Assembly (NCBI RefSeq): GCF_001941825.1
Contig: NZ_CP019038.1
Location: 1,550,001-1,614,000 of the forward strand
Length of the DNA: 64,000 nucleotides
Origin: Massilia putida
GTDB lineage: Bacteria; Pseudomonadota; Gammaproteobacteria; Burkholderiales; Burkholderiaceae_D
Reading direction: 5' to 3'
Shown here: piece after piece, positions 1 through 64,000 of the stretch
Layout of the letters: each line of letters opens with the position of its first letter
Numbering within the stretch: the first letter of the stretch is position 1
Translations under genes and position numbers: made by a program
Notes under the pieces: model-generated
The model's input: the letters and a program-made list of their open reading frames with translations, nothing else
Told to the model about the DNA's origin: nothing
Databases searched by the model: none

Positions 1-32
1 ATGAACTTCATTCTGGCCATTTCATTCTCCCT

Positions 33-159
33 CGTCGTTCCCGCGCAGGCGGGAACCCATGCTGGGCAACCGAAGTCGCCACATTCTCATCCGCCGCGTA
101 ACGTCCAAAAGCCCGATTCCTGAGCTTCAGTATGGGTCCCCGCTTGCGCGAGGACGACG
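33..159. repeat. REP-like inverted repeat pair
   Basis: Two 32-base units lie at 33-64 and 128-159 in opposite orientation and match at most positions. The left unit has a perfect 7-bp hairpin, TTCCCGC-GCAG-GCGGGAA. The right unit is an imperfect copy containing TGGGTCCCCGC. This is the layout of a REP/BIME element. It starts 15 bases beyond the formate dehydrogenase stop codon, so it may also end that transcript or stabilise its 3' end. An ATG-initiated frame at position 1 runs through it and is not treated as a gene. Confidence 0.65.
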
Positions 160-174
160 GTGTTTAGCCGTCCA

Positions 175-2994
175 CTAAGCCCGCACCAGCCTGCACAGCG
201 ACACCTTCGTCTCCTGCATCATCGTCACGGCGTCGTACCCGTACGTCCAGCCCGTGTTCACGGCCTCGCCGCGCACCGCGGGCGCCCCGCCCTCGGGATA
301 ATGCTTTTCCAGGTCCTCGCCCATCCACCAGCCGCCGAAGTGGAACGGCATCCACACGAGGCCCACGGGCACGCGCGGCGTCACCATCGCCATCAGTTTC
401 AGGCGCGCGCCGGTCGGCGTCTCGACCCACATGAATTCGCCCAGCTTCACGCCGATCTGCGCCGCGTCTTCCGGGTTCACTTCGCAGAACATGTTTTGCT
501 GCAGCTCGGCCAGCCACGGGTTCGAGCGCGTCTCCTCGCCGCCGCCCTCGTATTCGACGAGACGGCCCGACGTCATGATCAGCGGGTAGTCCTTCGAGAA
601 ATCGACGTCCTGTACCGACTTGTACAACGTCGGCAGGCGCCAGAACGCGGCCTTGTCGTCGTAGGTCGGGTATTTCGCGACGAGGTCGCGGCGCGGCGTG
701 ACGAGCGGTTCGCGGTGCGTCGGCACCGGGTCGGGGAAGTTCCACACATTGCAGCGGGCGCGCGCGTTGCCGAACGGCGCGCAGCCGTGGGATATCACCA
801 CGCGGATGATCCCGCCCGACAGGTCCGTCTTCCAGTTCTTGCCCTCGGCCTGCGCCTGCTCCTCCGGGGTGAGCTCGGACCACCAGCCCAGCTTTTTCAG
901 GAACACGTGGTCGAATTCCGGATAGCCCGTATCGATCTCGCTGTCCTTGGTAAACGAGCCGTCGGCTGCCAGCAGAGGCTCGCCGTTGTGCTCGACGCCC
1001 CAGTTGGCGCGGAACGGCAGGCCGCCCTCCGCCACCGATTTATGCAGGTCGTACAGGATCGGCGTGCCCGGATGCTTCATCTCCGGCGTGCCCCAGCACG
1101 GCCACGGCAGGCCGTAGTAGTCGCCCTTGCATGGGCCGGATTCTGCGCGCATCGTCGTCGGATTGAAGTCGCGCTTGTGCTCCATGTGGAGTTTCAGGCG
1201 CTCGGGCGAGCAGCCCGTGTAGCCGATGGTCCAGCAGGAGCGGTTGATCTCGCGGAGGATGTCTTCGATGACCGGTTCGTTGTTGACGACCTTGATGTTC
1301 TTGACGAGCTGCTCGCCGAAGCCCAGCTTGCGGGCGAACAGGTACATGATCTCGTGGTCCGTCTTGCATTCGAACAGCGGCTGGATCACGCGCTCGCGCC
1401 ATTGGATCGACCGGTTCGATGCCGTCACGGAGCCCTGCGTCTCGAACTGCGACGCGGCCGGCAGCAGGTAGACGCCGTCCGTCCGCCCGTGCATCGCCGC
1501 CGTCATGCTCGGGTAGGGATCGATGACGACCATGAAGTCGAGCTTCTGCATCGCCGCCTTCATGTCCGGCAAGCGCGTCTGGCTGTTCGGCGCGTGGCCC
1601 CAATAAAACACGGCGCGCAGGTTGGTGGGCTGGTCGACGTACTGGTTGTCTTCAAGGACCGCGTCGAACCAGCGCGACACCGTGATGCCCGGCTTTTCCA
1701 TCAGCTCTTTCGAGCCGAAGCGCGACTTGATCCAGTCGTAATCGACGCCCCACACGCTGGCGAAGTGCTTCCACGCGCCTTCCGCGATGCCGTAGTAGCC
1801 GGGCAGCGAATCGCCGTTCGGGCCGACGTCGGTCGCGCCCTGCACGTTGTCGTGGCCGCGGTAGATGTTGGCGCCGCCGCCCTGCACGCCGATATTCCCG
1901 AGCGCGAGCTGCAGGATCGACAGCGCGCGCACGTTCGCCGTGCCGACGTGGTGCTGGGTGATGCCCATGCACCAGACGACGGACGACGGCCGGTTCGTCG
2001 CCAGCATCTCGGCCGCCATGCGCACCGACACTTCCGGCACGCCCGTCACGTCGCTGACCTTATCGGGCGTCCACTTCGCCACTTCCTTGCGCACGTCGTC
2101 CATGCCGAACGTGCGCGCGGCGATGTATTCCTTGTCTTCCCAGCCGTTGTTGAAGATGTGCCACAGCAGGCCCCACACGAACGCGATATCCGTGCCGGGG
2201 CGGATGCGCACGTAGTGATGGGCGAAGCGCGCCGTGCGCGTAAAACGCGGGTCGACGACGATCATCTTCGCGCCCAGTTCCTTCGCATGCAGGAAGTGCA
2301 GCATCGAGATCGGGTGCGCCTCGGCCGGGTTGGAGCCGATGAACAGCACGGCCTTGCTGTAATGGAGATCGTTGAACGAGTTCGTCATCGCGCCATAGCC
2401 GTAGGTCTGGGCGACGCCGGCCACCGTCGTCGAGTGGCAGATGCGGGCCTGGTGATCGCAGTTATTGCTGCCCCACAGCGACGCCCATTTGCGCAGCAGG
2501 TAGGACTGCTCGTTGTTGTGCTTCGAGCTGCCGATCACCATCAGCGCATCCGGCCCGGACTGCTCGCGCAGCTTCAGCAGGCGGTCGCCGATCTCGTTGA
2601 TGGCCTGGTCCCACGTGATGCGTTCGTACTTGCCGTTCACGAGCTTCATCGGATAGCGCAGGCGGTGTTCGCCGAAGCCGTGTTCGCGCACGGACGCGCC
2701 CTTCGCGCAGTGGGCGCCCATATTGATCGGCGAATCGAACGCGGCTTCCTGGCGGATCCACACGCCGTTGCTGACGACCGCCTCCACCGAGCAGCCCACC
2801 GAACAATGGCTGCACACGGTGTGCTTGACTTCCACGTTCGGCTTGGCCGGCACGGGGTCCGCCGCGGTCGCGGGCCGGATCACGTTCAGCGGCAGATGGC
2901 GCGCGAGGGCGCCGGCACCCGCCGTCACGCCCGCGCCGACGAGGAAGCGGCGCCGTTTGAGTCCGCTGTCGCGCGTTGTTCTCACCAGGGTCAT
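175..2994 (-). CDS. fdhA: Formate dehydrogenase catalytic (alpha) subunit, Tat-exported, cysteine type
   Basis: Oxidises formate to CO2 at a molybdopterin (Mo/W-bisMGD) centre and passes electrons to an iron-sulfur partner subunit, probably on the periplasmic side. The 939-residue protein starts at 2994 behind a good GAGGAG ribosome site; a longer frame reaching 3129 lacks one. Residues 14-44 form a Tat signal (KRRRFLVGAG). A [4Fe-4S] site is formed by C61, C64, C68 and C96. The Mo ligand is Cys186 in QARICH, where selenocysteine enzymes have Sec, so no SECIS element is needed. It follows the small Tat peptide and the TorD-like chaperone on the same strand. A beta (Fe-S) subunit is not visible and would have to lie left of the window. 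Assimilatory nitrate reductase is the other large molybdopterin family, but the Tat signal and the QARICH context favour formate dehydrogenase. Confidence 0.93.
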   Translation of the reverse strand: MTLVRTTRDSGLKRRRFLVGAGVTAGAGALARHLPLNVIRPATAADPVPAKPNVEVKHTVCSHCSVGCSVEAVVSNGVWIRQEAAFDSPINMGAHCAKGASVREHGFGEHRLRYPMKLVNGKYERITWDQAINEIGDRLLKLREQSGPDALMVIGSSKHNNEQSYLLRKWASLWGSNNCDHQARICHSTTVAGVAQTYGYGAMTNSFNDLHYSKAVLFIGSNPAEAHPISMLHFLHAKELGAKMIVVDPRFTRTARFAHHYVRIRPGTDIAFVWGLLWHIFNNGWEDKEYIAARTFGMDDVRKEVAKWTPDKVSDVTGVPEVSVRMAAEMLATNRPSSVVWCMGITQHHVGTANVRALSILQLALGNIGVQGGGANIYRGHDNVQGATDVGPNGDSLPGYYGIAEGAWKHFASVWGVDYDWIKSRFGSKELMEKPGITVSRWFDAVLEDNQYVDQPTNLRAVFYWGHAPNSQTRLPDMKAAMQKLDFMVVIDPYPSMTAAMHGRTDGVYLLPAASQFETQGSVTASNRSIQWRERVIQPLFECKTDHEIMYLFARKLGFGEQLVKNIKVVNNEPVIEDILREINRSCWTIGYTGCSPERLKLHMEHKRDFNPTTMRAESGPCKGDYYGLPWPCWGTPEMKHPGTPILYDLHKSVAEGGLPFRANWGVEHNGEPLLAADGSFTKDSEIDTGYPEFDHVFLKKLGWWSELTPEEQAQAEGKNWKTDLSGGIIRVVISHGCAPFGNARARCNVWNFPDPVPTHREPLVTPRRDLVAKYPTYDDKAAFWRLPTLYKSVQDVDFSKDYPLIMTSGRLVEYEGGGEETRSNPWLAELQQNMFCEVNPEDAAQIGVKLGEFMWVETPTGARLKLMAMVTPRVPVGLVWMPFHFGGWWMGEDLEKHYPEGGAPAVRGEAVNTGWTYGYDAVTMMQETKVSLCRLVRA

Positions 2995-3010
2995 GCCGTT
3001 CTCCTCTCGT

Positions 3011-3217
3011 CTACCAGTAGGCCGCGGTGCGGTAATAGCGCCGGATGTGCTCCGTCTCGTGATAGCCCTTTGCCGCTTCCGGTTCCACGGGAGCGGCGGC
3101 GGCCTCGGGCGCTTGGGGCGCACGCGCACGCGCCGCGGCCGCGACGACCAGGGCGCCCAGCGGCGCCGCCTTCAACAGGCTGCGGCGGGCGGGATCGGGT
3201 TGCTTGTCTTTGTCCAT
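3011..3217 (-). CDS. Small Tat-signal protein of formate dehydrogenase clusters
   Basis: A 68-residue protein with a twin-arginine start (ARRSLLKAAPLGALVV), an Ala/Pro-rich linker, and a conserved-looking tail GYHETEHIRRYYRTAAYW. This matches the small 'formate dehydrogenase region Tat target' family usually found beside fdh genes; its exact role is not established. I chose ATG 3217 because AGGA sits five bases upstream. An ATG at 3229 overlaps the chaperone stop as ATGA and is possible through translational coupling. It lies between the TorD-like chaperone and the catalytic subunit, 16 bases before the latter. Confidence 0.8.
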   Translation of the reverse strand: MDKDKQPDPARRSLLKAAPLGALVVAAAARARAPQAPEAAAAPVEPEAAKGYHETEHIRRYYRTAAYW

Positions 3218-3225
3218 GGTGGTCC

Positions 3226-3918
3226 TCATGCGGCAATCGGATCGGGGGTATCGAGCACGGCGAACGCCTGGGCTTCGATGGACAGGAAGGCGTCGACGAC
3301 GCCTGCCACGACCCGGTAGAAATTCGCGTCGGCGCTGTGTGCGATGTCGGCCAGGCAGGCGGCGTACCACGGCCGGATGTGCGCCTCGAAAAAGGCCTTC
3401 TGCGCCGCGAGCGCGCGCGGCGGCATGCCGGGCCCGCCCTGGATCAGCACGCGCATCGTCTCGCACAGCGCGCCCAGGTGGTCCTCGGACTCGCCCACGC
3501 CGGACGCGCGCGCGAGGCCCAGGCGCGCGAGGTCGTGGCGCAGGTCGGCCAGCGGCGCATCGTTCAGGTGGCCCGTCAGATAAAAGGAGCCGTAGGGGTT
3601 CAGCGGGGGCGTGCCGGTGCTGATGAACATGGCCGCGAATTCGTCGGCGGCGGCGGCCGCGTCGACGGCGCTGGCGGCCTGCGTGAGCTTGAGCCACGCA
3701 TCCTCCAGGGCGAATTCGCCGGCGGCCGCGATCGGTTCGGCGGCGGCCAGCGCCGCGAGCAGCGCGGCGTCGGGCGGGGCCAGCAGCAGGTGCGCGAACA
3801 GGCCGTAGAAGTCGGCGCGGGCCTGGTCTTCCTCGGACAGCGGCGGGCGCACGAGGTCACCGCCGGGCGCGTCGCTGTCATGCAATATGGGTGAAGCGGA
3901 ACGCTGCTCGACCGACAT
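3226..3918 (-). CDS. TorD/DmsD-family molybdoenzyme chaperone
   Basis: A 230-residue, largely helical cytoplasmic protein of the TorD/DmsD family. These bind Tat leaders and hold molybdoenzymes until cofactor is inserted. Family features include ADFYGLFAHLLLAPPD near the N-terminus, the central FISTGTPPLNPYGSFYLTG segment (cf. the family P-Y-S/E-S-x-Y region), EDHLGALCETM, and a C-terminal helix with FFEAHIRPWYAACL. The start at 3918 has a GGGAG ribosome site. It is the first gene of the fdh unit, so its client is probably the Tat-bearing catalytic subunit. The 218 bases upstream (3919-4136) hold no other gene and probably contain the unit's promoter, though I could not pick a clear -10. Confidence 0.88.
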   Translation of the reverse strand: MSVEQRSASPILHDSDAPGGDLVRPPLSEEDQARADFYGLFAHLLLAPPDAALLAALAAAEPIAAAGEFALEDAWLKLTQAASAVDAAAAADEFAAMFISTGTPPLNPYGSFYLTGHLNDAPLADLRHDLARLGLARASGVGESEDHLGALCETMRVLIQGGPGMPPRALAAQKAFFEAHIRPWYAACLADIAHSADANFYRVVAGVVDAFLSIEAQAFAVLDTPDPIAA

Positions 3919-4136
3919 GATTCTCCCGTTAGCAAATATTCATGGGAAGTGTAGTCCTTGACAACGCGAAGGCGCGCACGCTTGGCGTACGGGCGCGTCG
4001 AGAAGCCGGGAACGGAGCGGCGCAGTCGATGGCGTGACGGCACGGCCTGCCATTCCAACCATGCCCGCGGGCCCGCATCGCCGCCGCCGAGCACGGCGCT
4101 GAAGGCGACCGTCGTCGGCAAGCGCCCAACGATTGA

Positions 4137-5972
4137 TCAGGCGCCCTGCTTCTGCGCCTTGATCCAGCGCTCGACGACCTCGCCCAGCACGTCCAGCGGG
4201 ACCGAGCCGTTGCGCAGCACGACGTCGTGGAACGCGGGCAGCGAGAACTTCGGTCCAAGTGCCTGCCGCGCGTGTTCGCGCAGCTCGACGATGCGCAGCA
4301 TCCCGATCATGTACGCGCACGCCTGCCCGGGCCACGCGACGTAGCGCTCCACTTCCTGCGGCTTGACGCCGTAGGCGATGCCCTGCTCGCGGGTCCAGCC
4401 CTTCGTGTGTAGGCCGGTGTCGACGACGAGCCGGCGCGCACGGAACAGCTCCGAGCCGAGGGCGCCCAGCAGGCCGGGTACGTCGCCCTCGTACCAGCCC
4501 TGCTCCACCGCGAGACGCTCCGCATACAACGCCCACCCTTCGCTATGCGCGCTGCCGCCGCCGAAGATGCGCTGGGCGCGGAACTTGGGCAGGTCGGTGC
4601 GCTCCTGCTGGATCGCCAGCTGGAAGTGGTGGCCGGGGACGGCCTCGTGGTACGACAGGCTGCGCATGCGGATCACGTCGAACGTGGGCCCGCTCATGGG
4701 CACCCAGAAGATGCCGGGCCGGCTGCCGTCCGGCGCCGGCAGCGAGTAGTGGGCGGCGGCCGACGGCTCCGTCAGCGGTGGTTCGCGCCGCACGTCGACC
4801 GGCGCGCTCGGCTTGAGGTTGAACAGCGCATCGCTGCGCTGCAACGCGTCCTGGACGATGCTCGCATAGCGCTGCAGCAGTTCCGGGCGCGGATCGCCCT
4901 CGGATTTCGGCTGGAACCTCGCATCGAGTTGCATCATACGGTCCTCGATGCCGCCCTCCGTGTAGCCGAGCGCGCGCAGGTGCTTGTCCATCTCGGCCTC
5001 GATGCGCGCCACTTCGCGCAGGCCGATCGCGTGGATCTCCTCCGCCGTCAGGTTGGTGCTCGTGTACGTGTTGAGCGCCTGCCGGTAGGCCGCGGCGCCG
5101 TTCGGCAAGCGCGAGATGCCGGCGGTGTCGGTCGTCTTCGGATGCAGCTCGGCCATGAACGCCTGCACGCGCAGGTAGGCGGGACGGATGGTCGCGTCGA
5201 CGATGCGGGCCGCGTCGGCCAGCGCCTTCGCACGGGCTTGCGGCGTCAGGTCGGCCAGCTTTTCCGTGCGCTGGGCGAGCGACGTCACGAGCACGTTCTG
5301 GTCCGCGGCCGGTTTCAGGAACAGGTCGACCTGGTACCGGGCGCGCTCGAGGATGAAGCGCGGCGGGATCAGGCCGCGCGCGGTGGCGGCGCGGGCGCGG
5401 TCGAGCGCTTCATCCATGCGCGCGGCCACCTGGTCCAGGCGCGCCAGATAGCTGGCCACGTCGGACGCGCGCCGCAGCGGATGCGTCGTCGTCATGAAAT
5501 TGACGAGGCCGACCTGCACGCCGCTGAACTGGTTGAACACGAAGTTATAGTCCTCGTACGGCTCGCTGGCGACCGTGTTGGCGAGGCTCCAGCGCATCAC
5601 CGAGGCCGACGTGCGGTGCTCGTCGCTCAGCGGACCCGCGAGGAATTGATCGAGGCGCGCCACCCCGGTCCGCGCCAGCGCGATCACCTTGTTACGCTGC
5701 GCCTGCGTCAATGGCGTCAGCTGGCGGTCCAGCGCGTCCTGTTCGGCGCCCGCAAAATACTGCGTCGACGTGGCCAGCTGCGGATTCTGGCGCACCCAGT
5801 CGGCGGCGAAACGGTCGGACCAGGTGTCGAAGGCGGCGTTGGCCTTGACGGACTGCGTCGCGGCAGCGGCCGCCGGCGCGGGTGGCGCGGCGGCGGCCAG
5901 GGCGAGTGGAACGAACAGGGCGGCGATGGCGGCGGCCGTGCGGGCGCGCGCGTAAAGACGGGTATCCGGCAT
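4137..5972 (-). CDS. DUF885-family exported zinc carboxypeptidase-like protein
   Basis: A 611-residue protein with an N-terminal signal sequence (about residues 1-39, Ala-rich) and a DUF885 body. The metal site is clear: HEAVPGHH at residues 442-449, followed by the downstream SAHSEGWALYAERLA segment, which carries the third ligand region. Members are gluzincin-like metallopeptidases that mostly remain biochemically undefined; some act as dipeptidyl or carboxypeptidases. The start at 5972 follows a GAGAGAG stretch. It is transcribed toward the fdh cluster but separated by 218 bases and is not obviously linked to it. The substrate cannot be predicted from sequence. Confidence 0.88.
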   Translation of the reverse strand: MPDTRLYARARTAAAIAALFVPLALAAAAPPAPAAAAATQSVKANAAFDTWSDRFAADWVRQNPQLATSTQYFAGAEQDALDRQLTPLTQAQRNKVIALARTGVARLDQFLAGPLSDEHRTSASVMRWSLANTVASEPYEDYNFVFNQFSGVQVGLVNFMTTTHPLRRASDVASYLARLDQVAARMDEALDRARAATARGLIPPRFILERARYQVDLFLKPAADQNVLVTSLAQRTEKLADLTPQARAKALADAARIVDATIRPAYLRVQAFMAELHPKTTDTAGISRLPNGAAAYRQALNTYTSTNLTAEEIHAIGLREVARIEAEMDKHLRALGYTEGGIEDRMMQLDARFQPKSEGDPRPELLQRYASIVQDALQRSDALFNLKPSAPVDVRREPPLTEPSAAAHYSLPAPDGSRPGIFWVPMSGPTFDVIRMRSLSYHEAVPGHHFQLAIQQERTDLPKFRAQRIFGGGSAHSEGWALYAERLAVEQGWYEGDVPGLLGALGSELFRARRLVVDTGLHTKGWTREQGIAYGVKPQEVERYVAWPGQACAYMIGMLRIVELREHARQALGPKFSLPAFHDVVLRNGSVPLDVLGEVVERWIKAQKQGA

Positions 5973-6087
5973 CTCTCTCTTCCATGGTAGTGGTGTTGTT
6001 ATCCCCGCCGGGTAGGCGGGCGAATGAATCTATCATGGATGAGCAGGATGATGAGGATCGTGAACGACGGTGGCGTCGGCAAACCGG

Positions 6088-6115
6088 CGCACGATCCTGT
6101 ACGCACGATCCTGTA
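6088..6115. repeat. Perfect 14-bp tandem duplication
   Basis: The unit CGCACGATCCTGTA occurs twice head to tail (6088-6101 and 6102-6115) in the 253-bp space between the divergent DUF885 and DksA-like genes. It lies 111-138 bases before the DksA-like start. It could be a recent slippage event or a pair of regulator half-sites. No other feature in this spacer is convincing apart from a small hairpin, GTCGGT-TTGCTG-ACCGAC, at 6180-6197. Confidence 0.75.
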
Positions 6116-6225
6116 CTTATCGTTTAGACTGCCGTCCAAGGTGCACGCCCCGAGCGATAAGAACGATGACACCGTCGGAGTCGGTTTGCTGACCGACGCA
6201 TTTGACTTAAAAAAGGACGACGACC

Positions 6226-6624
6226 ATGCCGCCAATTTCACCTGAATTACACGAGGAACTCGGCAAGCGCCTGCGCAAGAGCCGCGAGGATGTGCTGGCC
6301 GCCGTGCATGCGCGCACGGACGGCGATACCGACGACCGCCCGGCGATCTCGCCGAACGCCCACATGGGACAGAACGACGACGCGCCGGCCGGCGAGATGC
6401 TCAGCCATAACGAGGAACACCTGGCCGAGCACGAGACGAATCTGCTGCACGAAATCGACGCCGCCATCGCCCGCCTGGATTCCGGCGCGATCGGCGTCTG
6501 CGAATCGTGCGGGCGCGAGATTCCCGAGGCGCGCCTGCTCGCCACGCCGACGGTGCGGACGTGCATCGCCTGCCAGGAGCAGATCGAGCACGAACGGCGT
6601 ACCGGTCGCGGGCCGACCATGTGA
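6226..6624 (+). CDS. DksA/TraR-family C4 zinc-finger protein
   Basis: A 132-residue protein with a charged helical N-terminal half (coiled-coil-like, residues 5-85) and a C-terminal DksA/TraR zinc finger with Cys92, Cys95, Cys113 and Cys116 (CESCGREI...CIAC). Family members enter the RNA polymerase secondary channel and modulate initiation, often with ppGpp. It is smaller than the housekeeping DksA (about 150 residues) and lacks an obvious Asp pair at a coiled-coil tip, so it is a paralogue rather than dksA itself. AAGGA lies about eight bases before the ATG. It is monocistronic as far as visible; a 12-bp inverted repeat follows. Confidence 0.88.
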   Translation: MPPISPELHEELGKRLRKSREDVLAAVHARTDGDTDDRPAISPNAHMGQNDDAPAGEMLSHNEEHLAEHETNLLHEIDAAIARLDSGAIGVCESCGREIPEARLLATPTVRTCIACQEQIEHERRTGRGPTM

Positions 6625-6645
6625 TCGAGCGCCGTCGCTGAGAAT

Positions 6646-6692
6646 GCGGCGGACGGCCCTTCGATCTCACCGGACCGCCCGCCGTCCGCCGC
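6646..6692. terminator. Inverted repeat after the DksA-like gene
   Basis: Perfect 12-bp arms GCGGCGGACGGC (6646-6657) and GCCGTCCGCCGC (6681-6692), separated by 23 bases. It starts 21 bases after the stop codon. The long loop and the lack of a T-run make it an atypical terminator; it may instead be a repeat or an RNA-stability hairpin. Confidence 0.45.
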
Positions 6693-7009
6693 GCCGAAGA
6701 CGATCCGCGCCGCGAACGCGACGGGCATCGCGGACAGCGGCACCGGCACCAACCAGGCTTCCATCGCCTCCCCCTCCTCAGCCGGAGTGCGTCGAGCACG
6801 GCCGGCGATCTAGTTATCGCGCGCGTTCAAGACGGACGACACCTGTCCGGCTGCCCCCGCATCTCCGGAACGCACAAAAACGAAGCGCACTGATGAAAAA
6901 AACCGACACGCCGCCCGGCCGTTAAAATGAGGTACCCTGCGCGCATGTGGCTGCCAGATTTACTGTTTTTGCCTTGATAAATCTCTACCAACCCCAACTG
7001 TAGCCGTTG
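6693..7009. other. Leader region of the Pls-like gene, no gene seen
   Basis: About 317 bases without a convincing gene. It contains a 10-codon open frame starting MKKTDTPPGR (6893-6925) with no clear ribosome site, then an A+T-richer stretch at 6925-6990 that probably holds the promoter of the synthetase gene. I could not assign -35 and -10 boxes with confidence. Confidence 0.4.
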
Positions 7010-10000
7010 ATGAACGATATCTCTCCTCTGACACGGCATCCCGATGTCCTCTACGGTCCGCATCAACCCGAGTTGTTGCGCGACGAAATCCTGGCCGATC
7101 TGCTGGAGGCGAGCGCACGCCGCGCGCCCGACCAGATCGCCCTGATCGCGGGCGACCGCCGCCTCACTTACCGCGAACTGGACGAACAGGCCAGCCTGGC
7201 CGCGTCGCGCCTGATCGACGCCGGCATCCGGCCCGGCCACATCGTCGGATTGTGGATGCCGCGCGGCATCGACTTGCTCGTCATGCAAGCCGCCATCGCC
7301 AAGGCCGGCGCCGCCTGGCTGCCCGTCGACGAGGACACGCCCGTCGAGCGGCTCCTCGTATGCATGGAAGACGCCGGCTCGCCCGCCCTCGTCAGCAGCG
7401 AGCGCATGCGCGACCGCCTCGGCCCCGTCCCACAGCCGATTCATACGGCGGAAACCCTGCTGGCGCCCGCGCCCGAAGGCTATTTGCTCAGCCGCCGCGG
7501 CGAGGTGTCCGGCGACGCCCCGGCCTACGTCATCTACACGTCGGGCTCGACGGGCAGGCCGAAAGGCATCCTGATCAACCAGCGCAGCATCTGCCATTTC
7601 CTGCGCAGCGAGAACGAAGTGCTGGGCGTCAAGGCGTCCGATCGCGTGTACCAGGGGTTTTCGGTCGCCTTCGACATGTCGTTCGAGGAAATCTGGATTC
7701 CCTACCTCGTCGGCGCCACCTTGTGGATCGGCCCGAAGGAGACGGCCGGCGACCCGGAAGCCCTGCCCCGCCTGCTGATGGAAAACGGCGTGACGGTGCT
7801 GCACGCCGTGCCGACGCTGCTCGCACTGTTCGCGGATGACGTTCCGAGCCTGCGCATCATCAACCTGGGCGGGGAAATGTGCCCGGAGACCGTGGTCGAG
7901 CGCTTTTCCAAGCCGGGCCGGCAAATGTTCAACACCTATGGCCCGACGGAAGCGACGGTGTCGGCCAGCCTCGCGCGCCTGGAGCCGGGCCGCTTGATCA
8001 CGATCGGCACGCCCCTGCCCAACTATGGCTTGCTCGTCATTTCCACCGAGACAGATAAAGGCTTGCAAATCCTGCCGCGCGGCGACACGGGCGAGCTGTG
8101 CATCATCGGGCCGGGCTTGTCGGCCGGCTACCTCGGCCGCCCCGACCTGACGGCCGAGAAATTCCTGGCGAATCCATGGAGCTCCGGTCCGGACGATTCG
8201 CGCCTGTACCGCACGGGCGACCTCGCGCGCATCGAGCCGGATGGCCAGGTCGCGTGCCTGGGCCGCACGGACGACCAGGTCAAGATCCGTGGTTTCCGCG
8301 TGGAACTGGGCGAGATCGAAGCCCAGCTCGCCCAGCAGGAAGGCGTCGGCACGACGGCCGTGCTGCTGCGCCGCGATGACGGCATCGACCGCCTCGTCGC
8401 CTACCTCGTCCCGGCCGCCGGCGCGACCGAAGAGCAATTGTCTCCGGCGACCCTGCGCCGCGCGCTGTCCGGCAAGCTGCCGCCGTACATGGTGCCGAGC
8501 CGCTTCGAGCGATTGTCGGTGATGCCGCGCCTGACGTCCGGCAAGATCGACCGCAAGGCGTTGAAGGCGATGGCCCTGTCGGCCCCGCTGCCCAGCGATC
8601 CGGCCGAATCGGACGTGGCGGAAACGCCGGGCGAGGAAGCGCTGTTCGCGGCGCTGGCCAAGCTGTTCCCGGGCCAGCCGATCCGTAGAGAGCTGGATTT
8701 CTTCAGCGACCTCGGCGGCCACTCGTTCTTCGCCGCCCGCTTGGCCACGGCCCTGCGCGCCGATCCGCGCTTCGCCCACGTGACGGTGCGCGACATTTAT
8801 TCGCACCGCAGAATCGGCGCCATTGCCTCCAGCCTCGACCAGGCCGCCGGCACGGCCGCCGTCGAGCCCGACTGGACGCCGCCCGGCAGCGCGCGCCGCT
8901 GGATGTGCGGCGTGGCCCAGCTGGCGACCGTCCCCGTGCTGATCACGTTGCGCATGGCGCAATGGCTGGCGCCGTTCTTTACGTACCACTTCTTCACGGG
9001 CGACCCGGGCGACTCGGTCCCGCGCGCCATCGCCGCGTCGATCGGGGTGTTCCTGCTGGCGACCCTGCTGGAATTCGTGTTCGCGATCGGCGGTAAGTGG
9101 CTGGTCGCGGGCCGCCTCAAGCCGGGCGTGTACCCGTTGTGGGGCACGACGTATTTCCGCTGGTGGCTGTCCGACCGGCTCGTCGAGGCCGCCCCGACCT
9201 ATCTGCTGGCGGGCTCGTCGCTGTACGGCTGGTATCTGCGCCTGCTGGGGGCGAAGGTCGGGCACGACGTCGTGATCGGCTCGCTGACGCTCCGCGCGCC
9301 CGACCTGCTCGAGATCGGCGACAACGTCAGCATCGGCAATGCCGCCAACTTCGAGAACGCGCGCGTCGAACGGGGCCGCCTGATCCTCGGCCGCGTCGTG
9401 CTCGACGACGATGCGTGCGTATCGTCGTACGCGATTTTGGAAGGCAATACGCGCGTGGGCCGGCGCGGCCACCTGGAAGGCCAGTCCGCGCTGCCGGACG
9501 GCGCATCCGTGCCGGACGGCCGCGTCTGGAGCGGCTCGCCCGCGCGCGACACCGGGGCATTCGACCCGTCGACACTCCCGCCGCGCCCGGCCGTGAGCCG
9601 CGCCCGCCTGATGGGCGAGGGACTGTTCTTCGTGTTCGGCATGCTGCTCGTCGCGACGCTGTTCTTCATGCCCGTCTTCCCCAGCTTCGTGCTGATCGAC
9701 TGGTTCGACGAACGGGGCACCCTGCCCGTGCTGGCGCAGAATTCGATCCAGGGCCAGCTGTTGCGCTATTTCGTACTGGCGCTGCCCGCGTCCGCCGTGC
9801 TGATCGCGCTGACGATGCTCGTGTCGGCCGCCATCCGCTGGGGCTTCCTGCCCCGCATGATGCCTGGCCGCTCGGCCGTGCACAGCAACGCGTATTGCAA
9901 GAAATGGCTCGTGAGCCATATCCAGGAATCGAGTTTGAACGTGCTGCACGGCATCTACGCGACCGTGTTCGCGCCGTTCTGGTACCGCCTGCTGGGCGCC

Positions 10001-11035
10001 AAGGTTGGCCGCGACGCCGAGATCTCGACGGCGCTGGGCGTCGTCCCGGACATGCTCACGCTGGGCGACGAGACGTTCATCGCCGACGCCGTCATGCTGG
10101 GCGACGAGCAGATCGACGGCGGCTGGATGACGATGGAAGCGACCGTCGTCTCCAACCGCAGCTTCGTCGGCAACGGCAGCTATATCCCGGACGGCACCGT
10201 GCTGCCCGAAGGCGTCCTCGTGGGCGTGCACACGCACGCGCCCGCGAACGAGCGCATGACGGGCGGCGACACGTGGCTCGGCTCGCCGCCGATCCACCTG
10301 CCGGCGCGCGAACAGGTCAGCGGCTATCCGGAACACCTGACGTACCGCCCGTCGCCACAGCGCCGCCTGGGCCGGGCGCTCGTCGAGGCCTTCCGCATCG
10401 TCGCGCCGCACGCCGTCGTCATCGCCGTCGGCTACACGGTCGTGCTGGACCTGATGCCGCTCGCGGGCGCCGGCCGCTGGGGCGAAGTGATCTGGGACCT
10501 GGCCCTCGTCGGCCTCGCCTACGGCATCGGCAACTACCTGTTCGTGCTCGCCTTCAAATGGCTGCTGCTGGGCCGCTATGAAAAGCGCGCGGAACCGATG
10601 TGGACGCCGTTCGTGTGGCTGTCCGAAGGCGTGACGAATATGTACGAGGGCATCGCCGTGCCCAACTTCATGCGCTACCTGCGCGGCACGCCCTGGCTGC
10701 CCCTCGCGTTCAACCTGCTCGGCTGCCGCATCGGCCGCGGCGTCTACATGGACACGACCGACATCACGGAGTTCGACTGCGTGACGATCGGCGACCACAG
10801 CGAACTGAATGCGCTGTCGTGCCCGCAGACGCACTTGTTCGAGGACCGGGTGATGAAGATCGATCATGTCGACATCGGCAGCAAGGTGTACCTGGGGCCG
10901 CGCAGCGCCGTGCTGTACAGCGCGAAGGTCGGGGACAATGCCCGCATCGGCCCGCTGACCCTCGTCATGAAGGGCGAGCACATCCCGGCCGCGACCGGCT
11001 GGAACGGCTTGCCGGCGGCACCGCAGCGGGTGTGA
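7010..11035 (+). CDS. Pls/PosA-type membrane-bound single-module NRPS (poly-amino-acid synthetase-like)
   Basis: A 1341-residue protein with the architecture of epsilon-poly-L-lysine synthetase. Adenylation domain, about residues 25-520: A3 YTSGSTGRPKG near 177, A5 NTYGPTEA, A7 YRTGDLA, A8 IRGFRVELGEIEA, A10 SGKIDRKAL. Thiolation domain: GGHS with Ser572 as phosphopantetheine site. From about 630 it becomes membrane-spanning, with three soluble left-handed beta-helix (hexapeptide) segments near 768-850, 1016-1080 and 1260-1330. There is no thioesterase or classical condensation domain; in Pls the C-terminal tandem domains make isopeptide bonds iteratively. The alpha-amino-anchoring Asp is in AFDMSFEE, and the acidic residue four later suits a basic amino acid; the product (poly-lysine, -ornithine or other) is inference. 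ATG 7010 was chosen over TTG 7007; neither has a good ribosome site. The next gene supplies a phosphopantetheinyl transferase. Confidence 0.92.
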   Translation: MNDISPLTRHPDVLYGPHQPELLRDEILADLLEASARRAPDQIALIAGDRRLTYRELDEQASLAASRLIDAGIRPGHIVGLWMPRGIDLLVMQAAIAKAGAAWLPVDEDTPVERLLVCMEDAGSPALVSSERMRDRLGPVPQPIHTAETLLAPAPEGYLLSRRGEVSGDAPAYVIYTSGSTGRPKGILINQRSICHFLRSENEVLGVKASDRVYQGFSVAFDMSFEEIWIPYLVGATLWIGPKETAGDPEALPRLLMENGVTVLHAVPTLLALFADDVPSLRIINLGGEMCPETVVERFSKPGRQMFNTYGPTEATVSASLARLEPGRLITIGTPLPNYGLLVISTETDKGLQILPRGDTGELCIIGPGLSAGYLGRPDLTAEKFLANPWSSGPDDSRLYRTGDLARIEPDGQVACLGRTDDQVKIRGFRVELGEIEAQLAQQEGVGTTAVLLRRDDGIDRLVAYLVPAAGATEEQLSPATLRRALSGKLPPYMVPSRFERLSVMPRLTSGKIDRKALKAMALSAPLPSDPAESDVAETPGEEALFAALAKLFPGQPIRRELDFFSDLGGHSFFAARLATALRADPRFAHVTVRDIYSHRRIGAIASSLDQAAGTAAVEPDWTPPGSARRWMCGVAQLATVPVLITLRMAQWLAPFFTYHFFTGDPGDSVPRAIAASIGVFLLATLLEFVFAIGGKWLVAGRLKPGVYPLWGTTYFRWWLSDRLVEAAPTYLLAGSSLYGWYLRLLGAKVGHDVVIGSLTLRAPDLLEIGDNVSIGNAANFENARVERGRLILGRVVLDDDACVSSYAILEGNTRVGRRGHLEGQSALPDGASVPDGRVWSGSPARDTGAFDPSTLPPRPAVSRARLMGEGLFFVFGMLLVATLFFMPVFPSFVLIDWFDERGTLPVLAQNSIQGQLLRYFVLALPASAVLIALTMLVSAAIRWGFLPRMMPGRSAVHSNAYCKKWLVSHIQESSLNVLHGIYATVFAPFWYRLLGAKVGRDAEISTALGVVPDMLTLGDETFIADAVMLGDEQIDGGWMTMEATVVSNRSFVGNGSYIPDGTVLPEGVLVGVHTHAPANERMTGGDTWLGSPPIHLPAREQVSGYPEHLTYRPSPQRRLGRALVEAFRIVAPHAVVIAVGYTVVLDLMPLAGAGRWGEVIWDLALVGLAYGIGNYLFVLAFKWLLLGRYEKRAEPMWTPFVWLSEGVTNMYEGIAVPNFMRYLRGTPWLPLAFNLLGCRIGRGVYMDTTDITEFDCVTIGDHSELNALSCPQTHLFEDRVMKIDHVDIGSKVYLGPRSAVLYSAKVGDNARIGPLTLVMKGEHIPAATGWNGLPAAPQRV

Positions 11036-11637
11036 TGGATGCGTTGCCCGTGCGCTGGTGGGCGGACGGCGCGTTCACGGACGCGCCGGCTTCGGGGCCG
11101 GTGCACGTCGTCGGCGTGCGCAACCAGCCCGACCGTGCCACGGCCCGCCGCACGATCCGCGCCGCGCTGCTGGACGCGCTCGCGGCGTCGGCCGGCCTGC
11201 CTCCGGCACGGATCCGGCTGTGCGGCGCGCCGGGCGAAGCGCCCTACGCCCTGCTCGACGACGGCCGGCGCATCAACCTGTCGATCAGCCACGACGGCGA
11301 CCTGTCGGTCGCGGCCCTGCGCCTGGACGGGGGCGCCGTCGGCATCGACCTGATGCGCGTGGCCGACATCCCGGACTGGCAAGCCGTCGCCCGCGACTAC
11401 CTCGGCCCCGCGTGCGCGGCCGCGCTGGCCCGCGTGCCCGCGCCGGCGCGCGCCGCCGCGTTCGCGCGCGCGTGGAGCGGGCGCGAAGCCCGTCTCAAAT
11501 GCCTGGGCCAGCCGCTGGCGGAATGGCGGGCCGACGAGGCGGGCGAAGCGCGCTTCGCCCGCTTGGCCGCGAGCGCCTGCTGGCCGCTGGCGGTGCCGGA
11601 GGGCTATGTCGGCAGCCTGGCGCTCCCTCAGGACTGA
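11035..11637 (+). CDS. 4'-phosphopantetheinyl transferase
   Basis: A 200-residue Sfp-type transferase that moves phosphopantetheine from CoA to a carrier-domain serine. Seen motifs: INLSISHDGD, the Mg-binding GID at residues 103-105, and WSGREARLK (W147, E151, K155), the family W-x3-E-x3-K signature with Arg in place of the usual first Lys. The start codon overlaps the synthetase stop by one base (TGATG), so the two are translationally coupled. Its client is very probably Ser572 of the upstream synthetase. The N-terminal 40 residues are weakly conserved. Sequence is typical of the neighbourhood in GC content, with no sign of recent acquisition. Confidence 0.9.
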   Translation: MDALPVRWWADGAFTDAPASGPVHVVGVRNQPDRATARRTIRAALLDALAASAGLPPARIRLCGAPGEAPYALLDDGRRINLSISHDGDLSVAALRLDGGAVGIDLMRVADIPDWQAVARDYLGPACAAALARVPAPARAAAFARAWSGREARLKCLGQPLAEWRADEAGEARFARLAASACWPLAVPEGYVGSLALPQD

Positions 11638-11670
11638 CCTATCCGCTTGCGATTTGGGTAAGATTGCAGA

Positions 11671-12900
11671 ATGGATAACCTGACCCACTCCGTCGTCGGC
11701 CTCGGCCTCGGCGCGCTGATCGACCGCAGCGTCCCCCCCGAAGGCGCGGACGACACCCAGCGCGTGCGCACGCGCATGCTGCTGACCATCGGCTGCCTCG
11801 CCAGCAATTTCCCCGACCTGGACCTCGTGCTCACACGGCTGCTGGAAGCGCCGCTGGGCTATCTGCTGCATCACCGCGGCCATACGCATACCTTGGTGGG
11901 CGCGCTCGGCGAAGTCGCACTGCTGCTGGGGCTCGTCTGGCTGTCGTGGCCTGCCGCGCGGCAGCTGCTGCGCACCAGCCGCCGCGCCCGCCTCGCGGCG
12001 CTCGGCACCGCCTGCGCCGGAATGCTGCTGCATATGTCGATGGATGGCCTGAACGTCTACGGCGTGCACCCGTTCTGGCCGTTCGATGCGCGCTGGTATT
12101 ACGGCGACCTCATCTTTATCGTCGAGCCCGTGTTCTGGATCGCGTTCGGCATCCCGCTCGCGCTGATGGTGCGGGGGCGCGTGCCGCGCGCCCTGCTGCT
12201 CGGCCTGCTGGTGGCCTTGCCCGTCGTCGTGACGTTCGCCGGCTTCCTGCGATGGGGTTCGCTGGCCGGACTGCTGATGCTGGCCGGACTGCTCGGCTGG
12301 ATCGCACGCCGACACGACGGCGTGCGCGGGCGTGCGGCCCTGGTGTCCGGACTGGCCGCGGCGCTCGCTTTCGTCGCGGTCCAGGCCGCGGCCATGCACG
12401 CGGCGCGCGACACCGTCGCGGCAGCCATTGCGCGCCTCGACCCGGGCGAGCGCCTGCTCGACACGGCCCTGTCCGCCTATCCCGCCAATCCGCTGTGCTG
12501 GTCGTTCGTGACGGTGGCGGCCGATGCCGCGCACGGCAGCTACCACCTGCGCCGCGGCCTGGTCAGCGTCGCGCCGGGCGTCAGCCGCGTCGCCGCCTGC
12601 CCGGCGGCCATCGGCGGCCCGGCCGGCGACGCCGACGCCGGCCTCGCGTGGCAAAGCGACGAGCGCGACGACCTGGCGCACCTGCACGACCTGCAGGCGA
12701 CCAATTGCCACTTCAACGCCTGGATGCGTTTCGCCCGCGCGCCCTCCATCGGCGCGGCGACGGCGACGGATGCGCGCTGGAGCCCGCCCGGCAGCGCCAA
12801 TTTCTCGACCATCGATTATGCGGGCCTCGCATCCAGGCCCTGTCCCGATCCCGTGCCGGATTGGGGCTATCCCCGCGCCGATCTGCTGCGGCAGCCGTGA
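11671..12900 (+). CDS. YdjM/DUF457-family membrane metal-dependent hydrolase
   Basis: A 409-residue inner-membrane protein. N-terminal motifs NLTHSVVG, NFPDLDLV, HHRGHTHTLVG and LHMSMDGLNVYG supply the His/Asp metal ligands of the DUF457 (YdjM-like) family. Several transmembrane helices follow, between about residues 75 and 245, then a soluble C-terminal domain of about 150 residues. Related proteins are called 'LexA-regulated membrane hydrolases', but the substrate is unknown. It begins 33 bases after the transferase and could be co-transcribed with the Pls-like pair. It converges on the glycosyltransferase with a 12-base gap. Confidence 0.8.
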   Translation: MDNLTHSVVGLGLGALIDRSVPPEGADDTQRVRTRMLLTIGCLASNFPDLDLVLTRLLEAPLGYLLHHRGHTHTLVGALGEVALLLGLVWLSWPAARQLLRTSRRARLAALGTACAGMLLHMSMDGLNVYGVHPFWPFDARWYYGDLIFIVEPVFWIAFGIPLALMVRGRVPRALLLGLLVALPVVVTFAGFLRWGSLAGLLMLAGLLGWIARRHDGVRGRAALVSGLAAALAFVAVQAAAMHAARDTVAAAIARLDPGERLLDTALSAYPANPLCWSFVTVAADAAHGSYHLRRGLVSVAPGVSRVAACPAAIGGPAGDADAGLAWQSDERDDLAHLHDLQATNCHFNAWMRFARAPSIGAATATDARWSPPGSANFSTIDYAGLASRPCPDPVPDWGYPRADLLRQP

Positions 12901-12912
12901 CATCATGATCCG

Positions 12913-14766
12913 CTACCCCGCCACGCGCGGCCCGCTGCCCGCGTTCGCGATGACTTGCCGGAAGAACGCCACGAGCGCCGGCACGTGCGTGTCGAAACAG
13001 AACTGTTCGCGCTGCGCCCACATGCGCGCGCGCAGGCCGCGCATGTGGGCGCCGTCGCGCAGCTGGGCCGCCAGGTCGCCGACGTCGTCGTAAAACAACC
13101 CGATGCCAAGCCGGCGCGCCAGCGACTGCGCCGCGACGATGGCGCCGCCGTTGTCGCGCTGGATCAGCGGCAGGCCCGCCGCCGCCAGCGTGGCGATGCG
13201 TGCCGGCAGGTTCAGGTCGTCCCAGTCGGCGCGGCGCATGTCGCCGCCGTTGCGGCTCGCGAAGCCATGCAGCCAGCCGGCGTCGTAGCGCGAGAATGTC
13301 TCGACCCAGCGGTCCTGTGCGACGTTGCCGTGCAGGTGCAGGTGGCGCGGCGCCAATGCCTGCGTCGTCGCGATCCACTCGCGCCATTGGCCCTGCGTGA
13401 AGTCGCCGTAGAAATGCAGGTGGATGCCGGCCGCCGCCAGCGCCGCGACGACGGGCGGGTGCAGCCCGATCGGGCGGCCCGGCACGACGGTATGCACGTC
13501 GCCGGCGGCGGACAACGGCATCGCGGGCGCGCCGGCGAACCAGTCGCGCTTGGGCAGGTCGCCGTCGAGCACGTGGCACGGGCGCGTGCGCGTGAGGCCG
13601 GGCGACGCCGATTCGAACCAGTCGCGCGCTTCCGGACTGCCGAAGATGCGACCGTCGGCCATGCGGTACAGGTCGAGCAGCAGCGGCCACGTGCCCTTCT
13701 CCAGGCAGATGAACGGCCCTTCCTTGAAATGCCAGACGAACGGGATGCTTGCGCTTTCCAGCAGGACGGCGTGCGCGAACGGCACGGCCTGCCAGTTCAG
13801 CTGCGCGTAGATCACGTCGGGACGCAGGCGCCGCAGGGCCGCGCGCCAGTCGTCGCGGGGCAGGTCCTCGACGTGGCCGAACGGCAGCGGACCGATGGTG
13901 TTGAACCAGGCCGGCGTGTCGGTCCAGAGGCCGTACAGCGCATGCCCTTGCTCTTCCAGCGCCAGCACGCGCTCGGCGTTGTAGGCCAGTTCGCCCACGA
14001 GCAGGATCGTGAGGCCGTCCGGCGCGCGCGGCGTGGGCGGACGCTCGCGCAGCCGGCGGTAGAGCGCGGCCTCGTCGATGGGATTGCCCGTGCTCGTGTG
14101 GAAGCGCAACGGCGTGCGCACGCGGTAGTGGTGGCGGAACGGGTTGATGCCGCCCTCCGGTTCCCGCATCAGCTTGTGGCGCTGGCGCGGATGGTCGACC
14201 CATTCGCACGTGACGCCGCCCGTGCCCACGCTGCCGCCGTACGCCCGCAGGCGCGACCAGTACAGGCGGTCGAGGTCGTCCGACTCCAGGTCGGCCCGCT
14301 CCGTCCAGCGCACGCCGACGCGCCGGTGCATCACCTGCACGAGCTGCAGGGCCTCGCCGGGGATAAGGCCCGCCGCCTCGCGGTTGTAGTGCCAGCGCAC
14401 GCCGGCATGGGCCAGCACGGCGTCCGGCGCGGCCGCGAGCGCCGCCGCCAGGCTGTCCAGGTGGCGCGGGTAGAGCACGTCGTCGCCGGGCAGATATGCC
14501 ACGAGCGGCGCCGTGGTCGCGTCCAGCGCCACGTTCAACGCCCGTCCCAGCCCCTCGTTCGCGTCCAGCGCGAGGTAGCGGATGCGCGCATCTTCCAGGA
14601 ACGGCGCGACGATGGCCGCCGTGCCGTCGCGCGAACCGTCGTCCACGACCACGGCCTCCCACGCGGCGAGCGTCTGGGCCTGCAGGCTCGCGAGCGCGCG
14701 GGCGATGAAGTGCGCCTGGTCGAAGGTCGGCACCAGCACGCTCACGCGGGGTTGGACAGCGGTCAT
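12913..14766 (-). CDS. Two-domain glycosyltransferase (GT2 N-terminus, GT-B-like C-terminus)
   Basis: A 617-residue cytoplasmic protein. Residues 5-110 are a family-2 (GT-A) domain: VSVLVPTFDQ, VVVDDGSRDGT, then NEGLGRALN and the metal-binding PGDD. The C-terminal half (about 280-610) looks like a GT-B/family-4 fold: GLTILLVGELAYNAERVL at its start, then LHLHGNVAQDRWVETFSRYDAG and a nucleotide-sugar region LPARIATLAAAGLPLIQRDN. Such double enzymes usually build surface or exopolysaccharide. I chose ATG 14766 because the GT-A strand starts six residues later. ATG 14805 and a more distant ATG at 14880 are alternatives, none with a good ribosome site. It stands alone on the minus strand, so its pathway is unknown. 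Confidence 0.8.
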   Translation of the reverse strand: MTAVQPRVSVLVPTFDQAHFIARALASLQAQTLAAWEAVVVDDGSRDGTAAIVAPFLEDARIRYLALDANEGLGRALNVALDATTAPLVAYLPGDDVLYPRHLDSLAAALAAAPDAVLAHAGVRWHYNREAAGLIPGEALQLVQVMHRRVGVRWTERADLESDDLDRLYWSRLRAYGGSVGTGGVTCEWVDHPRQRHKLMREPEGGINPFRHHYRVRTPLRFHTSTGNPIDEAALYRRLRERPPTPRAPDGLTILLVGELAYNAERVLALEEQGHALYGLWTDTPAWFNTIGPLPFGHVEDLPRDDWRAALRRLRPDVIYAQLNWQAVPFAHAVLLESASIPFVWHFKEGPFICLEKGTWPLLLDLYRMADGRIFGSPEARDWFESASPGLTRTRPCHVLDGDLPKRDWFAGAPAMPLSAAGDVHTVVPGRPIGLHPPVVAALAAAGIHLHFYGDFTQGQWREWIATTQALAPRHLHLHGNVAQDRWVETFSRYDAGWLHGFASRNGGDMRRADWDDLNLPARIATLAAAGLPLIQRDNGGAIVAAQSLARRLGIGLFYDDVGDLAAQLRDGAHMRGLRARMWAQREQFCFDTHVPALVAFFRQVIANAGSGPRVAG

Positions 14767-15079
14767 GGCCAGGCAGGGTGCGGGTCGTCGGAATGCATCC
14801 AGCATAAGGACGCGACGTCCCGCGCGTTTGCGCGAAGTCAGTCGTGCGCGAGCATCGCAACATTTTCGGGAAGACAACAAGACGTGGCCTAAAAGATACG
14901 ATCCGTGTACTTTCTTGCATCATTCTGTGGTAACTCAACACTATTGCCCGTTCGCACTACCTGTTAGACTCTTCCGTTTCACCCGGCTGCAATAAAGACT
15001 CGCGAAAATTCACGCAGGCGGCGTCAGTGCCACAGGCACGGCGAACCAAGCAACGACTATAAGAAAACTGGGGTAGTTC
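14767..15079. other. Divergent promoter region, glycosyltransferase / TonB receptor
   Basis: A 313-base spacer that is A+T-richer than its surroundings at about 14860-15000. It must hold promoters for both flanking genes. TTGCAT at about 14916 and TAGACT at about 14964 resemble promoter boxes but are not spaced as a clean sigma-70 pair. No operator palindrome stood out. Confidence 0.35.
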
Positions 15080-17335
15080 ATGAAGAAACAGCAGGGTCGG
15101 TTGACCCCTAACCTGCTCGCCATGTCGATCGCGACGATCGCATGGGGCACGCTGCATGCATCGGCATGCGCACAGACGGCCGGCGCACCAGCCGACGGCA
15201 TCCAGGAAGTGATCGTCACGGCGCAGCGCACGGCCGCGCCGGAGTCGAAGACGCCGGTGGCGCTGAGCGTCCTCACGGCCAAGGATCTCGACACCATCGG
15301 CATCGACCAGCCGGGCGCGCTCGCCGCGCGCCTGCCCAACACGTATCTGGAAAACTCGTACGACGGCCTGCGCATCACGATCCGCGGCGTGTCGAACGCG
15401 GACGTCACCGAAAAGGGCGATCCGTCCGCCGCCTTCATGGTCGACGGCGTCTACGTGGCGCGGCCGCAGAGCCAGAACGTCGCGCTGTACGACGTCGACC
15501 GCGTCGAAGTGCTGCGCGGCCCGCAGGGCACGCTGTACGGCCGCAATACGACGGCCGGCGTCGTCAACGTCATCACGAAGGCACCCGTGAACCGGTTCGA
15601 AGGCGATGTCAATGCCGCCGTCGGCAACTGGGGCGAGCGCAAGGTCGGCGCGATGGTCAACGTGCCCGTGAACGACGTGCTGGCGCTGCGCGCCGCCGCC
15701 GCCTGGAACGAGCACGACTCTTACCTGAAGAACGGCACGAACACGCCGCGCGGCCTGGGCCTGGACCGCGCCGACCGCGCCGCCCGCCTGTCCGCGAAGC
15801 TGGCGCTCGGCCCGCGCGCATCGCTGCTCGTGCGCTACGAGGCAAGCCGCGACAACAGCAACAACGACAGCACGGTCCCCGATTCGAACTTCTACAACGG
15901 CATCGCGGCGGGCAGCCCCGTGTGGAACGGCGATGCGACGGACCGCCAGCTGACCAACCGCTTCAATCCGCCCAACACCCGGTTCGAGCAGGGTTACTCG
16001 CACAAGAAGACGTCCAGCCTGAGCGCGGAACTGAACTGGGATCTCGGCCCGGCGACCCTGTCGTGGCTCGGCGCGCACCGCAGCTTCGATCACGACTACC
16101 TGTACAACTTCTACTACCGCGTCGCGCCCACCATCGCGCTGGGCGTGCGCCAGCCGTTCGCAGGCAACTACAACCAGGACTCGCACGAGCTGCGCCTCGC
16201 CACCAACGGCGCCGGGCCGTTCAGCGCCCAGGGCGGCGTGTACTGGTTCCGCGAACGCGCGCGCGACACCTATTATTTCCGCGACCTGCAGGCCGTCCGC
16301 CTGCCGCCCTACTACGTGTTCGGCAACGACCCCGTCGAGGCGCGCAGCAAGGCCGTGTTCGGGCAGGCCACGGTCCGCCTGGCCGACGGCCTGCGCGCCA
16401 CCGCCGGCGTGCGCTACACGGAAGACGACAAGTCGCGCATCGGCTATATCGGCTACCAGCGCGCCGCGACGTACAACGCGGCCACCGACCTGCGCGAGCT
16501 GAACGCCGGCAGCATCTCCACCGACAAGACGACGTGGCGCCTGGGCCTCGACTACGACCTGCTGCCTTCGACGCTCGTCTACGGCTCGATCGCCACCGGC
16601 TACAAGGCCGGCGGCTTCAACGACGGCTGCGCGGCGGGCGATGCAAAGAACGGCATCGGCTGCCCGGCCGCGAGCGCGCTGCCGGCCGCCAGCCTCACGT
16701 ACCAGCCGGAGACCGTGCGCGCCTACGAGGCCGGCATCAAGACCCGCTTCTGGGAGCGCCGCGCGAGCCTGAACGTGGCCGTGTTCCACTACGACTACCG
16801 CAACCTGCAGCTGTCCAACGAAGTCGTCGTGAACGGCCGGCCGCGCTACGAGACGACGAACGCGGGCGCGGCCTCGATCCGCGGGCTGGAAGCGGATGGC
16901 CAGGTCCTCGCGACGAGCGCGGACCGCGTCACGTACGCGCTCACGCTGCTGGACGCGCACTACGTCGACTACACGCCGGACGGCGTGCATTCGTGGTCCG
17001 GCGTCAAACTGGACCGCACGCCGGCGCGCACCTTGTCGCTCGGCTGGGAACACCGCCTGCACCTCGCCGGCGGCACGTTGGCGGGCGGCGTCGGCACCCG
17101 TGCCAGCGCGAGCTATCTCCTGAACGTGCCGCAGGCGGGCTTGACGTACCGCGTCCCGGGTCATACGGAGTCCGACCTGCACCTCGGCTGGGAACCGGAT
17201 GGCGCCCGCTGGAGCGTGCTGGCGCGCGTGCGCAATCTCGAGAACGAGGTGCGCCCGATGACGATCAGTTCCGCCGGTCTCGCCGTGCCGACCGAACCGC
17301 GCACGGCCGACGTCCGCTTCGACTACCGTTTCTGA
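15080..17335 (+). CDS. TonB-dependent outer-membrane receptor
   Basis: A 751-residue receptor. The signal peptide covers about residues 1-31 (ending SACAQ), followed by a TonB-box-like stretch EVIVTAQR and a plug domain with RITIRGV, VDGVYV, VEVLRGPQGTLYGRNTTAGVVNVIT. The barrel ends in the canonical aromatic DVRFDYRF. It takes up a ligand across the outer membrane using the proton-motive force via TonB. Nothing shows the ligand; the plug most resembles receptors of the iron-complex/organic-substrate type. It lies upstream of a CruF-like/MpaB oxygenase/kinase/cyclase set, from which it is separated by a strong hairpin. Confidence 0.92.
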   Translation: MKKQQGRLTPNLLAMSIATIAWGTLHASACAQTAGAPADGIQEVIVTAQRTAAPESKTPVALSVLTAKDLDTIGIDQPGALAARLPNTYLENSYDGLRITIRGVSNADVTEKGDPSAAFMVDGVYVARPQSQNVALYDVDRVEVLRGPQGTLYGRNTTAGVVNVITKAPVNRFEGDVNAAVGNWGERKVGAMVNVPVNDVLALRAAAAWNEHDSYLKNGTNTPRGLGLDRADRAARLSAKLALGPRASLLVRYEASRDNSNNDSTVPDSNFYNGIAAGSPVWNGDATDRQLTNRFNPPNTRFEQGYSHKKTSSLSAELNWDLGPATLSWLGAHRSFDHDYLYNFYYRVAPTIALGVRQPFAGNYNQDSHELRLATNGAGPFSAQGGVYWFRERARDTYYFRDLQAVRLPPYYVFGNDPVEARSKAVFGQATVRLADGLRATAGVRYTEDDKSRIGYIGYQRAATYNAATDLRELNAGSISTDKTTWRLGLDYDLLPSTLVYGSIATGYKAGGFNDGCAAGDAKNGIGCPAASALPAASLTYQPETVRAYEAGIKTRFWERRASLNVAVFHYDYRNLQLSNEVVVNGRPRYETTNAGAASIRGLEADGQVLATSADRVTYALTLLDAHYVDYTPDGVHSWSGVKLDRTPARTLSLGWEHRLHLAGGTLAGGVGTRASASYLLNVPQAGLTYRVPGHTESDLHLGWEPDGARWSVLARVRNLENEVRPMTISSAGLAVPTEPRTADVRFDYRF

Positions 17336-17343
17336 TTCTGACC

Positions 17344-17367
17344 GCGGCCGCCGCGTCCGGCGGCCGC
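17344..17367 (+). terminator. Hairpin between TonB receptor and CruF-like gene
   Basis: Perfect 10-bp stem GCGGCCGCCG / CGGCGGCCGC with loop CGTC, beginning nine bases after the receptor stop codon and followed by ATTTGAT. It looks like a weak terminator or a processing/attenuation hairpin. It would lower expression of the downstream genes relative to the receptor. Confidence 0.6.
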
Positions 17368-17401
17368 ATTTGATCGTTACGCAGTGCACCCGGAGCCTAT
17401 C

Positions 17402-18283
17402 ATGATCCTGTTGTCGCACAATCGTCTCCCCCGCCTCGCCATATTCCTGCTGGTCGTGTTCCTGCTGGTCCTCGCCAGGCGCGTCGGCGGCGAGACCACC
17501 GTCCTCCTCGTCGCCAGCTCGCTGCTGATGTTCGGCTGTTGCTGGGCCAGCGCCGCGCACCTGCTCGGCGCTGGCGCCGCGCTGCGGCTCGTCGCCATCG
17601 CATCGAGCTTCGGCTGGGCGGCGGAACAGCTGGGGTCTTCGTACGGCTGGTTCTTCGGCAGCTACACGTACACGCCCGTGCTCGGACCGCGTTTAGGCGA
17701 CGTGCCCGTCGTGATCCCGATGATGTGGTTCGCCCTCGGCTACGTCGGCTACGTGATCGCCAACCTGATCGTGTGGCAGGATCCCGTCGATGCACCCGCG
17801 TCGCCGGCCCACGACGCCATCATGGCGCTGCTGGGCGCGACGGTCGTCACGTGCTACGACCTGGGCGTCGATCCGTACATGGTGTACGTGCTCAAGGCCT
17901 GGATCATGGCCAAGAAGGACGGCTGGTGGTTCGGCGAGACCGTGCAGGGCTTCGCCGGCTGGATGGCCGTGTCGTTCGCGATCCTGTTCGCGTTCCGCCG
18001 CCTCGCGCGCGTGCGCCCGGCCGCGAGCCACCTCGACGCCGTCCTCCCCACCATGCGCCACGTGTTCGTCCCGCTCGCCGTCTACGCCGGCCTGATGGTG
18101 TTCCAGGTGCTGCTCGGCTACCCGGTCGAGGCGCGCACGATCGCCCTGTTCGCGATGGGATTCCCGCTGCTGGCCGCCTTCATCGGCCTGCTGCGCTGGC
18201 AAGGCATCCTCGTCCGCCCCGCCGCCGACGCGCAGCCGTCCGACGCCGCACTGCCGCTCGACGCGCTGAAGGAGGCGGCATGA
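17402..18283 (+). CDS. CruF-like carotenoid-biosynthesis membrane protein (DUF422)
   Basis: A 293-residue multi-helix inner-membrane protein of the DUF422 family. Characterised relatives (CruF, bisanhydrobacterioruberin hydratase) hydrate the psi-ends of acyclic carotenoids. Visible features are six to eight hydrophobic helices and the conserved GWAAEQLGSSYGWFFGSYTYTPVLGP and DLGVDPYMVYVLKAWIM segments with family-typical acidic residues. ATG 17402 has GGAG eight bases upstream; GTG 17384 is less likely. Its stop overlaps the next start (ATGA). No phytoene synthase or desaturase is nearby, so a role on an isoprenoid other than a made-in-place carotenoid is possible. Confidence 0.8.
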   Translation: MILLSHNRLPRLAIFLLVVFLLVLARRVGGETTVLLVASSLLMFGCCWASAAHLLGAGAALRLVAIASSFGWAAEQLGSSYGWFFGSYTYTPVLGPRLGDVPVVIPMMWFALGYVGYVIANLIVWQDPVDAPASPAHDAIMALLGATVVTCYDLGVDPYMVYVLKAWIMAKKDGWWFGETVQGFAGWMAVSFAILFAFRRLARVRPAASHLDAVLPTMRHVFVPLAVYAGLMVFQVLLGYPVEARTIALFAMGFPLLAAFIGLLRWQGILVRPAADAQPSDAALPLDALKEAA

Positions 18284-19662
18284 GGCGCGACTTCCACGAA
18301 CCCGGCCTGCGCGACGACCCGGCCCTGCGCGCCGACCCGCTGGCCGACGCCACCATCGCACGCATCCTCGGCCCCGGCCGGCCCGGCGGTCCCGACACCG
18401 AGACGATCGCGGTCCTGAACAAGGAGATCGCGCGCTGGCAGCTGAACGGGGACCTGGACGGCTGGCGCGCCAGCCCCGGCCTGCCGGCGGAGATGGCCGC
18501 CGCGCTGGAAGACTACGTCGCGAAGGCGCGGGTGCTGCCCGACTGGGCGGACGCCGCGAGGATCGCGCGGTCCGAAGTCCTGTTCATGGACATGAGCATG
18601 GCCTCGTGCACCCTGCTGTTCTGCGCCAGCCTGCCGCAGTGCTATGTGATCCCCGACCTCGCGGCCGTGCTGCATGCGGCCGGCGAACTGGAACAGCACA
18701 CCGACTACCGCGTGCGCGCCACCGCCGCGATGATCTTCCCCGTCATGATGCACGGCGGCCTGCTCGATCCGGCCGGCGGCGGCGTCGCCCAGGCCATCAA
18801 GGTGCGCCTGATCCACGCGATGATCCGCCACCTCGTGCTGCGCGGCGACGTGGCCGAAGCGCTCGTCGCGCCGCGCCGCCTGCCCCCGCTTCATTTGCCC
18901 ACCTTCGCGCGCGGCGGCACGATGCATCAGGTGCTGTACGCGCACGGCTGGGACATCGACCGCCTCGGCCTGCCGTGCAACCAGCAGGAACTGGCGTACA
19001 CGCTGCTGACCTTCCATTACGTGTTCCTGCACGGCCTGCGCCGCCTGGGCCTCGGCCTCGACAAAGGCGACGAGGAAGCGTACATGCACACCTGGAACGT
19101 GCTGGGCTGCGTGCTCGGCATCGAGCCGGGCCTGATGGCGGACACGATGACCGACGCGGCCCGCATGTTCGCGGACATCCAGACGAATGCCCGCGGCCAG
19201 GCGCGCAAGCCCGACCCGCGCCCGGCGCTGGCCGGCGCCCTCGTCGCGACGATGCAGCGCTATATTCCGCTGCGCCTCCTGAAACCGTTCCCCGTCCTGC
19301 TGACGCGCCACCTGGTCGGCAAGGACGCGACGCGCGACCTGGGCCTGGACGGCCACGTGTCGCTGCTGTCGCGCGCCCTGTTCGTGCTGGGCTTTTCGCT
19401 CGTGCGCGGCATCGACGCGATTGGCCGGCTCGTGTTCCCCGGCTTCTCGATCTCGCGCCTCGTCACGCGCATCCTCGGCTACCGCCTCACCGCCAAGCTG
19501 CTGATGGACGAGACCCGCCCTTTGGCACTGCCGGCGACCCTATTGAATGAAGTCAGCGACGCCATGCGCGCATGGCACAATGACGACAAGGCGCCGCGCT
19601 GGATGAATGCCATCGAGCGCCGCTTCACCGGGCGCGCCATGCCCGACGCCCGTCAAGGATAA
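18280..19662 (+). CDS. MpaB / rubber-oxygenase family (DUF2236) protein
   Basis: A 460-residue protein of the 'ER-bound oxygenase MpaB / rubber oxygenase Lcp catalytic domain' family. Known members are haem-b oxygenases that cleave isoprenoid double bonds (polyisoprene by Lcp; a farnesyl chain by MpaB). Segments seen include RSEVLFMDMSMASCTLLFCASLPQCY, RVRATAAMIFPVMMHGG, AIKVRLIHAMIRHLVL, and LLTFHYVFLHGLRRLGL, which hold candidate His/Arg haem-pocket residues. There is no signal peptide. GGAGG lies five bases before ATG 18280, and the start overlaps the CruF-like stop. Pairing with an isoprenoid-acting membrane protein supports an isoprenoid or polyene substrate, which is inference. Confidence 0.8.
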   Translation: MRRDFHEPGLRDDPALRADPLADATIARILGPGRPGGPDTETIAVLNKEIARWQLNGDLDGWRASPGLPAEMAAALEDYVAKARVLPDWADAARIARSEVLFMDMSMASCTLLFCASLPQCYVIPDLAAVLHAAGELEQHTDYRVRATAAMIFPVMMHGGLLDPAGGGVAQAIKVRLIHAMIRHLVLRGDVAEALVAPRRLPPLHLPTFARGGTMHQVLYAHGWDIDRLGLPCNQQELAYTLLTFHYVFLHGLRRLGLGLDKGDEEAYMHTWNVLGCVLGIEPGLMADTMTDAARMFADIQTNARGQARKPDPRPALAGALVATMQRYIPLRLLKPFPVLLTRHLVGKDATRDLGLDGHVSLLSRALFVLGFSLVRGIDAIGRLVFPGFSISRLVTRILGYRLTAKLLMDETRPLALPATLLNEVSDAMRAWHNDDKAPRWMNAIERRFTGRAMPDARQG

Positions 19663-19665
19663 ACG

Positions 19666-22600
19666 ATGTTCGCACTGCCTTTTCCGATTCCCTCGCGCGG
19701 CCCGCGCCTGTTCGCGCTGGCGCTGGTGCTGTCCGTGCTGTCCCTGCTGGGAAGCGCGCGCGCCGCGCCGGCGCCGCTCGTGCTGGACGACGCCGCGTCC
19801 CACGTCGAAGCTTGGCCGGCCGTCACGCTGCTGCGCGATCCGGACGGCCGCGTCGAAGCGGCCGATCTCGTCGCCGCGCCGGAGCGCTTCACCGTACCGA
19901 ATGCGGCCTATGCCACGCTGGGCATGGAGAAAGGTCCCGTGTGGGTGCGCATCCCCGTGCAGACGGCACCGGGCGGCGACGGCGCGTGGGCGCTCAAGAT
20001 CGACTTCGGCCTGCTGAACCGCGTCGACCTGTACGTCGTGCGCGCCGGCCGCATCGAGCGCCATGCGCGCGGCGGATCGGAACGGACGGACGAGCGCAGC
20101 CCCATCGCGCGCGGCGGCCCGGTGCCGGCGTTCCTGCTGCAGCTGGAGCCGGGCGAGCGCTACGACGTGCTGCTGCGCGTGGACACGAACGGACCGAAGA
20201 TCCTGCCGATCAGCTTCGCCAAACCCGCCACGTTCTACCAGGACGCGCTGCACGACCGGCTGGTGCAGGGCATCCTCACGGGCCTGTTCATCTGCCTGCT
20301 GCTGTACAGCCTCGCGCAATGGGTCAACCTGCGCGAGATCCTGTTCGCCAAGTATTCGCTGCTGATCGGCGGCCTGGCCCTGTACAACATCGCGTGGTGG
20401 GGCCTCGGCGCCGAATACCTGTGGGGCGCCAGCACCTGGGCCACCGTGCACGCCACCGGCATCATCTCGCTGATGACGGCCTGCGGCGGCTATCTGTTCG
20501 TCGGCGAAGCGCTGACGCGGCCCGGCGTCGACCGCATCTTCCCGCGCCTGATGCAGACCGGCGCCGTGCTGTGCATCGTCGCGGCCACCGCCTTCGGCTT
20601 CGACCTGATCCACGACGCGGCCCTCGTGGCCATCATCGGCTCGCTGGGCATCATGCCGATGCTGCTGGGCCTTCCCGGCGCGTTCAACCGCGCGCGCCGC
20701 GGCGACACGGTCGGCACCTACTTCCTCATCGGCTGGGCCGCGAGCTTCGTCAGCTCGGCGATCCAGGCGCAGGTCATCAAGGGCGGCCTGGACGCCACCT
20801 ACTGGACGCTGAACTCCACGCAGTTCGGCGGCACGTTCGACATGCTCGTGTTCATGCGCATCCTGGGCCTGCGCACCAAGAGCATCCAGGACGCCATGCT
20901 GCGCGCCGAGGCGGCGACCCGCATGAAGTCGGAATTCCTGGCCAATATGAGCCACGAGATCCGCACGCCGATGAACGCCATCATCGGCATGAGCCGCCTC
21001 GCCCTGATGGCCGATCCGAACCCCAGGCAGCGCAACTACCTCTCCAAGATCCTCGGCGCGGGCGAGCACCTGCTGGGCATCATCAACGACATCCTCGACT
21101 TTTCCAAGATCGAGGCGGGCCGCATGACGCTCGACACCGTGCCGTTCGACCTCGACGACATGCTCGAACACCTGGCCAGCATCGCCGCCATCAAGACCGA
21201 CGCGCGCCGCGTGGAACTCGTGTTCTGCGTGCCGCGCGGCGTGCCGGGGCGCCTCGTGGGCGATCCGCTGCGCCTGGGCCAGGTGCTGATCAACCTGACC
21301 AACAACGCCGTCAAGTTCACGGAAGAAGGCGAGATCGCCGTCGCCGTCGAGCTGGTCGAGCGCACCGCGGCCGGCGTCGTGCTGCGCTTCTCCGTCAGCG
21401 ACACGGGCATCGGCATGGACGCCGACCAGCTGGCGCGCCTGTTCCAGTCCTTCACCCAGGCCGACAACTCCATCACCCGCAAATACGGCGGCACGGGCCT
21501 GGGCCTGTCGATCTCGAAGCAGCTCGTCGAACTGATGGGCGGCACGATCGCCGTCACCAGCACGCCAGGCGTCGGCAGCCGCTTCAGCTTCACGGTCCCG
21601 CTGGGCATCGCGGATGCCGACGCCACCGCCGCGCCGGCGCCGGGCCTGGAATTGCAGCGCATGCGCGTGATGGTCGTCGACGACAGCCCGGGCGCGCGCG
21701 ACGCGCTCGTCGAGATGCTGGACGGTTTCGGCATCCACGCCGACGCCGTCGCCTCGGGCGAGGAATCGCTGGCGCGGCTGGCGCAGGCCGTGCGGGAGGG
21801 CGCCCCGTACCAGGTGGTGCTGATGGATTACATGATGCCCGGCTGGGACGGCGTCGAGACGATCCGCCGCATCCGCGCCGACGCGCGTTTCACGGCGCCG
21901 CCCGCGATCCTGATGGTCAGCGCCTGCACCCGCGAAGGCGTGCTGCAGCAGGAAGGCGACCTGCCGCTGTCCGGCTTCCTCACCAAACCCGTCGGCCCGG
22001 CGCTGCTGTACGACAGCCTGCTGCAGGTGCTGCGCCCCGACCTGGCGGCGGCGTCCGCCTCCTCGGGCGGCGCGCAGAACGCGGCCGGTACGCAGTCCGA
22101 CGCGAACCGGCTGGCGGGCGCCCGCATCCTGCTCGTCGACGACAACGCCAACAACCGCGAGGTGGCGCTCGACTTCATGGCCGTCGCGCGCATGCGCGTC
22201 GACGCCGCCACGAGCGGCCAGGAAGCTATCCGCATGGCGCAGGACGGCGACTACGACCTCGTGCTGATGGACATCCAGATGCACGGGATGGACGGCTACA
22301 CGGCCACGCGCGCCATCCGCGCCCTGCCCGGCTGCGCCACCGTGCCGGTCGTCGCCATGACGGCGCACGCGATGGCCGGCGACCGCGAGAAGAGCCTCGC
22401 CGCCGGCATGAACGACCACGTCGTCAAGCCGATCGATCCGGACCTGCTGTTGCGCACCCTGGTGAAATGGATCGATCCGCAGCGCCTCGCCGGCCGCGTC
22501 GCGCCGCAAGCGGCGCCCGCACCGATCGTGCCGGCCGCCGCGCCAGCGGCGTTGCCGGCCGTGCGCGGCGTCGACTGGCATCGCGCGCTGGTGGGCGCCG

Positions 22601-23145
22601 GCGGCCAGCACCAGCGCCTGCGCCGCCGCGTCGCCGGGTTCCTGCAGGAATACCTGAACGCGCCGCAGCAGATGCGGGACGCGCTGGCGAACGGCGACTA
22701 CGCGCCGCTGCAGGCGCTGGCGCACAACCTCAAATCGGGCGCCGCCTACATCGGCGCGACGCCGCTGGCCACGCTGGCGGGCACGCTGGAGCAGGACCTG
22801 CGGTCAAGCCGCGCCGAGCGCGTGTCCGTGCTGGCGCCCGACCTGATCGTCGCGCTGGAGAGCGTCCTGTCGGGCCTGGCCCGCATCGACGCCGCCCAGG
22901 CGCCGACCGTCAGCGGCCTCGATGCCGGCGCCCTGCTCGCGCGCCTGCGCGGCTTCCTCGAAACGGACGATGCGCGCGCCGAGGACGCGCTGGCCGAGCT
23001 GCAGGGCGTCCTGACGGACGAGCGCCATGCCGCGCCGCTGTCCGCCATCCGCGCCGCCGTCGACGAGATCGAGTACGAGCGAGCGCTGGTCCACCTCGAC
23101 GCGCTGGAGCGCGCCGTCGACAACGAAGCGGAGGCCGCATCGTGA
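19666..23145 (+). CDS. Hybrid sensor histidine kinase, 7TMR-DISM / HisKA / HATPase / REC / REC / Hpt
   Basis: An 1159-residue inner-membrane phosphorelay kinase. Signal peptide to about residue 33; a periplasmic 7TMR-DISMED2-like beta-domain (about 38-180); seven transmembrane helices (about 195-400); HisKA with His430 in [10 protein letters not shown]; HATPase N-box [23 protein letters not shown] and GGTGLGLSI; two receiver domains with Asp721 ([11 protein letters not shown]) and Asp869 ([11 protein letters not shown]); and a C-terminal Hpt with His1020 ([12 protein letters not shown]). All transfer residues are present. Only three bases separate it from the oxygenase stop, with AAGGA before the ATG. 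It overlaps the cyclase gene by four bases. It probably senses a ligand linked to the upstream uptake/oxidation genes and signals to c-di-GMP. Confidence 0.93.
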
Positions 23146-24062
23146 ACCACGTCGAACCGCAGAAAGTCCTGGTCGCCGACGACGACCCGATCAACCGCCA
23201 GGTGCTGGCGGAGCTGCTCAAGCCGGAATACACGGTGCTGCTGGCGAAGAACGGCGAGCAGGCGCTGGAACGGGCCGCGCGCCACGCGCCCGACCTGATC
23301 CTGCTCGACGTGATAATGCCCGACCTGGACGGCTACGAAGTGCTGCGCCGGCTGCGCGCCGATCCGCTTCTGGACCAGATCGCCGTCATCTTCATCTCCG
23401 GCCTGGACCGCCCGGAGGACGAGGCGAACGGCCTCAAACTGGGCGCCGCCGACTACATCGCCAAGCCGTTCAACGCCACCGTCGTGATGGCGCGGGTGGC
23501 GCTGCACCTGCAACTGGTGCGCCAGCGCCGCATGCTGGAACGCCTGGCGCACGTGGACGGCCTGACGGAGCTGGCCAACCGGCGCCGCTTCGACGAACTG
23601 TATGCGCAGGAATGGCAGCGCGCCCAGCGCAACGGCTGGCCGCTGTCGCTGGCCCTGCTCGACATCGACGCGTTCAAGCAGTACAACGACTATTACGGCC
23701 ACCCGGCCGGCGACCGCGCGCTGCGCGCGGTCGCGCGCACGACGGCCGCCTGCCTGCGCCGCCCGGCCGACCTGGCGGCGCGCTACGGCGGCGAGGAATT
23801 CGTGCTGCTGATGCCCGACACCGACCTGCCGCAGGCACGCCATGTGGTGGACGAAATCTGCGCCGCGATCGCCGCGCTGGAACTGCCGCACGCGGCGTCG
23901 CAGGTGGCGCCGGTGCTCACGGTCAGCGTGGGCGGCGTGACGCTCGGCGGACACGGCCCGGAAAGCGCGGCCGAACTGTTCGAGGCGGCCGACGAGCACC
24001 TGTACCGCGCCAAGCAGGAAGGCAGGCAGCGGGTGGTGTGGCGCCCGGCCCTGGCGGATTGA
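23142..24062 (+). CDS. Response-regulator diguanylate cyclase (REC-GGDEF)
   Basis: A 306-residue WspR/PleD-like protein. The receiver domain (about residues 7-122) has phospho-acceptor Asp56 in [13 protein letters not shown] and the conserved Lys in AKPF. The GGDEF domain has an intact active motif GGEEF at 216-220 and an inhibitory I-site RPAD five residues before it, so product feedback is expected. It makes c-di-GMP when phosphorylated. It starts at GTG 23142, overlapping the kinase stop by four bases (GTGA), and so is translationally coupled to it. The Hpt domain of the kinase is the likely phosphodonor. Confidence 0.93.
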
Positions 24063-24074
24063 ATCGGTGAACGG

Positions 24075-24512
24075 TCAGGCGCGGCGGGTTTCCAGCGTCG
24101 ACACGACGCGCAACCCGCCCACGATGCACACATGCTCCATGAACGGAATGAGCTCCGCATGCCGCGCGGCCCCGGTCGCGTGCCAGAAGCCGTGATACGG
24201 CACGGTCGCAAGCAGTATGAACCCGGCCAGCGCCCAGCAGCCGGCCCGCAAGAAGCGTCCCGCGACGATGGCGGCGCCGCCCGCCACCTGCAGCAGCACG
24301 GTCAGCGCCAGCATCACGGAAGGCAGAGGGAACCCGCCCGCCACCACTTCCTGAAGCGCGCCCTGCCAGCCCGTCACCTTGTCGATGCCGGCCCACAGGA
24401 ACAGCACCCCGACGAGCACCCTGCCCGCCGTGCGCACCGTGCGGTCGACACCGGGCGCGGATGCGGCGCGCGCGGCGGGGGCGCTGGTGAGATCGAGGTC
24501 GGGGGTCGTCAT
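24075..24512 (-). CDS. DoxX-family membrane protein
   Basis: A 145-residue protein with four hydrophobic helices in the DoxX pattern: RVLVGVLFLWAGIDKVTGW, a second helix with LPSVMLALTVLLQVAGGAAIV, then AGCWALAGFILLATVPYHGFWH. Family members are small membrane subunits with roles in quinone/thiosulfate redox or oxidative-stress complexes; most are unassigned. ATG 24512 has AAAGGAG six bases upstream; a longer open frame to 24671 lacks that signal. It converges on the cyclase gene with a 12-base gap and appears monocistronic. Confidence 0.85.
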   Translation of the reverse strand: MTTPDLDLTSAPAARAASAPGVDRTVRTAGRVLVGVLFLWAGIDKVTGWQGALQEVVAGGFPLPSVMLALTVLLQVAGGAAIVAGRFLRAGCWALAGFILLATVPYHGFWHATGAARHAELIPFMEHVCIVGGLRVVSTLETRRA

Positions 24513-24531
24513 GGGAGACTCCTTTGCGGTT

Positions 24532-24550
24532 GATTCGGATCGCCCGAATC
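24532..24550. promoter_or_regulatory. Inverted repeat before the DoxX gene
   Basis: GATTCGG and CCGAATC (24532-24538 and 24544-24550) with a five-base spacer, located 20-38 bases upstream of the DoxX start. The position suits an operator or a 5'-UTR hairpin. The regulator is unknown. Confidence 0.4.
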
Positions 24551-25093
24551 GACACCCGCGCCAGCGATCGCGGCTCCGTCTTTGGATGGATGCGCCGGCG
24601 CGCCGGCGGTGCTGGCGCCGGCGGCGCCTGGTCGCCGCTTCGCCGCCGTACCCCCGGTCATCCATGTTCACCGAGGTACGTCACGGCGTCGACGACGTCG
24701 CCCGTCGTGCCGGTCGCGCCGCCCGCGCCAGCGTGGCGTATGTTGTAGCAGGCGCGCGTGCCTTCGCGTCCGAGATCCGGGCGCCGCTGGCCCGCGCGGT
24801 CGGGTAAGCGCGCGCGCCTTGTCCGCCGCGAGAGGTACAATGGGCCATCAAACTACGGTACATGGCAGCGCAATGGCTCACGAGAATTTCTTGAAATGCC
24901 AACGGCCCCACGCCCCCGTCCGCGCGACGGCGGTCCGCCTGCGCCTGCCCGAACACGCCATGCCGCGCCACCTCGCCCGGCTTCATTAAGCTCGGCGGCG
25001 GCACAGCCGCTTGCCGGGCTCCACACAATGCATTCCATCCGCCCGTCGTGTCGGGCGGCCATGACCCATTCCTGTCCAGGACATCAAGAGACC
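24551..25093. other. Spacer of about 540 bases with no supported gene
   Basis: A stretch with short open frames on both strands and none with a recognisable domain. A 47-codon frame starting MFTEVRHGVDD (24664-24807, +) has high third-position GC but no ribosome site. It should hold promoters for DoxX (leftward) and for the small peptide/Rnk pair (rightward). I see nothing else that I can defend. Confidence 0.4.
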
Positions 25094-25246
25094 ATGAAAA
25101 TCGATCGATCCTCGCTGTTCCGCCGCCCGCCCAGCTTCGGGGCACTCCACGACCTGATCGCCCGGCGCAAACGGCTGCGCCAGCGCATCGGCCTGGCGCT
25201 TGCCGTCTGCCTGCCGCTCGGCTGGCTGCTGCTCCACGTCGAATGA
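25094..25246 (+). CDS. 50-residue predicted single-helix membrane peptide
   Basis: MKIDRSSLFRR begins a 50-residue protein with a basic juxtamembrane stretch (ARRKRLRQR, residues 23-31) and one hydrophobic helix (IGLALAVCLPLGWLLL) ending HVE. Third-codon positions are strongly G/C, as in real genes here. AGAG upstream is a weak ribosome site. It lies 13 bases before rnk on the same strand and is probably co-transcribed. I do not recognise a family. Confidence 0.5.
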   Translation: MKIDRSSLFRRPPSFGALHDLIARRKRLRQRIGLALAVCLPLGWLLLHVE

Positions 25247-25259
25247 AGGAGGTGCCGCC

Positions 25260-25667
25260 ATGCTGCCCGACATCACCATTTCGACCGTCGACCTCGACCG
25301 CATCGACCTGATGCTGGACCGGCTGCCGTCTGCCCAGGCGGCCGCCCGCGATGCGCTGTCCGATGAACTCGCGCGGGCCGAGGTCGTCGCACCCTGGGAC
25401 ATGCCGCCGCGCGTCGTGACCATGCGGTCGACGGTCCGCTTCCGTCTCGACGGCAAGGAAAGCGAGTGGTGCAAGACGCTCGTCTATCCGAAGGAAATCG
25501 GCGACGGCGACGACACGGTGTCCGTGCTGTCCCCGGTCGGCAGTGCCCTGCTGGGCCTGTCCGAAGGCGACAGCATCCAATGGACGCATCCCGACGGCAG
25601 GACGCTCGGGGTGGAAGTCGTCGAAGTGATTTACCAGCCCGAGCGGGCCGGCCACTACCACCTGTAG
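25260..25667 (+). CDS. rnk: Nucleoside diphosphate kinase regulator (Rnk), GreA/GreB-like
   Basis: A 135-residue Rnk protein with an N-terminal helical stalk (about residues 1-45) and a C-terminal GreA/GreB FKBP-like domain: VTMRSTVRF, DTVSVLSPVGSALLGLSEGDSIQW and the closing VEVVEVIYQPERAGHYHL. Rnk binds RNA polymerase at the secondary channel without cleavage activity and was named for effects on Ndk. ATG 25260 follows a near-perfect AAGGAGG. The gene ends seven bases before the convergent gntR gene. Confidence 0.93.
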   Translation: MLPDITISTVDLDRIDLMLDRLPSAQAAARDALSDELARAEVVAPWDMPPRVVTMRSTVRFRLDGKESEWCKTLVYPKEIGDGDDTVSVLSPVGSALLGLSEGDSIQWTHPDGRTLGVEVVEVIYQPERAGHYHL

Positions 25668-25674
25668 TCGCCGT

Positions 25675-26427
25675 TCACTCGCCCGGCTGGAACGTGCAGC
25701 TCGCGAAGAATTCGTAGCGGTCCGGGCAAATGTGGAACGTCGACTGGTCGCAGCAGTCCCCGTTCGGGAACGCGGACGTGCGCGTCATCACGAGCAGCGG
25801 GCTGCCCGCCTTGATCTTCAGGATGCGCGCGACGTCGCCGGCCGCCGCTTCGGCGCGGATGGCGACGTCGGCGTGCGCGACGCCCTTGCCGTCGATGGCG
25901 CGCAGCAGCGCGTAATTCGGCTGGCGCGCGACGAGGTCCGCGTCCAGCGTCTCGATGGCGCGCGGCAGGTAGCTCGCGCCCAGCGCGATCGGTTCGCCGT
26001 CGACGAGATGCAGGCGGCGCAGCAGCACGCAGCCGCGGTCCGCGTGGACGAAGCGGTCGCGCAGATGCGCCGGCACCGTTGCCCGTTCCAGCGACAGCAG
26101 GCGCATTGCCGGCGTCAGGCCTTGCAGCACGAGCGAATCGTGGAAGCTGCGCAGGGCGTCGAGCCCATGGCGCACGCGCTTGCCCGCCACGTACGTGCCC
26201 TTGCCCTGCTTGCGCTCCACCATCCCCTCTTCTTCCAGCCGGCCCAGCGCCTGGCGCACCGTGACGCGGCTGACGCCGAAGCGCGCGCACAACTGCGCCT
26301 CCGACGGCAACTTGCCGGCCGCGCCATACGCGCCGTTCATGGCCTCCTCGCGCAGCCGCGTGGCGATCTGCCGGTACAGCGATGTGATGTTTGTCCTGTC
26401 GAGTGCAGTGGCTGTCATGGGCGCCAT
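25675..26427 (-). CDS. GntR-family (HutC/UTRA) transcriptional regulator
   Basis: A 250-residue regulator. The winged helix-turn-helix (about residues 14-83) has LPSEAQLCARFGVSRVTVRQALGRLEEEGMVERKQGKGTYV-type features, and the UTRA effector domain (about 100-245) ends CPDRYEFFASCTFQPGE. HutC-type members repress catabolic operons and are released by a small metabolite. It is divergent from the ABC/PHP operon, and a 26-bp near-palindrome lies between them. ATG 26427 has GGGA five bases before it; ATG 26418 is an alternative. The inducer is presumably the imported substrate or a breakdown product. Confidence 0.9.
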   Translation of the reverse strand: MAPMTATALDRTNITSLYRQIATRLREEAMNGAYGAAGKLPSEAQLCARFGVSRVTVRQALGRLEEEGMVERKQGKGTYVAGKRVRHGLDALRSFHDSLVLQGLTPAMRLLSLERATVPAHLRDRFVHADRGCVLLRRLHLVDGEPIALGASYLPRAIETLDADLVARQPNYALLRAIDGKGVAHADVAIRAEAAAGDVARILKIKAGSPLLVMTRTSAFPNGDCCDQSTFHICPDRYEFFASCTFQPGE

Positions 26428-26499
26428 TATTCCCGAAAACGTCCTCCGGCCGCGCGGAAAAAACCGGATATGAATATACGGAATCGTTCGTTTTCGTCG

Positions 26500-26525
26500 C
26501 TTGTCTCAATACGTATTATGACAAG
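26500..26525. promoter_or_regulatory. Probable GntR operator
   Basis: A 26-bp near-palindrome with arms CTTGTC and GACAAG around a perfect core AATACGTATT; 11 of 13 half-site positions match. It sits between gntR (start 26427) and the ABC ATPase gene (start 26565), 40 bases before the latter, where a repressor would block both directions. Confidence 0.65.
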
Positions 26526-26564
26526 CATGTCGAACACACGATCCGGCACGGCCGGTTTCCGACC

Positions 26565-27362
26565 ATGGACCAGACGAACAAGGGCCGCCTGTCGGTCGAA
26601 CGCATCGGTTTCCGCTACCCCGGCGGCCAGACCGTCTTCCAGGACTTCTCGTTCCGTGCAGAACCCGGCGAATTCGTCGCGCTGCTCGGTCCGTCCGGCT
26701 GCGGCAAGTCCACGCTGCTGAACCTGCTCGCGGGCTTTCATGCGCCCGCGCAGGGCGCGGTCCTGCTCGACGGCGCGCCCGTCACGCCGGAGCTGCCGGA
26801 GCTGGGCTACGTGTTCCAGTCGCCGCATCTGTTTCCCTGGCTGACCGCGCTCGAGAACGTGCGCTTCGGACTGCGCATGGCGAACCATGCGGGCCCCGAT
26901 GCGCAGCGGGCGCACGCGCGGCGCTACCTGGACCTCGTCGGCATGGGCGCCGCAGCGGGCAAGCTGCCGCACGAGCTGTCGGGCGGCATGCAGCAGCGCG
27001 TCGCGATCGCCCGCGCGCTGGCGATGGAGCCGGGCCTCCTGTTGATGGACGAACCGTTTTCCGCGCTGGACGCGATCACGCGCGCCGGCCTGAACGAAGA
27101 ACTGCTGCGCATCTGGTCGACGCTGGGCCAGACCATCGTCTTCATCACCCACGACATCGACGAAGCCGTGTTCCTCGCCGACCGCGTGATCGTGCTGGGC
27201 ACGGCGCCGCGCGGCGTCCAGGCCGAACTCGAGATCGACCTGCCCCGGCCGCGCAGCTTCCACGCGGCGCGCCAGCTGCCCCGCTTCGGCGAATACGCCG
27301 CCGCACTGATGGACCACGTCGCCAATGCGATGGACGCCGCGAGCCCCCTGCTCCTTGACTAG
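26565..27362 (+). CDS. ABC importer ATP-binding protein, SsuB/TauB type
   Basis: A 265-residue ATPase of the nitrate/sulfonate/taurine importer group. It has Walker A GPSGCGKST (about residue 43), Q-loop VFQSPHLFPWLTALENV, signature LSGGMQQRVAIARAL, Walker B LLLMDEP and H-loop ITHDIDEAV. It powers import with the binding protein and permease that follow. ATG 26565 lacks a strong ribosome site, but no in-frame start with a better one exists. It is the first gene of the operon and lies just past the GntR operator. Confidence 0.92.
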   Translation: MDQTNKGRLSVERIGFRYPGGQTVFQDFSFRAEPGEFVALLGPSGCGKSTLLNLLAGFHAPAQGAVLLDGAPVTPELPELGYVFQSPHLFPWLTALENVRFGLRMANHAGPDAQRAHARRYLDLVGMGAAAGKLPHELSGGMQQRVAIARALAMEPGLLLMDEPFSALDAITRAGLNEELLRIWSTLGQTIVFITHDIDEAVFLADRVIVLGTAPRGVQAELEIDLPRPRSFHAARQLPRFGEYAAALMDHVANAMDAASPLLLD

Positions 27363-27372
27363 AAAGTACCGC

Positions 27373-28386
27373 ATGAGACCTGTTTCCCTCACCTCCCTGC
27401 TGCGCTTCACCGTCGCGGCCACCGCCTTCGTCCTGCAGGCCGCCCACGCCGATACGCCGACCCTGCGCATCGGCTGGGTCTATGCGATGGCCAACGCGCC
27501 CGCGCTGATCGCCGACAAGAAGGGCTACTTCGCCGAGGAAGGTCTGAAGGTCGAACTGAAACAGTTCGGCGACGGGCCCGTCGTGCAGCAGGCGCTGTCC
27601 GCCGGCGAGCTGGACATGGCGTACATCGGCGCGGCACCCGTGTTCCAGTGGTATGCGCGTGGATTGCAGAGCCGCATCCTCGCGAAGGTGAACTACGGCC
27701 AGGCGGCGCTGGTCGCGGGCGCGGCCGGCCCCGTGCGCGCGCTGGCGGACCTGCGCGGCAAGAAAATGGCCGGCGTGGCGCGCGGCAGCGGCATGGACGT
27801 GCTGCTGCGCGGCGCCGTCCTGCGCGACCTGGGCCGCCTCGACGCGGACCGCGACGTGCAGGTCGTGAATATGCCGGTCGGGAACATGAATGCGGCGCTC
27901 GAGCGCAATGTCGTCGACGCCGCGTTCAGCTGGGAACCGTTCGTGTCGGAAGCCATCCTGCGCGGCAGCGCGCGTCTCGTGCTGGACGCGAACCAGGCCT
28001 TCCAGCGCTACCCGTGGTACGTGCTGATGGCCGTACCGCGCACCCTGGCCGGGCGGCCGGACGACGTCGTCAAGGTGCTGCGCGCGCACCGCAAGGCGAT
28101 CCGCTTCCTCAACGAGCATACCGACGAAGCGGACCGCATCATCGCCGACGCCTTCGCCATCGCGCCGGTCAAGACCGCGAACGGCAAGACCATCGAACCC
28201 GCGGCCGTCGTGCGCGAAGCCCGCAAGCGCCTGGGCTGGTCCGATCAGCTGGAGCCGTCCGACCTGAAGTTCATCCAGCGCCTGATGGACGATTCGCAGG
28301 CCCTCGGCTATCTCGGCCGGCCGCTGAAGGCGAGCCAGGTCGTGGACCTCTCGTGGCAGCAACGGGCCGCGCAGGGACCGCGATGA
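27373..28386 (+). CDS. ABC importer periplasmic binding protein, SsuA/NMT1-like
   Basis: A 337-residue protein with a signal peptide (about residues 1-26, cut after AAHA) and an NrtA/SsuA/TauA-type fold: PTLRIGWVYAMANAPALIADKKGYF, then a hinge with AGELDMAYIGAAPVFQWYA and VDAAFSWEPFVSEAIL. It should capture the substrate in the periplasm. Relatives bind sulfonates, nitrate, thiamine precursors or aromatic acids, and the pocket cannot be read by eye. It starts 11 bases after the ATPase and overlaps the permease by four bases (ATGA). Confidence 0.9.
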   Translation: MRPVSLTSLLRFTVAATAFVLQAAHADTPTLRIGWVYAMANAPALIADKKGYFAEEGLKVELKQFGDGPVVQQALSAGELDMAYIGAAPVFQWYARGLQSRILAKVNYGQAALVAGAAGPVRALADLRGKKMAGVARGSGMDVLLRGAVLRDLGRLDADRDVQVVNMPVGNMNAALERNVVDAAFSWEPFVSEAILRGSARLVLDANQAFQRYPWYVLMAVPRTLAGRPDDVVKVLRAHRKAIRFLNEHTDEADRIIADAFAIAPVKTANGKTIEPAAVVREARKRLGWSDQLEPSDLKFIQRLMDDSQALGYLGRPLKASQVVDLSWQQRAAQGPR

Positions 28387-29138
28387 CGGTACGCGCCCTG
28401 ACACCGAACTGGGGCTGGGCCGCGCTGCCCGCCCTGTTCATCGCGTGGGCCGCCGTCGCCAGCGGCTTCCCCGCGTACATCCTCCCGCCGCCGTGGGACG
28501 TCGCCGTCGAAGGCTGGCAATGGCTCGCGAGCGGCCGGCTGTGGCAGCACCTCGGCGCCAGCCTGTTCGAGGAACTGCTCGGCTTCGGCACGGCCGTCCT
28601 CGTCGCGGCCATCCTCGGCGTGGCCGGCGGCTTGAACGCCGGCTTCCGTGCGTTCGCGACGCCGCTGAACAACCTGTTCATGGCGATCCCTCCCGTCGCG
28701 TGGGCGCCGCTGACGATGATCGTGTTCGGCCTCGGCTACCCGGCCATCGTCGCCGTGATCTTCATCGCCGCCGTGTTCCCGATGGCGCTGACCCTGCAGG
28801 CCGGCGTGCAGGGCATCCGGCTGGGCGAGGTGCGCGCCGCGCGCATCCTCGGCGCGACGCGGCTGCAGCTGCTCGCCCATGTGTATCTGCCCGCGTCGCT
28901 GCCCGCGCTGACCACGGCGCTGCGCGTCGGCTTCAGCCAGGCCTGGCGCGCGCTCGTCGCGGCCGAGATGATCGGCGCGTCGCGCGGCATCGGCTGGATG
29001 GTGTCGACGGGCGGCCAGACCGGCAACGGCAGCCAGGTCCTGTTCGGCATTGCCCTCATCGGCGCCTTTGCCTGGCTGGCCGAGAACCTCGTGTTCCGCC
29101 GCCTCGAAGGTCATTACCGCGCCTGGCGCCAGGCGTAA
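28383..29138 (+). CDS. ABC importer permease, SsuC/TauC type
   Basis: A 251-residue inner-membrane permease with about six helices and the coupling EAA-type loop: GVQGIRLGEVRAARILGATRLQLLAHVYLPASLPALTTALRVGF-region, ending in WRALVAAEMIGASRGIGWM. It forms the channel of the importer with the ATPase and binding protein. The start overlaps the binding-protein stop. It is followed after 30 bases by the PHP-type hydrolase, so the four genes form one unit. Confidence 0.92.
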   Translation: MTVRALTPNWGWAALPALFIAWAAVASGFPAYILPPPWDVAVEGWQWLASGRLWQHLGASLFEELLGFGTAVLVAAILGVAGGLNAGFRAFATPLNNLFMAIPPVAWAPLTMIVFGLGYPAIVAVIFIAAVFPMALTLQAGVQGIRLGEVRAARILGATRLQLLAHVYLPASLPALTTALRVGFSQAWRALVAAEMIGASRGIGWMVSTGGQTGNGSQVLFGIALIGAFAWLAENLVFRRLEGHYRAWRQA

Positions 29139-29168
29139 AACCCGTAACACCTCATACCGAAAGCGACC

Positions 29169-31568
29169 ATGACCTCCATCTCCGAACGCTATGCCGCGCT
29201 GCGCGAACAGCTGGGCCACCATTACGCGCCGGCAGGCCTGTACGAACAAAATAAGGCACTGCCGTTCGCGGGCCGCGTGACCTGCAACGTCGACCGGCTG
29301 GAAACGGGCAGCTGGGACGAGATCGTGCTGGACTACGAGGTCGGCGCGGCCGGCCTCGCGGACGGCGGCTGGTTCAAGGCCACCTTCAAGTTCTATTCCG
29401 ACTGGGCGCTGTTCCAGACGAGCGACCCGGCGGCCGCCAACTACATCTCGGCCGAATACCACGCCGGCCCGCTCGTGCCGGGCCAGAGTCCCGCCACCGT
29501 GCAGTCGCTGTCCGTCCGCTTCGACCAGAAGGGCCACGAGCGCCCGTTCCAGAAAGCGATCATCGTCGACGTCGTCGACGGCTACCTGAACGCGGGCGAC
29601 CACATCGTCATCCGCATCGGCGACCGGCGCGGCGGCGGGCCGGGCACGCGCGTGCAGACCTTCGTCGAAGACCGCTTCCGCTTCCGCTGCTACGTCGACC
29701 CGCTGGGCACGTCGCGCTTCATCGCGGTGCCCGGCGATATCGTCATCGACATGGCCGCCGGTGCGCCCGCGCGCCTGCTCGTGGCCGGGCCGCGCTTCGC
29801 CCGCCCCGGCACAGCGCTGCCGCTGCGCGTGACGGTGCAGGACCGCTGGGGCAACGTGTGCCAGGATCGCCCGGGCGACATCCTGCTGACCGCGTACGCG
29901 GGCCATGACGCCCTCCACGAACGGCGCTATCCGTTGCCGGCGGCGGGCTGGGCGACGATCGGGGTCGACGACCTGCCCGCCGATGCGGGCGAGCTACGCA
30001 TCGTCGCGCAGCTGGTCGGCGCGCGCGACGTCGCACCGGCCACCGCCTACGTCAGCATCGCCTCGCACTATCCTTCGCCCCGCTCGTTCTACGCGGACCT
30101 GCACGTGCACGCGAGCGACACGGTGGGCACCAACAGCCCCGCCTACAATGCGGCCTACGCGCGCGACATCGGCGGCATCGACGTCCTCGGCTACACGGCC
30201 AACGACTTCCAGGTCACGGACGACAACTGGAAGATCGGCGTGGCGACCGTCGAGGAATTCAACGAGCCGGGACGCTTCGTGTGCTATCCCGTGCAGGAGT
30301 GGTGCGGCAGTTCGACGGCCGGCGGCGACCACAACGTCGTCTTCCTCGGCGACGGGGCGCCCGGCTTCCCGTACAACCGGCGCGGCGAGCACAATCGCAC
30401 GTTCGTGTGGAACGAGGACATGAAGGGCACGGCCGTCGAACTGGGACGGTGGCCGGTGGAAGAACTGTGGGGCGCCTACGTCGACGAGCCGGACGACCAC
30501 CTGATCATGCCGCACGTGGGCGGACGCCGCTACATCCCGGACTGGCACCACCCCGGGCTCGAACGCCTCGTGGAGATCGCGTCCAGCTGGGGCCATTTCG
30601 GCTGGCTGTACCAGGACGTCATCGCGCGCGGCTACCGGATCGGCGTGGCGGCCAGCGGCGACGAGCACCGCGGCCGGCCGGGCGGCGGGCCGCCGGGCAC
30701 GCAGGTGTTCGGCGTCCACGGCGGCCTCACGGGCGTGCTCGCGGACGCCCTCGACCGCCGCACGATCGGCCGTGCCCTGCGCGCGCGCCATACCTGGGCG
30801 ACAACCGGCGAACACACGGCGCTGCTCGTGCGCTGCGGCGACCACGTCCAGGGCGACGCCTTCGCGCACCGCGGGCCGGCGACGCTGGACTACGAACTGC
30901 TGGGCGACGCGGGCTGGGAAGAAATCGCCGCGTACGACCACACGGGCCTGATCTGGAAGCGCAACCTGCACGAGGAACTGGGTTACTCGGACCGGCTGAT
31001 CCGCCTGCGCTGGGGCGGCGCGCGCGTGCCGGACCGCTACCGCTGGGCGTCGTGGCGCGGCCGCATCACGATCCTGAACGGCACGATCAACCGGTTTTCG
31101 TCGCACGGCTTCGAGCACGCGGAAGAAGTGAGCTGGCGCGACGGCCCGACCGGCATCGGCTTCCGCAGCGATACGTATGGCGATGCGGACAGCGTCGAGA
31201 TCGACGTCAGCAACCTGCGCCACTGCACGATCCGCGTGGAGGGCACCATCGACAGCTATGTCAAGGTGGGCGACCCGCGCAAGCGCAATCCGTTCGTGCA
31301 TGCGCCGGAATTCAGCTGGACCGTCAGCGGCGCGCAACTGCTGGACGAAGGCGGCCTGCGCTTGGAACTGGGCGGGACGGAACTGTTCCTGGCGCTGGAA
31401 CGGCTGACGGCGCGCCCTCTGCCCGTCGCGCTGGCGGGCAGCCTGCAAGTGGACGCGGCGAACGCGCCGTTCGGCCATCGGCCGGTCTACCTGCACGGCC
31501 GCCAGCGTAACGACAGCAAGGTGTGGTCGTCCGCGATGTTCATCGAATTCGCAGGCAAGGACGCCTGA
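29169..31568 (+). CDS. PHP-like metallohydrolase, DUF3604-type, unknown substrate
   Basis: A 799-residue protein with no signal peptide. Residues 1-290 are beta-rich (two sandwich-like segments). Residues 305-560 contain a PHP-type metal site: DLHVHASDTVGTNS with His312 and His314, then GGDHNVVFLG, MPHVGGRRYIPDWHH and ASGDEHRGRPGG. The remainder (about 560-799) is again beta-rich. PHP and DUF3604 proteins are predicted phosphoesterases or hydrolases, mostly uncharacterised. It is the last gene of a GntR-controlled ABC import operon, so it probably acts in the cytoplasm on what the transporter brings in. A strong terminator follows at 31685. I cannot name the substrate. Confidence 0.75.
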   Translation: MTSISERYAALREQLGHHYAPAGLYEQNKALPFAGRVTCNVDRLETGSWDEIVLDYEVGAAGLADGGWFKATFKFYSDWALFQTSDPAAANYISAEYHAGPLVPGQSPATVQSLSVRFDQKGHERPFQKAIIVDVVDGYLNAGDHIVIRIGDRRGGGPGTRVQTFVEDRFRFRCYVDPLGTSRFIAVPGDIVIDMAAGAPARLLVAGPRFARPGTALPLRVTVQDRWGNVCQDRPGDILLTAYAGHDALHERRYPLPAAGWATIGVDDLPADAGELRIVAQLVGARDVAPATAYVSIASHYPSPRSFYADLHVHASDTVGTNSPAYNAAYARDIGGIDVLGYTANDFQVTDDNWKIGVATVEEFNEPGRFVCYPVQEWCGSSTAGGDHNVVFLGDGAPGFPYNRRGEHNRTFVWNEDMKGTAVELGRWPVEELWGAYVDEPDDHLIMPHVGGRRYIPDWHHPGLERLVEIASSWGHFGWLYQDVIARGYRIGVAASGDEHRGRPGGGPPGTQVFGVHGGLTGVLADALDRRTIGRALRARHTWATTGEHTALLVRCGDHVQGDAFAHRGPATLDYELLGDAGWEEIAAYDHTGLIWKRNLHEELGYSDRLIRLRWGGARVPDRYRWASWRGRITILNGTINRFSSHGFEHAEEVSWRDGPTGIGFRSDTYGDADSVEIDVSNLRHCTIRVEGTIDSYVKVGDPRKRNPFVHAPEFSWTVSGAQLLDEGGLRLELGGTELFLALERLTARPLPVALAGSLQVDAANAPFGHRPVYLHGRQRNDSKVWSSAMFIEFAGKDA

Positions 31569-31684
31569 AACATGCTTCATGCCCCTGGCGAATGACGCTC
31601 ATCACCAAACGTCATTGGACCGTTCTTGTGCGATGCAGCACAATGCTTCCTGTCTCCTCTATCTTCCTCCAAGAAAATAGATTC

Positions 31685-31713
31685 AAGCCCGCCAAACAGC
31701 GGGCTTTTTTTTT
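31685..31713 (+). terminator. Rho-independent terminator of the ABC-PHP operon
   Basis: Perfect 8-bp stem AAGCCCGC / GCGGGCTT with loop CAAACA, running straight into nine T residues. It is the clearest intrinsic terminator in the window. It lies about 117 bases after the PHP-gene stop. Confidence 0.93.
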
Positions 31714-31719
31714 GCCACC

Positions 31720-31895
31720 AAAATTCGGGGTCAGAGCCCTTTTTTGGGCACGATCCCAACCGCAACAGTGGCGACCGCCCTCGCGCCGCCACTCCCTCGT
31801 CCCGCTTCCCTTTCACGCGCCAAGTCACGCATTCCTCCGGCCCATCCTTGCGTACTGGGAAATTGATCTGAAATGCGCTCCGACCCCGGATTTTT
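31720..31895. repeat. Inverted pair of 25-bp repeats (small mobile or REP-type element)
   Basis: The stretch AAAATTCGGGGTCAGAGCCC at 31720 recurs inverted at 31871-31895, where its complement reads AAAATCCGGGGTCGGAGCGC; about 20 of 24 positions match. The 126 bases between are non-coding. GGGGTCAGAGC-type ends are common in intergenic repeats of proteobacteria, some tied to REP-associated transposases. That link is from memory, not a search. The rest of the 31569-32131 spacer holds the terminator and the aceA promoter region. Confidence 0.5.
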
Positions 31896-32036
31896 CACTC
31901 GGCTGAATAACGTTCCACGATGTGGGATTTCGGGCTTTCAAAAAGCAGGTGAAATATTCCATTTCGCAAAACTATTTGCCGCATTGCGGAATGATTGAGA
32001 TAACTCATTGAATTGATTCACGTATTTTTAGTTCTA

Positions 32037-32052
32037 TGTCTTATATAAGACA
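32037..32052. promoter_or_regulatory. Palindromic operator upstream of aceA
   Basis: TGTCTTATATAAGACA is a perfect 16-bp palindrome 80-95 bases before the aceA start. The 16 bases TATGTCTTATATAAGA are identical to those upstream of acnB (62623-62638). The site is a candidate binding site for a regulator of central carbon genes that is not encoded in this window. Confidence 0.75.
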
Positions 32053-32131
32053 GAAGATTTAGGGGCCCCGGATCTCTTATGATGAACCCATGCGCTTCAC
32101 CACTTTCGATTCACTTTTCATGGAGTCCGAC

Positions 32132-33712
32132 ATGTCCGAGTACCAAAACGATATCCAGGCCATCGCCACCCTCAAGCAACGTTACGGCAGCGGCTGGGAT
32201 GCCATCAATCCCGAATCCGCGGCCCGCATGCGCGCTCAGAACCGCTTCAAGACCGGCCTCGACATCGCCCGCTACACGGCCGCGATCATGCGCCGCGACA
32301 TGGCGAACTACGACGCCGATTCGTCCAAGTACACGCAGTCGCTGGGCTGCTGGCACGGTTTCATCGGCCAGCAGAAGCTCATCTCGATCAAGAAGCACTT
32401 CAACAACACCGACCGCCGCTACCTGTATCTGTCGGGCTGGATGATCGCCGCGCTGCGCTCGGAATTCGGCCCGCTGCCGGACCAGTCGATGCACGAAAAG
32501 ACCGCCGTCCCGGCCCTGATCAAGGAGCTGTACACGTTCCTGCGCCAGGCCGACGCCCGTGAACTGGGCGGCCTGTTCCGCCAGCTGGACGCCGCCGAAG
32601 GCGCCGCCAAGGCAGCGATCCAGGACAAGATCGACAACTTCGTCACGCACGTCGTGCCCATCATCGCCGACATCGACGCCGGCTTCGGCAACGCGGAAGC
32701 GACGTACCTGCTGGCCAAGCAGATGATCGAAGCCGGCGCCTGCTGCATCCAGCTCGAGAACCAGGTGTCGGACGAAAAGCAGTGCGGTCACCAGGACGGC
32801 AAGGTCACGGTCCCGCATGAGGACTTCCTGGCCAAGATCCGCGCCGTGCGCTACGCATTCCTCGAACTGGGCGTGGACGACGGCGTCATCGTCGCCCGTA
32901 CCGACTCGCTGGGCGCCGGCCTGACCAAGCAGATCGCCGTGACCCGCGAACCGGGCGACCTGGGCGACCAGTACAACAGCTTCCTCGACGTGGAAGAAAT
33001 CGCCCCGTCCGCGCTGGCGAACGGCGACGTCGTGATCCAGCGCGACGGCAAGCTGCTGCGTCCGAAGCGCCTGCCGAGCAACCTGTTCCAGTTCCGCGAA
33101 GGCACGGGCGAAGCGCGCTGCGTCCTCGACTGCATCACCTCGCTGCAGAACGGCGCCGACCTGCTGTGGATCGAGACCGAGAAACCGCACATCGGCCAGA
33201 TCGGCGGCATGGTCCGCGAGATCCGCAAGGTCATCCCGAACGCGAAGCTCGTGTACAACAACAGCCCGTCGTTCAACTGGACGCTGAACTTCCGCCAGCA
33301 GGTGTACGACGGCATGAAGGACCGCGGCGAAGACGTGTCGGCCTACGACCGCGCACACCTGATGAGCGCCGAGTACGACGATTCGATCCTGGCGAAGGTC
33401 GCCGACGAGCGCATCCGCACGTTCCAAGCCGACGCCGCGCGCGAAGCGGGCATCTTCCACCACCTGATCACGCTGCCGACGTACCACACGGCCGCGCTGT
33501 CGACGGACAACCTGGCGAAGGAGTACTTCGGCAGCCAGGGCATGCTGGGCTACGTGGCCGGCGTGCAGCGCAAGGAGATCCGCCAGGGCATCGCCTGCGT
33601 CAAGCACCAGAACATGTCCGGTTCGGACCTGGGCGACGACCACAAGGAATACTTCAGCGGTGAAGCAGCGCTGAAGGCCGGCGGCAAGCACAACACCATG
33701 AACCAGTTCTGA
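32132..33712 (+). CDS. aceA: Isocitrate lyase (long form)
   Basis: Splits isocitrate into glyoxylate and succinate, the first step of the glyoxylate shunt used on acetate and fatty acids. The 526-residue protein is of the long type found in Pseudomonas and betaproteobacteria. It has the active-site region DEKQCGHQDGK with catalytic Cys218, where many family members read KKCGH, plus DIDAGFGNAEATY and YNNSPSFNW. ATG 32132 has GGAG six bases upstream; ATG 32120 is an alternative. Malate synthase is not in the window. A GC-rich hairpin at 33729-33756 may end the transcript. Confidence 0.97.
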   Translation: MSEYQNDIQAIATLKQRYGSGWDAINPESAARMRAQNRFKTGLDIARYTAAIMRRDMANYDADSSKYTQSLGCWHGFIGQQKLISIKKHFNNTDRRYLYLSGWMIAALRSEFGPLPDQSMHEKTAVPALIKELYTFLRQADARELGGLFRQLDAAEGAAKAAIQDKIDNFVTHVVPIIADIDAGFGNAEATYLLAKQMIEAGACCIQLENQVSDEKQCGHQDGKVTVPHEDFLAKIRAVRYAFLELGVDDGVIVARTDSLGAGLTKQIAVTREPGDLGDQYNSFLDVEEIAPSALANGDVVIQRDGKLLRPKRLPSNLFQFREGTGEARCVLDCITSLQNGADLLWIETEKPHIGQIGGMVREIRKVIPNAKLVYNNSPSFNWTLNFRQQVYDGMKDRGEDVSAYDRAHLMSAEYDDSILAKVADERIRTFQADAAREAGIFHHLITLPTYHTAALSTDNLAKEYFGSQGMLGYVAGVQRKEIRQGIACVKHQNMSGSDLGDDHKEYFSGEAALKAGGKHNTMNQF

Positions 33713-33728
33713 TCGGTTCTTCCCTTCG

Positions 33729-33756
33729 CGAGCGCGCGCCGTCCGGCGTGCGCTCG
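33729..33756. terminator. Hairpin between convergent aceA and amidohydrolase genes
   Basis: CGAGCGCGCGCC and GGCGTGCGCTCG pair over 12 positions with one G:T or C:A mismatch and loop GTCC. It sits in the 51-bp gap between the two stop codons and could stop transcription from both sides. There is no T-run longer than two. Confidence 0.55.
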
Positions 33757-33763
33757 TTCGCAT

Positions 33764-35560
33764 TCAGCGCGTCCCTTGCGCCCGATACACGACCTTCCCG
33801 CCCACGATGGTCTGCTGCACCTTGACGTTGGCGATGTCCTCGGGATCGATCGTGAGCACGTTGCGGTCCAGGATGATCATGTCGGCCAGCTTGCCCTGTT
33901 CCAGCGACCCCGCTACGGCGTCGAGGTGCAGCGCGTACGCCGAATGCAGCGTCGCCGCGCGCAGCGCCTGCCGGCGGGTCAGGCCCGGGTCGGCGTTCAG
34001 CTTGCCGGGATAGCGGTCCCACACGGCCGGGTCGTTGGTGCGGGTGACGCCCACCTTCAGCGCGAACCATTCGTTCAACGGATCGACCGGCCAGTCGCTG
34101 CCGAACGCGATGCGCGCGCCCGCCGCCTGCAACATCCCCTCCGGTTCCATGCGACCGAAGCGCACCGGGCCGAGAAAGTCGCGCGTGGCCTCGATCGAAT
34201 CCGGCGCCGGCTTGGCCCATTGGAACGACATGACCGGCGTAGCGTTCAGCCGCGCGAAGCGGGCGTAGTCCGCCGGATCGGTGATCTCGGCATGCGCCAC
34301 GGCGGGCCGCACCTTCGTGTCGGGGACGGCCTTGCGCATCGCCTCGATGGCGTCGAGCGACTGGCGCACCGCGCGGTCGCCGATCGCGTGGATGTGCGGA
34401 TTGATGCCGGCGCGCGCCAGCCCCACCAGCACCGGTTGCAGCACCGCCGGCGGCAGGTAGACTTGGCCAAGATTGGTTCCGGGCAGGAAGTGCGGATTCT
34501 CGTCGCTGCCCTGATTCACAAGATACGGTTCGAGCAGGCCCGCCGTGAACGCCGGGGCCTGCGCCACCCCATCCATGAACAGTTTCGCATGCCGCACCGC
34601 GACCGTCGGCGCGACCCCGGTCGGTCCCTGGTCGTAGCGTTTGGCGAGGTCCTGCACCATGGCGACGGCGGCGCCCGGATCGCGGGCGAGGTCCGCATCG
34701 ATCAACGGCGCGAACCAGGCGCGCGCCGTCAGCTTGCCGCTCTTCTGCAGCGCGGAGAACGCGGCCAGTTCGGCGTCGCCGCTCAGCGCGCTGAAGAACG
34801 TGGTCACGCCCTGCCGGCTCAGCGCGTCCAATGCCGCCTGGGCGCTGGCCTCGTTTTCCCTCGCCGTCGGCGCGGGACGAGCATTCATCACCAGCTTGTC
34901 GGCGTCGTCCTCGAAGATGCCGGTCGGCTCGCCATTGGGGTCGCGCGCAATGGCCCCGCCCTGCGGATCGCGGGTTGCGGCGCTGACGCCCGCCGCCTGC
35001 AGCGCGCGCGAATTGGCCAGCAGCGTGTGACCGTCGCTCGAATGGACGACGATGGGGCGTGTCGTGCGCAGGGCGTCGAGCGTGGCCCGGGTGGCGTCGG
35101 TTCCCTTGGGTTCCATCGCCTGCCGGTACCAGGCGTTCACTTCCAGCCAGGCGTTGTCGCCGTCGCCCGCCGTCGCGTCGAGGCAGGCCTGGATGCGGGC
35201 CTGGAAGGCCTGCACGCTCAGCGCGGCGTAGTTCAGGTTGCAGGAGCGCAGGTTGGCGCCGCCGCTGAGCGGATGCAGGTGCGCGTCGATCAGGCCGGGC
35301 ATCAGTGTGCGGCCGTTCAGGTCCGTCACCGCCGTGTCCGGGCCGATCAATCCGGCCACGCCCGCGTCGCTGCCGACGTAGACGATGCGTCCGTCGCGTA
35401 CCGCCACGGCCTGTTGGACCGAATCGTCGCTGTCCATCGTCACGACATAGCCGTTGCGATAGACCGCGTCGGCGCTGGGCGGCGCGTCGGAACGGCCGCA
35501 GCCGGCCAGGCCGCACAGGATCACCGGCAAAATCAGGGAATAGTGTTTTATCGTTGTCAT
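33764..35560 (-). CDS. Amidohydrolase-family lipoprotein (YtcJ-like)
   Basis: A 598-residue metal-dependent hydrolase of amidohydrolase family 3. A lipoprotein signal ends LAGC with Cys21 as the lipidation site, so it is membrane-anchored in the envelope. Metal and active-site segments: GLIDAHLHPLSGG, a Lys region RHAKLFMDGVAQ, HIHAIGDRAV, VAHAEITD and FGSDWPVDPLNEW. Relatives cleave cyclic amides or N-substituted compounds, but most are unassigned. ATG 35560 has GGAG seven bases before it. It is divergent from a LuxR-type regulator, with a 93-bp shared promoter region containing a palindrome. Confidence 0.88.
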   Translation of the reverse strand: MTTIKHYSLILPVILCGLAGCGRSDAPPSADAVYRNGYVVTMDSDDSVQQAVAVRDGRIVYVGSDAGVAGLIGPDTAVTDLNGRTLMPGLIDAHLHPLSGGANLRSCNLNYAALSVQAFQARIQACLDATAGDGDNAWLEVNAWYRQAMEPKGTDATRATLDALRTTRPIVVHSSDGHTLLANSRALQAAGVSAATRDPQGGAIARDPNGEPTGIFEDDADKLVMNARPAPTARENEASAQAALDALSRQGVTTFFSALSGDAELAAFSALQKSGKLTARAWFAPLIDADLARDPGAAVAMVQDLAKRYDQGPTGVAPTVAVRHAKLFMDGVAQAPAFTAGLLEPYLVNQGSDENPHFLPGTNLGQVYLPPAVLQPVLVGLARAGINPHIHAIGDRAVRQSLDAIEAMRKAVPDTKVRPAVAHAEITDPADYARFARLNATPVMSFQWAKPAPDSIEATRDFLGPVRFGRMEPEGMLQAAGARIAFGSDWPVDPLNEWFALKVGVTRTNDPAVWDRYPGKLNADPGLTRRQALRAATLHSAYALHLDAVAGSLEQGKLADMIILDRNVLTIDPEDIANVKVQQTIVGGKVVYRAQGTR

Positions 35561-35622
35561 CGTGTCTCCAGTTGTTGTAGGTTGCCTCGGACATCGTATT
35601 GCGCAACAATCTCTGGAAACAT

Positions 35623-35636
35623 CCCGCATTTGCGGG
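35623..35636. promoter_or_regulatory. Palindrome in the amidohydrolase/luxR intergenic region
   Basis: CCCGCATTTGCGGG (6-bp arms, two-base centre) lies 18 bases before the luxR start. The whole 93-bp spacer is also framed by GTGTCTCC (35562-35569) and GGAGACAC (35637-35644), which carry the ribosome sites of the two divergent genes. A candidate site for the LuxR protein. Confidence 0.45.
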
Positions 35637-35653
35637 GGAGACACGGGGACACC

Positions 35654-36586
35654 ATGGAACTGCAGCGGTACAGCCGCCTGATCTACGACTTGCACGCGGG
35701 CGCGCGCGACCTGCCGTCCGCGGCCTTCCAGGACTGGGCCATCGCGCGCCTGCGCCGCGACCTGCCGTTCGCCTCGGCCTGGTGGGGCGTCGCGACGATG
35801 GACGATGCCGGCGACACCGTCCTGCACAGCGCCGGCTACGGCACCCGCCACGATTTCGCGCGCGAGATCCACGCGATACGGGACGTGGACGACGTGCGCG
35901 AACGCATCCTGAAGCCACCAGGCATCACGGTGCTCAAGGCCGGCCACAGCGCGGACCGTGTGCTGCGCCGGTTCGATGCGCGCCACGACCTGCACTCGAT
36001 CCTGGCCACCGCGGTGCCCGACAGCAGCGGCCGACTCATGCAGTTCATCTCGCTGTACCGGCCGGAAGGGGCGCGGCCGTTCACGGAAGCGGAACGCGCC
36101 GTCAAGGAAGCTTTGGTGCCGCATCTGATGCGGGCGTGGGAGGCGAACTGGGATGCCGCACCGGCATCCGGCAGCGCACCGCCTGCCGCCCTGCTCTCCG
36201 TCGACGGCGAGGTGATAGCCGCCGACGCCGGCTTCACCGCCCTGCTGCGCGCGGCATGGCCGGGCTGGTGCGGCAAGCGCCTCGTGCTGCGCGGCGACGG
36301 TTTCGAAGGACCGCGCACGGCGACGGCCAGCGTCAGCATCACGGTCGCACCGGGCGGCGCGCCCGGCACACGCCGCGTGCTGCTGCGGCCCAACCGCAAC
36401 GGCACGCTGACCGCGCGCGAGCATGCCGTTGCCGGCCACTACGCGAACGGCCTGTCGTACAAGGAAATCGCGAAAGCGCTCGGCATCACGCCGGATACCG
36501 TGCGCTCGTACATCAAGGCCTGCTACACCAAGCTGGAAGTCAGGAACAAGGTGCAGCTACAGCAGGCGCTCGCTCGGACCGGGTGA
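35654..36586 (+). CDS. LuxR-family transcriptional regulator
   Basis: A 310-residue regulator. Residues 1-235 have no domain that I can name with confidence; the aromatic FASAWWGVATMDDAGD segment suggests a GAF/PAS-like sensor. Residues 245-308 are a LuxR helix-turn-helix: LTAREHAVAGHYANGLSYKEIAKALGITPDTVRSYIKACYTKL-type, with the usual SYKEIA/TVR recognition pattern. ATG 35654 follows GGGGA. It is divergent from the amidohydrolase and so is its probable regulator. Its last 47 bases overlap the 3' end of the RND gene on the other strand. Confidence 0.88.
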   Translation: MELQRYSRLIYDLHAGARDLPSAAFQDWAIARLRRDLPFASAWWGVATMDDAGDTVLHSAGYGTRHDFAREIHAIRDVDDVRERILKPPGITVLKAGHSADRVLRRFDARHDLHSILATAVPDSSGRLMQFISLYRPEGARPFTEAERAVKEALVPHLMRAWEANWDAAPASGSAPPAALLSVDGEVIAADAGFTALLRAAWPGWCGKRLVLRGDGFEGPRTATASVSITVAPGGAPGTRRVLLRPNRNGTLTAREHAVAGHYANGLSYKEIAKALGITPDTVRSYIKACYTKLEVRNKVQLQQALARTG

Positions 36587-39500
36587 CGCTGCGGGCCGGC
36601 GCGATCTTGAACCAGATCGCGTACATCGCCGGCAGGAACACGAGCGTCATGACCGTGCCCGCGAACGTACCGCCGATCAGCGTGTACGCCAGCGTGCCCC
36701 AGAACACCGAGTGGGTCAGCGGGATGAACGCCAGCATCGCCGCCAGCGCCGTCAGAATGACGGGGCGCGCCCGTTGCACGGTCGCTTCGACGACGGCGTC
36801 GAACGGACTCGATCCTTCCGCGCGGTTGTGGTCGATCTGCCCGATCAGGATCAGCGTATTGCGCATCAGGATGCCGGACAGCGCCACGAGGCCCACGAGC
36901 GCATTGATGCCGAACGGCTGGCGGAACAGGATCAAGGTCGGCACGACGCCGATCAGGCCGAGGGGACTGGTCGCGAACACCATCACCATCGACGCGATCG
37001 AACGCACCTGGAAGATGATGATCAGGAGGGTGAACGCGAGCATGACCGGGAACAGCGGCAGCAGCGCGGCATTCGCCTTGCCGGCCTCCTCGATCGATCC
37101 GGCCATCGTCAGCTTGTAGCCGGCCGGCAGCGCGGCGGCGATGGGTTGCAGCGCCTTCTGCATGGCCACCGACACGTCCGGCGGCTGCAGGCCATCGGCG
37201 ATGTCGCCGCGGATCGTGACCGTCGGGACGCGGTCGCGGCGGCGCAGCACCGGCTCTTCCGGACGGATGTCGACGGTGCCGACCTGCGCCAGCGGGATGC
37301 GCTGGCCGGCCGCGCCCACCAGCGTGAACGCGTTGATGCGCGCGGGATCGAGGCGGACGTCGCCGGCCGCGCGCGCGACCACCTGCACCGAGCGGATGTC
37401 CTCGCGCACCGCCGTGACGGGCACGCCGCTCAGCAGGAATTGCAGCTGCTGCGCGACGCTGGCCGACGTCAGGCCGACGGCCTGCAGCCGGTCCTGGTCC
37501 AGCGTGAAATGCAGGGTCGGCACGCGGTTGCCCCAGTCCGTGTTCACGGTGCGCATTTGCGGGCTGGCGCGCATGACGCCTTCGACCTGGCCGGCGATGG
37601 CGCGCAGCGTCTGCGGGTCGGGACCGGACAGGCGGAACGCCACCGGATACGGCGAGTACGGGCCGAACACGAGCTGCGTCACGCGCACCCGCGCGCCCGG
37701 CGCCAGGCCGTCGGCGACGGCCGCGCGCAGGCGCAGCTTGAGCGCCTCGCGTTCGGCTTCGTTCTCGGTGCGGATCACGATCTTGGCGAACGACGGGTCG
37801 GGCAATTCGGGCGCCATCGCCAGGTAGAAGCGCGGCGCGCCCTGGCCGACATAGGCCGTGACGGTGCGCGCTTCCTTCTGCTGCGCCAGCCAAGCCTCGA
37901 CGCGCGCCGCCGCCGCCGACGTCTGGCCAAGCGCCGTCCCGTAGGGCATCTGGACTTCGACCAGCACTTCCGGCCGGTCGGACGTCGGGAAGAACTGCTT
38001 CTTGACGATGGCCATGCCGGCGCCGGCCAGCACGAACGCGCCGATCACGATCAGCGCGACCAGCCATTTGCGCCGGATCACGGTGCCCAGCAGGCGCCGG
38101 AACCGGTTGTAGTTGGGCGTGTCATAGATGGCATGACGACCGCCTTCGACCTTCGGTATCGCCGGCAGCAGTTTGACGCCCAGGTAGGGCGTGAACACGA
38201 CCGCCACGATCCACGACGTGACGAGGGCGATGCCGACGATCCAGAACATATTGCTCGTGTATTCGCCGGCCGTGGACTTCGCGAAGCCGTTCGGCATGAA
38301 GCCGATGGCGGTGACGAGCGTCCCGGACAACATCGGGGCCGCCGTATGGCTCCACGCGTACGCGGAGGCCTGCACGCGGTCGTAGCCTTCCTCCATCTTC
38401 ACGACCATCATTTCGATGGCGATGATGGCGTCGTCCACGAGCAGGCCCAGCGCGAGGATCAGCGAACCGAGCGTGATGCGGTCGAAGTTCTTGCCCGTGG
38501 CGGCCATGACGACGAACACGGCGGCCAGGGTCAGCGGCACGGCCGTGGCGACGACGAGCCCCACGCGCCAGCCCATGCTGAGGAAACAGACGACCATGAC
38601 GACGAGCAGCGCGACGAAGAACTTGATCATGAATTCATCGACGGCGCCGCTGATGTTCACGGCCTGGTCGGTCACCTTCGTCAGGCTCATGCCCAGCGGG
38701 ACGTCCCGGTTGATCGTCTCGACCTCGGCATCCAGCGCCTTGCCCAGGTCGAGGCCGTTCCAGCCGTCGCGCATCACGACGCCCAGCAGCAGCGCGGGTT
38801 CGCCGTTGTTCCGGATGAGGAAGGTCGCCGGATCCTCGTAGCCGCGCTCCACCATCGCGATGTCCGACAGTTTCAGCGTGCGGCCCTGGCTGACGACGGG
38901 CGTGTCGCGGATGGTGCGCAGGTCGCGCAGGTCGTCATACGCGCCGTCCACGCGCACGAAGACCTGCGCGCCCTTCGTCTCGATCGAGCCGGCCGGCGTG
39001 AGCACGTTGTGCGCGTTCAGCGCGGCAAAGATGTCTTGCGGGGCGATGCCCAGCGTGGCGAGGCGGTCGTGCGAGAACGACACGAAGATGCGCTCCGCCT
39101 GCTCGCCGATGATATTGACCTTCTTGACGCCGGCCACGTGCAGCAGGCGCTGGCGCAAGGTCTCGGCATCGCGCACCAGCTCGCGCGCGGGCCTGCCGCG
39201 CGCTTTCAGGGCATACAGCGCGAACGTCACGTCGGCGAATTCATCGTTCACCATCGGGCCGATGACGCCATTCGGCAGCGTCCCCTGCGCATCCTGCAGC
39301 TTCTTGCGGGCCTGGTAGAACTGGTCGGGCACCTCGGACGGCGGCGTGCTGTCCTGCAGCGTGACCGTCGTGAACGCGAGGCCCGGACGGGTATAGGTTT
39401 CCGCGCGGTCGTAGTAGCGCAATTCCTGCATGCGCTTTTCGAGCGGCTCGGCCACCTGGTCCTGCATCTCGCGGGCGGTGGCGCCGGGCCAGGCGGTGAT

Positions 39501-39650
39501 CACCGTCAGCTGCTTCACGGTGAACGGCGGGTCTTCCGCGCGGCCCAGTTTCAGGAAGGCCAGCACGCCCGCCAGCGACACGAGCAGGATCAGAAACAGC
39601 GTGACGGACCGTTCGCGGACGGCCAGCGCCGACAGGTTGAAGCGGCTCAT
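36540..39650 (-). CDS. RND efflux transporter, inner-membrane pump subunit
   Basis: A 1036-residue AcrB/MexB-type pump of the hydrophobe/amphiphile exporter group. It has 12 helices and two large periplasmic loops, the proton-relay acidic pair in LILALGLLVDDAIIAIEMM, and GEQAERIFVSFSHDRLATLGI in the first porter domain. The opening LGRAEDPPFTVKQLTVITAWPGA is of the TriC-like sub-branch. It overlaps its adaptor by four bases (ATGA). Its final 47 bases overlap the convergent luxR gene. It exports drugs, solvents or endogenous metabolites with the adaptor and the outer-membrane channel nearby. Confidence 0.95.
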   Translation of the reverse strand: MSRFNLSALAVRERSVTLFLILLVSLAGVLAFLKLGRAEDPPFTVKQLTVITAWPGATAREMQDQVAEPLEKRMQELRYYDRAETYTRPGLAFTTVTLQDSTPPSEVPDQFYQARKKLQDAQGTLPNGVIGPMVNDEFADVTFALYALKARGRPARELVRDAETLRQRLLHVAGVKKVNIIGEQAERIFVSFSHDRLATLGIAPQDIFAALNAHNVLTPAGSIETKGAQVFVRVDGAYDDLRDLRTIRDTPVVSQGRTLKLSDIAMVERGYEDPATFLIRNNGEPALLLGVVMRDGWNGLDLGKALDAEVETINRDVPLGMSLTKVTDQAVNISGAVDEFMIKFFVALLVVMVVCFLSMGWRVGLVVATAVPLTLAAVFVVMAATGKNFDRITLGSLILALGLLVDDAIIAIEMMVVKMEEGYDRVQASAYAWSHTAAPMLSGTLVTAIGFMPNGFAKSTAGEYTSNMFWIVGIALVTSWIVAVVFTPYLGVKLLPAIPKVEGGRHAIYDTPNYNRFRRLLGTVIRRKWLVALIVIGAFVLAGAGMAIVKKQFFPTSDRPEVLVEVQMPYGTALGQTSAAAARVEAWLAQQKEARTVTAYVGQGAPRFYLAMAPELPDPSFAKIVIRTENEAEREALKLRLRAAVADGLAPGARVRVTQLVFGPYSPYPVAFRLSGPDPQTLRAIAGQVEGVMRASPQMRTVNTDWGNRVPTLHFTLDQDRLQAVGLTSASVAQQLQFLLSGVPVTAVREDIRSVQVVARAAGDVRLDPARINAFTLVGAAGQRIPLAQVGTVDIRPEEPVLRRRDRVPTVTIRGDIADGLQPPDVSVAMQKALQPIAAALPAGYKLTMAGSIEEAGKANAALLPLFPVMLAFTLLIIIFQVRSIASMVMVFATSPLGLIGVVPTLILFRQPFGINALVGLVALSGILMRNTLILIGQIDHNRAEGSSPFDAVVEATVQRARPVILTALAAMLAFIPLTHSVFWGTLAYTLIGGTFAGTVMTLVFLPAMYAIWFKIAPARSVTRSERAPAVAAPCS

Positions 39651-40807
39651 CGCACGCCTCCCGCCGCCGCGGCGGCGACCTGCCGCGGCGCGGCGCCGAC
39701 GCTCGCGTTGGCGCTCACGTTGTCACGCACTTTGTCGCGCACCTTGTCGCCCTCGTGCAGCAGATGGGCACCGAGCGCCACCACGCGGTCGCCGGGCTTG
39801 AGGCCGCCCCGCACGCGCGCCGTGTCGTCGGCGATGCCCAGCACGTCCACAAGGCGCCACGTCACCTTGGCCGGATCGCCGGCCACGACCCACACGCCGC
39901 TGCCCTTGCCCGTGTCGAGCACCGCGCCGGCCGGCACCTGCAGCGCCTTGGTTTTATCGTCCCCGGCGTCCCCGGCGCCGTCCAGGCGCAGGGTGACGGT
40001 CGAGCCCAGCGGCGCCTCCGCCAGCGTGCCGTCGAGGACGTATTTCGCTTCGTACGTGCGCGTGAGACGGTCGGCGGCGTCCGCCAGCTGCCGGAGCCTC
40101 GCCAGGCCGCCGCCCTGCCCGCCGTACAGCGTGGCCTGCGCCTGCGTGCCGATGCGCGGGCGCACCGTCTCGGGCAGGTGGACGATCGCCTCGCGCGGGC
40201 CGGCATGCGCCAGGCGCACGACGGTCTGGCCGGCGCCGACGACCTGGCCCGGTTCCGCCAGCGTGTCGACGACGACACCGCCGGCATCCGCCACGAGCAG
40301 CGCATAGCCGGCCGCATTGCGGGCGACGTCGTACTGCGCCTCGGCGGCACTCAACGCCGCCCTGGCCGAGTCGGCCGCGGCCTTGAGCTGCTCGTACGCG
40401 GACGCCGACACGGCGCCTTCCGCCACTAGGTCGCGGTAGCGCGCCTCGTCGTCGCCCGCCTGGCGCGCGCGGGCGCGGGCGGCCGTCACGGCCCCGGCCT
40501 GCGCGCGCGCCTGCAGGCCGAGGTCGACCGGATCGATGCGCATCAGCGGCTGGCCTTTGTGGACGGCCTGGCCGACGTCGACGAGACGTTGCACGACCTT
40601 GCCCGGCACGCGGAAGCCCAGATCGCTCTGGACACGCGCGCCGACGATGCCGGAAAACGACAGCGCGGTGGACGGCGCGCCCTGGACGAGTGCGGTCTCG
40701 ACCAGGGGCGCGACCGTGCGGGGGTCGGCGGGCGGCTTGTCGCCGCACGCCGCCAGGACGATCGGTAGCGCATACAGGAGATGCGCGCCCCGTGAGCGAA
40801 TGGACAT
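39647..40807 (-). CDS. RND efflux periplasmic adaptor (membrane-fusion lipoprotein)
   Basis: A 386-residue adaptor with a lipoprotein signal (LPIVLAAC, Cys about 24). It is arranged as barrel-lipoyl-hairpin: GKVVQRLVDVGQAVHKGQPLMRIDP, a helical hairpin rich in Ala/Arg, then VADAGGVVVDTLAEPGQVVGAGQ and a C-terminal beta domain. It bridges pump and outer-membrane channel. ATG 40807 has AGGGAG seven bases upstream. A twin-operator site lies 41-64 bases before it, so expression should be controlled by the adjacent TetR protein. Confidence 0.93.
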   Translation of the reverse strand: MSIRSRGAHLLYALPIVLAACGDKPPADPRTVAPLVETALVQGAPSTALSFSGIVGARVQSDLGFRVPGKVVQRLVDVGQAVHKGQPLMRIDPVDLGLQARAQAGAVTAARARARQAGDDEARYRDLVAEGAVSASAYEQLKAAADSARAALSAAEAQYDVARNAAGYALLVADAGGVVVDTLAEPGQVVGAGQTVVRLAHAGPREAIVHLPETVRPRIGTQAQATLYGGQGGGLARLRQLADAADRLTRTYEAKYVLDGTLAEAPLGSTVTLRLDGAGDAGDDKTKALQVPAGAVLDTGKGSGVWVVAGDPAKVTWRLVDVLGIADDTARVRGGLKPGDRVVALGAHLLHEGDKVRDKVRDNVSANASVGAAPRQVAAAAAGGVR

Positions 40808-40847
40808 GGGAGCTCCCTTTGGTAAGAAAGCGCCCATTTTTCTACTA

Positions 40848-40871
40848 GTGACCAAATAAGTCAATGGTCAC
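40848..40871. promoter_or_regulatory. TetR operator, site 1 (adaptor/pump promoter)
   Basis: A 24-bp inverted repeat with arms GTGACCA (40848-40854) and TGGTCAC (40865-40871). It shares its outer sequence with site 2 at 41540-41563, including GGTCACTAGT read on the appropriate strand. A TTGACT -35-like box on the minus strand lies inside it. Confidence 0.7.
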
Positions 40872-40882
40872 AAACGGAATTT

Positions 40883-41500
40883 TTAGGGTGCGAGGCTCCT
40901 GAGGACGAGATTCGACAGGCGCAAGGTCGCGTCCTGCACGCCTTCCAGGTTGTATTGCAGCAGCAAAGGATTGACATAGGGTTTCATGACGAGGCAGATC
41001 GCGTTCGCCGTCTCGTCCAGCGGCGTCTTGCGCTCGAACTCGCCGGACTCGCGCCCTTCCCGGACGATCCGCGCGATCAGCTCTTCCACGTAGCGCTGGT
41101 ACGCCTGCACGGACGGCCAGTGCTCGCCGGCGGCGGTCGCCGCGATGTCGTACAGCTTGCGGTCTTCGAAGAACAGCTGCGTGCCCGCTTCGATGAAGGC
41201 CCGGAACATGCGGCGGAACCGGTCCGAGGCACTGCCGGCATCCGCGATCGCGGCGTCCACGGCGCGCCGCATCTCGGCCAAGCGGTTGGCGCAGATGACT
41301 TCGCCAATCGCCTGTTTCGAGTCGAAGAATTTATAGATGTACGCCTTGGAAAAGCCGATTTCCTTGGCCAGGTCGGACACGGTCGTCTTCTCGTAGCCGT
41401 AGCGGGTGAAATACGCCGTCGCGGCATCGACGATCTGCGTGCGGACGTCGTGGTCGGACGGCCCCCGGGTCGCGGGGGCGGTATGGATGGATGTGTTCAT
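40883..41500 (-). CDS. TetR/AcrR-family repressor
   Basis: A 205-residue regulator with an N-terminal helix-turn-helix (about residues 20-65: VDAATAYFTRYGYEKTTVSDLAKEIGFSKAYIYKFFDSK-type) and a helical ligand domain. It sits between the adaptor gene (same strand, 75 bases downstream) and the divergent outer-membrane channel gene. Matching 24-bp operators flank it on both sides, which fits autoregulation plus repression of both efflux transcripts. The inducer would be a pump substrate. Confidence 0.93.
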   Translation of the reverse strand: MNTSIHTAPATRGPSDHDVRTQIVDAATAYFTRYGYEKTTVSDLAKEIGFSKAYIYKFFDSKQAIGEVICANRLAEMRRAVDAAIADAGSASDRFRRMFRAFIEAGTQLFFEDRKLYDIAATAAGEHWPSVQAYQRYVEELIARIVREGRESGEFERKTPLDETANAICLVMKPYVNPLLLQYNLEGVQDATLRLSNLVLRSLAP

Positions 41501-41529
41501 GGCGATAGCTTAACGCGTCGATCCGGGGT

Positions 41530-41563
41530 TTGACAAAATGTGACTAATGCGTATTATGGTCAC
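41530..41563 (+). promoter_or_regulatory. Channel-gene promoter with TetR operator site 2
   Basis: TTGACA (41530-41535), 16-base spacer, TATTAT (41552-41557) is a near-consensus sigma-70 promoter pointing at the channel gene. A 24-bp inverted repeat bounded by GTGAC and GTCAC (41540-41563) covers the spacer and -10, so bound repressor would block polymerase. It also lies 40 bases before the tetR start, on the other strand. Confidence 0.8.
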
Positions 41564-41588
41564 TAGTCACTCTTTTTAAAGGATACCC

Positions 41589-43070
41589 ATGTTTCCGCTC
41601 CGCCTGCTCATGGCGGCCGTGCTTGCCGTCACGGCAACCGGCTGCGCCGTCGGTCCCGACTACCGGCGCCCGGACGCGCCCGTTCCGGACCACTACCTCG
41701 GCCAGGCTGCCGCCCCGCACGGTCCGGCAAGCGACTTGGCGGCGTGGTGGAACGGATTCGGCGACCCGCAACTGTCTGGCTATGTCGCGCAGGCACTGGA
41801 GCGCAACCTGGACCTGGCCCAGGCCACGGCCCGGGTCGCCCAGGCGCGTGCCGGGCTCGGCGCCGCCAACGCGGCGCTGCTGCCGTCCGGGACCGTCACC
41901 GGCTCCGCCGCGCGCGCCTACCAGTCCGCGGAAACCCCGCTCGGCCGCGTCCTCGCGGCCACGCCGGGCAATGACCGCTGGGGCAACGCGTACGACGCGA
42001 ACGTTGCCGCGAGCTGGGAAATCGACCTGGCCGGCGGCCTGCGCCGCGGCCGCGAGGCGGCGCAGGCCGACTACCAGGCAGCCAGCGCGGACGCCGTCGC
42101 CGCCCGGCTCGCCGTCGCCGCGCAGACGGCGGACATCTATATCGGCATCCGCGGCCTGCAGGCGCGGCTCGACATCGCGCAGCGCCAGGTCGCGACGCGG
42201 CGCGACCTGCTCGCCAAGGTCGGGCTGCTGTATGCGAAAGGCGTCGCGCCCGAATACCAGGTGCGCCAGACGGAAGGCGAACTGGCGCAGGCGGAGGCCA
42301 CCGTGCCCGCCCTCCAGGCCGGCCTGGATGCCGCGCTGAATGCGCTGGACGTCATGCTCGGCACGCCGCCCGGCACGCACCGCGACGCCTTGCGCGTCTC
42401 AAGTCCCAACTCAAGTCCCATTCCTTCCGTGCCGGCCATCGGCGCGATGGGGTCGCCCGCCGATCTGTTGCAGCGCCGGCCCGACCTGATCGCGGCCGAA
42501 CGCCGCGTCGCCGCCGGCCATGCGCGCATCGGCGCGGCGATGGCGGAATATTATCCGCACGTGTCGCTGGGCGCATTGCTCGGCACCGCGACGACCTTGT
42601 CGAGCGGACATCTGTTCAGCGGCGGCGCGAGCCAGGGCGCGGCCATGCTCGGCGTGCGCTGGCGCCTGTTCGACTTCGGCCGCATCGACGCGCAGATCGG
42701 CCAGGCGACAGGCCGCGAGGCGGAAGCGCTGGCCGCCTATCGGCTCGCCGTGCTGCATGCGACGGAGGACGTCGAGAACGCCTTCTCGGCGCTGGCGAAC
42801 CGCGCGCGGCAGGCGGACATCCTCGTGCGGGGCGAAACCGCCCTCGCACGTTCGCGCGCCGCGACGTTCGCGGGCTACCAGCGCGGCGCCGGCAGCCTGA
42901 TCGACGTCCTGCGCGCCGACGAAACCCTGCTGCAGACGGCCGACGCGCGTGCCCAGGCGCAGACCGACGTGGCGCGCGCGGCCGTCGCCGCCTACAAGGC
43001 GCTGGGCGGCGGCTGGGATCCGGACGTCAGGAACATGGAAAACGGGGCGGCGCTGCAAGCCGCCCGCTGA
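41589..43070 (+). CDS. Outer-membrane efflux channel lipoprotein (NodT/OprM family)
   Basis: A 493-residue TolC-like channel with a lipoprotein signal (VTATGC, Cys19) and the family start GPDYRRPDAPVP. Two repeated helical-hairpin halves follow, with internal segments NLDLAQATARVAQARAGLGAANAALLP and RRPDLIAAERRVAAGHARIGAAMAEYYPHV. It completes the tripartite pump with the adaptor and pump genes on the other strand. Its promoter is overlapped by TetR operator site 2. It ends 12 bases before the convergent DoxX gene. Confidence 0.93.
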   Translation: MFPLRLLMAAVLAVTATGCAVGPDYRRPDAPVPDHYLGQAAAPHGPASDLAAWWNGFGDPQLSGYVAQALERNLDLAQATARVAQARAGLGAANAALLPSGTVTGSAARAYQSAETPLGRVLAATPGNDRWGNAYDANVAASWEIDLAGGLRRGREAAQADYQAASADAVAARLAVAAQTADIYIGIRGLQARLDIAQRQVATRRDLLAKVGLLYAKGVAPEYQVRQTEGELAQAEATVPALQAGLDAALNALDVMLGTPPGTHRDALRVSSPNSSPIPSVPAIGAMGSPADLLQRRPDLIAAERRVAAGHARIGAAMAEYYPHVSLGALLGTATTLSSGHLFSGGASQGAAMLGVRWRLFDFGRIDAQIGQATGREAEALAAYRLAVLHATEDVENAFSALANRARQADILVRGETALARSRAATFAGYQRGAGSLIDVLRADETLLQTADARAQAQTDVARAAVAAYKALGGGWDPDVRNMENGAALQAAR

Positions 43071-43082
43071 CCCGCCAGGCGG

Positions 43083-43505
43083 TCAATTCCAGCGGCCGCC
43101 TATCCCCCCGATGCTGTAGCGCCCTGCCCCCAGCAGGGCCAGCGCCACCGCGGTCCCCAGATACATTCCCTGCAGTTCGAGCGCCCAGCCGCCCGTGTTC
43201 GACAGCGAAAAGAACTGGCTCGTATGGACCAGCAGCAGCGCCACGATCATGTTGACGACGACGATCAGCGCGGCGGCCCGTGTGAACAGCCCGAGCAGGA
43301 TCAGGACCGGCGCGACCACCTCGCCGATATACACCAGGTACCCGAATGCGGCCGGCAGGCCCGCCTTCGCGAGCATCCCGGCGATGAACCCGATGCCGCC
43401 GATGACCTTCGACACGCCGTGAAACAGGATCAGGATCGCGAGCACCACGCGCAGGACCAGTTTGCCCGCGTCGTCGGTCGCGGGGATGCGGTTCGTCGTT
43501 TCCAT
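43083..43505 (-). CDS. DoxX-family membrane protein
   Basis: A 140-residue four-helix DoxX protein: LVLRVVLAILILFHGVSKVIGGI, AFGYLVYIGEVVAPVLILLG, AALIVVVNMIVALLLVHTSQFF, and a last helix before RYSIGGIGGRWN. ATG 43505 has GAGGAG upstream. It is a paralogue of the DoxX gene at 24075-24512 but clearly a different subgroup, and it stands alone. Function is not predictable beyond a small membrane redox-associated protein. Confidence 0.87.
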   Translation of the reverse strand: METTNRIPATDDAGKLVLRVVLAILILFHGVSKVIGGIGFIAGMLAKAGLPAAFGYLVYIGEVVAPVLILLGLFTRAAALIVVVNMIVALLLVHTSQFFSLSNTGGWALELQGMYLGTAVALALLGAGRYSIGGIGGRWN

Positions 43506-43617
43506 CGTGACTCCTCGTGAGTGAATGTCAGCACGTACCGATGGGTGATTGTACGCCGGACAGGACATCGCACGATATCGAACCGGCAATTCCGAAGGGG
43601 CAGGCGGCGCCGGCCAA

Positions 43618-43631
43618 TGCAATCGTTTGCA
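43618..43631. promoter_or_regulatory. LacI-type operator, upstream copy
   Basis: TGCAATCGTTTGCA, a LacI-family half-site pair with central CG, 57 bases centre-to-centre from the operator at 43674. The spacing, between five and six helical turns, could support a repression loop with that site. Confidence 0.6.
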
Positions 43632-43673
43632 ATACCAAGCCAGAGACCGCGCAGTCGTTCCGTAAAATTCCTA

Positions 43674-43712
43674 TTGCAATCGATTGTAATTGTTGCGGTT
43701 TTAGGAAATAAT
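43674..43712 (+). promoter_or_regulatory. Amylosucrase operon promoter with LacI-type operator
   Basis: TTGCAATCGATTGTAA (43674-43689) is identical to the site before the TonB receptor (55364-55379). TTGTAA at its right end plus AATAAT at 43707-43712, with 17 bases between, make a promoter overlapped by the operator. Confidence 0.75.
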
Positions 43713-43745
43713 TGCCTCGCCCATCCCCTTTTTGATACGAGTTCC

Positions 43746-45488
43746 ATGACCACGATGTCTTCCCCGCTTTCCGCCGCCCTGCAACGGCGCCTCGACCGCC
43801 ACGAAGGCATCCTGCGCGACCGCCTGCACCGCCTGTACGGTCACCTGCCCGGCCACGATGCGTGGTACGCCGACTTGATGGCCGACGTCGAGCGCCTGAT
43901 GGCCGCGCGCCCGTCGGCACTGCAGGCGCTGGACCGTACGCGGGAAGAGAACCCCGACTGGTTCTGCGCGCCGACGATGCTGGGCTACAGCGCGTACGTC
44001 GACCGTTTCGGCGGCGACCTGGCCGGCGTCGCGGCCCGCATCCCGCACCTGCGCGATCTGGGCGTGACCTATCTGCACCTGCTGCCCTTCCTGAAGCCGC
44101 GCGCCGGCGAGAGCGACGGCGGCTTCGCCGTGGCCAGCTTCGACGAGGTCGATCCGCGCTTCGGCACGATGGACGACCTGGAAGACCTCGCGGCGCAGCT
44201 GCGCGCGGCCGGCATCTCGCTGTGCTCGGACCTGATCCTGAACCACGTCGCCGACGACCACCCGTGGGCCGCCGGCGCCCGCGCCGGCGACGAACGCCTG
44301 CGCGGCTTCTTCCACGTCCTGCCCGGGCGCGAGGAGGCCGACGCCTACGAACGCACCCTGGGCCAGGTCTTCCCCGAGGCCGCGCCCGGCAACTTCACGT
44401 TCAACGCCAGGATGGGCGGCTGGGTCTGGACGACGTTCTACCCGTTCCAGTGGGACCTGAACTATGCCAACCCGGCGCTGTTCGCGGCGGTGGCGGCGGC
44501 CATGCTGCGGCTCGCGAATCGCGGCATCGACGTGTTCCGGCTCGATTCCACGGCCTTCCTGTGGAAGCGCCTCGGCACCGACTGCATGAACCAGCCGGAG
44601 GCGCACATGATCCTGCAGGCGCTGCGCGCCATCGTCGGCATCGCGGCGCCGGGTGTGCTGCTGAAAGCGGAAGCGATCGTGCCGACGCGCGAACTGCCCG
44701 CCTACCTGGGCACGGCGGACGCGCCGGAATGCCACCTCGCCTACCACAGCACGTTGATGACGGCCGGCTGGGCCGCGCTGGCCGAGCAGGACGCGAGCCT
44801 CGTGCGCGCGGTCGCCGGCGCCACCCCGGCGCTGCCGGCGGGCGCCAGCTGGCTCACGTATGTCCGCTGCCACGACGACATCGGCTGGAAGCACCTGCTG
44901 CCCGAGGCGGGCCGCATCGACCGGCTGGCCGCCATTGCCGATTTCTACAACGGCGCGCGCGGCTTCGCCGACGGCGTCGCGTTCCAGGGCGGCCTGGCGA
45001 CGAACGGCACGGCGGCGTCTCTGTGCGGTGTGCAGCATGGCGACGTCGACGCGGCGATCCGCCGCGTGCTGCTGCTGCACGCGCTGGCGCTGGCGTTCGG
45101 CGGCCTGCCCATGCTGTACATGGGGGATGAGATCGGCATGGTCAACGACCACGGCTATCTTCTCGACCCTGCCCGCGCGCACGACAGCCGCTGGGTGCAA
45201 CGGGCCGCCTTCCCTGCCGGCGGCGTCGCGGCCGACAGCCCGGGCGGGCGCATTTACGACGGTCTGCGGCGCCTGGTCGCGCTGCGCGGGCGTCTTCCCG
45301 ACCTGGCGGCAGGCGCGCCGTGCACGGTGCTGGAGACGTCCGACCCGGCCCTGCTCGCGCTGGCCCGGGGCACGCGCTTCCTCGGGCTGTTCAACTTTTC
45401 GCAGCGCGACGTCGCGGCCGACGGCTGGGTCCTGCGTCCGTGGGATTGCGTCTGGCTGGACCGAGAGACGGGCGAGCGCTTGCACTGA
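43746..45488 (+). CDS. Amylosucrase-like GH13 glucosyltransferase
   Basis: Amylosucrase transfers glucose from sucrose onto an alpha-1,4-glucan and releases fructose. The 580-residue protein has the GH13_4 order: helical N-domain (about 1-80), then the barrel with SLCSDLILNHVADDH, nucleophile Asp267 (FRLDSTAF), acid/base Glu309 (LLKAEAIV) and HDDIGW with His376-Asp377. It is about 50 residues shorter than the Neisseria enzyme, and sucrose hydrolase is a close alternative. It lacks a signal peptide, so it acts on imported sucrose. ATG 43746 has only a weak ribosome site. It leads an operon with fructokinase and GH36, under LacI-type operators. Confidence 0.87.
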   Translation: MTTMSSPLSAALQRRLDRHEGILRDRLHRLYGHLPGHDAWYADLMADVERLMAARPSALQALDRTREENPDWFCAPTMLGYSAYVDRFGGDLAGVAARIPHLRDLGVTYLHLLPFLKPRAGESDGGFAVASFDEVDPRFGTMDDLEDLAAQLRAAGISLCSDLILNHVADDHPWAAGARAGDERLRGFFHVLPGREEADAYERTLGQVFPEAAPGNFTFNARMGGWVWTTFYPFQWDLNYANPALFAAVAAAMLRLANRGIDVFRLDSTAFLWKRLGTDCMNQPEAHMILQALRAIVGIAAPGVLLKAEAIVPTRELPAYLGTADAPECHLAYHSTLMTAGWAALAEQDASLVRAVAGATPALPAGASWLTYVRCHDDIGWKHLLPEAGRIDRLAAIADFYNGARGFADGVAFQGGLATNGTAASLCGVQHGDVDAAIRRVLLLHALALAFGGLPMLYMGDEIGMVNDHGYLLDPARAHDSRWVQRAAFPAGGVAADSPGGRIYDGLRRLVALRGRLPDLAAGAPCTVLETSDPALLALARGTRFLGLFNFSQRDVAADGWVLRPWDCVWLDRETGERLH

Positions 45489-45509
45489 CAACGACAACGA
45501 GGAGACACA

Positions 45510-46448
45510 ATGGAACATTCGAAACAAACGATCGCCGTGTTCGGCGAAGCGCTGGTCGACGATTTCGGCGACCACCAAGTGCTGGGCGGCGCACCGTTCA
45601 ACGTGGCGCGGCACCTGGCGGCGTTCGGCCAGGCCGTGCTGATGGTGACCCGGGTCGGCGACGATGCGAACGGCGGCCGCGTGCGCGCCGAATGCGCGCG
45701 CTTCGGCATGGACCTCGCCGGCGTGCAGGTCGACGCGGAGCGCCCGACGGGCCGCGTGCTCGTCGAGCGCAGCGGGGACGGCGGCAGCCACCGCTTCGCG
45801 ATCCTGGAAGACCAGGCGTATGACGCCATCGAGGCCGGCCCGGCGCTGGCCGCTTGTGCGGAAGGCGCGCCGGATACCCTGTACTTCGGCACGCTGGCAC
45901 TGCGCGCGCCGCAATCGCAGCGGACCCTCGCCCGCCTGATGGAAGCCGACACGGCGCACCGCTACCTGGACCTGAACGTACGCACGGGCGTCACGGAGCG
46001 GTGCGTGTACCACTCGCTGCACGCGGCCGATGTCGTGAAGGTCAACGAAGAAGAATTGGAGAACCTGTTCGGCTGGTACACGCATCTGCGGCCGGTGACG
46101 GACGACATGCGCGACGCCGACGTGCGGAACGCCTGCGCCACGCTGATGCGGATCTTTAATCTGCAAGGCCTGATCGTCACGCTGGGCCCGCGCGGGACCG
46201 TGTATTTCGGCGCGGACGGCGGCTTGGTGGAGGCGCCGCCGGCGGCCATGCCGGGCGCGCTCGTCGACACGGTCGGCGCGGGCGACGCGTTCTCCGCCGT
46301 GTTCCTCGTCGGCCGCGCGCGCGGCTGGCCGCTGGAGCAGACCCTCGTACGTGCGAACGAATTCGCGGGCGCCGTTTGCTGCATCGCAGGTGCGGTACCA
46401 TCCAGCCTGGACTTCTATCGGCCTTTCATCGACAGCTGGCTCGCCTGA
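45510..46448 (+). CDS. Fructokinase (PfkB family)
   Basis: A 312-residue sugar kinase. N-terminal FGEALVDDFGDHQVLGGAPFNVARHLAAFG is the PfkB sugar-binding segment, and VDTVGAGDAFSAVFLVG carries the anion hole and catalytic base Asp259. It phosphorylates fructose released by amylosucrase and GH32. It follows amylosucrase by 21 bases and precedes the exported GH36 by 14. Its ribosome site GAGGAGACAC recurs before GH36, and a close variant precedes GH32. Substrate is inferred from position; PfkB enzymes for other sugars look similar. Confidence 0.9.
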   Translation: MEHSKQTIAVFGEALVDDFGDHQVLGGAPFNVARHLAAFGQAVLMVTRVGDDANGGRVRAECARFGMDLAGVQVDAERPTGRVLVERSGDGGSHRFAILEDQAYDAIEAGPALAACAEGAPDTLYFGTLALRAPQSQRTLARLMEADTAHRYLDLNVRTGVTERCVYHSLHAADVVKVNEEELENLFGWYTHLRPVTDDMRDADVRNACATLMRIFNLQGLIVTLGPRGTVYFGADGGLVEAPPAAMPGALVDTVGAGDAFSAVFLVGRARGWPLEQTLVRANEFAGAVCCIAGAVPSSLDFYRPFIDSWLA

Positions 46449-46462
46449 CACGAGGAGACACC

Positions 46463-48820
46463 ATGGATCAAGCCACAATAACGACGCCAACCGATGGACC
46501 CGCGCGGCCCCGCCGCCGCACCGTCCTGCAAGCCATGCTCGCGGGCCTCGGCGCGATCAATGCGCGCGATGCGCTGGCCGATGCCGGCCGGAGCGCGGCC
46601 GCCCTCGCGAGCGCGAGCGCCACGCCCGGCACGCCGACGATCACCTACGACGCCGGGCAGAAGACCTTCCACCTGCGCACGCCGTCCACCAGCTACATCC
46701 TGCAGGTGATCCGCGGTGGCATGCTGGCCCACGTGTACTGGGGCCGGCGCCTGCAATCGGCTTCCTGGCCGGGCATGCGCAACGGCCACGAGGACGCCGT
46801 GCCGCCGGCCCATGCGGACCTCGGCGACCGCGATTTCTCGCCCAATACGCAGCCGCAGGAATTCCCCGGCTACGGCACGGGCGACTTCCGCCATCCTGCG
46901 TACCAGGTCCGGCTGGCCAACGGCACCACGGTCACGGAACTGCGCTACGTGAGCCACCGCATCGTCGCCGGCAAGCCCAAGCTGGAAGGCCTGCCCGCCA
47001 CCTACGTCGAGGGCGATGGCGAAGCGACCACGCTGGAAATCACCTTGCGCGACGAGCCGTCCGGCCTCGTGGTGGCCCTCAGCTACACCGCGTTCGCGAA
47101 CATCGATGCGATCGCGCGTTCGGTGCGCTTCACGAACGGCGGCCGCACGCCGCTGCGGCTGGCGCGCGCATACAGCGGCGCCGTCGACTTCCCGCATGCG
47201 CACTTCGAATTGCTGCACCTGTCCGGCGACTGGGCGCGCGAGCGCGAGATCATCCGGCGCCGCCTGGAGCCCGGCATGCAGGGCATCGAAAGCCGGCGCG
47301 GCGCCAGCGGCCTGGAACACAATCCGTTCATCGCCCTGCTCTCGCCCGGCGCGGGCGAAGACCACGGCGACGTCTATGGCTTTTCCCTCGTGTACAGCGG
47401 CAGCTTCGCCGCGCGCGTGGAGGTCGGCCAGTACCGCACGGCGCGCGTCTCGATGGGCATCAACGACTTCGATTTCGAGTGGCTCCTGGCCCCGGGCGAG
47501 GCGTTCCAGGCGCCGGAACTGGTGATGGTCTACAGCGACGCCGGCCTGGGCGCGATGTCGCGCACTTATCACGGCCTGTATCGCACCCGCCTGGCGCGCG
47601 GCACCTTCCGCGACCGTACGCGTCCCGTCCTGATCAACAACTGGGAAGCGACCTACTTCAACTTCGACGCGACCAAGCTGGAAGCCATCGCCAAGGCGGG
47701 CAGCGACCTCGGGATCGAGTTGTTCGTGCTGGACGACGGCTGGTTCGGCAAGCGCGACGACGACCACAGCTCGCTCGGTGACTGGGTCGTGGACAAGCGC
47801 AAGCTGCCCGCCGGCCTCGCCGACCTGGCCGGACGCGTGAACCGGCTGGGCATGCGGTTCGGGCTGTGGTTCGAACCGGAGATGATCTCCGTGAACAGCG
47901 ACTTGTATCGCGCGCATCCCGGCTGGTGCCTGCACGTGCCCGGCCACGACCGCACCGAGCAGCGCCACCAGCTCGTGCTGGACCTGAGCCGCAAGGACGT
48001 CTGCGCCTATATCCTCGAGGCCGTCAGCGCCGTGCTGCGCTCCGCGCCTGTCGCGTACGTGAAGTGGGACATGAACCGCAACATGAGCGAGATCGGATCG
48101 AGCCTGCTGCCGCCCGCGCGCCAGCGCGAGACGGCGCACCGCTACATGCTCGGCCTGTACGGAATCCTGGAGACGCTGACGAGCCGCTTCCCCAACGTGC
48201 TGTTCGAAAGCTGCGCGTCGGGCGGCGGCCGCTTCGATCCGGGCATGCTGTACTACATGCCGCAGACCTGGACCAGCGATAACTCGGACGCCGTTGCGCG
48301 CCTGCGCATCCAGTACGCGACGAGCCTCGTGTACCCGCTGTCCGCGATGGGCAGCCACGTGTCGGCCGTGCCGAACCACCAGGTCGGCCGCGTCACGCCG
48401 CTGCGCACGCGCGGCAACGTGGCGATGTCGGGCAATTTCGGCTATGAGCTCGACCTGTCGCTGATGGGACCTGAAGACAAGGCCGAGGTCAAGCGCCAGG
48501 TGGCGCAGTACAAGGCGTTGCGGGGACTGATCCAGTTCGGCGATTTCTACCGCCTGCGCAGCCCGTTCGAAGGCAACGACGCCGCGTGGATGGTCGTCGC
48601 GAAGGACAAGTCGGAAGCGTTCGTCGTCTACGTGCACGTGCTGGCCGAAGCGAACGCGCCGCTGGACTGGCTGCGCCTGCGCGGGCTCGATCCGGCCGCG
48701 CAATACGTCTGCGAGGCCGACGGGAAGAGATATGGCGGCGACCAGCTGATGTACGCCGGGCTGTTCCTGCCGCCCATGAATGCCGACTTCCTCAGCGCGA
48801 GCTGGCACCTGCGCAAATAA
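46463..48820 (+). CDS. GH36 alpha-galactosidase with Tat-like signal
   Basis: A 785-residue GH36 enzyme that removes terminal alpha-galactose from raffinose-family sugars. Nucleophile Asp536 (YVKWDMNRN) and acid/base Asp606 (WTSDNSD) are present, with [14 protein letters not shown] and [10 protein letters not shown] in the barrel. The N-terminus has RPRRRTVLQAMLAGLGA, a twin-arginine-type leader, so a periplasmic location is likely. The start has GAGGAG nine bases upstream. It is the last gene of the amylosucrase operon, followed by an 11-bp stem hairpin. A second, leaderless GH36 lies 1.6 kb away on the other strand. Confidence 0.92.
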   Translation: MDQATITTPTDGPARPRRRTVLQAMLAGLGAINARDALADAGRSAAALASASATPGTPTITYDAGQKTFHLRTPSTSYILQVIRGGMLAHVYWGRRLQSASWPGMRNGHEDAVPPAHADLGDRDFSPNTQPQEFPGYGTGDFRHPAYQVRLANGTTVTELRYVSHRIVAGKPKLEGLPATYVEGDGEATTLEITLRDEPSGLVVALSYTAFANIDAIARSVRFTNGGRTPLRLARAYSGAVDFPHAHFELLHLSGDWAREREIIRRRLEPGMQGIESRRGASGLEHNPFIALLSPGAGEDHGDVYGFSLVYSGSFAARVEVGQYRTARVSMGINDFDFEWLLAPGEAFQAPELVMVYSDAGLGAMSRTYHGLYRTRLARGTFRDRTRPVLINNWEATYFNFDATKLEAIAKAGSDLGIELFVLDDGWFGKRDDDHSSLGDWVVDKRKLPAGLADLAGRVNRLGMRFGLWFEPEMISVNSDLYRAHPGWCLHVPGHDRTEQRHQLVLDLSRKDVCAYILEAVSAVLRSAPVAYVKWDMNRNMSEIGSSLLPPARQRETAHRYMLGLYGILETLTSRFPNVLFESCASGGGRFDPGMLYYMPQTWTSDNSDAVARLRIQYATSLVYPLSAMGSHVSAVPNHQVGRVTPLRTRGNVAMSGNFGYELDLSLMGPEDKAEVKRQVAQYKALRGLIQFGDFYRLRSPFEGNDAAWMVVAKDKSEAFVVYVHVLAEANAPLDWLRLRGLDPAAQYVCEADGKRYGGDQLMYAGLFLPPMNADFLSASWHLRK

Positions 48821-48854
48821 GACCTGTTCCGGTCGGCGCCAACGGCAGGGCGGG

Positions 48855-48879
48855 CATTCGAGGCCGGCGGCCTCGAATG
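48855..48879. terminator. Hairpin between convergent GH36 and halogenase genes
   Basis: Perfect 11-bp stem CATTCGAGGCC / GGCCTCGAATG with a three-base loop, in the 123-bp gap between the stop codons of GH36 (+) and the halogenase homologue (-). It probably ends one or both transcripts; no T-run follows. Confidence 0.6.
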
Positions 48880-48943
48880 AAACCTGCCCGCGCATGACGC
48901 ATGCGGCATGCGGACGTCACGCGTGGGCGGCGGGCCGCCGACC

Positions 48944-50452
48944 CTACCTGGCGCTTGCGCAGTATCGCGCGATGAAATCCGCGTGCGTCGGCATCGCCGC
49001 CGCCGCACGCACCATCGCCTCGCGCTGGCGCGCCAGCATCGCGGCGCCGTCCACGCCGCGCAGGTCGGCCAGCGGATCGTGGCGCTGCGGCCAGTTCAGC
49101 TGGCCGACATGCACCGCGAGCCAGCTGGCGTTCCCGAACAGTTCCGGCCCGTCGCTCACCAGCCGCCCGTAACGCTTGAAATGCTCGATCTTGCGCTCCA
49201 GCGTGTCCGGCACGTCCATCGCCGCGCAGGCCCGCCACAGCGGCGTGTCGGTGCGCTCCGTCAGCTTGTAGTGCAGGATGATGAAGTCGCGGATGCGCTC
49301 GTACTCGTTGACGCCGATCCGGTTGTACTCGTCGATGACGAACGGGTCGAAGTCGCGGTCGGGGAACAGCGCGAGCAGGCGCGAGATCCCGGATTGCACG
49401 AGATGCAGGCTGGTCCACTCCAACGGTTCCATGAAGCCGCTCGCCAGGCCCAGTGCCACGACGTTGCGGTTCCAGAAGCGCTTGCGCCGGCCCGTGACGA
49501 AGCGCAGCGCGCGCGGCTCCGCCAGCGCCGGGCCGTCCAGGTTCGCGAGCAGCGTGGCCGCCGCCTCGTCGTCCGATAGATATTTGCTGGCATAGACATA
49601 GCCGTTGCCGACCCGGTGCTGCAGCGGGATCTTCCATTGCCAGCCGGCCGCGCGCGCCGTCGAGCGTGTGTATGGCGCGGGGTCGCCGTCCGGCGCGCTG
49701 GGCACGGCCATGGCGCGGTCGCACGGCAGCCAGTGGGTCCAGTCCTCGTACCCCGTGTGCAGCGCGTCTTCGATCAGCAGGCCGCGGAAGCCCGAGCAGT
49801 CGATGAACAGGTCGGCGGCGACGGCCCTGCCGTCCGCCAGCCGCACCGCTTCGACGAAGCCGTCCGCGCCGCGCAGGTCGACGCCGACGATGCGCCCTTC
49901 CAGCCGCCGTACGCCGCGGCCTAGCGCGACCTCGCGCAGATAGGCCGCATACAGGGCGGCGTCGAAGTGGTAGGCGTAATCGAACGTCGACGCGATCTGG
50001 CGCGGGTCGCGCGACGGTTTGTCGAACCGTCCGCGGCTGGCGGCCGCCCACGCCATCGAGTACTCGTCCAGGGCCAAAGCGCCCTGCGCCGTGCGGCCCC
50101 GCAGCCAGTACTGGTGCAGCGGCACGGCGTCGAACTGCATGCCGTGGGGGCCGAACGGGTGGAAGTAGCGGCGCCCCACCTTCGCCCAGTCGACGAACTC
50201 GATGCCCAGCTTGAACGTGCCCTGCGTGCGGCGCAGGAATTCCGCCTCGTCCAGGCCCAGCGTCTGGTTGAAGATCTTGATGGGCGGGATGGTCGCCTCG
50301 CCGACGCCCACCGTCCCGATCTCTTCCGACTCGATCAGCGTGACGGTGCAGCCGTCGCCGACCACGGCGGACAAGGCGGCCGCCGCCATCCAGCCGGCCG
50401 ACCCGCCGCCGACGATGACGATGCCGCGCAAGCGGCGGTCAATGTTCGTCAT
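48944..50452 (-). CDS. Tryptophan-halogenase-like flavoprotein
   Basis: A 502-residue FAD-dependent protein of the tryptophan halogenase family. Features: dinucleotide-binding GGGSAGWM (residues 15-22), GEATIPP, the reactive-lysine position Lys81 in FKLGIEF, the W-x-W-x-I-P motif as WQWKIP (271-276), and EPLE with Glu342. All residues linked to chlorination in PrnA-type enzymes are therefore at least present in register by eye. It overlaps GH36 by four bases (ATGA) and follows a TonB receptor on the same strand. Homologues recur in carbohydrate TonB loci of proteobacteria, where no halogenated product is known, so its substrate is uncertain. No flavin reductase is adjacent. Confidence 0.88.
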
Positions 50453-52614
50453 TGCGCATCCTCCCGTTGCAGGCGCACGATCCACGCCGTTTCCGCGTGG
50501 CCGCGCGGCACCGGCAGGCCCGCGTGGGCGAGCCAGGCGCCGCTGAACGCGGCGCCGTCGGCGCTGCCGATCGCATCCAGCAAGGGCGCGCGGTGGCTCG
50601 CATCCGGCAGCCCGTCGGGCCGGATCTCCGTCACGCGGTATTGCGCGGCCGCGTCCAGCATGGCCAGCCGCAGCGGCGGCGTGTAGCGGTGCGTGCTCGG
50701 CTCGCGGCGGTAGACGAACAGCAGCAGGTCGCCTGCGTCGCCATGCGCTTGCCACAGCAAGCCGTCCTGCCCCTCGCCCAGCCACACGCGCCCCGCGTGC
50801 AGCCGGCCGCGCAGCCGCTTGTACAGCGCGATCCACGCCGCCAGTTCCGACTTCGCCGCCGCGCCCAGCGCGCGGACGTCGAGCTCCACGCCCAGGTGGC
50901 CCGGCAAGGCGACGGCCGCGCGGAAGGCCATCGCCTGGCTGCGGCCCGTCGTGTGGGCCGGCGCCGTGCCGACGTGTGCGCCCATGATCTCGGGCGGGAA
51001 GAACTGCAGGAAGCCGCGCTGGATGCTCGTCCGCGACACGGCATCGATGCAGTCACTGGCCCAGACGCGGTGCGCGTGGCGCAGCACGCCGAAGTCGATG
51101 CGCCCGCCGCCGCCAGAACAGCTTTCGATTTCCACGTCGGGATGCGCGGCGCGCAGGCGCGCGAGCAGCGCGTAGAACGCGAGCACCTGTGCGCGGTAGC
51201 CCGCGCGGCCGTCAGGCAGGCCGGCCGTCGTGAGGTCGCGGTTGTGGTCCCACTTGATGTAGCGGATGGCGTGCGCGCCGAGCAGGCCGGAGATCTTCTC
51301 GAACAGGTAGTCCGCCACCTCGGGCCGGGCGATGTCCAGCACGAGCTGGTTGCGCGCCGTGAGCATCGGGCGGCCGGCCAGTAGCAAGCACCAGTCGGGA
51401 TGCGCACGGTGCAGGTCGCTGTCCGGGTTGATCATCTCGGGCTCGAACCACAGGCCGAATTCCATGCCCAGGTCGGTCACGTGCGCGACGAGGTCGCCCA
51501 GGCCGTTGGGGAACTTGGTCTCGTCGGGCCACCAGTCGCCCAACGCCGCGCGGTCGTGGTGGCGGCCGTGGAACCAGCCGTCGTCGAGCACGAAGCGTTC
51601 GATGCCGAGGTCCGCCGCGGCGCTGGCCAGTTCCTTGACGGGCTCCGGATGCACATCGAAATAGAATCCCTCCCACGTGTTCAGGTGCACGGGGCGCGGG
51701 CGCATGCGGCCGCCCGGCCAATCCAGGCGCGCACGCAGCTCGGCGTGGAAGTTCGCGGCGAGGCCGTTCCAGCCCGCGTTCGAGAACGAGGCCACGACTT
51801 CCGGCGTCTCCAGCGTGCGGCCGGGTTCCAGCCAGCCTTCGCCGGGCGCCAGCCATTCCCCGAGCTGCCACTGGTACTGGCCGTCGTGCAGCCATTCGAT
51901 GGTCTGCTGGTGGTTGCCGGACCATGCGAGATGGGCGCCGTAGACCGCGCCGCTGTCCGCGCCCGCGTCCGGCGCGCACACGACGGCGCCGGGGAAGCAG
52001 TCGTGCGACGTGCGGCCGCGCCGGTTCTCGCGCCGCCACAGGCTGCGCGACAGCGGGTCGGTCTGCAGCATGAATTCGTGCAGGTGCTGGCCCGCGTACG
52101 AGCGCACCGTGGCGCAATCGCCCGGCAGCGGCAGCGTGAGCGCCGCCAGCCATTGCACGTCGAGCGGCGTCGTGCCGAGATTCGTCAGCGCCGTGCGCGC
52201 GACCAGCACGTCGCTGTCCGCATCGAGGCGCAGGGTGATGTCGGCGCGCACCTGCGCCTCGTCGTCCGCCAGGTGCAGCACGACGGCGCGACCGGGCTCG
52301 ATCCAGTCGAACGTGCAGGCGGTGAACGCCTGCGCGAACGCGGTGCCGGCGCGGTGCGCGAGCAGCGCGCTTTGTCCGAACCAGCCGACGCCGAAGGTCG
52401 GCAGCACGGTCAACGGCTGGTCGAAATCGAGCATGAAGCTGGGCAGCGGCCGGCCGGCGCGCAGCGGGGCGGCAGGCAGCGCGCCGGCGGGCAGGCGCGG
52501 GCCCCAGTAGCGCCACAGCGGCGCTTCGTCCGCATGCAGTTCCAGCACGAGCGAGCTGTGGGTGCCGTGCAGGGCGATGTAATCGGCGGGTGAATCGGGT
52601 GTCTTGGCGTACAT
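50449..52614 (-). CDS. GH36 alpha-galactosidase, cytoplasmic
   Basis: A 721-residue GH36 enzyme without a signal peptide. Nucleophile Asp456 (YIKWDHNRD) and acid/base Asp521 (VWASDCIDA) are present, with [14 protein letters not shown] and FGLWFEPEM. It should cleave alpha-galactosides that enter the cytoplasm, for example melibiose or raffinose. It lies 90 bases downstream of the TonB receptor, past two hairpins, and overlaps the halogenase homologue. The ATG at 52614 has a poor ribosome site, which together with the hairpins suggests much lower expression than the receptor. Confidence 0.93.
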
Positions 52615-52639
52615 GATTGACCGGTCCAGAAATGGAAAT

Positions 52640-52659
52640 GCCGCCCGAAGCCGGGCGGC
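52640..52659. terminator. Hairpin 1 in receptor/GH36 gap
   Basis: GCCGCCCG / CGGGCGGC, a perfect 8-bp stem with loop AAGC, 26 bases upstream of the GH36 start on the minus strand. With the next hairpin it fills most of the 90-bp spacer. Confidence 0.5.
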
Positions 52660-52669
52660 GGATGCTGCG

Positions 52670-52699
52670 GTAGGGTGGGCACAGGGGTGCCCACCCTAC
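52670..52699. terminator. Hairpin 2 in receptor/GH36 gap
   Basis: Perfect 13-bp stem GTAGGGTGGGCAC / GTGCCCACCCTAC with a four-base loop, five bases past the receptor stop. The arm sequence resembles a frequent intergenic repeat of proteobacteria, from memory. It probably attenuates or processes the receptor transcript. Confidence 0.6.
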
Positions 52700-52704
52700 C
52701 CGGC

Positions 52705-55281
52705 TCAGAAAGCGTAGCGGATCGAGACGCTGGCCGTGCGGCCCGTTTCCGGACGCGACGACACCACGCCCTGCGCGCCGATCGCGGCGCCGAGCGCGCG
52801 GATCTGCGCCAGCGAACCCTGGTCGACGCCACCGGAGAACGCGACCTTGTTGAACAGGTTGTTCACGTTCAGGCTCAAGGTCGTATTCGGCGCCACATTG
52901 TAGTTCGCGAAGGCGTTGACGAGGCTGCGGCCTTCCACCTGCATCGTGTCCGCGTCATCCGACCACACCTTGCTCTGGCCGACCACCGTGAAGCCGACCT
53001 GCGCGACGCCGAAATCGTAGCGCGGCGAGATCGAAAAGAGCCAGCGCGGCGTGCCGTGCGGCGTGTTGCCGACCGTGCTGTTGCCCGTCGCCTGGCCGAC
53101 CAGATCGGACGTGATCTTGAGGTCGGTGTAGGTCGCGTTGGCATTCAGCGCGAAGCCGCCGATGCGCAGCACGGATTCCAGTTCGACGCCGTTGGAGCGG
53201 TAGCCCGTCTGGTTCAGCTTCGGACCGATGGTGCGGGTCTGGTCGTAATCGAATTCGCTGACCGTCGTGTGGTACAGGGTCGAGAACAGGCCGAACGAAC
53301 CCCAGTCGCGGCGGCCGCGATATTTCAGGCCGATCTCCACCTGCTTGACCTGGGCCACGGCCGCGGCATCGGCGCCGGCCGCCAGCGCGCCGGTGTTCGC
53401 GTCGATGTTACTGGAGAACAGCAGGCGGTCGGCGATCGCGCGGCCGCCGCGGCTGACGCGGGCGAACGAGCTGACGTCCTTGTCGAACTGGTAGTTGGCG
53501 CCCAGCGAGTACGAGTTGTAGCTGACCTTGTAGTTGACCGGGTGCGGATGCGCCGTGTCGATCACGTAGACGTTGCGTTCGGCGCCCGTGATGCTGCCGT
53601 CGCCGTTGGCGTCGACGCCGCCCGCCACCTGCATCGGTCCCGTGTAGCTGCCGCTGGCCTTCACGCTGTCGTGGCGCACGCTGGCGTCGATGTCGAGCGG
53701 GCCGTTCGCGTAGGTCAGGCCCAGGTACGGCGCGTCCGTCATGTACTGCGCGTCGTAGTTGCGCGCGCAGCAGCCGCCCCACTGGTCGTTGTAGCCCGTC
53801 AGGCCCATCGTGGTGAGCGCCGCGCCGCTGGCATTGCGGATGTCGATCAACGCGCCGTCGCGGCCCACTTCCATCAGGCGGCCGCTGATCGACCACTGCT
53901 CGACGATGTTCTGGTTCGCGTGGTAGTAGCCGGCCTTGCCGCCCACGGTGGCGCTGCCCACCTTCCAGTTGCGGCCGACGGACAGGTCGTTCGCGTAGTG
54001 GCCGATGTCCGGCGTGTGCACGTCGATGGCCGCGCCGTTCGAGATGTAGCCGGTGGCGAGGTTCGCCTGCGTCACGGCCCGGCCGACTTTCGGGCCATTG
54101 GCATAGACGGCCGTCGCGCCCGCACCGAAGCCGGCCAGCGTGCCGGCCAGCGTGTCGAGGCCCCAGAACTGGGACTGGAACGCGCCGCTCTGCGACGTGT
54201 AGCGGAACTTGTCGTCGACCGTGTAGCCGCCGTCGAACTGGTTGTGGAATTCGAAGCCGATCGAGTTCGACTTGACCGAGATGCCCTTCGTCAGGTCGGC
54301 CACGCCGGCCGCCGTGCCGACCGGGCCGACTTTCGGCGCGCTCGTGTTGTAGATCGAGTTCTGCGAGTCGCGCAGGATGTCGAAGCCGGGGATGTTGGAG
54401 AAGCCCGACAGCTTGTTGCCGCTGATCTCGGCCTTGGCCGGCATGCTGGTGTAGGTGGGCGCGTGATCGTCCAGGGCCTTGAAGTTGACGCGGAAGTAGC
54501 CCTTGTCGTTATTGAAGGTCTTGGTGATGTTGCCCTTGATCTGGTAGCCGCGCTCCGTGTTGTACGAGCTGGCGCGCGGGCCTTCGCCGTCGCGGTAGAA
54601 GCCGCCGATGTGGAAGCGCAGGTCCGGACGGATATGGCCGCCGTATTCGAGGTCCGTGCGGTTTTCCTTGTAATTCAGGCCATGCGACAGGGAGACGGTG
54701 CCGCCGTCTTCCTCGCCCGTCTTGCTGATGAAGTTGATGATGGCGCCCGGCGCGTGCGAGGCGAACGTCGAGGCGGAGCCGCCGCGCACCGTTTCCACGC
54801 GCTCGACGTTGGCGTCGTAGCGCAGCCAGTAGTCGTTGTTGGCGAAGTTCATGTCGCCGAATTCGACGACAGGCAGGCCGTCTTCCTGCAGCTGCACGTA
54901 CTTCGAACCGCCGGATGCGATGGGCAGGCCGCGCACCGTGATGTTCGAGTTGCCGCCCGGGCCGGCCGAGCTTTCGGCGCGGATGCCGGGGATCAGGTGC
55001 AGCACTTCGGCTTCGGAACGCGGCGCGAAATCGGCGATCTGCTGCGCGTCGACGTCGGTCACGGAAATCGAGCTGCGCATCTTGCTCTTGCCGCCGGAGA
55101 CGCCGGTCACCACCACGGTGTTCAGGCCCAGCGTGTCGCCCTGCTTCGCGGCCGGCGCGGCAGCCGGCGCGGCGGCCGCTTCCTGTGCCTGCGCCACCGG
55201 GGCCGTCAGCGCGGCCACGGCGGACGCGGCGAAGATGGATTGGACGGCGGCGCACAGCGCACGCTTGTTGTAGTGCTTCAT
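52705..55281 (-). CDS. TonB-dependent receptor, probable sucrose/alpha-galactoside uptake
   Basis: An 858-residue outer-membrane receptor. Signal peptide about residues 1-33 (VAQA-Q); TonB-box-like NTVVVTGV; plug with ISVTDVDAQQIADFAPRSEAEVLHLIPGI, NITVRGLP and VETVRGGSASTF; barrel ending SVSIRYAF. Residues 557-568 (DANGDGSITGAE) match an EF-hand calcium loop exactly, inside a barrel-region insertion. A strong GAGGAG precedes ATG 55281. LacI-type operator and promoter boxes lie 60-98 bases upstream. Carbohydrate role is inferred from the operon with GH36 and from the shared operator with sucrose genes. Confidence 0.93.
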   Translation of the reverse strand: MKHYNKRALCAAVQSIFAASAVAALTAPVAQAQEAAAAPAAAPAAKQGDTLGLNTVVVTGVSGGKSKMRSSISVTDVDAQQIADFAPRSEAEVLHLIPGIRAESSAGPGGNSNITVRGLPIASGGSKYVQLQEDGLPVVEFGDMNFANNDYWLRYDANVERVETVRGGSASTFASHAPGAIINFISKTGEEDGGTVSLSHGLNYKENRTDLEYGGHIRPDLRFHIGGFYRDGEGPRASSYNTERGYQIKGNITKTFNNDKGYFRVNFKALDDHAPTYTSMPAKAEISGNKLSGFSNIPGFDILRDSQNSIYNTSAPKVGPVGTAAGVADLTKGISVKSNSIGFEFHNQFDGGYTVDDKFRYTSQSGAFQSQFWGLDTLAGTLAGFGAGATAVYANGPKVGRAVTQANLATGYISNGAAIDVHTPDIGHYANDLSVGRNWKVGSATVGGKAGYYHANQNIVEQWSISGRLMEVGRDGALIDIRNASGAALTTMGLTGYNDQWGGCCARNYDAQYMTDAPYLGLTYANGPLDIDASVRHDSVKASGSYTGPMQVAGGVDANGDGSITGAERNVYVIDTAHPHPVNYKVSYNSYSLGANYQFDKDVSSFARVSRGGRAIADRLLFSSNIDANTGALAAGADAAAVAQVKQVEIGLKYRGRRDWGSFGLFSTLYHTTVSEFDYDQTRTIGPKLNQTGYRSNGVELESVLRIGGFALNANATYTDLKITSDLVGQATGNSTVGNTPHGTPRWLFSISPRYDFGVAQVGFTVVGQSKVWSDDADTMQVEGRSLVNAFANYNVAPNTTLSLNVNNLFNKVAFSGGVDQGSLAQIRALGAAIGAQGVVSSRPETGRTASVSIRYAF

Positions 55282-55340
55282 GAGGTCTCCTCGTTCTCTT
55301 ATTCGGGTGTGGACGCCGGCGATGCTTCAGCGCTAAAACC

Positions 55341-55379
55341 ATGTTAATCAAGACCGCAAGCAATTGCAATCGATTGTAA
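55341..55379 (-). promoter_or_regulatory. TonB receptor promoter with LacI-type operator
   Basis: TTGCAATCGATTGTAA (55364-55379). On the minus strand TTGCAA (55369-55364), a 17-base spacer and TAACAT (55346-55341) form the promoter, with the operator over the -35. Confidence 0.78.
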
Positions 55380-55559
55380 TAAAACTTTTTTGAAGTCGGG
55401 CCAGGACGCAAATATTTTCGCTGAGGCAAAAAGCTCGTCTGCAATATATATAGCTGGCCGCTGGTAACGGCACCATTCTGACTCTCAGTACCCGGATGCT
55501 TGCGACAAAATTACAACACTTTTCCATGTGCGTCCTGCGGGTCGGCGCCCGGATTGGAA

Positions 55560-55592
55560 TTGATTGCAAACGTTTGCAATCAACGCTATGCT
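55560..55592 (+). promoter_or_regulatory. GH32-MFS promoter with perfect LacI-type operator
   Basis: A 24-bp perfect palindrome (55560-55583) with core TTGCAAACGTTTGCAA. TTGCAA (55564-55569), a 17-base spacer and TATGCT (55587-55592) form the promoter. The operator covers -35 and most of the spacer. The 180 bases between this site and the receptor operator show no gene. Confidence 0.82.
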
Positions 55593-55633
55593 GATCGACA
55601 TAAAAAAGCGCCACACGCCAAGGAGACACCGAC

Positions 55634-57067
55634 ATGCACGACATCCCGCCGGCATTCCGCCCCGGCTATCACTTCACACCGCGCCGCAACTGGATCAACG
55701 ATCCGAACGGCCTGCTGTGGTTCGACGGCGAATATCACCTGTTCTACCAGTACAACCCGAACGGCGACGTCTGGGGCGACATCGGCTGGGGCCATGCGGT
55801 CAGCGCCGACCTGCAGCACTGGGAAGAGCTCCCCGTCGCGCTGCACGCGGACGAGCACACGCTGATGTTTTCCGGCAGCGCCGTGGTCGACACGCACAAC
55901 ACGAGCGGCTTCGCCGGCCCCGGCGAGACGGCCCTCGTCGCGATCTACACGGCGTGCCGGCGCAACCCCGGCGGCCTGCAGAACCAGCACATCGCGTACA
56001 GCACGGACCGCGGCCGCACCTGGACGAAGTACGCGGGCAATCCCGTGCTCGACCTGGGCCTGGCAGAATTCCGCGACCCGAAAGTCCAGTGGTACGCGGC
56101 AGGCGGGTTCTGGCTGATGGCCGTCGTGCTGCCGGACCAGCACCGCGTCGCGTTCTATGCATCGGGCGATCTCAAGTCGTGGCGCCACCTGAGCGACTTC
56201 GGTCCCGCGGGCAGCACGAAAGGCATCTGGGAATGCCCCGACCTCTTCCCGGTAGAATGGCAAGGCGGCACGGCCTGGGTGCTGAAAGTCGACGTGTTCC
56301 ACGGCCACGTGAGCGGCACCACGGGCAGCCAATACTTCGTCGGCCACTTCGACGGCGTGCGCTTCACGCCCCGTCCGGCCCAGGCCGCGCGCTGGACCGA
56401 CTTCGGCGCCGACTTTTACGCGGCGCTGTCGTGGAACGGCCTGCCGGAAGGCAGCGGAGGCCCTGTCTGGATCGGATGGATGAACAATCACCGCTATGCG
56501 CAAACGACGCCCACGCAGCCGTGGCGCGGCGCGATGTCGCAGCCGCGGCGGCTGGCGCTGCGCGAGGATGCGCACGGCCTGCTGCTCGTGCAGGAACCGC
56601 TGGCGCAGCTGGCCGCGCGGCGCACCGGTCACACGCAAGTCGCCGGCATGCGGCTCGAACACGGTGAACGCGCCTGGCCGCTCGCCGACATGCAGTGCGA
56701 CATCGAAGCGCGCTTCGCCTTGCGCGACGCCCGCGAATTCGGCCTGCGCCTGGGCGCCGCCGACGGCGACCACACGCTGATCGGCTACGATGCGGCGTCT
56801 GGCGCCGTGTTCGTCGACCGCTCCCGTTCCGGCCTGATGACGGACCACCCCAATTTCCCGGGCCGCCGCGCGGCGCCGGTCGAACCGGGGCCCGAACTGC
56901 GCCTGCGCATCCTCGTCGACAACTGCTCGGTGGAGGTGTTCGTGAACGGCGGCGCGGCCACGATCACGGAACTCGTCTTCCCGGCCACGCCCGCCGCCAC
57001 GCTGGCGCTGTACGCCGGCGACGGCGGCGTCGACCTTTTATCCCTCGATCTCTGGCAGCTCGCATGA
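55634..57067 (+). CDS. GH32 beta-fructosidase (sucrase/levanase type)
   Basis: Hydrolyses sucrose or terminal beta-fructosyl residues. The 477-residue protein has the GH32 triad: nucleophile Asp23 (WINDPNG), stabiliser Asp148 (EFRDP) and acid/base Glu200 (ECPD). A five-blade propeller is followed by a C-terminal beta-sandwich with NCSVEVFVNGGAATI. There is no signal peptide, so it acts on sucrose brought in by the coupled MFS gene. AAGGAG precedes the ATG, and the stop overlaps the transporter start. Sucrose versus fructan or sucrose-6-phosphate cannot be decided, but no PTS gene is near. Confidence 0.93.
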   Translation: MHDIPPAFRPGYHFTPRRNWINDPNGLLWFDGEYHLFYQYNPNGDVWGDIGWGHAVSADLQHWEELPVALHADEHTLMFSGSAVVDTHNTSGFAGPGETALVAIYTACRRNPGGLQNQHIAYSTDRGRTWTKYAGNPVLDLGLAEFRDPKVQWYAAGGFWLMAVVLPDQHRVAFYASGDLKSWRHLSDFGPAGSTKGIWECPDLFPVEWQGGTAWVLKVDVFHGHVSGTTGSQYFVGHFDGVRFTPRPAQAARWTDFGADFYAALSWNGLPEGSGGPVWIGWMNNHRYAQTTPTQPWRGAMSQPRRLALREDAHGLLLVQEPLAQLAARRTGHTQVAGMRLEHGERAWPLADMQCDIEARFALRDAREFGLRLGAADGDHTLIGYDAASGAVFVDRSRSGLMTDHPNFPGRRAAPVEPGPELRLRILVDNCSVEVFVNGGAATITELVFPATPAATLALYAGDGGVDLLSLDLWQLA

Positions 57068-58416
57068 ACATCCCCTACACCAAACCGCGCCTCAGCCTGC
57101 GCCAGATCCTCGAAATGAACCTGGGCTTCTTCGGCCTGCAATTCAGTTTCGGCCTCCAGCAAAGCAACGTCAGCGCCATCTACAGCTACCTCGGCGCCGA
57201 CGAGGCGAGCATGCCGCTGTTGTGGCTCGCGGGACCGATCACGGGCCTGCTCGTGCAGCCGCTGATCGGCGCGATGAGCGACCGCACCCATTCGCGCCTG
57301 GGCCGGCGCACGCCCTACTTCCTCATCGGCGCGATCATCTGCAGCCTCGGTCTGCTGTTGATGCCGTACAGCCCCAGCCTGTGGGCCGCGGCCGCCCTGC
57401 TGTGGATGCTCGACGCCGGCAACAACATCACGATGGAGCCGTACCGCGCCTACGTCAGCGACCGGCTGGACAGCCGCCAGCACTCGCTCGGCTTCCTCAC
57501 GCAAAGCGCGTTCACGGGGCTCGCGCAGATGCTGTCCTACCTGACGCCGTCGCTCATGGTCTACTTCGGCATGAGCCAGTACGCGGTCGACGGCAACCAC
57601 ATCCCCGTCATCACGCGCATCACGTTCCTGATCGGCGCCGTGCTGTCGCTGACGACGATCGTGTGGTCGATCCTGCGCGTGCCGGAACTGCCGCTGACCC
57701 AGGAGCAGCGCGCGGAGCTCGCGGCCAAGCCGATGTCGTTCGGCGCCAGCCTGCGCGAAGTGTGGGACGCCATCGTCGAGATGCCGCGCGCGATGCGCCA
57801 GCTGGCGCTGATGAAGTTGTTGCAGTGGTATGGCATGGCGTGCTACTGGCAATTCCTCACGCTGATGATCGGCCGGACCCTGTTCCACACCACGAACCCG
57901 AACTCGGACGGCTTCCGCGACGCGGTCCTCGTCAACGGCCAGATCGGCGGCTTTTCGAACACGGTCGCGTTCCTCGGCGCGTTTGCCATGATCCCGCTGA
58001 CGCGGCGCTTCGGCCCGAAGATCATGCACTGCATCTGCCTGTGCGCGGCCGGCGTCGCGATGCTGGCGCTGCCCACGATCACGACGAAGGCCATGCTGTT
58101 CCTGCCGATGATCGGCGTCGGACTGGGCTGGGCCAGCATCATGGGCAATCCGTACGTGATGCTGGCGGGCTCGATCCCGCCCGAGCGCACGGGCGTCTAC
58201 ATGGGGATCTTCAATATGTTCATCGTGATCCCGATGCTGATCCAGGGCGTCACGCTGCCCTTCGTCTACCACGGCTGGCTGAACGGCGATCCGGGCCACG
58301 TGGTGGCGCTGGCCGGCGTACTGCTGCTCGGCGCGGCGGTGGCGACCTTGTTCGTGGGCGTGCCGGAGAAGGCGCCGGCCTCGAACGGGCTGCTTACCGG
58401 CGACAAGATGTCCTGA
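57064..58416 (+). CDS. MFS sucrose/disaccharide transporter (SLC45-like)
   Basis: A 450-residue, 12-helix permease. Sub-family features include the N-terminal [38 protein letters not shown] helix 1, the loop [22 protein letters not shown] (the MFS G-x3-D-R-x2-R-R-x-P signature), and [27 protein letters not shown]. Relatives are sucrose:H+ and maltose symporters. The start overlaps the GH32 stop (ATGA), and the regulon supports sucrose. It ends six bases before the convergent lacI-type gene. Confidence 0.92.
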
Positions 58417-58422
58417 GGCCGG

Positions 58423-59496
58423 TCAGGCGGCGGCGCTGCTGCCGCGCACGATCAGGCGCGTCGCGAGCAACCTGGGCGGCGCGGCCTCTCCGGCGATCTG
58501 CGCCAGCAGCGATTCGACCATCGCCGACCCGGCATCCTCGATGCTCTGGTGGACCGTCGTCAGCGGCGGGTGGAAGTAGGTGGCGAGCGCGATGTCGTCG
58601 AAGCCGACCACCGGCACGTCGCCCGGCACGTCGCGGCCGCATTCGCGCAAGGTGTTAATGACGGTCATGGCCAGCAGGTCGCTGACGACGAAGATGGCGT
58701 CGAAGTCGAGCCCTTCGTCGACCATGCGCTGGACGGCACGCCTGCAATCGTCGGCATTGAACGGCACCGTCACCTGCAGCTTGGAATCGAACGCGATGCC
58801 GGCCCGCGCCAACGCCGCGCGGTAGCCGTCGTAGCGCTGCGCCACTTCCGGAAACTTGACGTCGCCGAGGAAGGCGATGCGGCGCCGGCCCAGCGACACG
58901 AGATGGCTGACGGCGAGGTCGCCGCCATGCACGTTGTCGCTGCCGACCGTGCAATACAACTGCTGCTCCATCTTCGCGCCCCACACGACGAGCGGCACGC
59001 GCCGCGCGGCCAGCTGGTTCAGCTGGTCGTGATGGCGCCATTGGCCGATCAGGATGATGCCCAGCGCGAGCCCGGTCTCGTAGTAATGCGCGGCCGCGTC
59101 CAGGTGCTGCGAGCTCACGCGCGCCACCAGCATGTCGAACCCGCGGTCCGTCAGCGCGTCGGCCAGCGTGCCCAGCATGCTGAGGAAGAACGGGTCGGAC
59201 AGGTGCTGGCGGCTCTCCTCGTCATACGGAATCACGACCGCGATCGTGCGGATATTCCCCTGCCTCAGGTTCTTCGCGCCGACGTTGATCGTGTAGTTGA
59301 GCGAGCGCGCCAGTTCCAGGATGCGTTCGCGGGTTTCCTCGTTGACCAGCGGACTGCCGTTGAGCGCGCGCGACACGGTGGAAGTCGCGACGCCGGCCAG
59401 CCGCGCCACGTCGGCCATTTGCAGGCGGCGCTGCGAAGCGTTCGACGGCACTGCGATCGCGTGGGCGGACTCGGGACGGGCGTCTTTTTTCGGCAT
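58423..59496 (-). CDS. LacI-family repressor of the sucrose/galactoside locus
   Basis: A 357-residue regulator. The HTH (about residues 25-70) is MADVARLAGVATSTVSRALNG, followed by the hinge NLRQGNIRTIAVVIP and a periplasmic-binding-protein-like effector domain (VVGFDDIALATYFHPPLTTV near the end). The four nearby operators have the central-CG palindrome typical of this family, so it is the likely master repressor of all three transcription units. Effector sugar is unknown. ATG 59496 was chosen over 59520; neither has a strong ribosome site. No operator copy was seen before its own gene. Confidence 0.92.
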   Translation of the reverse strand: MPKKDARPESAHAIAVPSNASQRRLQMADVARLAGVATSTVSRALNGSPLVNEETRERILELARSLNYTINVGAKNLRQGNIRTIAVVIPYDEESRQHLSDPFFLSMLGTLADALTDRGFDMLVARVSSQHLDAAAHYYETGLALGIILIGQWRHHDQLNQLAARRVPLVVWGAKMEQQLYCTVGSDNVHGGDLAVSHLVSLGRRRIAFLGDVKFPEVAQRYDGYRAALARAGIAFDSKLQVTVPFNADDCRRAVQRMVDEGLDFDAIFVVSDLLAMTVINTLRECGRDVPGDVPVVGFDDIALATYFHPPLTTVHQSIEDAGSAMVESLLAQIAGEAAPPRLLATRLIVRGSSAAA

Positions 59497-59574
59497 GGCT
59501 CTTTCAGGGAAAACGGCCAACGATGGGTGGCGGCTACGATGAAAGATTGTACCATCGGCATGGGCCGATTCCGG

Positions 59575-60927
59575 CTACTTCGCCGCGACGACATGGGTGG
59601 CGGCGGGCCGTTCCGGCTTGAACCTGCGCGCCAGTTCCGGCGTCGACATCACGTCCGCCGCGCCGGCCGCCGCCTTGTCGACGTCGACGCCCAGCACATA
59701 GGTCGGGCCGAACATATTGGTGCGGAAGACCACCATCTTCTTGTCGGGCGTGAAGCGGACGTTCGGCTCCAGGTGATAGTCGTGCTGCGCCATGTTCACG
59801 AGACGTTCCGGCTTGAACACGCCCGGCTGCCAGAAGCCCTTGTCGTTGATGGCGCCCTGCCCCAGCAGCGACTGCGGCTTGAGCAGCACGATCCACTCGC
59901 CGTCGGGCGCATGCGCCACCTGGCCGGGATCGCCGCCGTCGCCGGCGAACAGGCTGCCGTCGCTCGACACATTGAAATGGATCGACCAGTCGTTGCGCTC
60001 GAGCTGGTACGCCGTGCGCTGGCCCGTCTCGAGGTCGTAGCCGGCCACGTAGAAGGTCGCGCCTTTCGGATACTGCCAGTCGTACCAGACCGTCTTGCCG
60101 TCCTGTCCCCAGAACTCGTGGCCCGCGATTTCCATGGCCATCGTCCGGTGATGGATCAGCGTGTTCGCCGAGCCGTCCGTCCGGATCGTCCAGATGCGGT
60201 CGACCTTCTGCCACGGGCCTTCATGGCAATACATCAGCAGCGACGGGTCGGTCGGCGAGAACAGCAGGTGATTGATCCAGTCGGTCGACTCCAGCAGCCT
60301 GGTCGCCTTGCCGGTCCGCAGATCGAGCGTGAACAGCACCAGCGGGATGCGCGCGGCCAGGCGCCGTTCCATCATCTCGCCCTTGTTGCGGGGCTGGTCG
60401 AGCGGACCGCCCGGCGCCTCCTGGCGGGCCCGCGCTCCGCCGCGCACTTCATAGGTCCCGGCCGCCAGCGTCTCGTCGGCGTTGATGCTGTCGATCTTGT
60501 AGCCGGCCGGGACGTCGACCAGCTTGCGCCGCGCGCCGGTATCGAAATCGACCCGGTTGATCGACGTGACCTTCGTCGCCGGGTCGTCGCTCAGGTAGAA
60601 CACGGCGTTGGTCTTGCGCCCGACCGCGATCGTGCGCGCGGCCATGCGGTCGCCGTGGTTCGGCACCAGCAGCTTGGTCTTGCGCGACGCCAGGTCCAGG
60701 CCGTGGATGCCGTCCGCGGCGTTGTACACCATCCACCGGCCGTCCGGGCTGATCGCCGTGTAATTGAAATAGAGCGAAGCCGACTCCGGTTCGGGCGTCA
60801 GGCGCCAGACACGGTGCCCGGTGTCCTTGTCGACCCAGGTGGAAGGGATCATATCGGCATACGCCCGGCTGCCGATACCGGCGGCGGCCAGGACAACGAG
60901 CGCGCGCAACGTGCGGGACCTGAACAT
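59575..60927 (-). CDS. Oligogalacturonate lyase (PL22), exported
   Basis: A 450-residue, seven-blade beta-propeller lyase that splits unsaturated oligogalacturonides from pectin. The signal peptide is about residues 1-24 (GSRAYAD). Family segments: PESASLYFNYTAISPDGRWMVYN, MAMEIAGHEFWGQDGKTVWYDWQYP, and NDWSIHFNVSSDGSLFAGDGGDPGQVAHAPDG, which carry the His/Asp Mn-binding and catalytic region. ATG 60927 has GGAG seven bases upstream. Most PL22 enzymes are cytoplasmic, so an exported copy is somewhat unusual. It is divergent from a BNR lipoprotein and 78 bases beyond lacI. Confidence 0.87.
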   Translation of the reverse strand: MFRSRTLRALVVLAAAGIGSRAYADMIPSTWVDKDTGHRVWRLTPEPESASLYFNYTAISPDGRWMVYNAADGIHGLDLASRKTKLLVPNHGDRMAARTIAVGRKTNAVFYLSDDPATKVTSINRVDFDTGARRKLVDVPAGYKIDSINADETLAAGTYEVRGGARARQEAPGGPLDQPRNKGEMMERRLAARIPLVLFTLDLRTGKATRLLESTDWINHLLFSPTDPSLLMYCHEGPWQKVDRIWTIRTDGSANTLIHHRTMAMEIAGHEFWGQDGKTVWYDWQYPKGATFYVAGYDLETGQRTAYQLERNDWSIHFNVSSDGSLFAGDGGDPGQVAHAPDGEWIVLLKPQSLLGQGAINDKGFWQPGVFKPERLVNMAQHDYHLEPNVRFTPDKKMVVFRTNMFGPTYVLGVDVDKAAAGAADVMSTPELARRFKPERPAATHVVAAK

Positions 60928-61021
60928 GTTGACTCCATGAGATGTCGGCGAAAAAAACGTCCGGCATCGATTATGGAACGGCTTGGCGCATCGAAGTGCT
61001 CATCAACGTGATTGCGATGCG

Positions 61022-61166
61022 CGCCCGCCGGACTGCGCCGGCCGTGGACGGCTTCAACCTGACCGGCACGTTCCGCCAGGAGTACGAAGGCACGATGGCC
61101 AGGCTGCGCCGTGCCGATCACGACGGCCGCACGTTCCAGGCCGCGCTGCGCTACACGCTCTTCTGA
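61022..61166 (+). pseudogene. Remnant of a TonB-receptor C-terminus
   Basis: The last 48 codons of an open frame that starts at 60942 encode VDGFNLTGTFRQEYEGTMARLRR-type text and end GRTFQAALRYTLF, like the final barrel strands of a TonB-dependent receptor (terminal Phe, alternating aromatic pattern). Nothing before it encodes a plug, signal or the rest of a barrel. It sits between the PL22 and BNR genes, where an uptake receptor would be expected. The call rests on pattern alone. Confidence 0.42.
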
Positions 61167-61221
61167 ACGGGCGCGGCCCATCTACAATGCAGCCTGCTCC
61201 CGACGAGACCTTCCACAGACC

Positions 61222-62559
61222 ATGCACATTCCCGTTCCAACCCGTTATGCGCGACTGCTCGCCGCCCCGCTGTCGGCGCTCGCAGTCGCCGGCTGCGCCC
61301 GGTTGCCGACCGCACCGGCCCCGTTCACCGACGTCGGGCCGGCGTGGGCCGCCAACTCGGTAAATACGGTCGTATTCCGCAAGAATTCGCTGGTCACCGC
61401 CGGCGACGCGCAGTATGTCGCGTTCTACGACGCCGACCGGTATGTCGTGCTGGGCCGGCGCAAGCCCGGCACCCGCGACTGGACGCTGCACCGGACCCGA
61501 TACCAGGGCAATGCGGCCGACGCGCACAACACGATCAGCATCATGGTCGACGGCGCCGGCTATCTGCACGTCGCCTGGGACCACCACGACAACCGGCTGC
61601 GGTATGCGAAGAGCCTGCAGCCGGGCGGACTGGAGCTGGGCGACAAGCAGGCGATGACCGGGCAGGACGAGGACGCCGTCACATACCCGGAATTTCACCG
61701 CATGCCGGACGGCAGCCTGCTGTTCCTGTTCCGGAACGGCGCGTCCGGCGAAGGCAATCTCGTGGTGAACCGCTACGACGTGGGCACGGGTACATGGCGC
61801 CGCCTGTTCAGCAACCTGATCAGCGGCGAAGGCGAGCGCAGCGCCTATTGGCAGGCGTTCGTCGACCGGCGTGGCACGATCCACCTGTCCTGGGTCTGGC
61901 GCGAATCGCCCGACGTGAGCAGCAACCACGACCTCGCCTATGCCCGTTCGCGGGACGGCGGCCGGACCTGGGAAAAATCGGATGGCGAGCGCTACGTCCT
62001 GCCGATCACCGCCGCGAGCGCGGAATACGCCGCGCGCATCCCGACCGGCAGCGAATTGATCAACCAGACGTCGATGTCGGCCGACCGGGACGGCCGGCCG
62101 TACATCGCCACCTACTGGCGCGACAGCGACAGCCGGGTGCCCCAGTACCGGATCGTGCGGCTCACTGCGACGGGCTGGCGGGTGACCACGCTCGGATTCC
62201 GGCACACGCCGTTCACCCTTGCCGGCGGCGGCACCAAGGCGATCCCGATCGCGCGGCCCCAGATCATGATCGACAGCGCCCGGCAGCAGCCGGCGGGCGT
62301 GCTCGTGTTCCGCGACGCGGAGCGCGGGAACAAGGTGTCGGCCGTCACGATCACGGATTTCGACCGGCCCAGCTGGTCGATCCGCGACCTGGACGACGCG
62401 TCCGTCGGCGCCTGGGAACCGACGTTCGACACCGAGCTCTGGCGCGAGAAGGCCGAGCTGAACCTGTTCGTGCAGGACACGTCCCAGGTCGACGGCGAAG
62501 GCCAGGCGGTGCGCCCGCCCAGCATGGTCCGCGTGCTGGCGTGGAAACCGTCGTTCTGA
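61222..62559 (+). CDS. BNR-repeat lipoprotein (BNR_4-like)
   Basis: A 445-residue envelope lipoprotein (lipobox AVAGC, Cys about 22) made of BNR/propeller-like repeats: HNTISIMVDGAGYLHVAWDHHDNRLRYAKS, SRDGGRTWEKSDGE (an Asp-box) and ADRDGRPYIATYWRDSDS. BNR_4-type proteins are found in polysaccharide-degradation loci and include uronic-acid polysaccharide lyases, so pairing with PL22 suggests pectin or rhamnogalacturonan-type glycans. Activity is not demonstrable here. The ATG at 61222 has a weak ribosome site. It is divergent from PL22. Confidence 0.75.
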   Translation: MHIPVPTRYARLLAAPLSALAVAGCARLPTAPAPFTDVGPAWAANSVNTVVFRKNSLVTAGDAQYVAFYDADRYVVLGRRKPGTRDWTLHRTRYQGNAADAHNTISIMVDGAGYLHVAWDHHDNRLRYAKSLQPGGLELGDKQAMTGQDEDAVTYPEFHRMPDGSLLFLFRNGASGEGNLVVNRYDVGTGTWRRLFSNLISGEGERSAYWQAFVDRRGTIHLSWVWRESPDVSSNHDLAYARSRDGGRTWEKSDGERYVLPITAASAEYAARIPTGSELINQTSMSADRDGRPYIATYWRDSDSRVPQYRIVRLTATGWRVTTLGFRHTPFTLAGGGTKAIPIARPQIMIDSARQQPAGVLVFRDAERGNKVSAVTITDFDRPSWSIRDLDDASVGAWEPTFDTELWREKAELNLFVQDTSQVDGEGQAVRPPSMVRVLAWKPSF

Positions 62560-62626
62560 CACGCAGCCATGTCCGACATCTTCGCGGACGTTGTTATCCC
62601 GCGATTTCACGATTTAGCGTCTTATG

Positions 62627-62638
62627 TCTTATATAAGA
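62627..62638. promoter_or_regulatory. Palindromic operator upstream of acnB
   Basis: TCTTATATAAGA, a perfect 12-bp palindrome, 74-85 bases before the acnB start. The 16 bases ending here (62623-62638) are identical to the aceA site at 32035-32050. TACAAT at 62645-62650 is a possible -10 just downstream. Confidence 0.75.
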
Positions 62639-62711
62639 GTGATGTACAATAGCGTTCAGCACAGGCGAAGCACCCGCTTGCCTGGTTTTCACAACGACTG
62701 AAAGAGCTATC

Positions 62712-64000
62712 ATGTTAGCCGCATACCGCACCCACGTCGCTGAGCGCGCCGCCCTCGGCATTCCCCCGCTGCCCCTGTCGGCGGCCCAGACCACGGACCT
62801 GGTCGAACTCCTCAAGAATCCGCCGGCGGGCGAGGAAGCCTTCCTCGTGGACCTGATCACGAACCGCGTGCCCGCGGGCGTGGACGATGCCGCCAAGGTC
62901 AAGGCCACGTTCCTGAACAACGTTGCCAAGGGTCTCGAGACCAGTCCGCTGGTCTCGCGCGAACTGGCGACGCGCCTGCTGGGCACCATGCTCGGCGGCT
63001 TCAACATCAAGCCGATGATCGACCTGCTGGACGATCCGGCCGTCGGCAGCGCCGCCGCCGAGGGCCTGAAAAAGACCCTGCTGATGTTCGACTACTTCCA
63101 CGACGTCAAGGAACTGGCCGACAAGGGCAGCGCCAACGCCAAGGAAGTGCTGCAATCGTGGGCCGACGCCGAGTGGTTCACGTCGCGCCCGGCCGTGCCG
63201 GAAAGCCTGACGCTGACCGTCTTCAAAGTCTCCGGCGAGACGAATACCGACGACCTGTCGCCCGCCCCGGACGCCACCACCCGCCCGGACATCCCGCTGC
63301 ACGCGCTGGCGATGCTGAAGAATCCGCGTCCCGGCATCGAACCGCAGGAACCCGGCAAGATCGGCCCGATCGCGCAGATCGAGGCGCTGAAAGCCAAGGG
63401 CCATCTGGTCGCCTACGTCGGCGACGTGGTCGGCACCGGTTCGTCCCGTAAATCCGCCACCAACTCGGTGCTGTGGTTCACGGGCGAAGACATCCCGTTC
63501 ATCCCGAACAAGCGCTTCGGCGGCGTGTGCCTCGGCACCAAGATCGCCCCGATCTTCTACAACACGATGGAAGACGCCGGCGCCCTGCCGATCGAGCTGG
63601 ACGTGTCGAACATGGAAATGGGCGACGTCATCGAACTGCGTCCGTACGACGGCCGCGCACTGAAGAACGGTGAAGTCATCGCCGAATTCAAGGTCAAGTC
63701 CGACGTGCTGTTCGACGAAGTGCGCGCCGGCGGCCGCATTCCGCTGATCATCGGCCGCGGCCTGACCGCCAAGGCGCGCGAGTCGCTGGGCCTGGCGCCG
63801 TCGACGCTGTTCCGCCTGCCGCAGAACCCGGAAGACAGCGGTCGCGGCTTCTCGCTGGCCCAGAAGATGGTCGGCCGCGCCTGCGGCCTGCCGGAAGGCC
63901 AGGGCATCCGCCCGGGCACGTACTGCGAACCGAAGATGACCACCGTCGGCTCGCAGGACACCACCGGCCCGATGACCCGCGACGAGCTGAAGGACCTGGC
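62712..64000 (+). CDS. acnB: Aconitase B, 5' part (truncated by window end)
   Basis: Bifunctional aconitate hydratase 2 / 2-methylisocitrate dehydratase, interconverting citrate and isocitrate. The visible 429 residues are the AcnB N-terminus: HEAT-like domain (about 1-160) opening MLAAYRTHVAERAALGIPPLPL, then the swivel domain (DDLSPAPDATTRPDIPLHA, GTGSSRKSATNSVLWF, NKRFGGVCLG). The [4Fe-4S] cysteines are beyond the right edge. No stop codon occurs in frame before 64000. The start has a weak AGAG ribosome site. It probably shares a regulator with aceA through the upstream palindrome. Confidence 0.96.
   Translation, partial: MLAAYRTHVAERAALGIPPLPLSAAQTTDLVELLKNPPAGEEAFLVDLITNRVPAGVDDAAKVKATFLNNVAKGLETSPLVSRELATRLLGTMLGGFNIKPMIDLLDDPAVGSAAAEGLKKTLLMFDYFHDVKELADKGSANAKEVLQSWADAEWFTSRPAVPESLTLTVFKVSGETNTDDLSPAPDATTRPDIPLHALAMLKNPRPGIEPQEPGKIGPIAQIEALKAKGHLVAYVGDVVGTGSSRKSATNSVLWFTGEDIPFIPNKRFGGVCLGTKIAPIFYNTMEDAGALPIELDVSNMEMGDVIELRPYDGRALKNGEVIAEFKVKSDVLFDEVRAGGRIPLIIGRGLTAKARESLGLAPSTLFRLPQNPEDSGRGFSLAQKMVGRACGLPEGQGIRPGTYCEPKMTTVGSQDTTGPMTRDELKDL

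Follow-up and report, generated by a model that had tools for sequence, protein, structure and literature searches.

A predicted delta-poly-L-ornithine synthetase of Massilia putida and its overlapping phosphopantetheinyl transferase gene

Introduction

What would be made by the Pls/PosA-type non-ribosomal peptide synthetase (NRPS) of Massilia putida, and what would be the task of the transferase gene that overlaps its stop codon? The two genes lie in a stretch of 64,000 nucleotides, referred to here as the window (assembly GCF_001941825.1, contig NZ_CP019038.1, positions 1,550,001 to 1,614,000 of the forward strand), and were singled out in an earlier note on this DNA.

The reference system is PosA, the delta-poly-L-ornithine synthetase of Acinetobacter baumannii (PDB entries 8g95–8g98; PMC10522769, cited here and below for the part of its text that was available). 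The holo-enzyme was reported to activate L-ornithine, to load it onto the carrier domain and to polymerise it via delta-amide bonds to 7–12 units in vitro; Sfp treatment of PosA formed part of the in vitro work. Its C-terminal domain was modelled with six membrane helices and three beta-helices forming a single catalytic body. The published pocket code is D M E H N G T V S K, in which D217 and E221 were described as the most important residues, mutants having shown that D and E are needed, and M218 as a chain-length gauge, at which DAP/DAB enzymes have F and Pls has A. Homologues with residues matching known synthetases, the delta-poly-ornithine one included, were noted in many bacterial genera (PMC10522769).

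Materials and methods

Named loci were collected using the peptides FDMSFEE and MWT[PF]FVW and the best 80 of 517 were used; one of the two peptides contains D, M and E, so that their presence in the pockets of these 80 is in part built in. Loci L005–L020 were located with the window synthetase itself, and L021, a fragment at the end of a contig, was excluded from the counts. 19 further loci of the window's family were located by the C-terminal model alone, which ignores the pocket, taking one or two per genus from all 17 positive genera (122 genomes). 20 loci were taken from outside the family. Genomes were scanned with TIGR02353 at E 1e-60, the window's own genome being included in the family, class and phylum counts alike.

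For the linkage analysis, each synthetase plus 1300 bases downstream was searched by tblastn for relatives of the window transferase. The start codons of linked transferases were chosen by alignment. tblastn and Pfam were used in place of a home-made iterative transferase profile, which drifted onto frames of GC-rich DNA (members 68, 125, then 31) and the hits of which were discarded. A transferase motif scan missed loci that were detected by tblastn and was used only for a side note on L112–L114 and L129.

A quick likelihood tree was calculated from 51 full-length rows (LG+G4, SH-aLRT support, no bootstrap) and rooted at the midpoint. The rows comprised the window synthetase, 24 of the 80 named loci, 20 of 55 further loci and six of eight plasmid records; L211, for which the frame taken gave a nonsense pocket and is not the synthetase, and L215, the annotated gene of which is short, were left out, and Pls itself is absent from the tree.

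Results

Gene pair and domain structure

The synthetase is read from an ATG at 7010 to the TGA at 11033–11035, and the transferase from an ATG at 11035 to a stop codon that ends at 11637 (Table 1). At the junction, gtgTGATGg, the stop and start codons share one base. The transferase gave a modest 36.9 bits with PF01648 (cut-off 25). The coupling of the two genes with overlapping start and stop, as claimed previously, is confirmed. TIGR02353 ('Pls/PosA family non-ribosomal peptide synthetase') matched the synthetase with 860.1 bits against a cut-off of 423.1 over profile positions 1–695 of 695, so that the Pls-like A-T-membrane architecture proposed for 7010..11637 was placed correctly; its front gave 389.3 bits with TIGR01733 (cut-off 317.4). 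The A-T order, the D at pocket position 1 and the E at position 3 are those of the Pls/PosA family. A single TIGR02353 match exceeds the cut-off in the window genome.

Table 1. Features of the synthetase–transferase pair in window coordinates (residue numbers with ATG = 1 unless stated otherwise).
Feature	Position	Strand	Evidence or remarks
Pls/PosA-family NRPS with A-T-membrane/beta-helix polymerisation domain, 1341 aa	7010..11035	+	TIGR02353, TIGR01733
Adenylation core (PF00501)	7103..8134	+	245 bits; 58% identical (236/407) to crystal structure 8g95 of the PosA adenylation domain
Pocket positions 1 to 9: D222 M223 E226 H265 N285 G287 T309 V317 S318	7673..7963	+	Column alignment with PosA 8g95
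AMP-binding C-terminal subdomain (PF13193)	8312..8545	+	30.6 bits versus 24.5; ends with pocket lysine K512
Thiolation (carrier) domain	8627..8845	+	LGGHS motif, serine 572 at 8723–8725
C-terminal polymerisation domain (TIGR02353)	8912..11017	+	Residues 636–1337 in P0001 numbering
Predicted left-handed beta-helix stretch 1	9248..9619	+	PDB gamma-carbonic-anhydrase matches, best E 3.5e-5
Predicted left-handed beta-helix stretch 2	10001..10300	+	PDB match YrdA, E 3.4e-6; LbH_EIF2B below its cut-off
Predicted left-handed beta-helix stretch 3	10670..11017	+	Best stretch of Hexapep PF00132; PDB matches E 0.026 or weaker
4'-Phosphopantetheinyl transferase, 200 aa	11035..11637	+	PF01648

The LGGHS motif of the carrier domain is present in 81/81 aligned rows (window plus the best 80 of 517 named loci) and its serine in 51/51 rows of the wider family; PF00550 did not reach E 0.001 on the carrier domain of the window synthetase. 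Residues of the C-terminal domain that are invariant in all 51 sequences include W719, G842, N1055, Q1273, H1275 and E1323. Five hydropathy clusters exceeded the threshold (residues 669–698, 872–890, 921–947, 1123–1153 and 1164–1182); for PosA, six helices were reported. Beta-helix proteins of the PDB matched the C-terminal region at three separate parts (about 112–235, 363–462 and 586–701 of 706), and Hexapep PF00132 reached 30.7 bits for the whole protein against 27, the single repeats each being non-significant alone. These matches support three predicted beta-helix stretches, in line with the three tandem domains of the earlier note at the level of sequence; the third is weak in the PDB comparison (E 0.026), and it is there that Hexapep passes.

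The best named protein relatives of the synthetase are from Massilia (M. kyonggiensis, 95%). No near match was found in E. coli genomes, and no Rfam family was found at gathering scores within 6000–12000 of the window. When the six genes around the operon were compared with the 80 named loci (best 80 of 517), YdjM recurred in 13/80, DUF885 in 5/80, DksA in 3/80 and the others in at most six. Few flanking genes therefore recur among relatives, and no neighbour indicates the product.

Substrate pocket

The closest solved structures are 8g95–8g98, all of the adenylation domain of PosA from A. baumannii (PMC10522769). On alignment to 8g95 the window pocket was extracted as DMEHNGTVSK: all nine variable positions are identical to those of PosA, and the tenth, the lysine, is present. 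K512 is K in 81/81 rows (window plus the best 80 of 517 named loci).

This extraction, one of the checks proposed in the earlier note, bears on several of its statements. A pocket without acidic residues, which would have spoken against a basic substrate, is not what was found, since both D and E are there; a basic amino acid, ornithine being among the guesses, is what a code equal to that of PosA would suit. With the GrsA numbers that we take to belong to the code positions, the D, M and E given for 235, 236 and 239 were right, and the N given for 278 was not: position 278 is H (266 in P0001 numbering, H265 with ATG = 1) and N is code position 5. The later positions, said to lack a clear known code, match PosA in full.

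The same code, DMEHNGTVSK, occurs in 16/16 Massilia loci. It also occurs in 16 of the 19 further family loci, the other three having DMEHNGSVSK (S for T at position 7). Outside the family, four of 20 loci have DMEHNGTVSK and one DMEHNGTVTK, the remaining 15 having other codes. Among the window and the best 80 of 517 named loci the counts are 80/81 for DMEHNGTVSK and 1/81 for DMEHNGSVSK.

Phylogeny and distribution

The window synthetase is 54% identical (713/1326 aligned residues) to L210, a PosA-type protein of A. baumannii; by region, the identity is 59% for A, 47% for T and 52% for the C-terminal part. In the tree it groups with Massilia inside a 32-row clade (SH-aLRT 100) that contains L210 and in which every row has DMEHNGTVSK. 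The phylogeny that had been proposed as a check therefore places it, in a tree that does not contain Pls, in the clade of a polymer synthetase and not among known non-polymer synthetases. The next to join this clade, with support of 100, are DLED-/DLEDL-type rows, which come from Azospirillum and elsewhere in the phylum. Outside the PosA-type clade lie the DAES-type rows L127, L128, L213 and L214, the DFEA-type rows and L116 (DMEHNGTVTK); the branching order among these outside rows is unsure because some have long branches. The DAES-type rows have A at position 2, as does Pls, and the DFEA-type rows have F, as given for DAP/DAB enzymes (PMC10522769). The sampled Pseudomonas loci nest within the Oxalobacteraceae part of the tree. 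The synthetase is a member of the Pls/PosA family and, as judged from pocket and clade, of its ornithine branch; the nearest characterised enzyme found is the A. baumannii PosA and not the Streptomyces Pls, to which the earlier note had compared it.

TIGR02353 was found in 122/294 genomes sampled from the window's family (17/44 genera), in 9/369 genomes of the class and in 27/398 of the phylum, and at such frequencies the synthetase counts as an ordinary accessory gene in these bacteria. Relatives already carry the automatic name Pls/PosA. NAPAA clusters, which are antiSMASH-type predictions, are listed for Janthinobacterium (PMC12618000) and Pseudomonas viridiflava (PMC13387001) in the available parts of these papers; they probably belong to the gene family of the window synthetase, because loci from both taxa occur in our set (L186 is from P. 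viridiflava).

Linked transferase

D105, W147 and E151 of the transferase are kept in 95/95 aligned rows and K155 in 94/95 (duplicates of the same genome included). We take D, W, E and K to be the catalytic motif of 4'-phosphopantetheinyl transferases, and from their conservation the enzyme looks active. The usual motif is WxxKE, the K of which is R in the window transferase. When solved structures were searched with phmmer, no transferase was matched; the three matches, at E 0.67 or weaker, were proteasome subunits. Within the Massilia loci the transferase diverges faster than the synthetase (42–76% versus 81–95%).

A relative of the transferase lies downstream of the synthetase in 16/16 Massilia loci. 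It is present in 67/80 named loci, 66 of them whole and one (L145) cut by the contig end, a proportion that cannot stand for the family as a whole because the best 80 of 517 are the closest kin of the window. The other 13 of these best 80, including all four Collimonas loci, have no transferase relative anywhere in the stretch covered. By genus, whole linked genes among the best 80 of 517 number 10/10 in Pseudomonas, 15/16 in Janthinobacterium, 13/15 in Massilia, 8/9 in Duganella, 3/5 in Rugamonas, 3/4 in Undibacterium and 0/4 in Collimonas. Within the 66 whole genes the frame overlaps the synthetase stop in 32 and starts at most 40 bases from it in 58. The sample spread over 17 genera shows linkage in 11/19 loci, and the loci from outside the family in 1/20, the Pseudomonas-clade locus L110, with L123 offering only 285 bases downstream. 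Given these two proportions and the 13/80 without it, the linked transferase is not essential to the mechanism.

Other activators and carriers

The only other PF01648 gene of the window genome reads as AcpS and lies beside a pdxJ-like frame, both names being given by sequence reading. The synthetase is the only one of 19 matches to exceed the TIGR01733 cut-off for adenylation domains, and three small carrier proteins (PF00550) are encoded. 24 synthetase genomes were checked. All 16 linked transferases exceeded the PF01648 cut-off, and 11 of these 16 genomes have one further PF01648 match, the presumed AcpS (12 if the sub-cut-off match of G306 is left out). Each of the other eight genomes, in which the linked gene is missing, has at least one PF01648 gene on top of the presumed AcpS (one-sided Fisher 0.0017 for the 24 genomes, uncorrected for kinship and only a guide because the genomes are related). 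This distribution fits a division of labour in which the linked gene would activate the synthetase in genomes that offer no alternative enzyme of this type.

Divergence of the carrier domain was considered as a reason for a private transferase. PF00550 was reached at E 0.001 by 44/67 carrier domains with the linked gene, by 15 of the 22 counted without it and by all 17 sequences taken from the 20 outside loci; L145, the contig of which holds a transferase start, was counted among the 22. As the rates with and without the linked gene are alike (66% versus 68%), this idea was dropped.

Discussion

Proposed function

On the strength of the two genes with their domains, the pocket, the position in the tree and the conserved linkage, we consider it probable, at roughly four in five, that the pair is a two-gene operon making delta-poly-L-ornithine. 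The substrate, the bond, the polymer and the activity of the Massilia synthetase are inferred from PosA, to which it is 54% identical. The transferase would load the phosphopantetheine arm onto serine 572 of the synthetase, doing here the job that Sfp did for PosA in vitro. The adenylation domain would then activate L-ornithine with ATP and pass it to the arm, and the membrane-bound triple beta-helix domain would link each ornithine through its alpha-carboxyl to the delta-amine of the following one. The product would be a short cationic isopeptide, released or exported at the membrane, which may act on fungi or biofilm; the release route and the ecological role are guesses.

The role of the transferase is suggested by the linkage and the conserved active site, which point to service of the linked synthetase. 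It is unlikely that the enzyme is a general one of the Sfp type that mainly serves other carrier proteins. Such a general enzyme could find clients in the three small carrier proteins of the window genome, and both the patchy linkage (11/19) and the further PF01648 matches in 5/16 genomes with the linked gene (that of G306 below the cut-off) would suit it; against it stand the absence of any other adenylation domain over the cut-off in the window genome and, among the best 80 of 517 loci, linkage in 67/80, overlapping frames in 32/66 and linkage in all ten Pseudomonas loci.

As to the substrate, Stachelhaus codes are degenerate (PMC10522769), and with few recurring flanking genes no neighbour reveals the product, so that another basic substrate or an oligomer of mixed composition (DAB, arginine or hydroxyornithine), or an ornithine tag on another molecule rather than a free homopolymer, has been considered. 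We regard this as improbable: the pocket is identical to that of PosA, which was tested both biochemically and structurally, and the flanking genes scanned include no recognisable tailoring or acceptor enzyme. Less probable still is an epsilon-poly-L-lysine synthetase, to which the reasoning of the earlier note would lead, for although family and architecture are those of Pls, the PosA mutant M218A was nearly tenfold more efficient with lysine and a PosA crystal had lysine bound (PMC10522769), position 2 is M and not the A of Pls, and the DAES-type rows fall outside the clade of a tree from which Pls itself is absent.

A broader form of the delta-poly-L-ornithine reading can be offered tentatively, with the odds somewhat against it: that a self-sufficient operon for this polymer, working in any host, is typical of Oxalobacteraceae and their kin, and that the polymer acts widely, among bacteria of soil and plants, as an antifungal or biofilm factor not yet charted. 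The pair would then have moved together into Pseudomonas because it brings its own activator. Behind this transfer stand the 10/10 linked Pseudomonas loci (best 80 of 517) and the nesting of the sampled ones in Oxalobacteraceae.

A synthetic 12-mer inhibited three fungi at 0.15–0.30 g/L, and the MIC exceeded 0.30 in two Gram-negative bacteria (PMC10522769), so that an antifungal role of the Massilia polymer is plausible. Janthinobacterium is known for antifungal properties (PMC12618000), to which the polymer could contribute if many of these bacteria do make it.

The open-licence literature searched, mostly in the form of listings, makes no mention of a transferase linked to a Pls/PosA-type synthetase, and the conserved operon-partner transferase is therefore the part worth noting as not found in print. 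The same literature yielded no delta-poly-ornithine synthetase other than PosA, the source of which is a human pathogen, and no measured Pls/PosA-type product from a betaproteobacterium. The claim that a polymer from such a bacterium would be new thus holds in one respect, that a measured product could yet be without precedent in this group; the gene itself is found in 122/294 family genomes, its relatives are named automatically and NAPAA clusters are predicted in Janthinobacterium (PMC12618000). Massilia, Janthinobacterium and Duganella with the PosA pocket would offer environmental bacteria in which to test what is made, how it is released and what role it plays, and the linked transferase would make the gene pair convenient for expression.

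Comparison with known systems

Pls (PDB entry 7wew), which we take to be from Streptomyces albulus, belongs to the same family and has the same domain order, its A domain matching that of the Massilia synthetase with E 7.4e-80. It differs at pocket position 2, which is A in Pls (PMC10522769) and M in Massilia, and the DAES-type rows lie outside the clade. PosA differs in being reported as a single-gene operon in the available text (PMC10522769), whereas the Massilia synthetase is overlapped by its transferase; in the stretch around L210, there is neither an annotated transferase beside L210 nor a relative of the Massilia transferase. The likeness to PosA extends over the architecture, the full code DMEHNGTVSK, the shared clade with L210 and the sequence itself, which is 59% identical over the A region and 52% over the C-terminal region.

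Pseudomonas and Cystobacter relatives

The synthetase was found together with the linked phosphopantetheinyl transferase gene in ten Pseudomonas loci (L173, L179–L186 and L196). Three of these were included in the tree and, with locus L110, were nested within its Oxalobacteraceae part, which suggests that the synthetase–transferase pair was transferred into Pseudomonas. The PosA pocket is also present in L186, from P. viridiflava. In this species a predicted cluster family of the NAPAA class, FAM_00384, was reported in 28 isolates (37%) and showed a correlation (r = 0.42) with post-infection plant size (PMC13387001); L186 may hold this cluster.

P0081, a protein in a Cystobacter fuscus record, shares 79% identity with the window synthetase. 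Vertical inheritance in a myxobacterium would predict a lower value, which points to contamination or gene transfer.

Elsewhere in the window, a hybrid histidine kinase with a 7TMR-DISM sensor, two receiver matches and an Hpt domain is encoded at 19666–23145.

Other pockets and downstream genes

The pocket DFEALGTVTK or DFEALGTITK was found in the synthetases of five loci (L112, L113, L114, L129 and Phyllobacterium L217). L114 was left out of the tree, in which the other three cluster with L217. In all five a small gene follows the synthetase, annotated as a GNAT N-acetyltransferase in L217 only, and in four it is followed by a frame with the motif KEAxYK. This motif is typical of transferases, and these loci perhaps hold a second, separate linkage of a synthetase with a putative transferase.

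Downstream regions of DFEA-type loci and apparently split or interrupted synthetase gene copies in three relatives
Feature	Location	Remark
DFEA-type, downstream genes	L112:8124-9221	
DFEA-type, downstream genes	L113:3816-4941	
DFEA-type, downstream genes	L114:3824-4956	
DFEA-type, downstream genes	L129:8124-9298	
DFEA-type, downstream genes	L217:6045-6512	Phyllobacterium
Split or interrupted copy	G287:C1:5044233-5046334	
Split or interrupted copy	G334:C1:2789851-2791949	
Split or interrupted copy	G288:C1:5818990-5819775	Genome completeness 48%

Judged by their pockets, the synthetases of L115 (DVEANGTGSK), L126 (DFECISAVTK) and L121 (DSECYGGVTK) could possibly make other polymers; the L121 code is that of a Bdellovibrionales enzyme reported to have modest arginine activity (PMC10522769).
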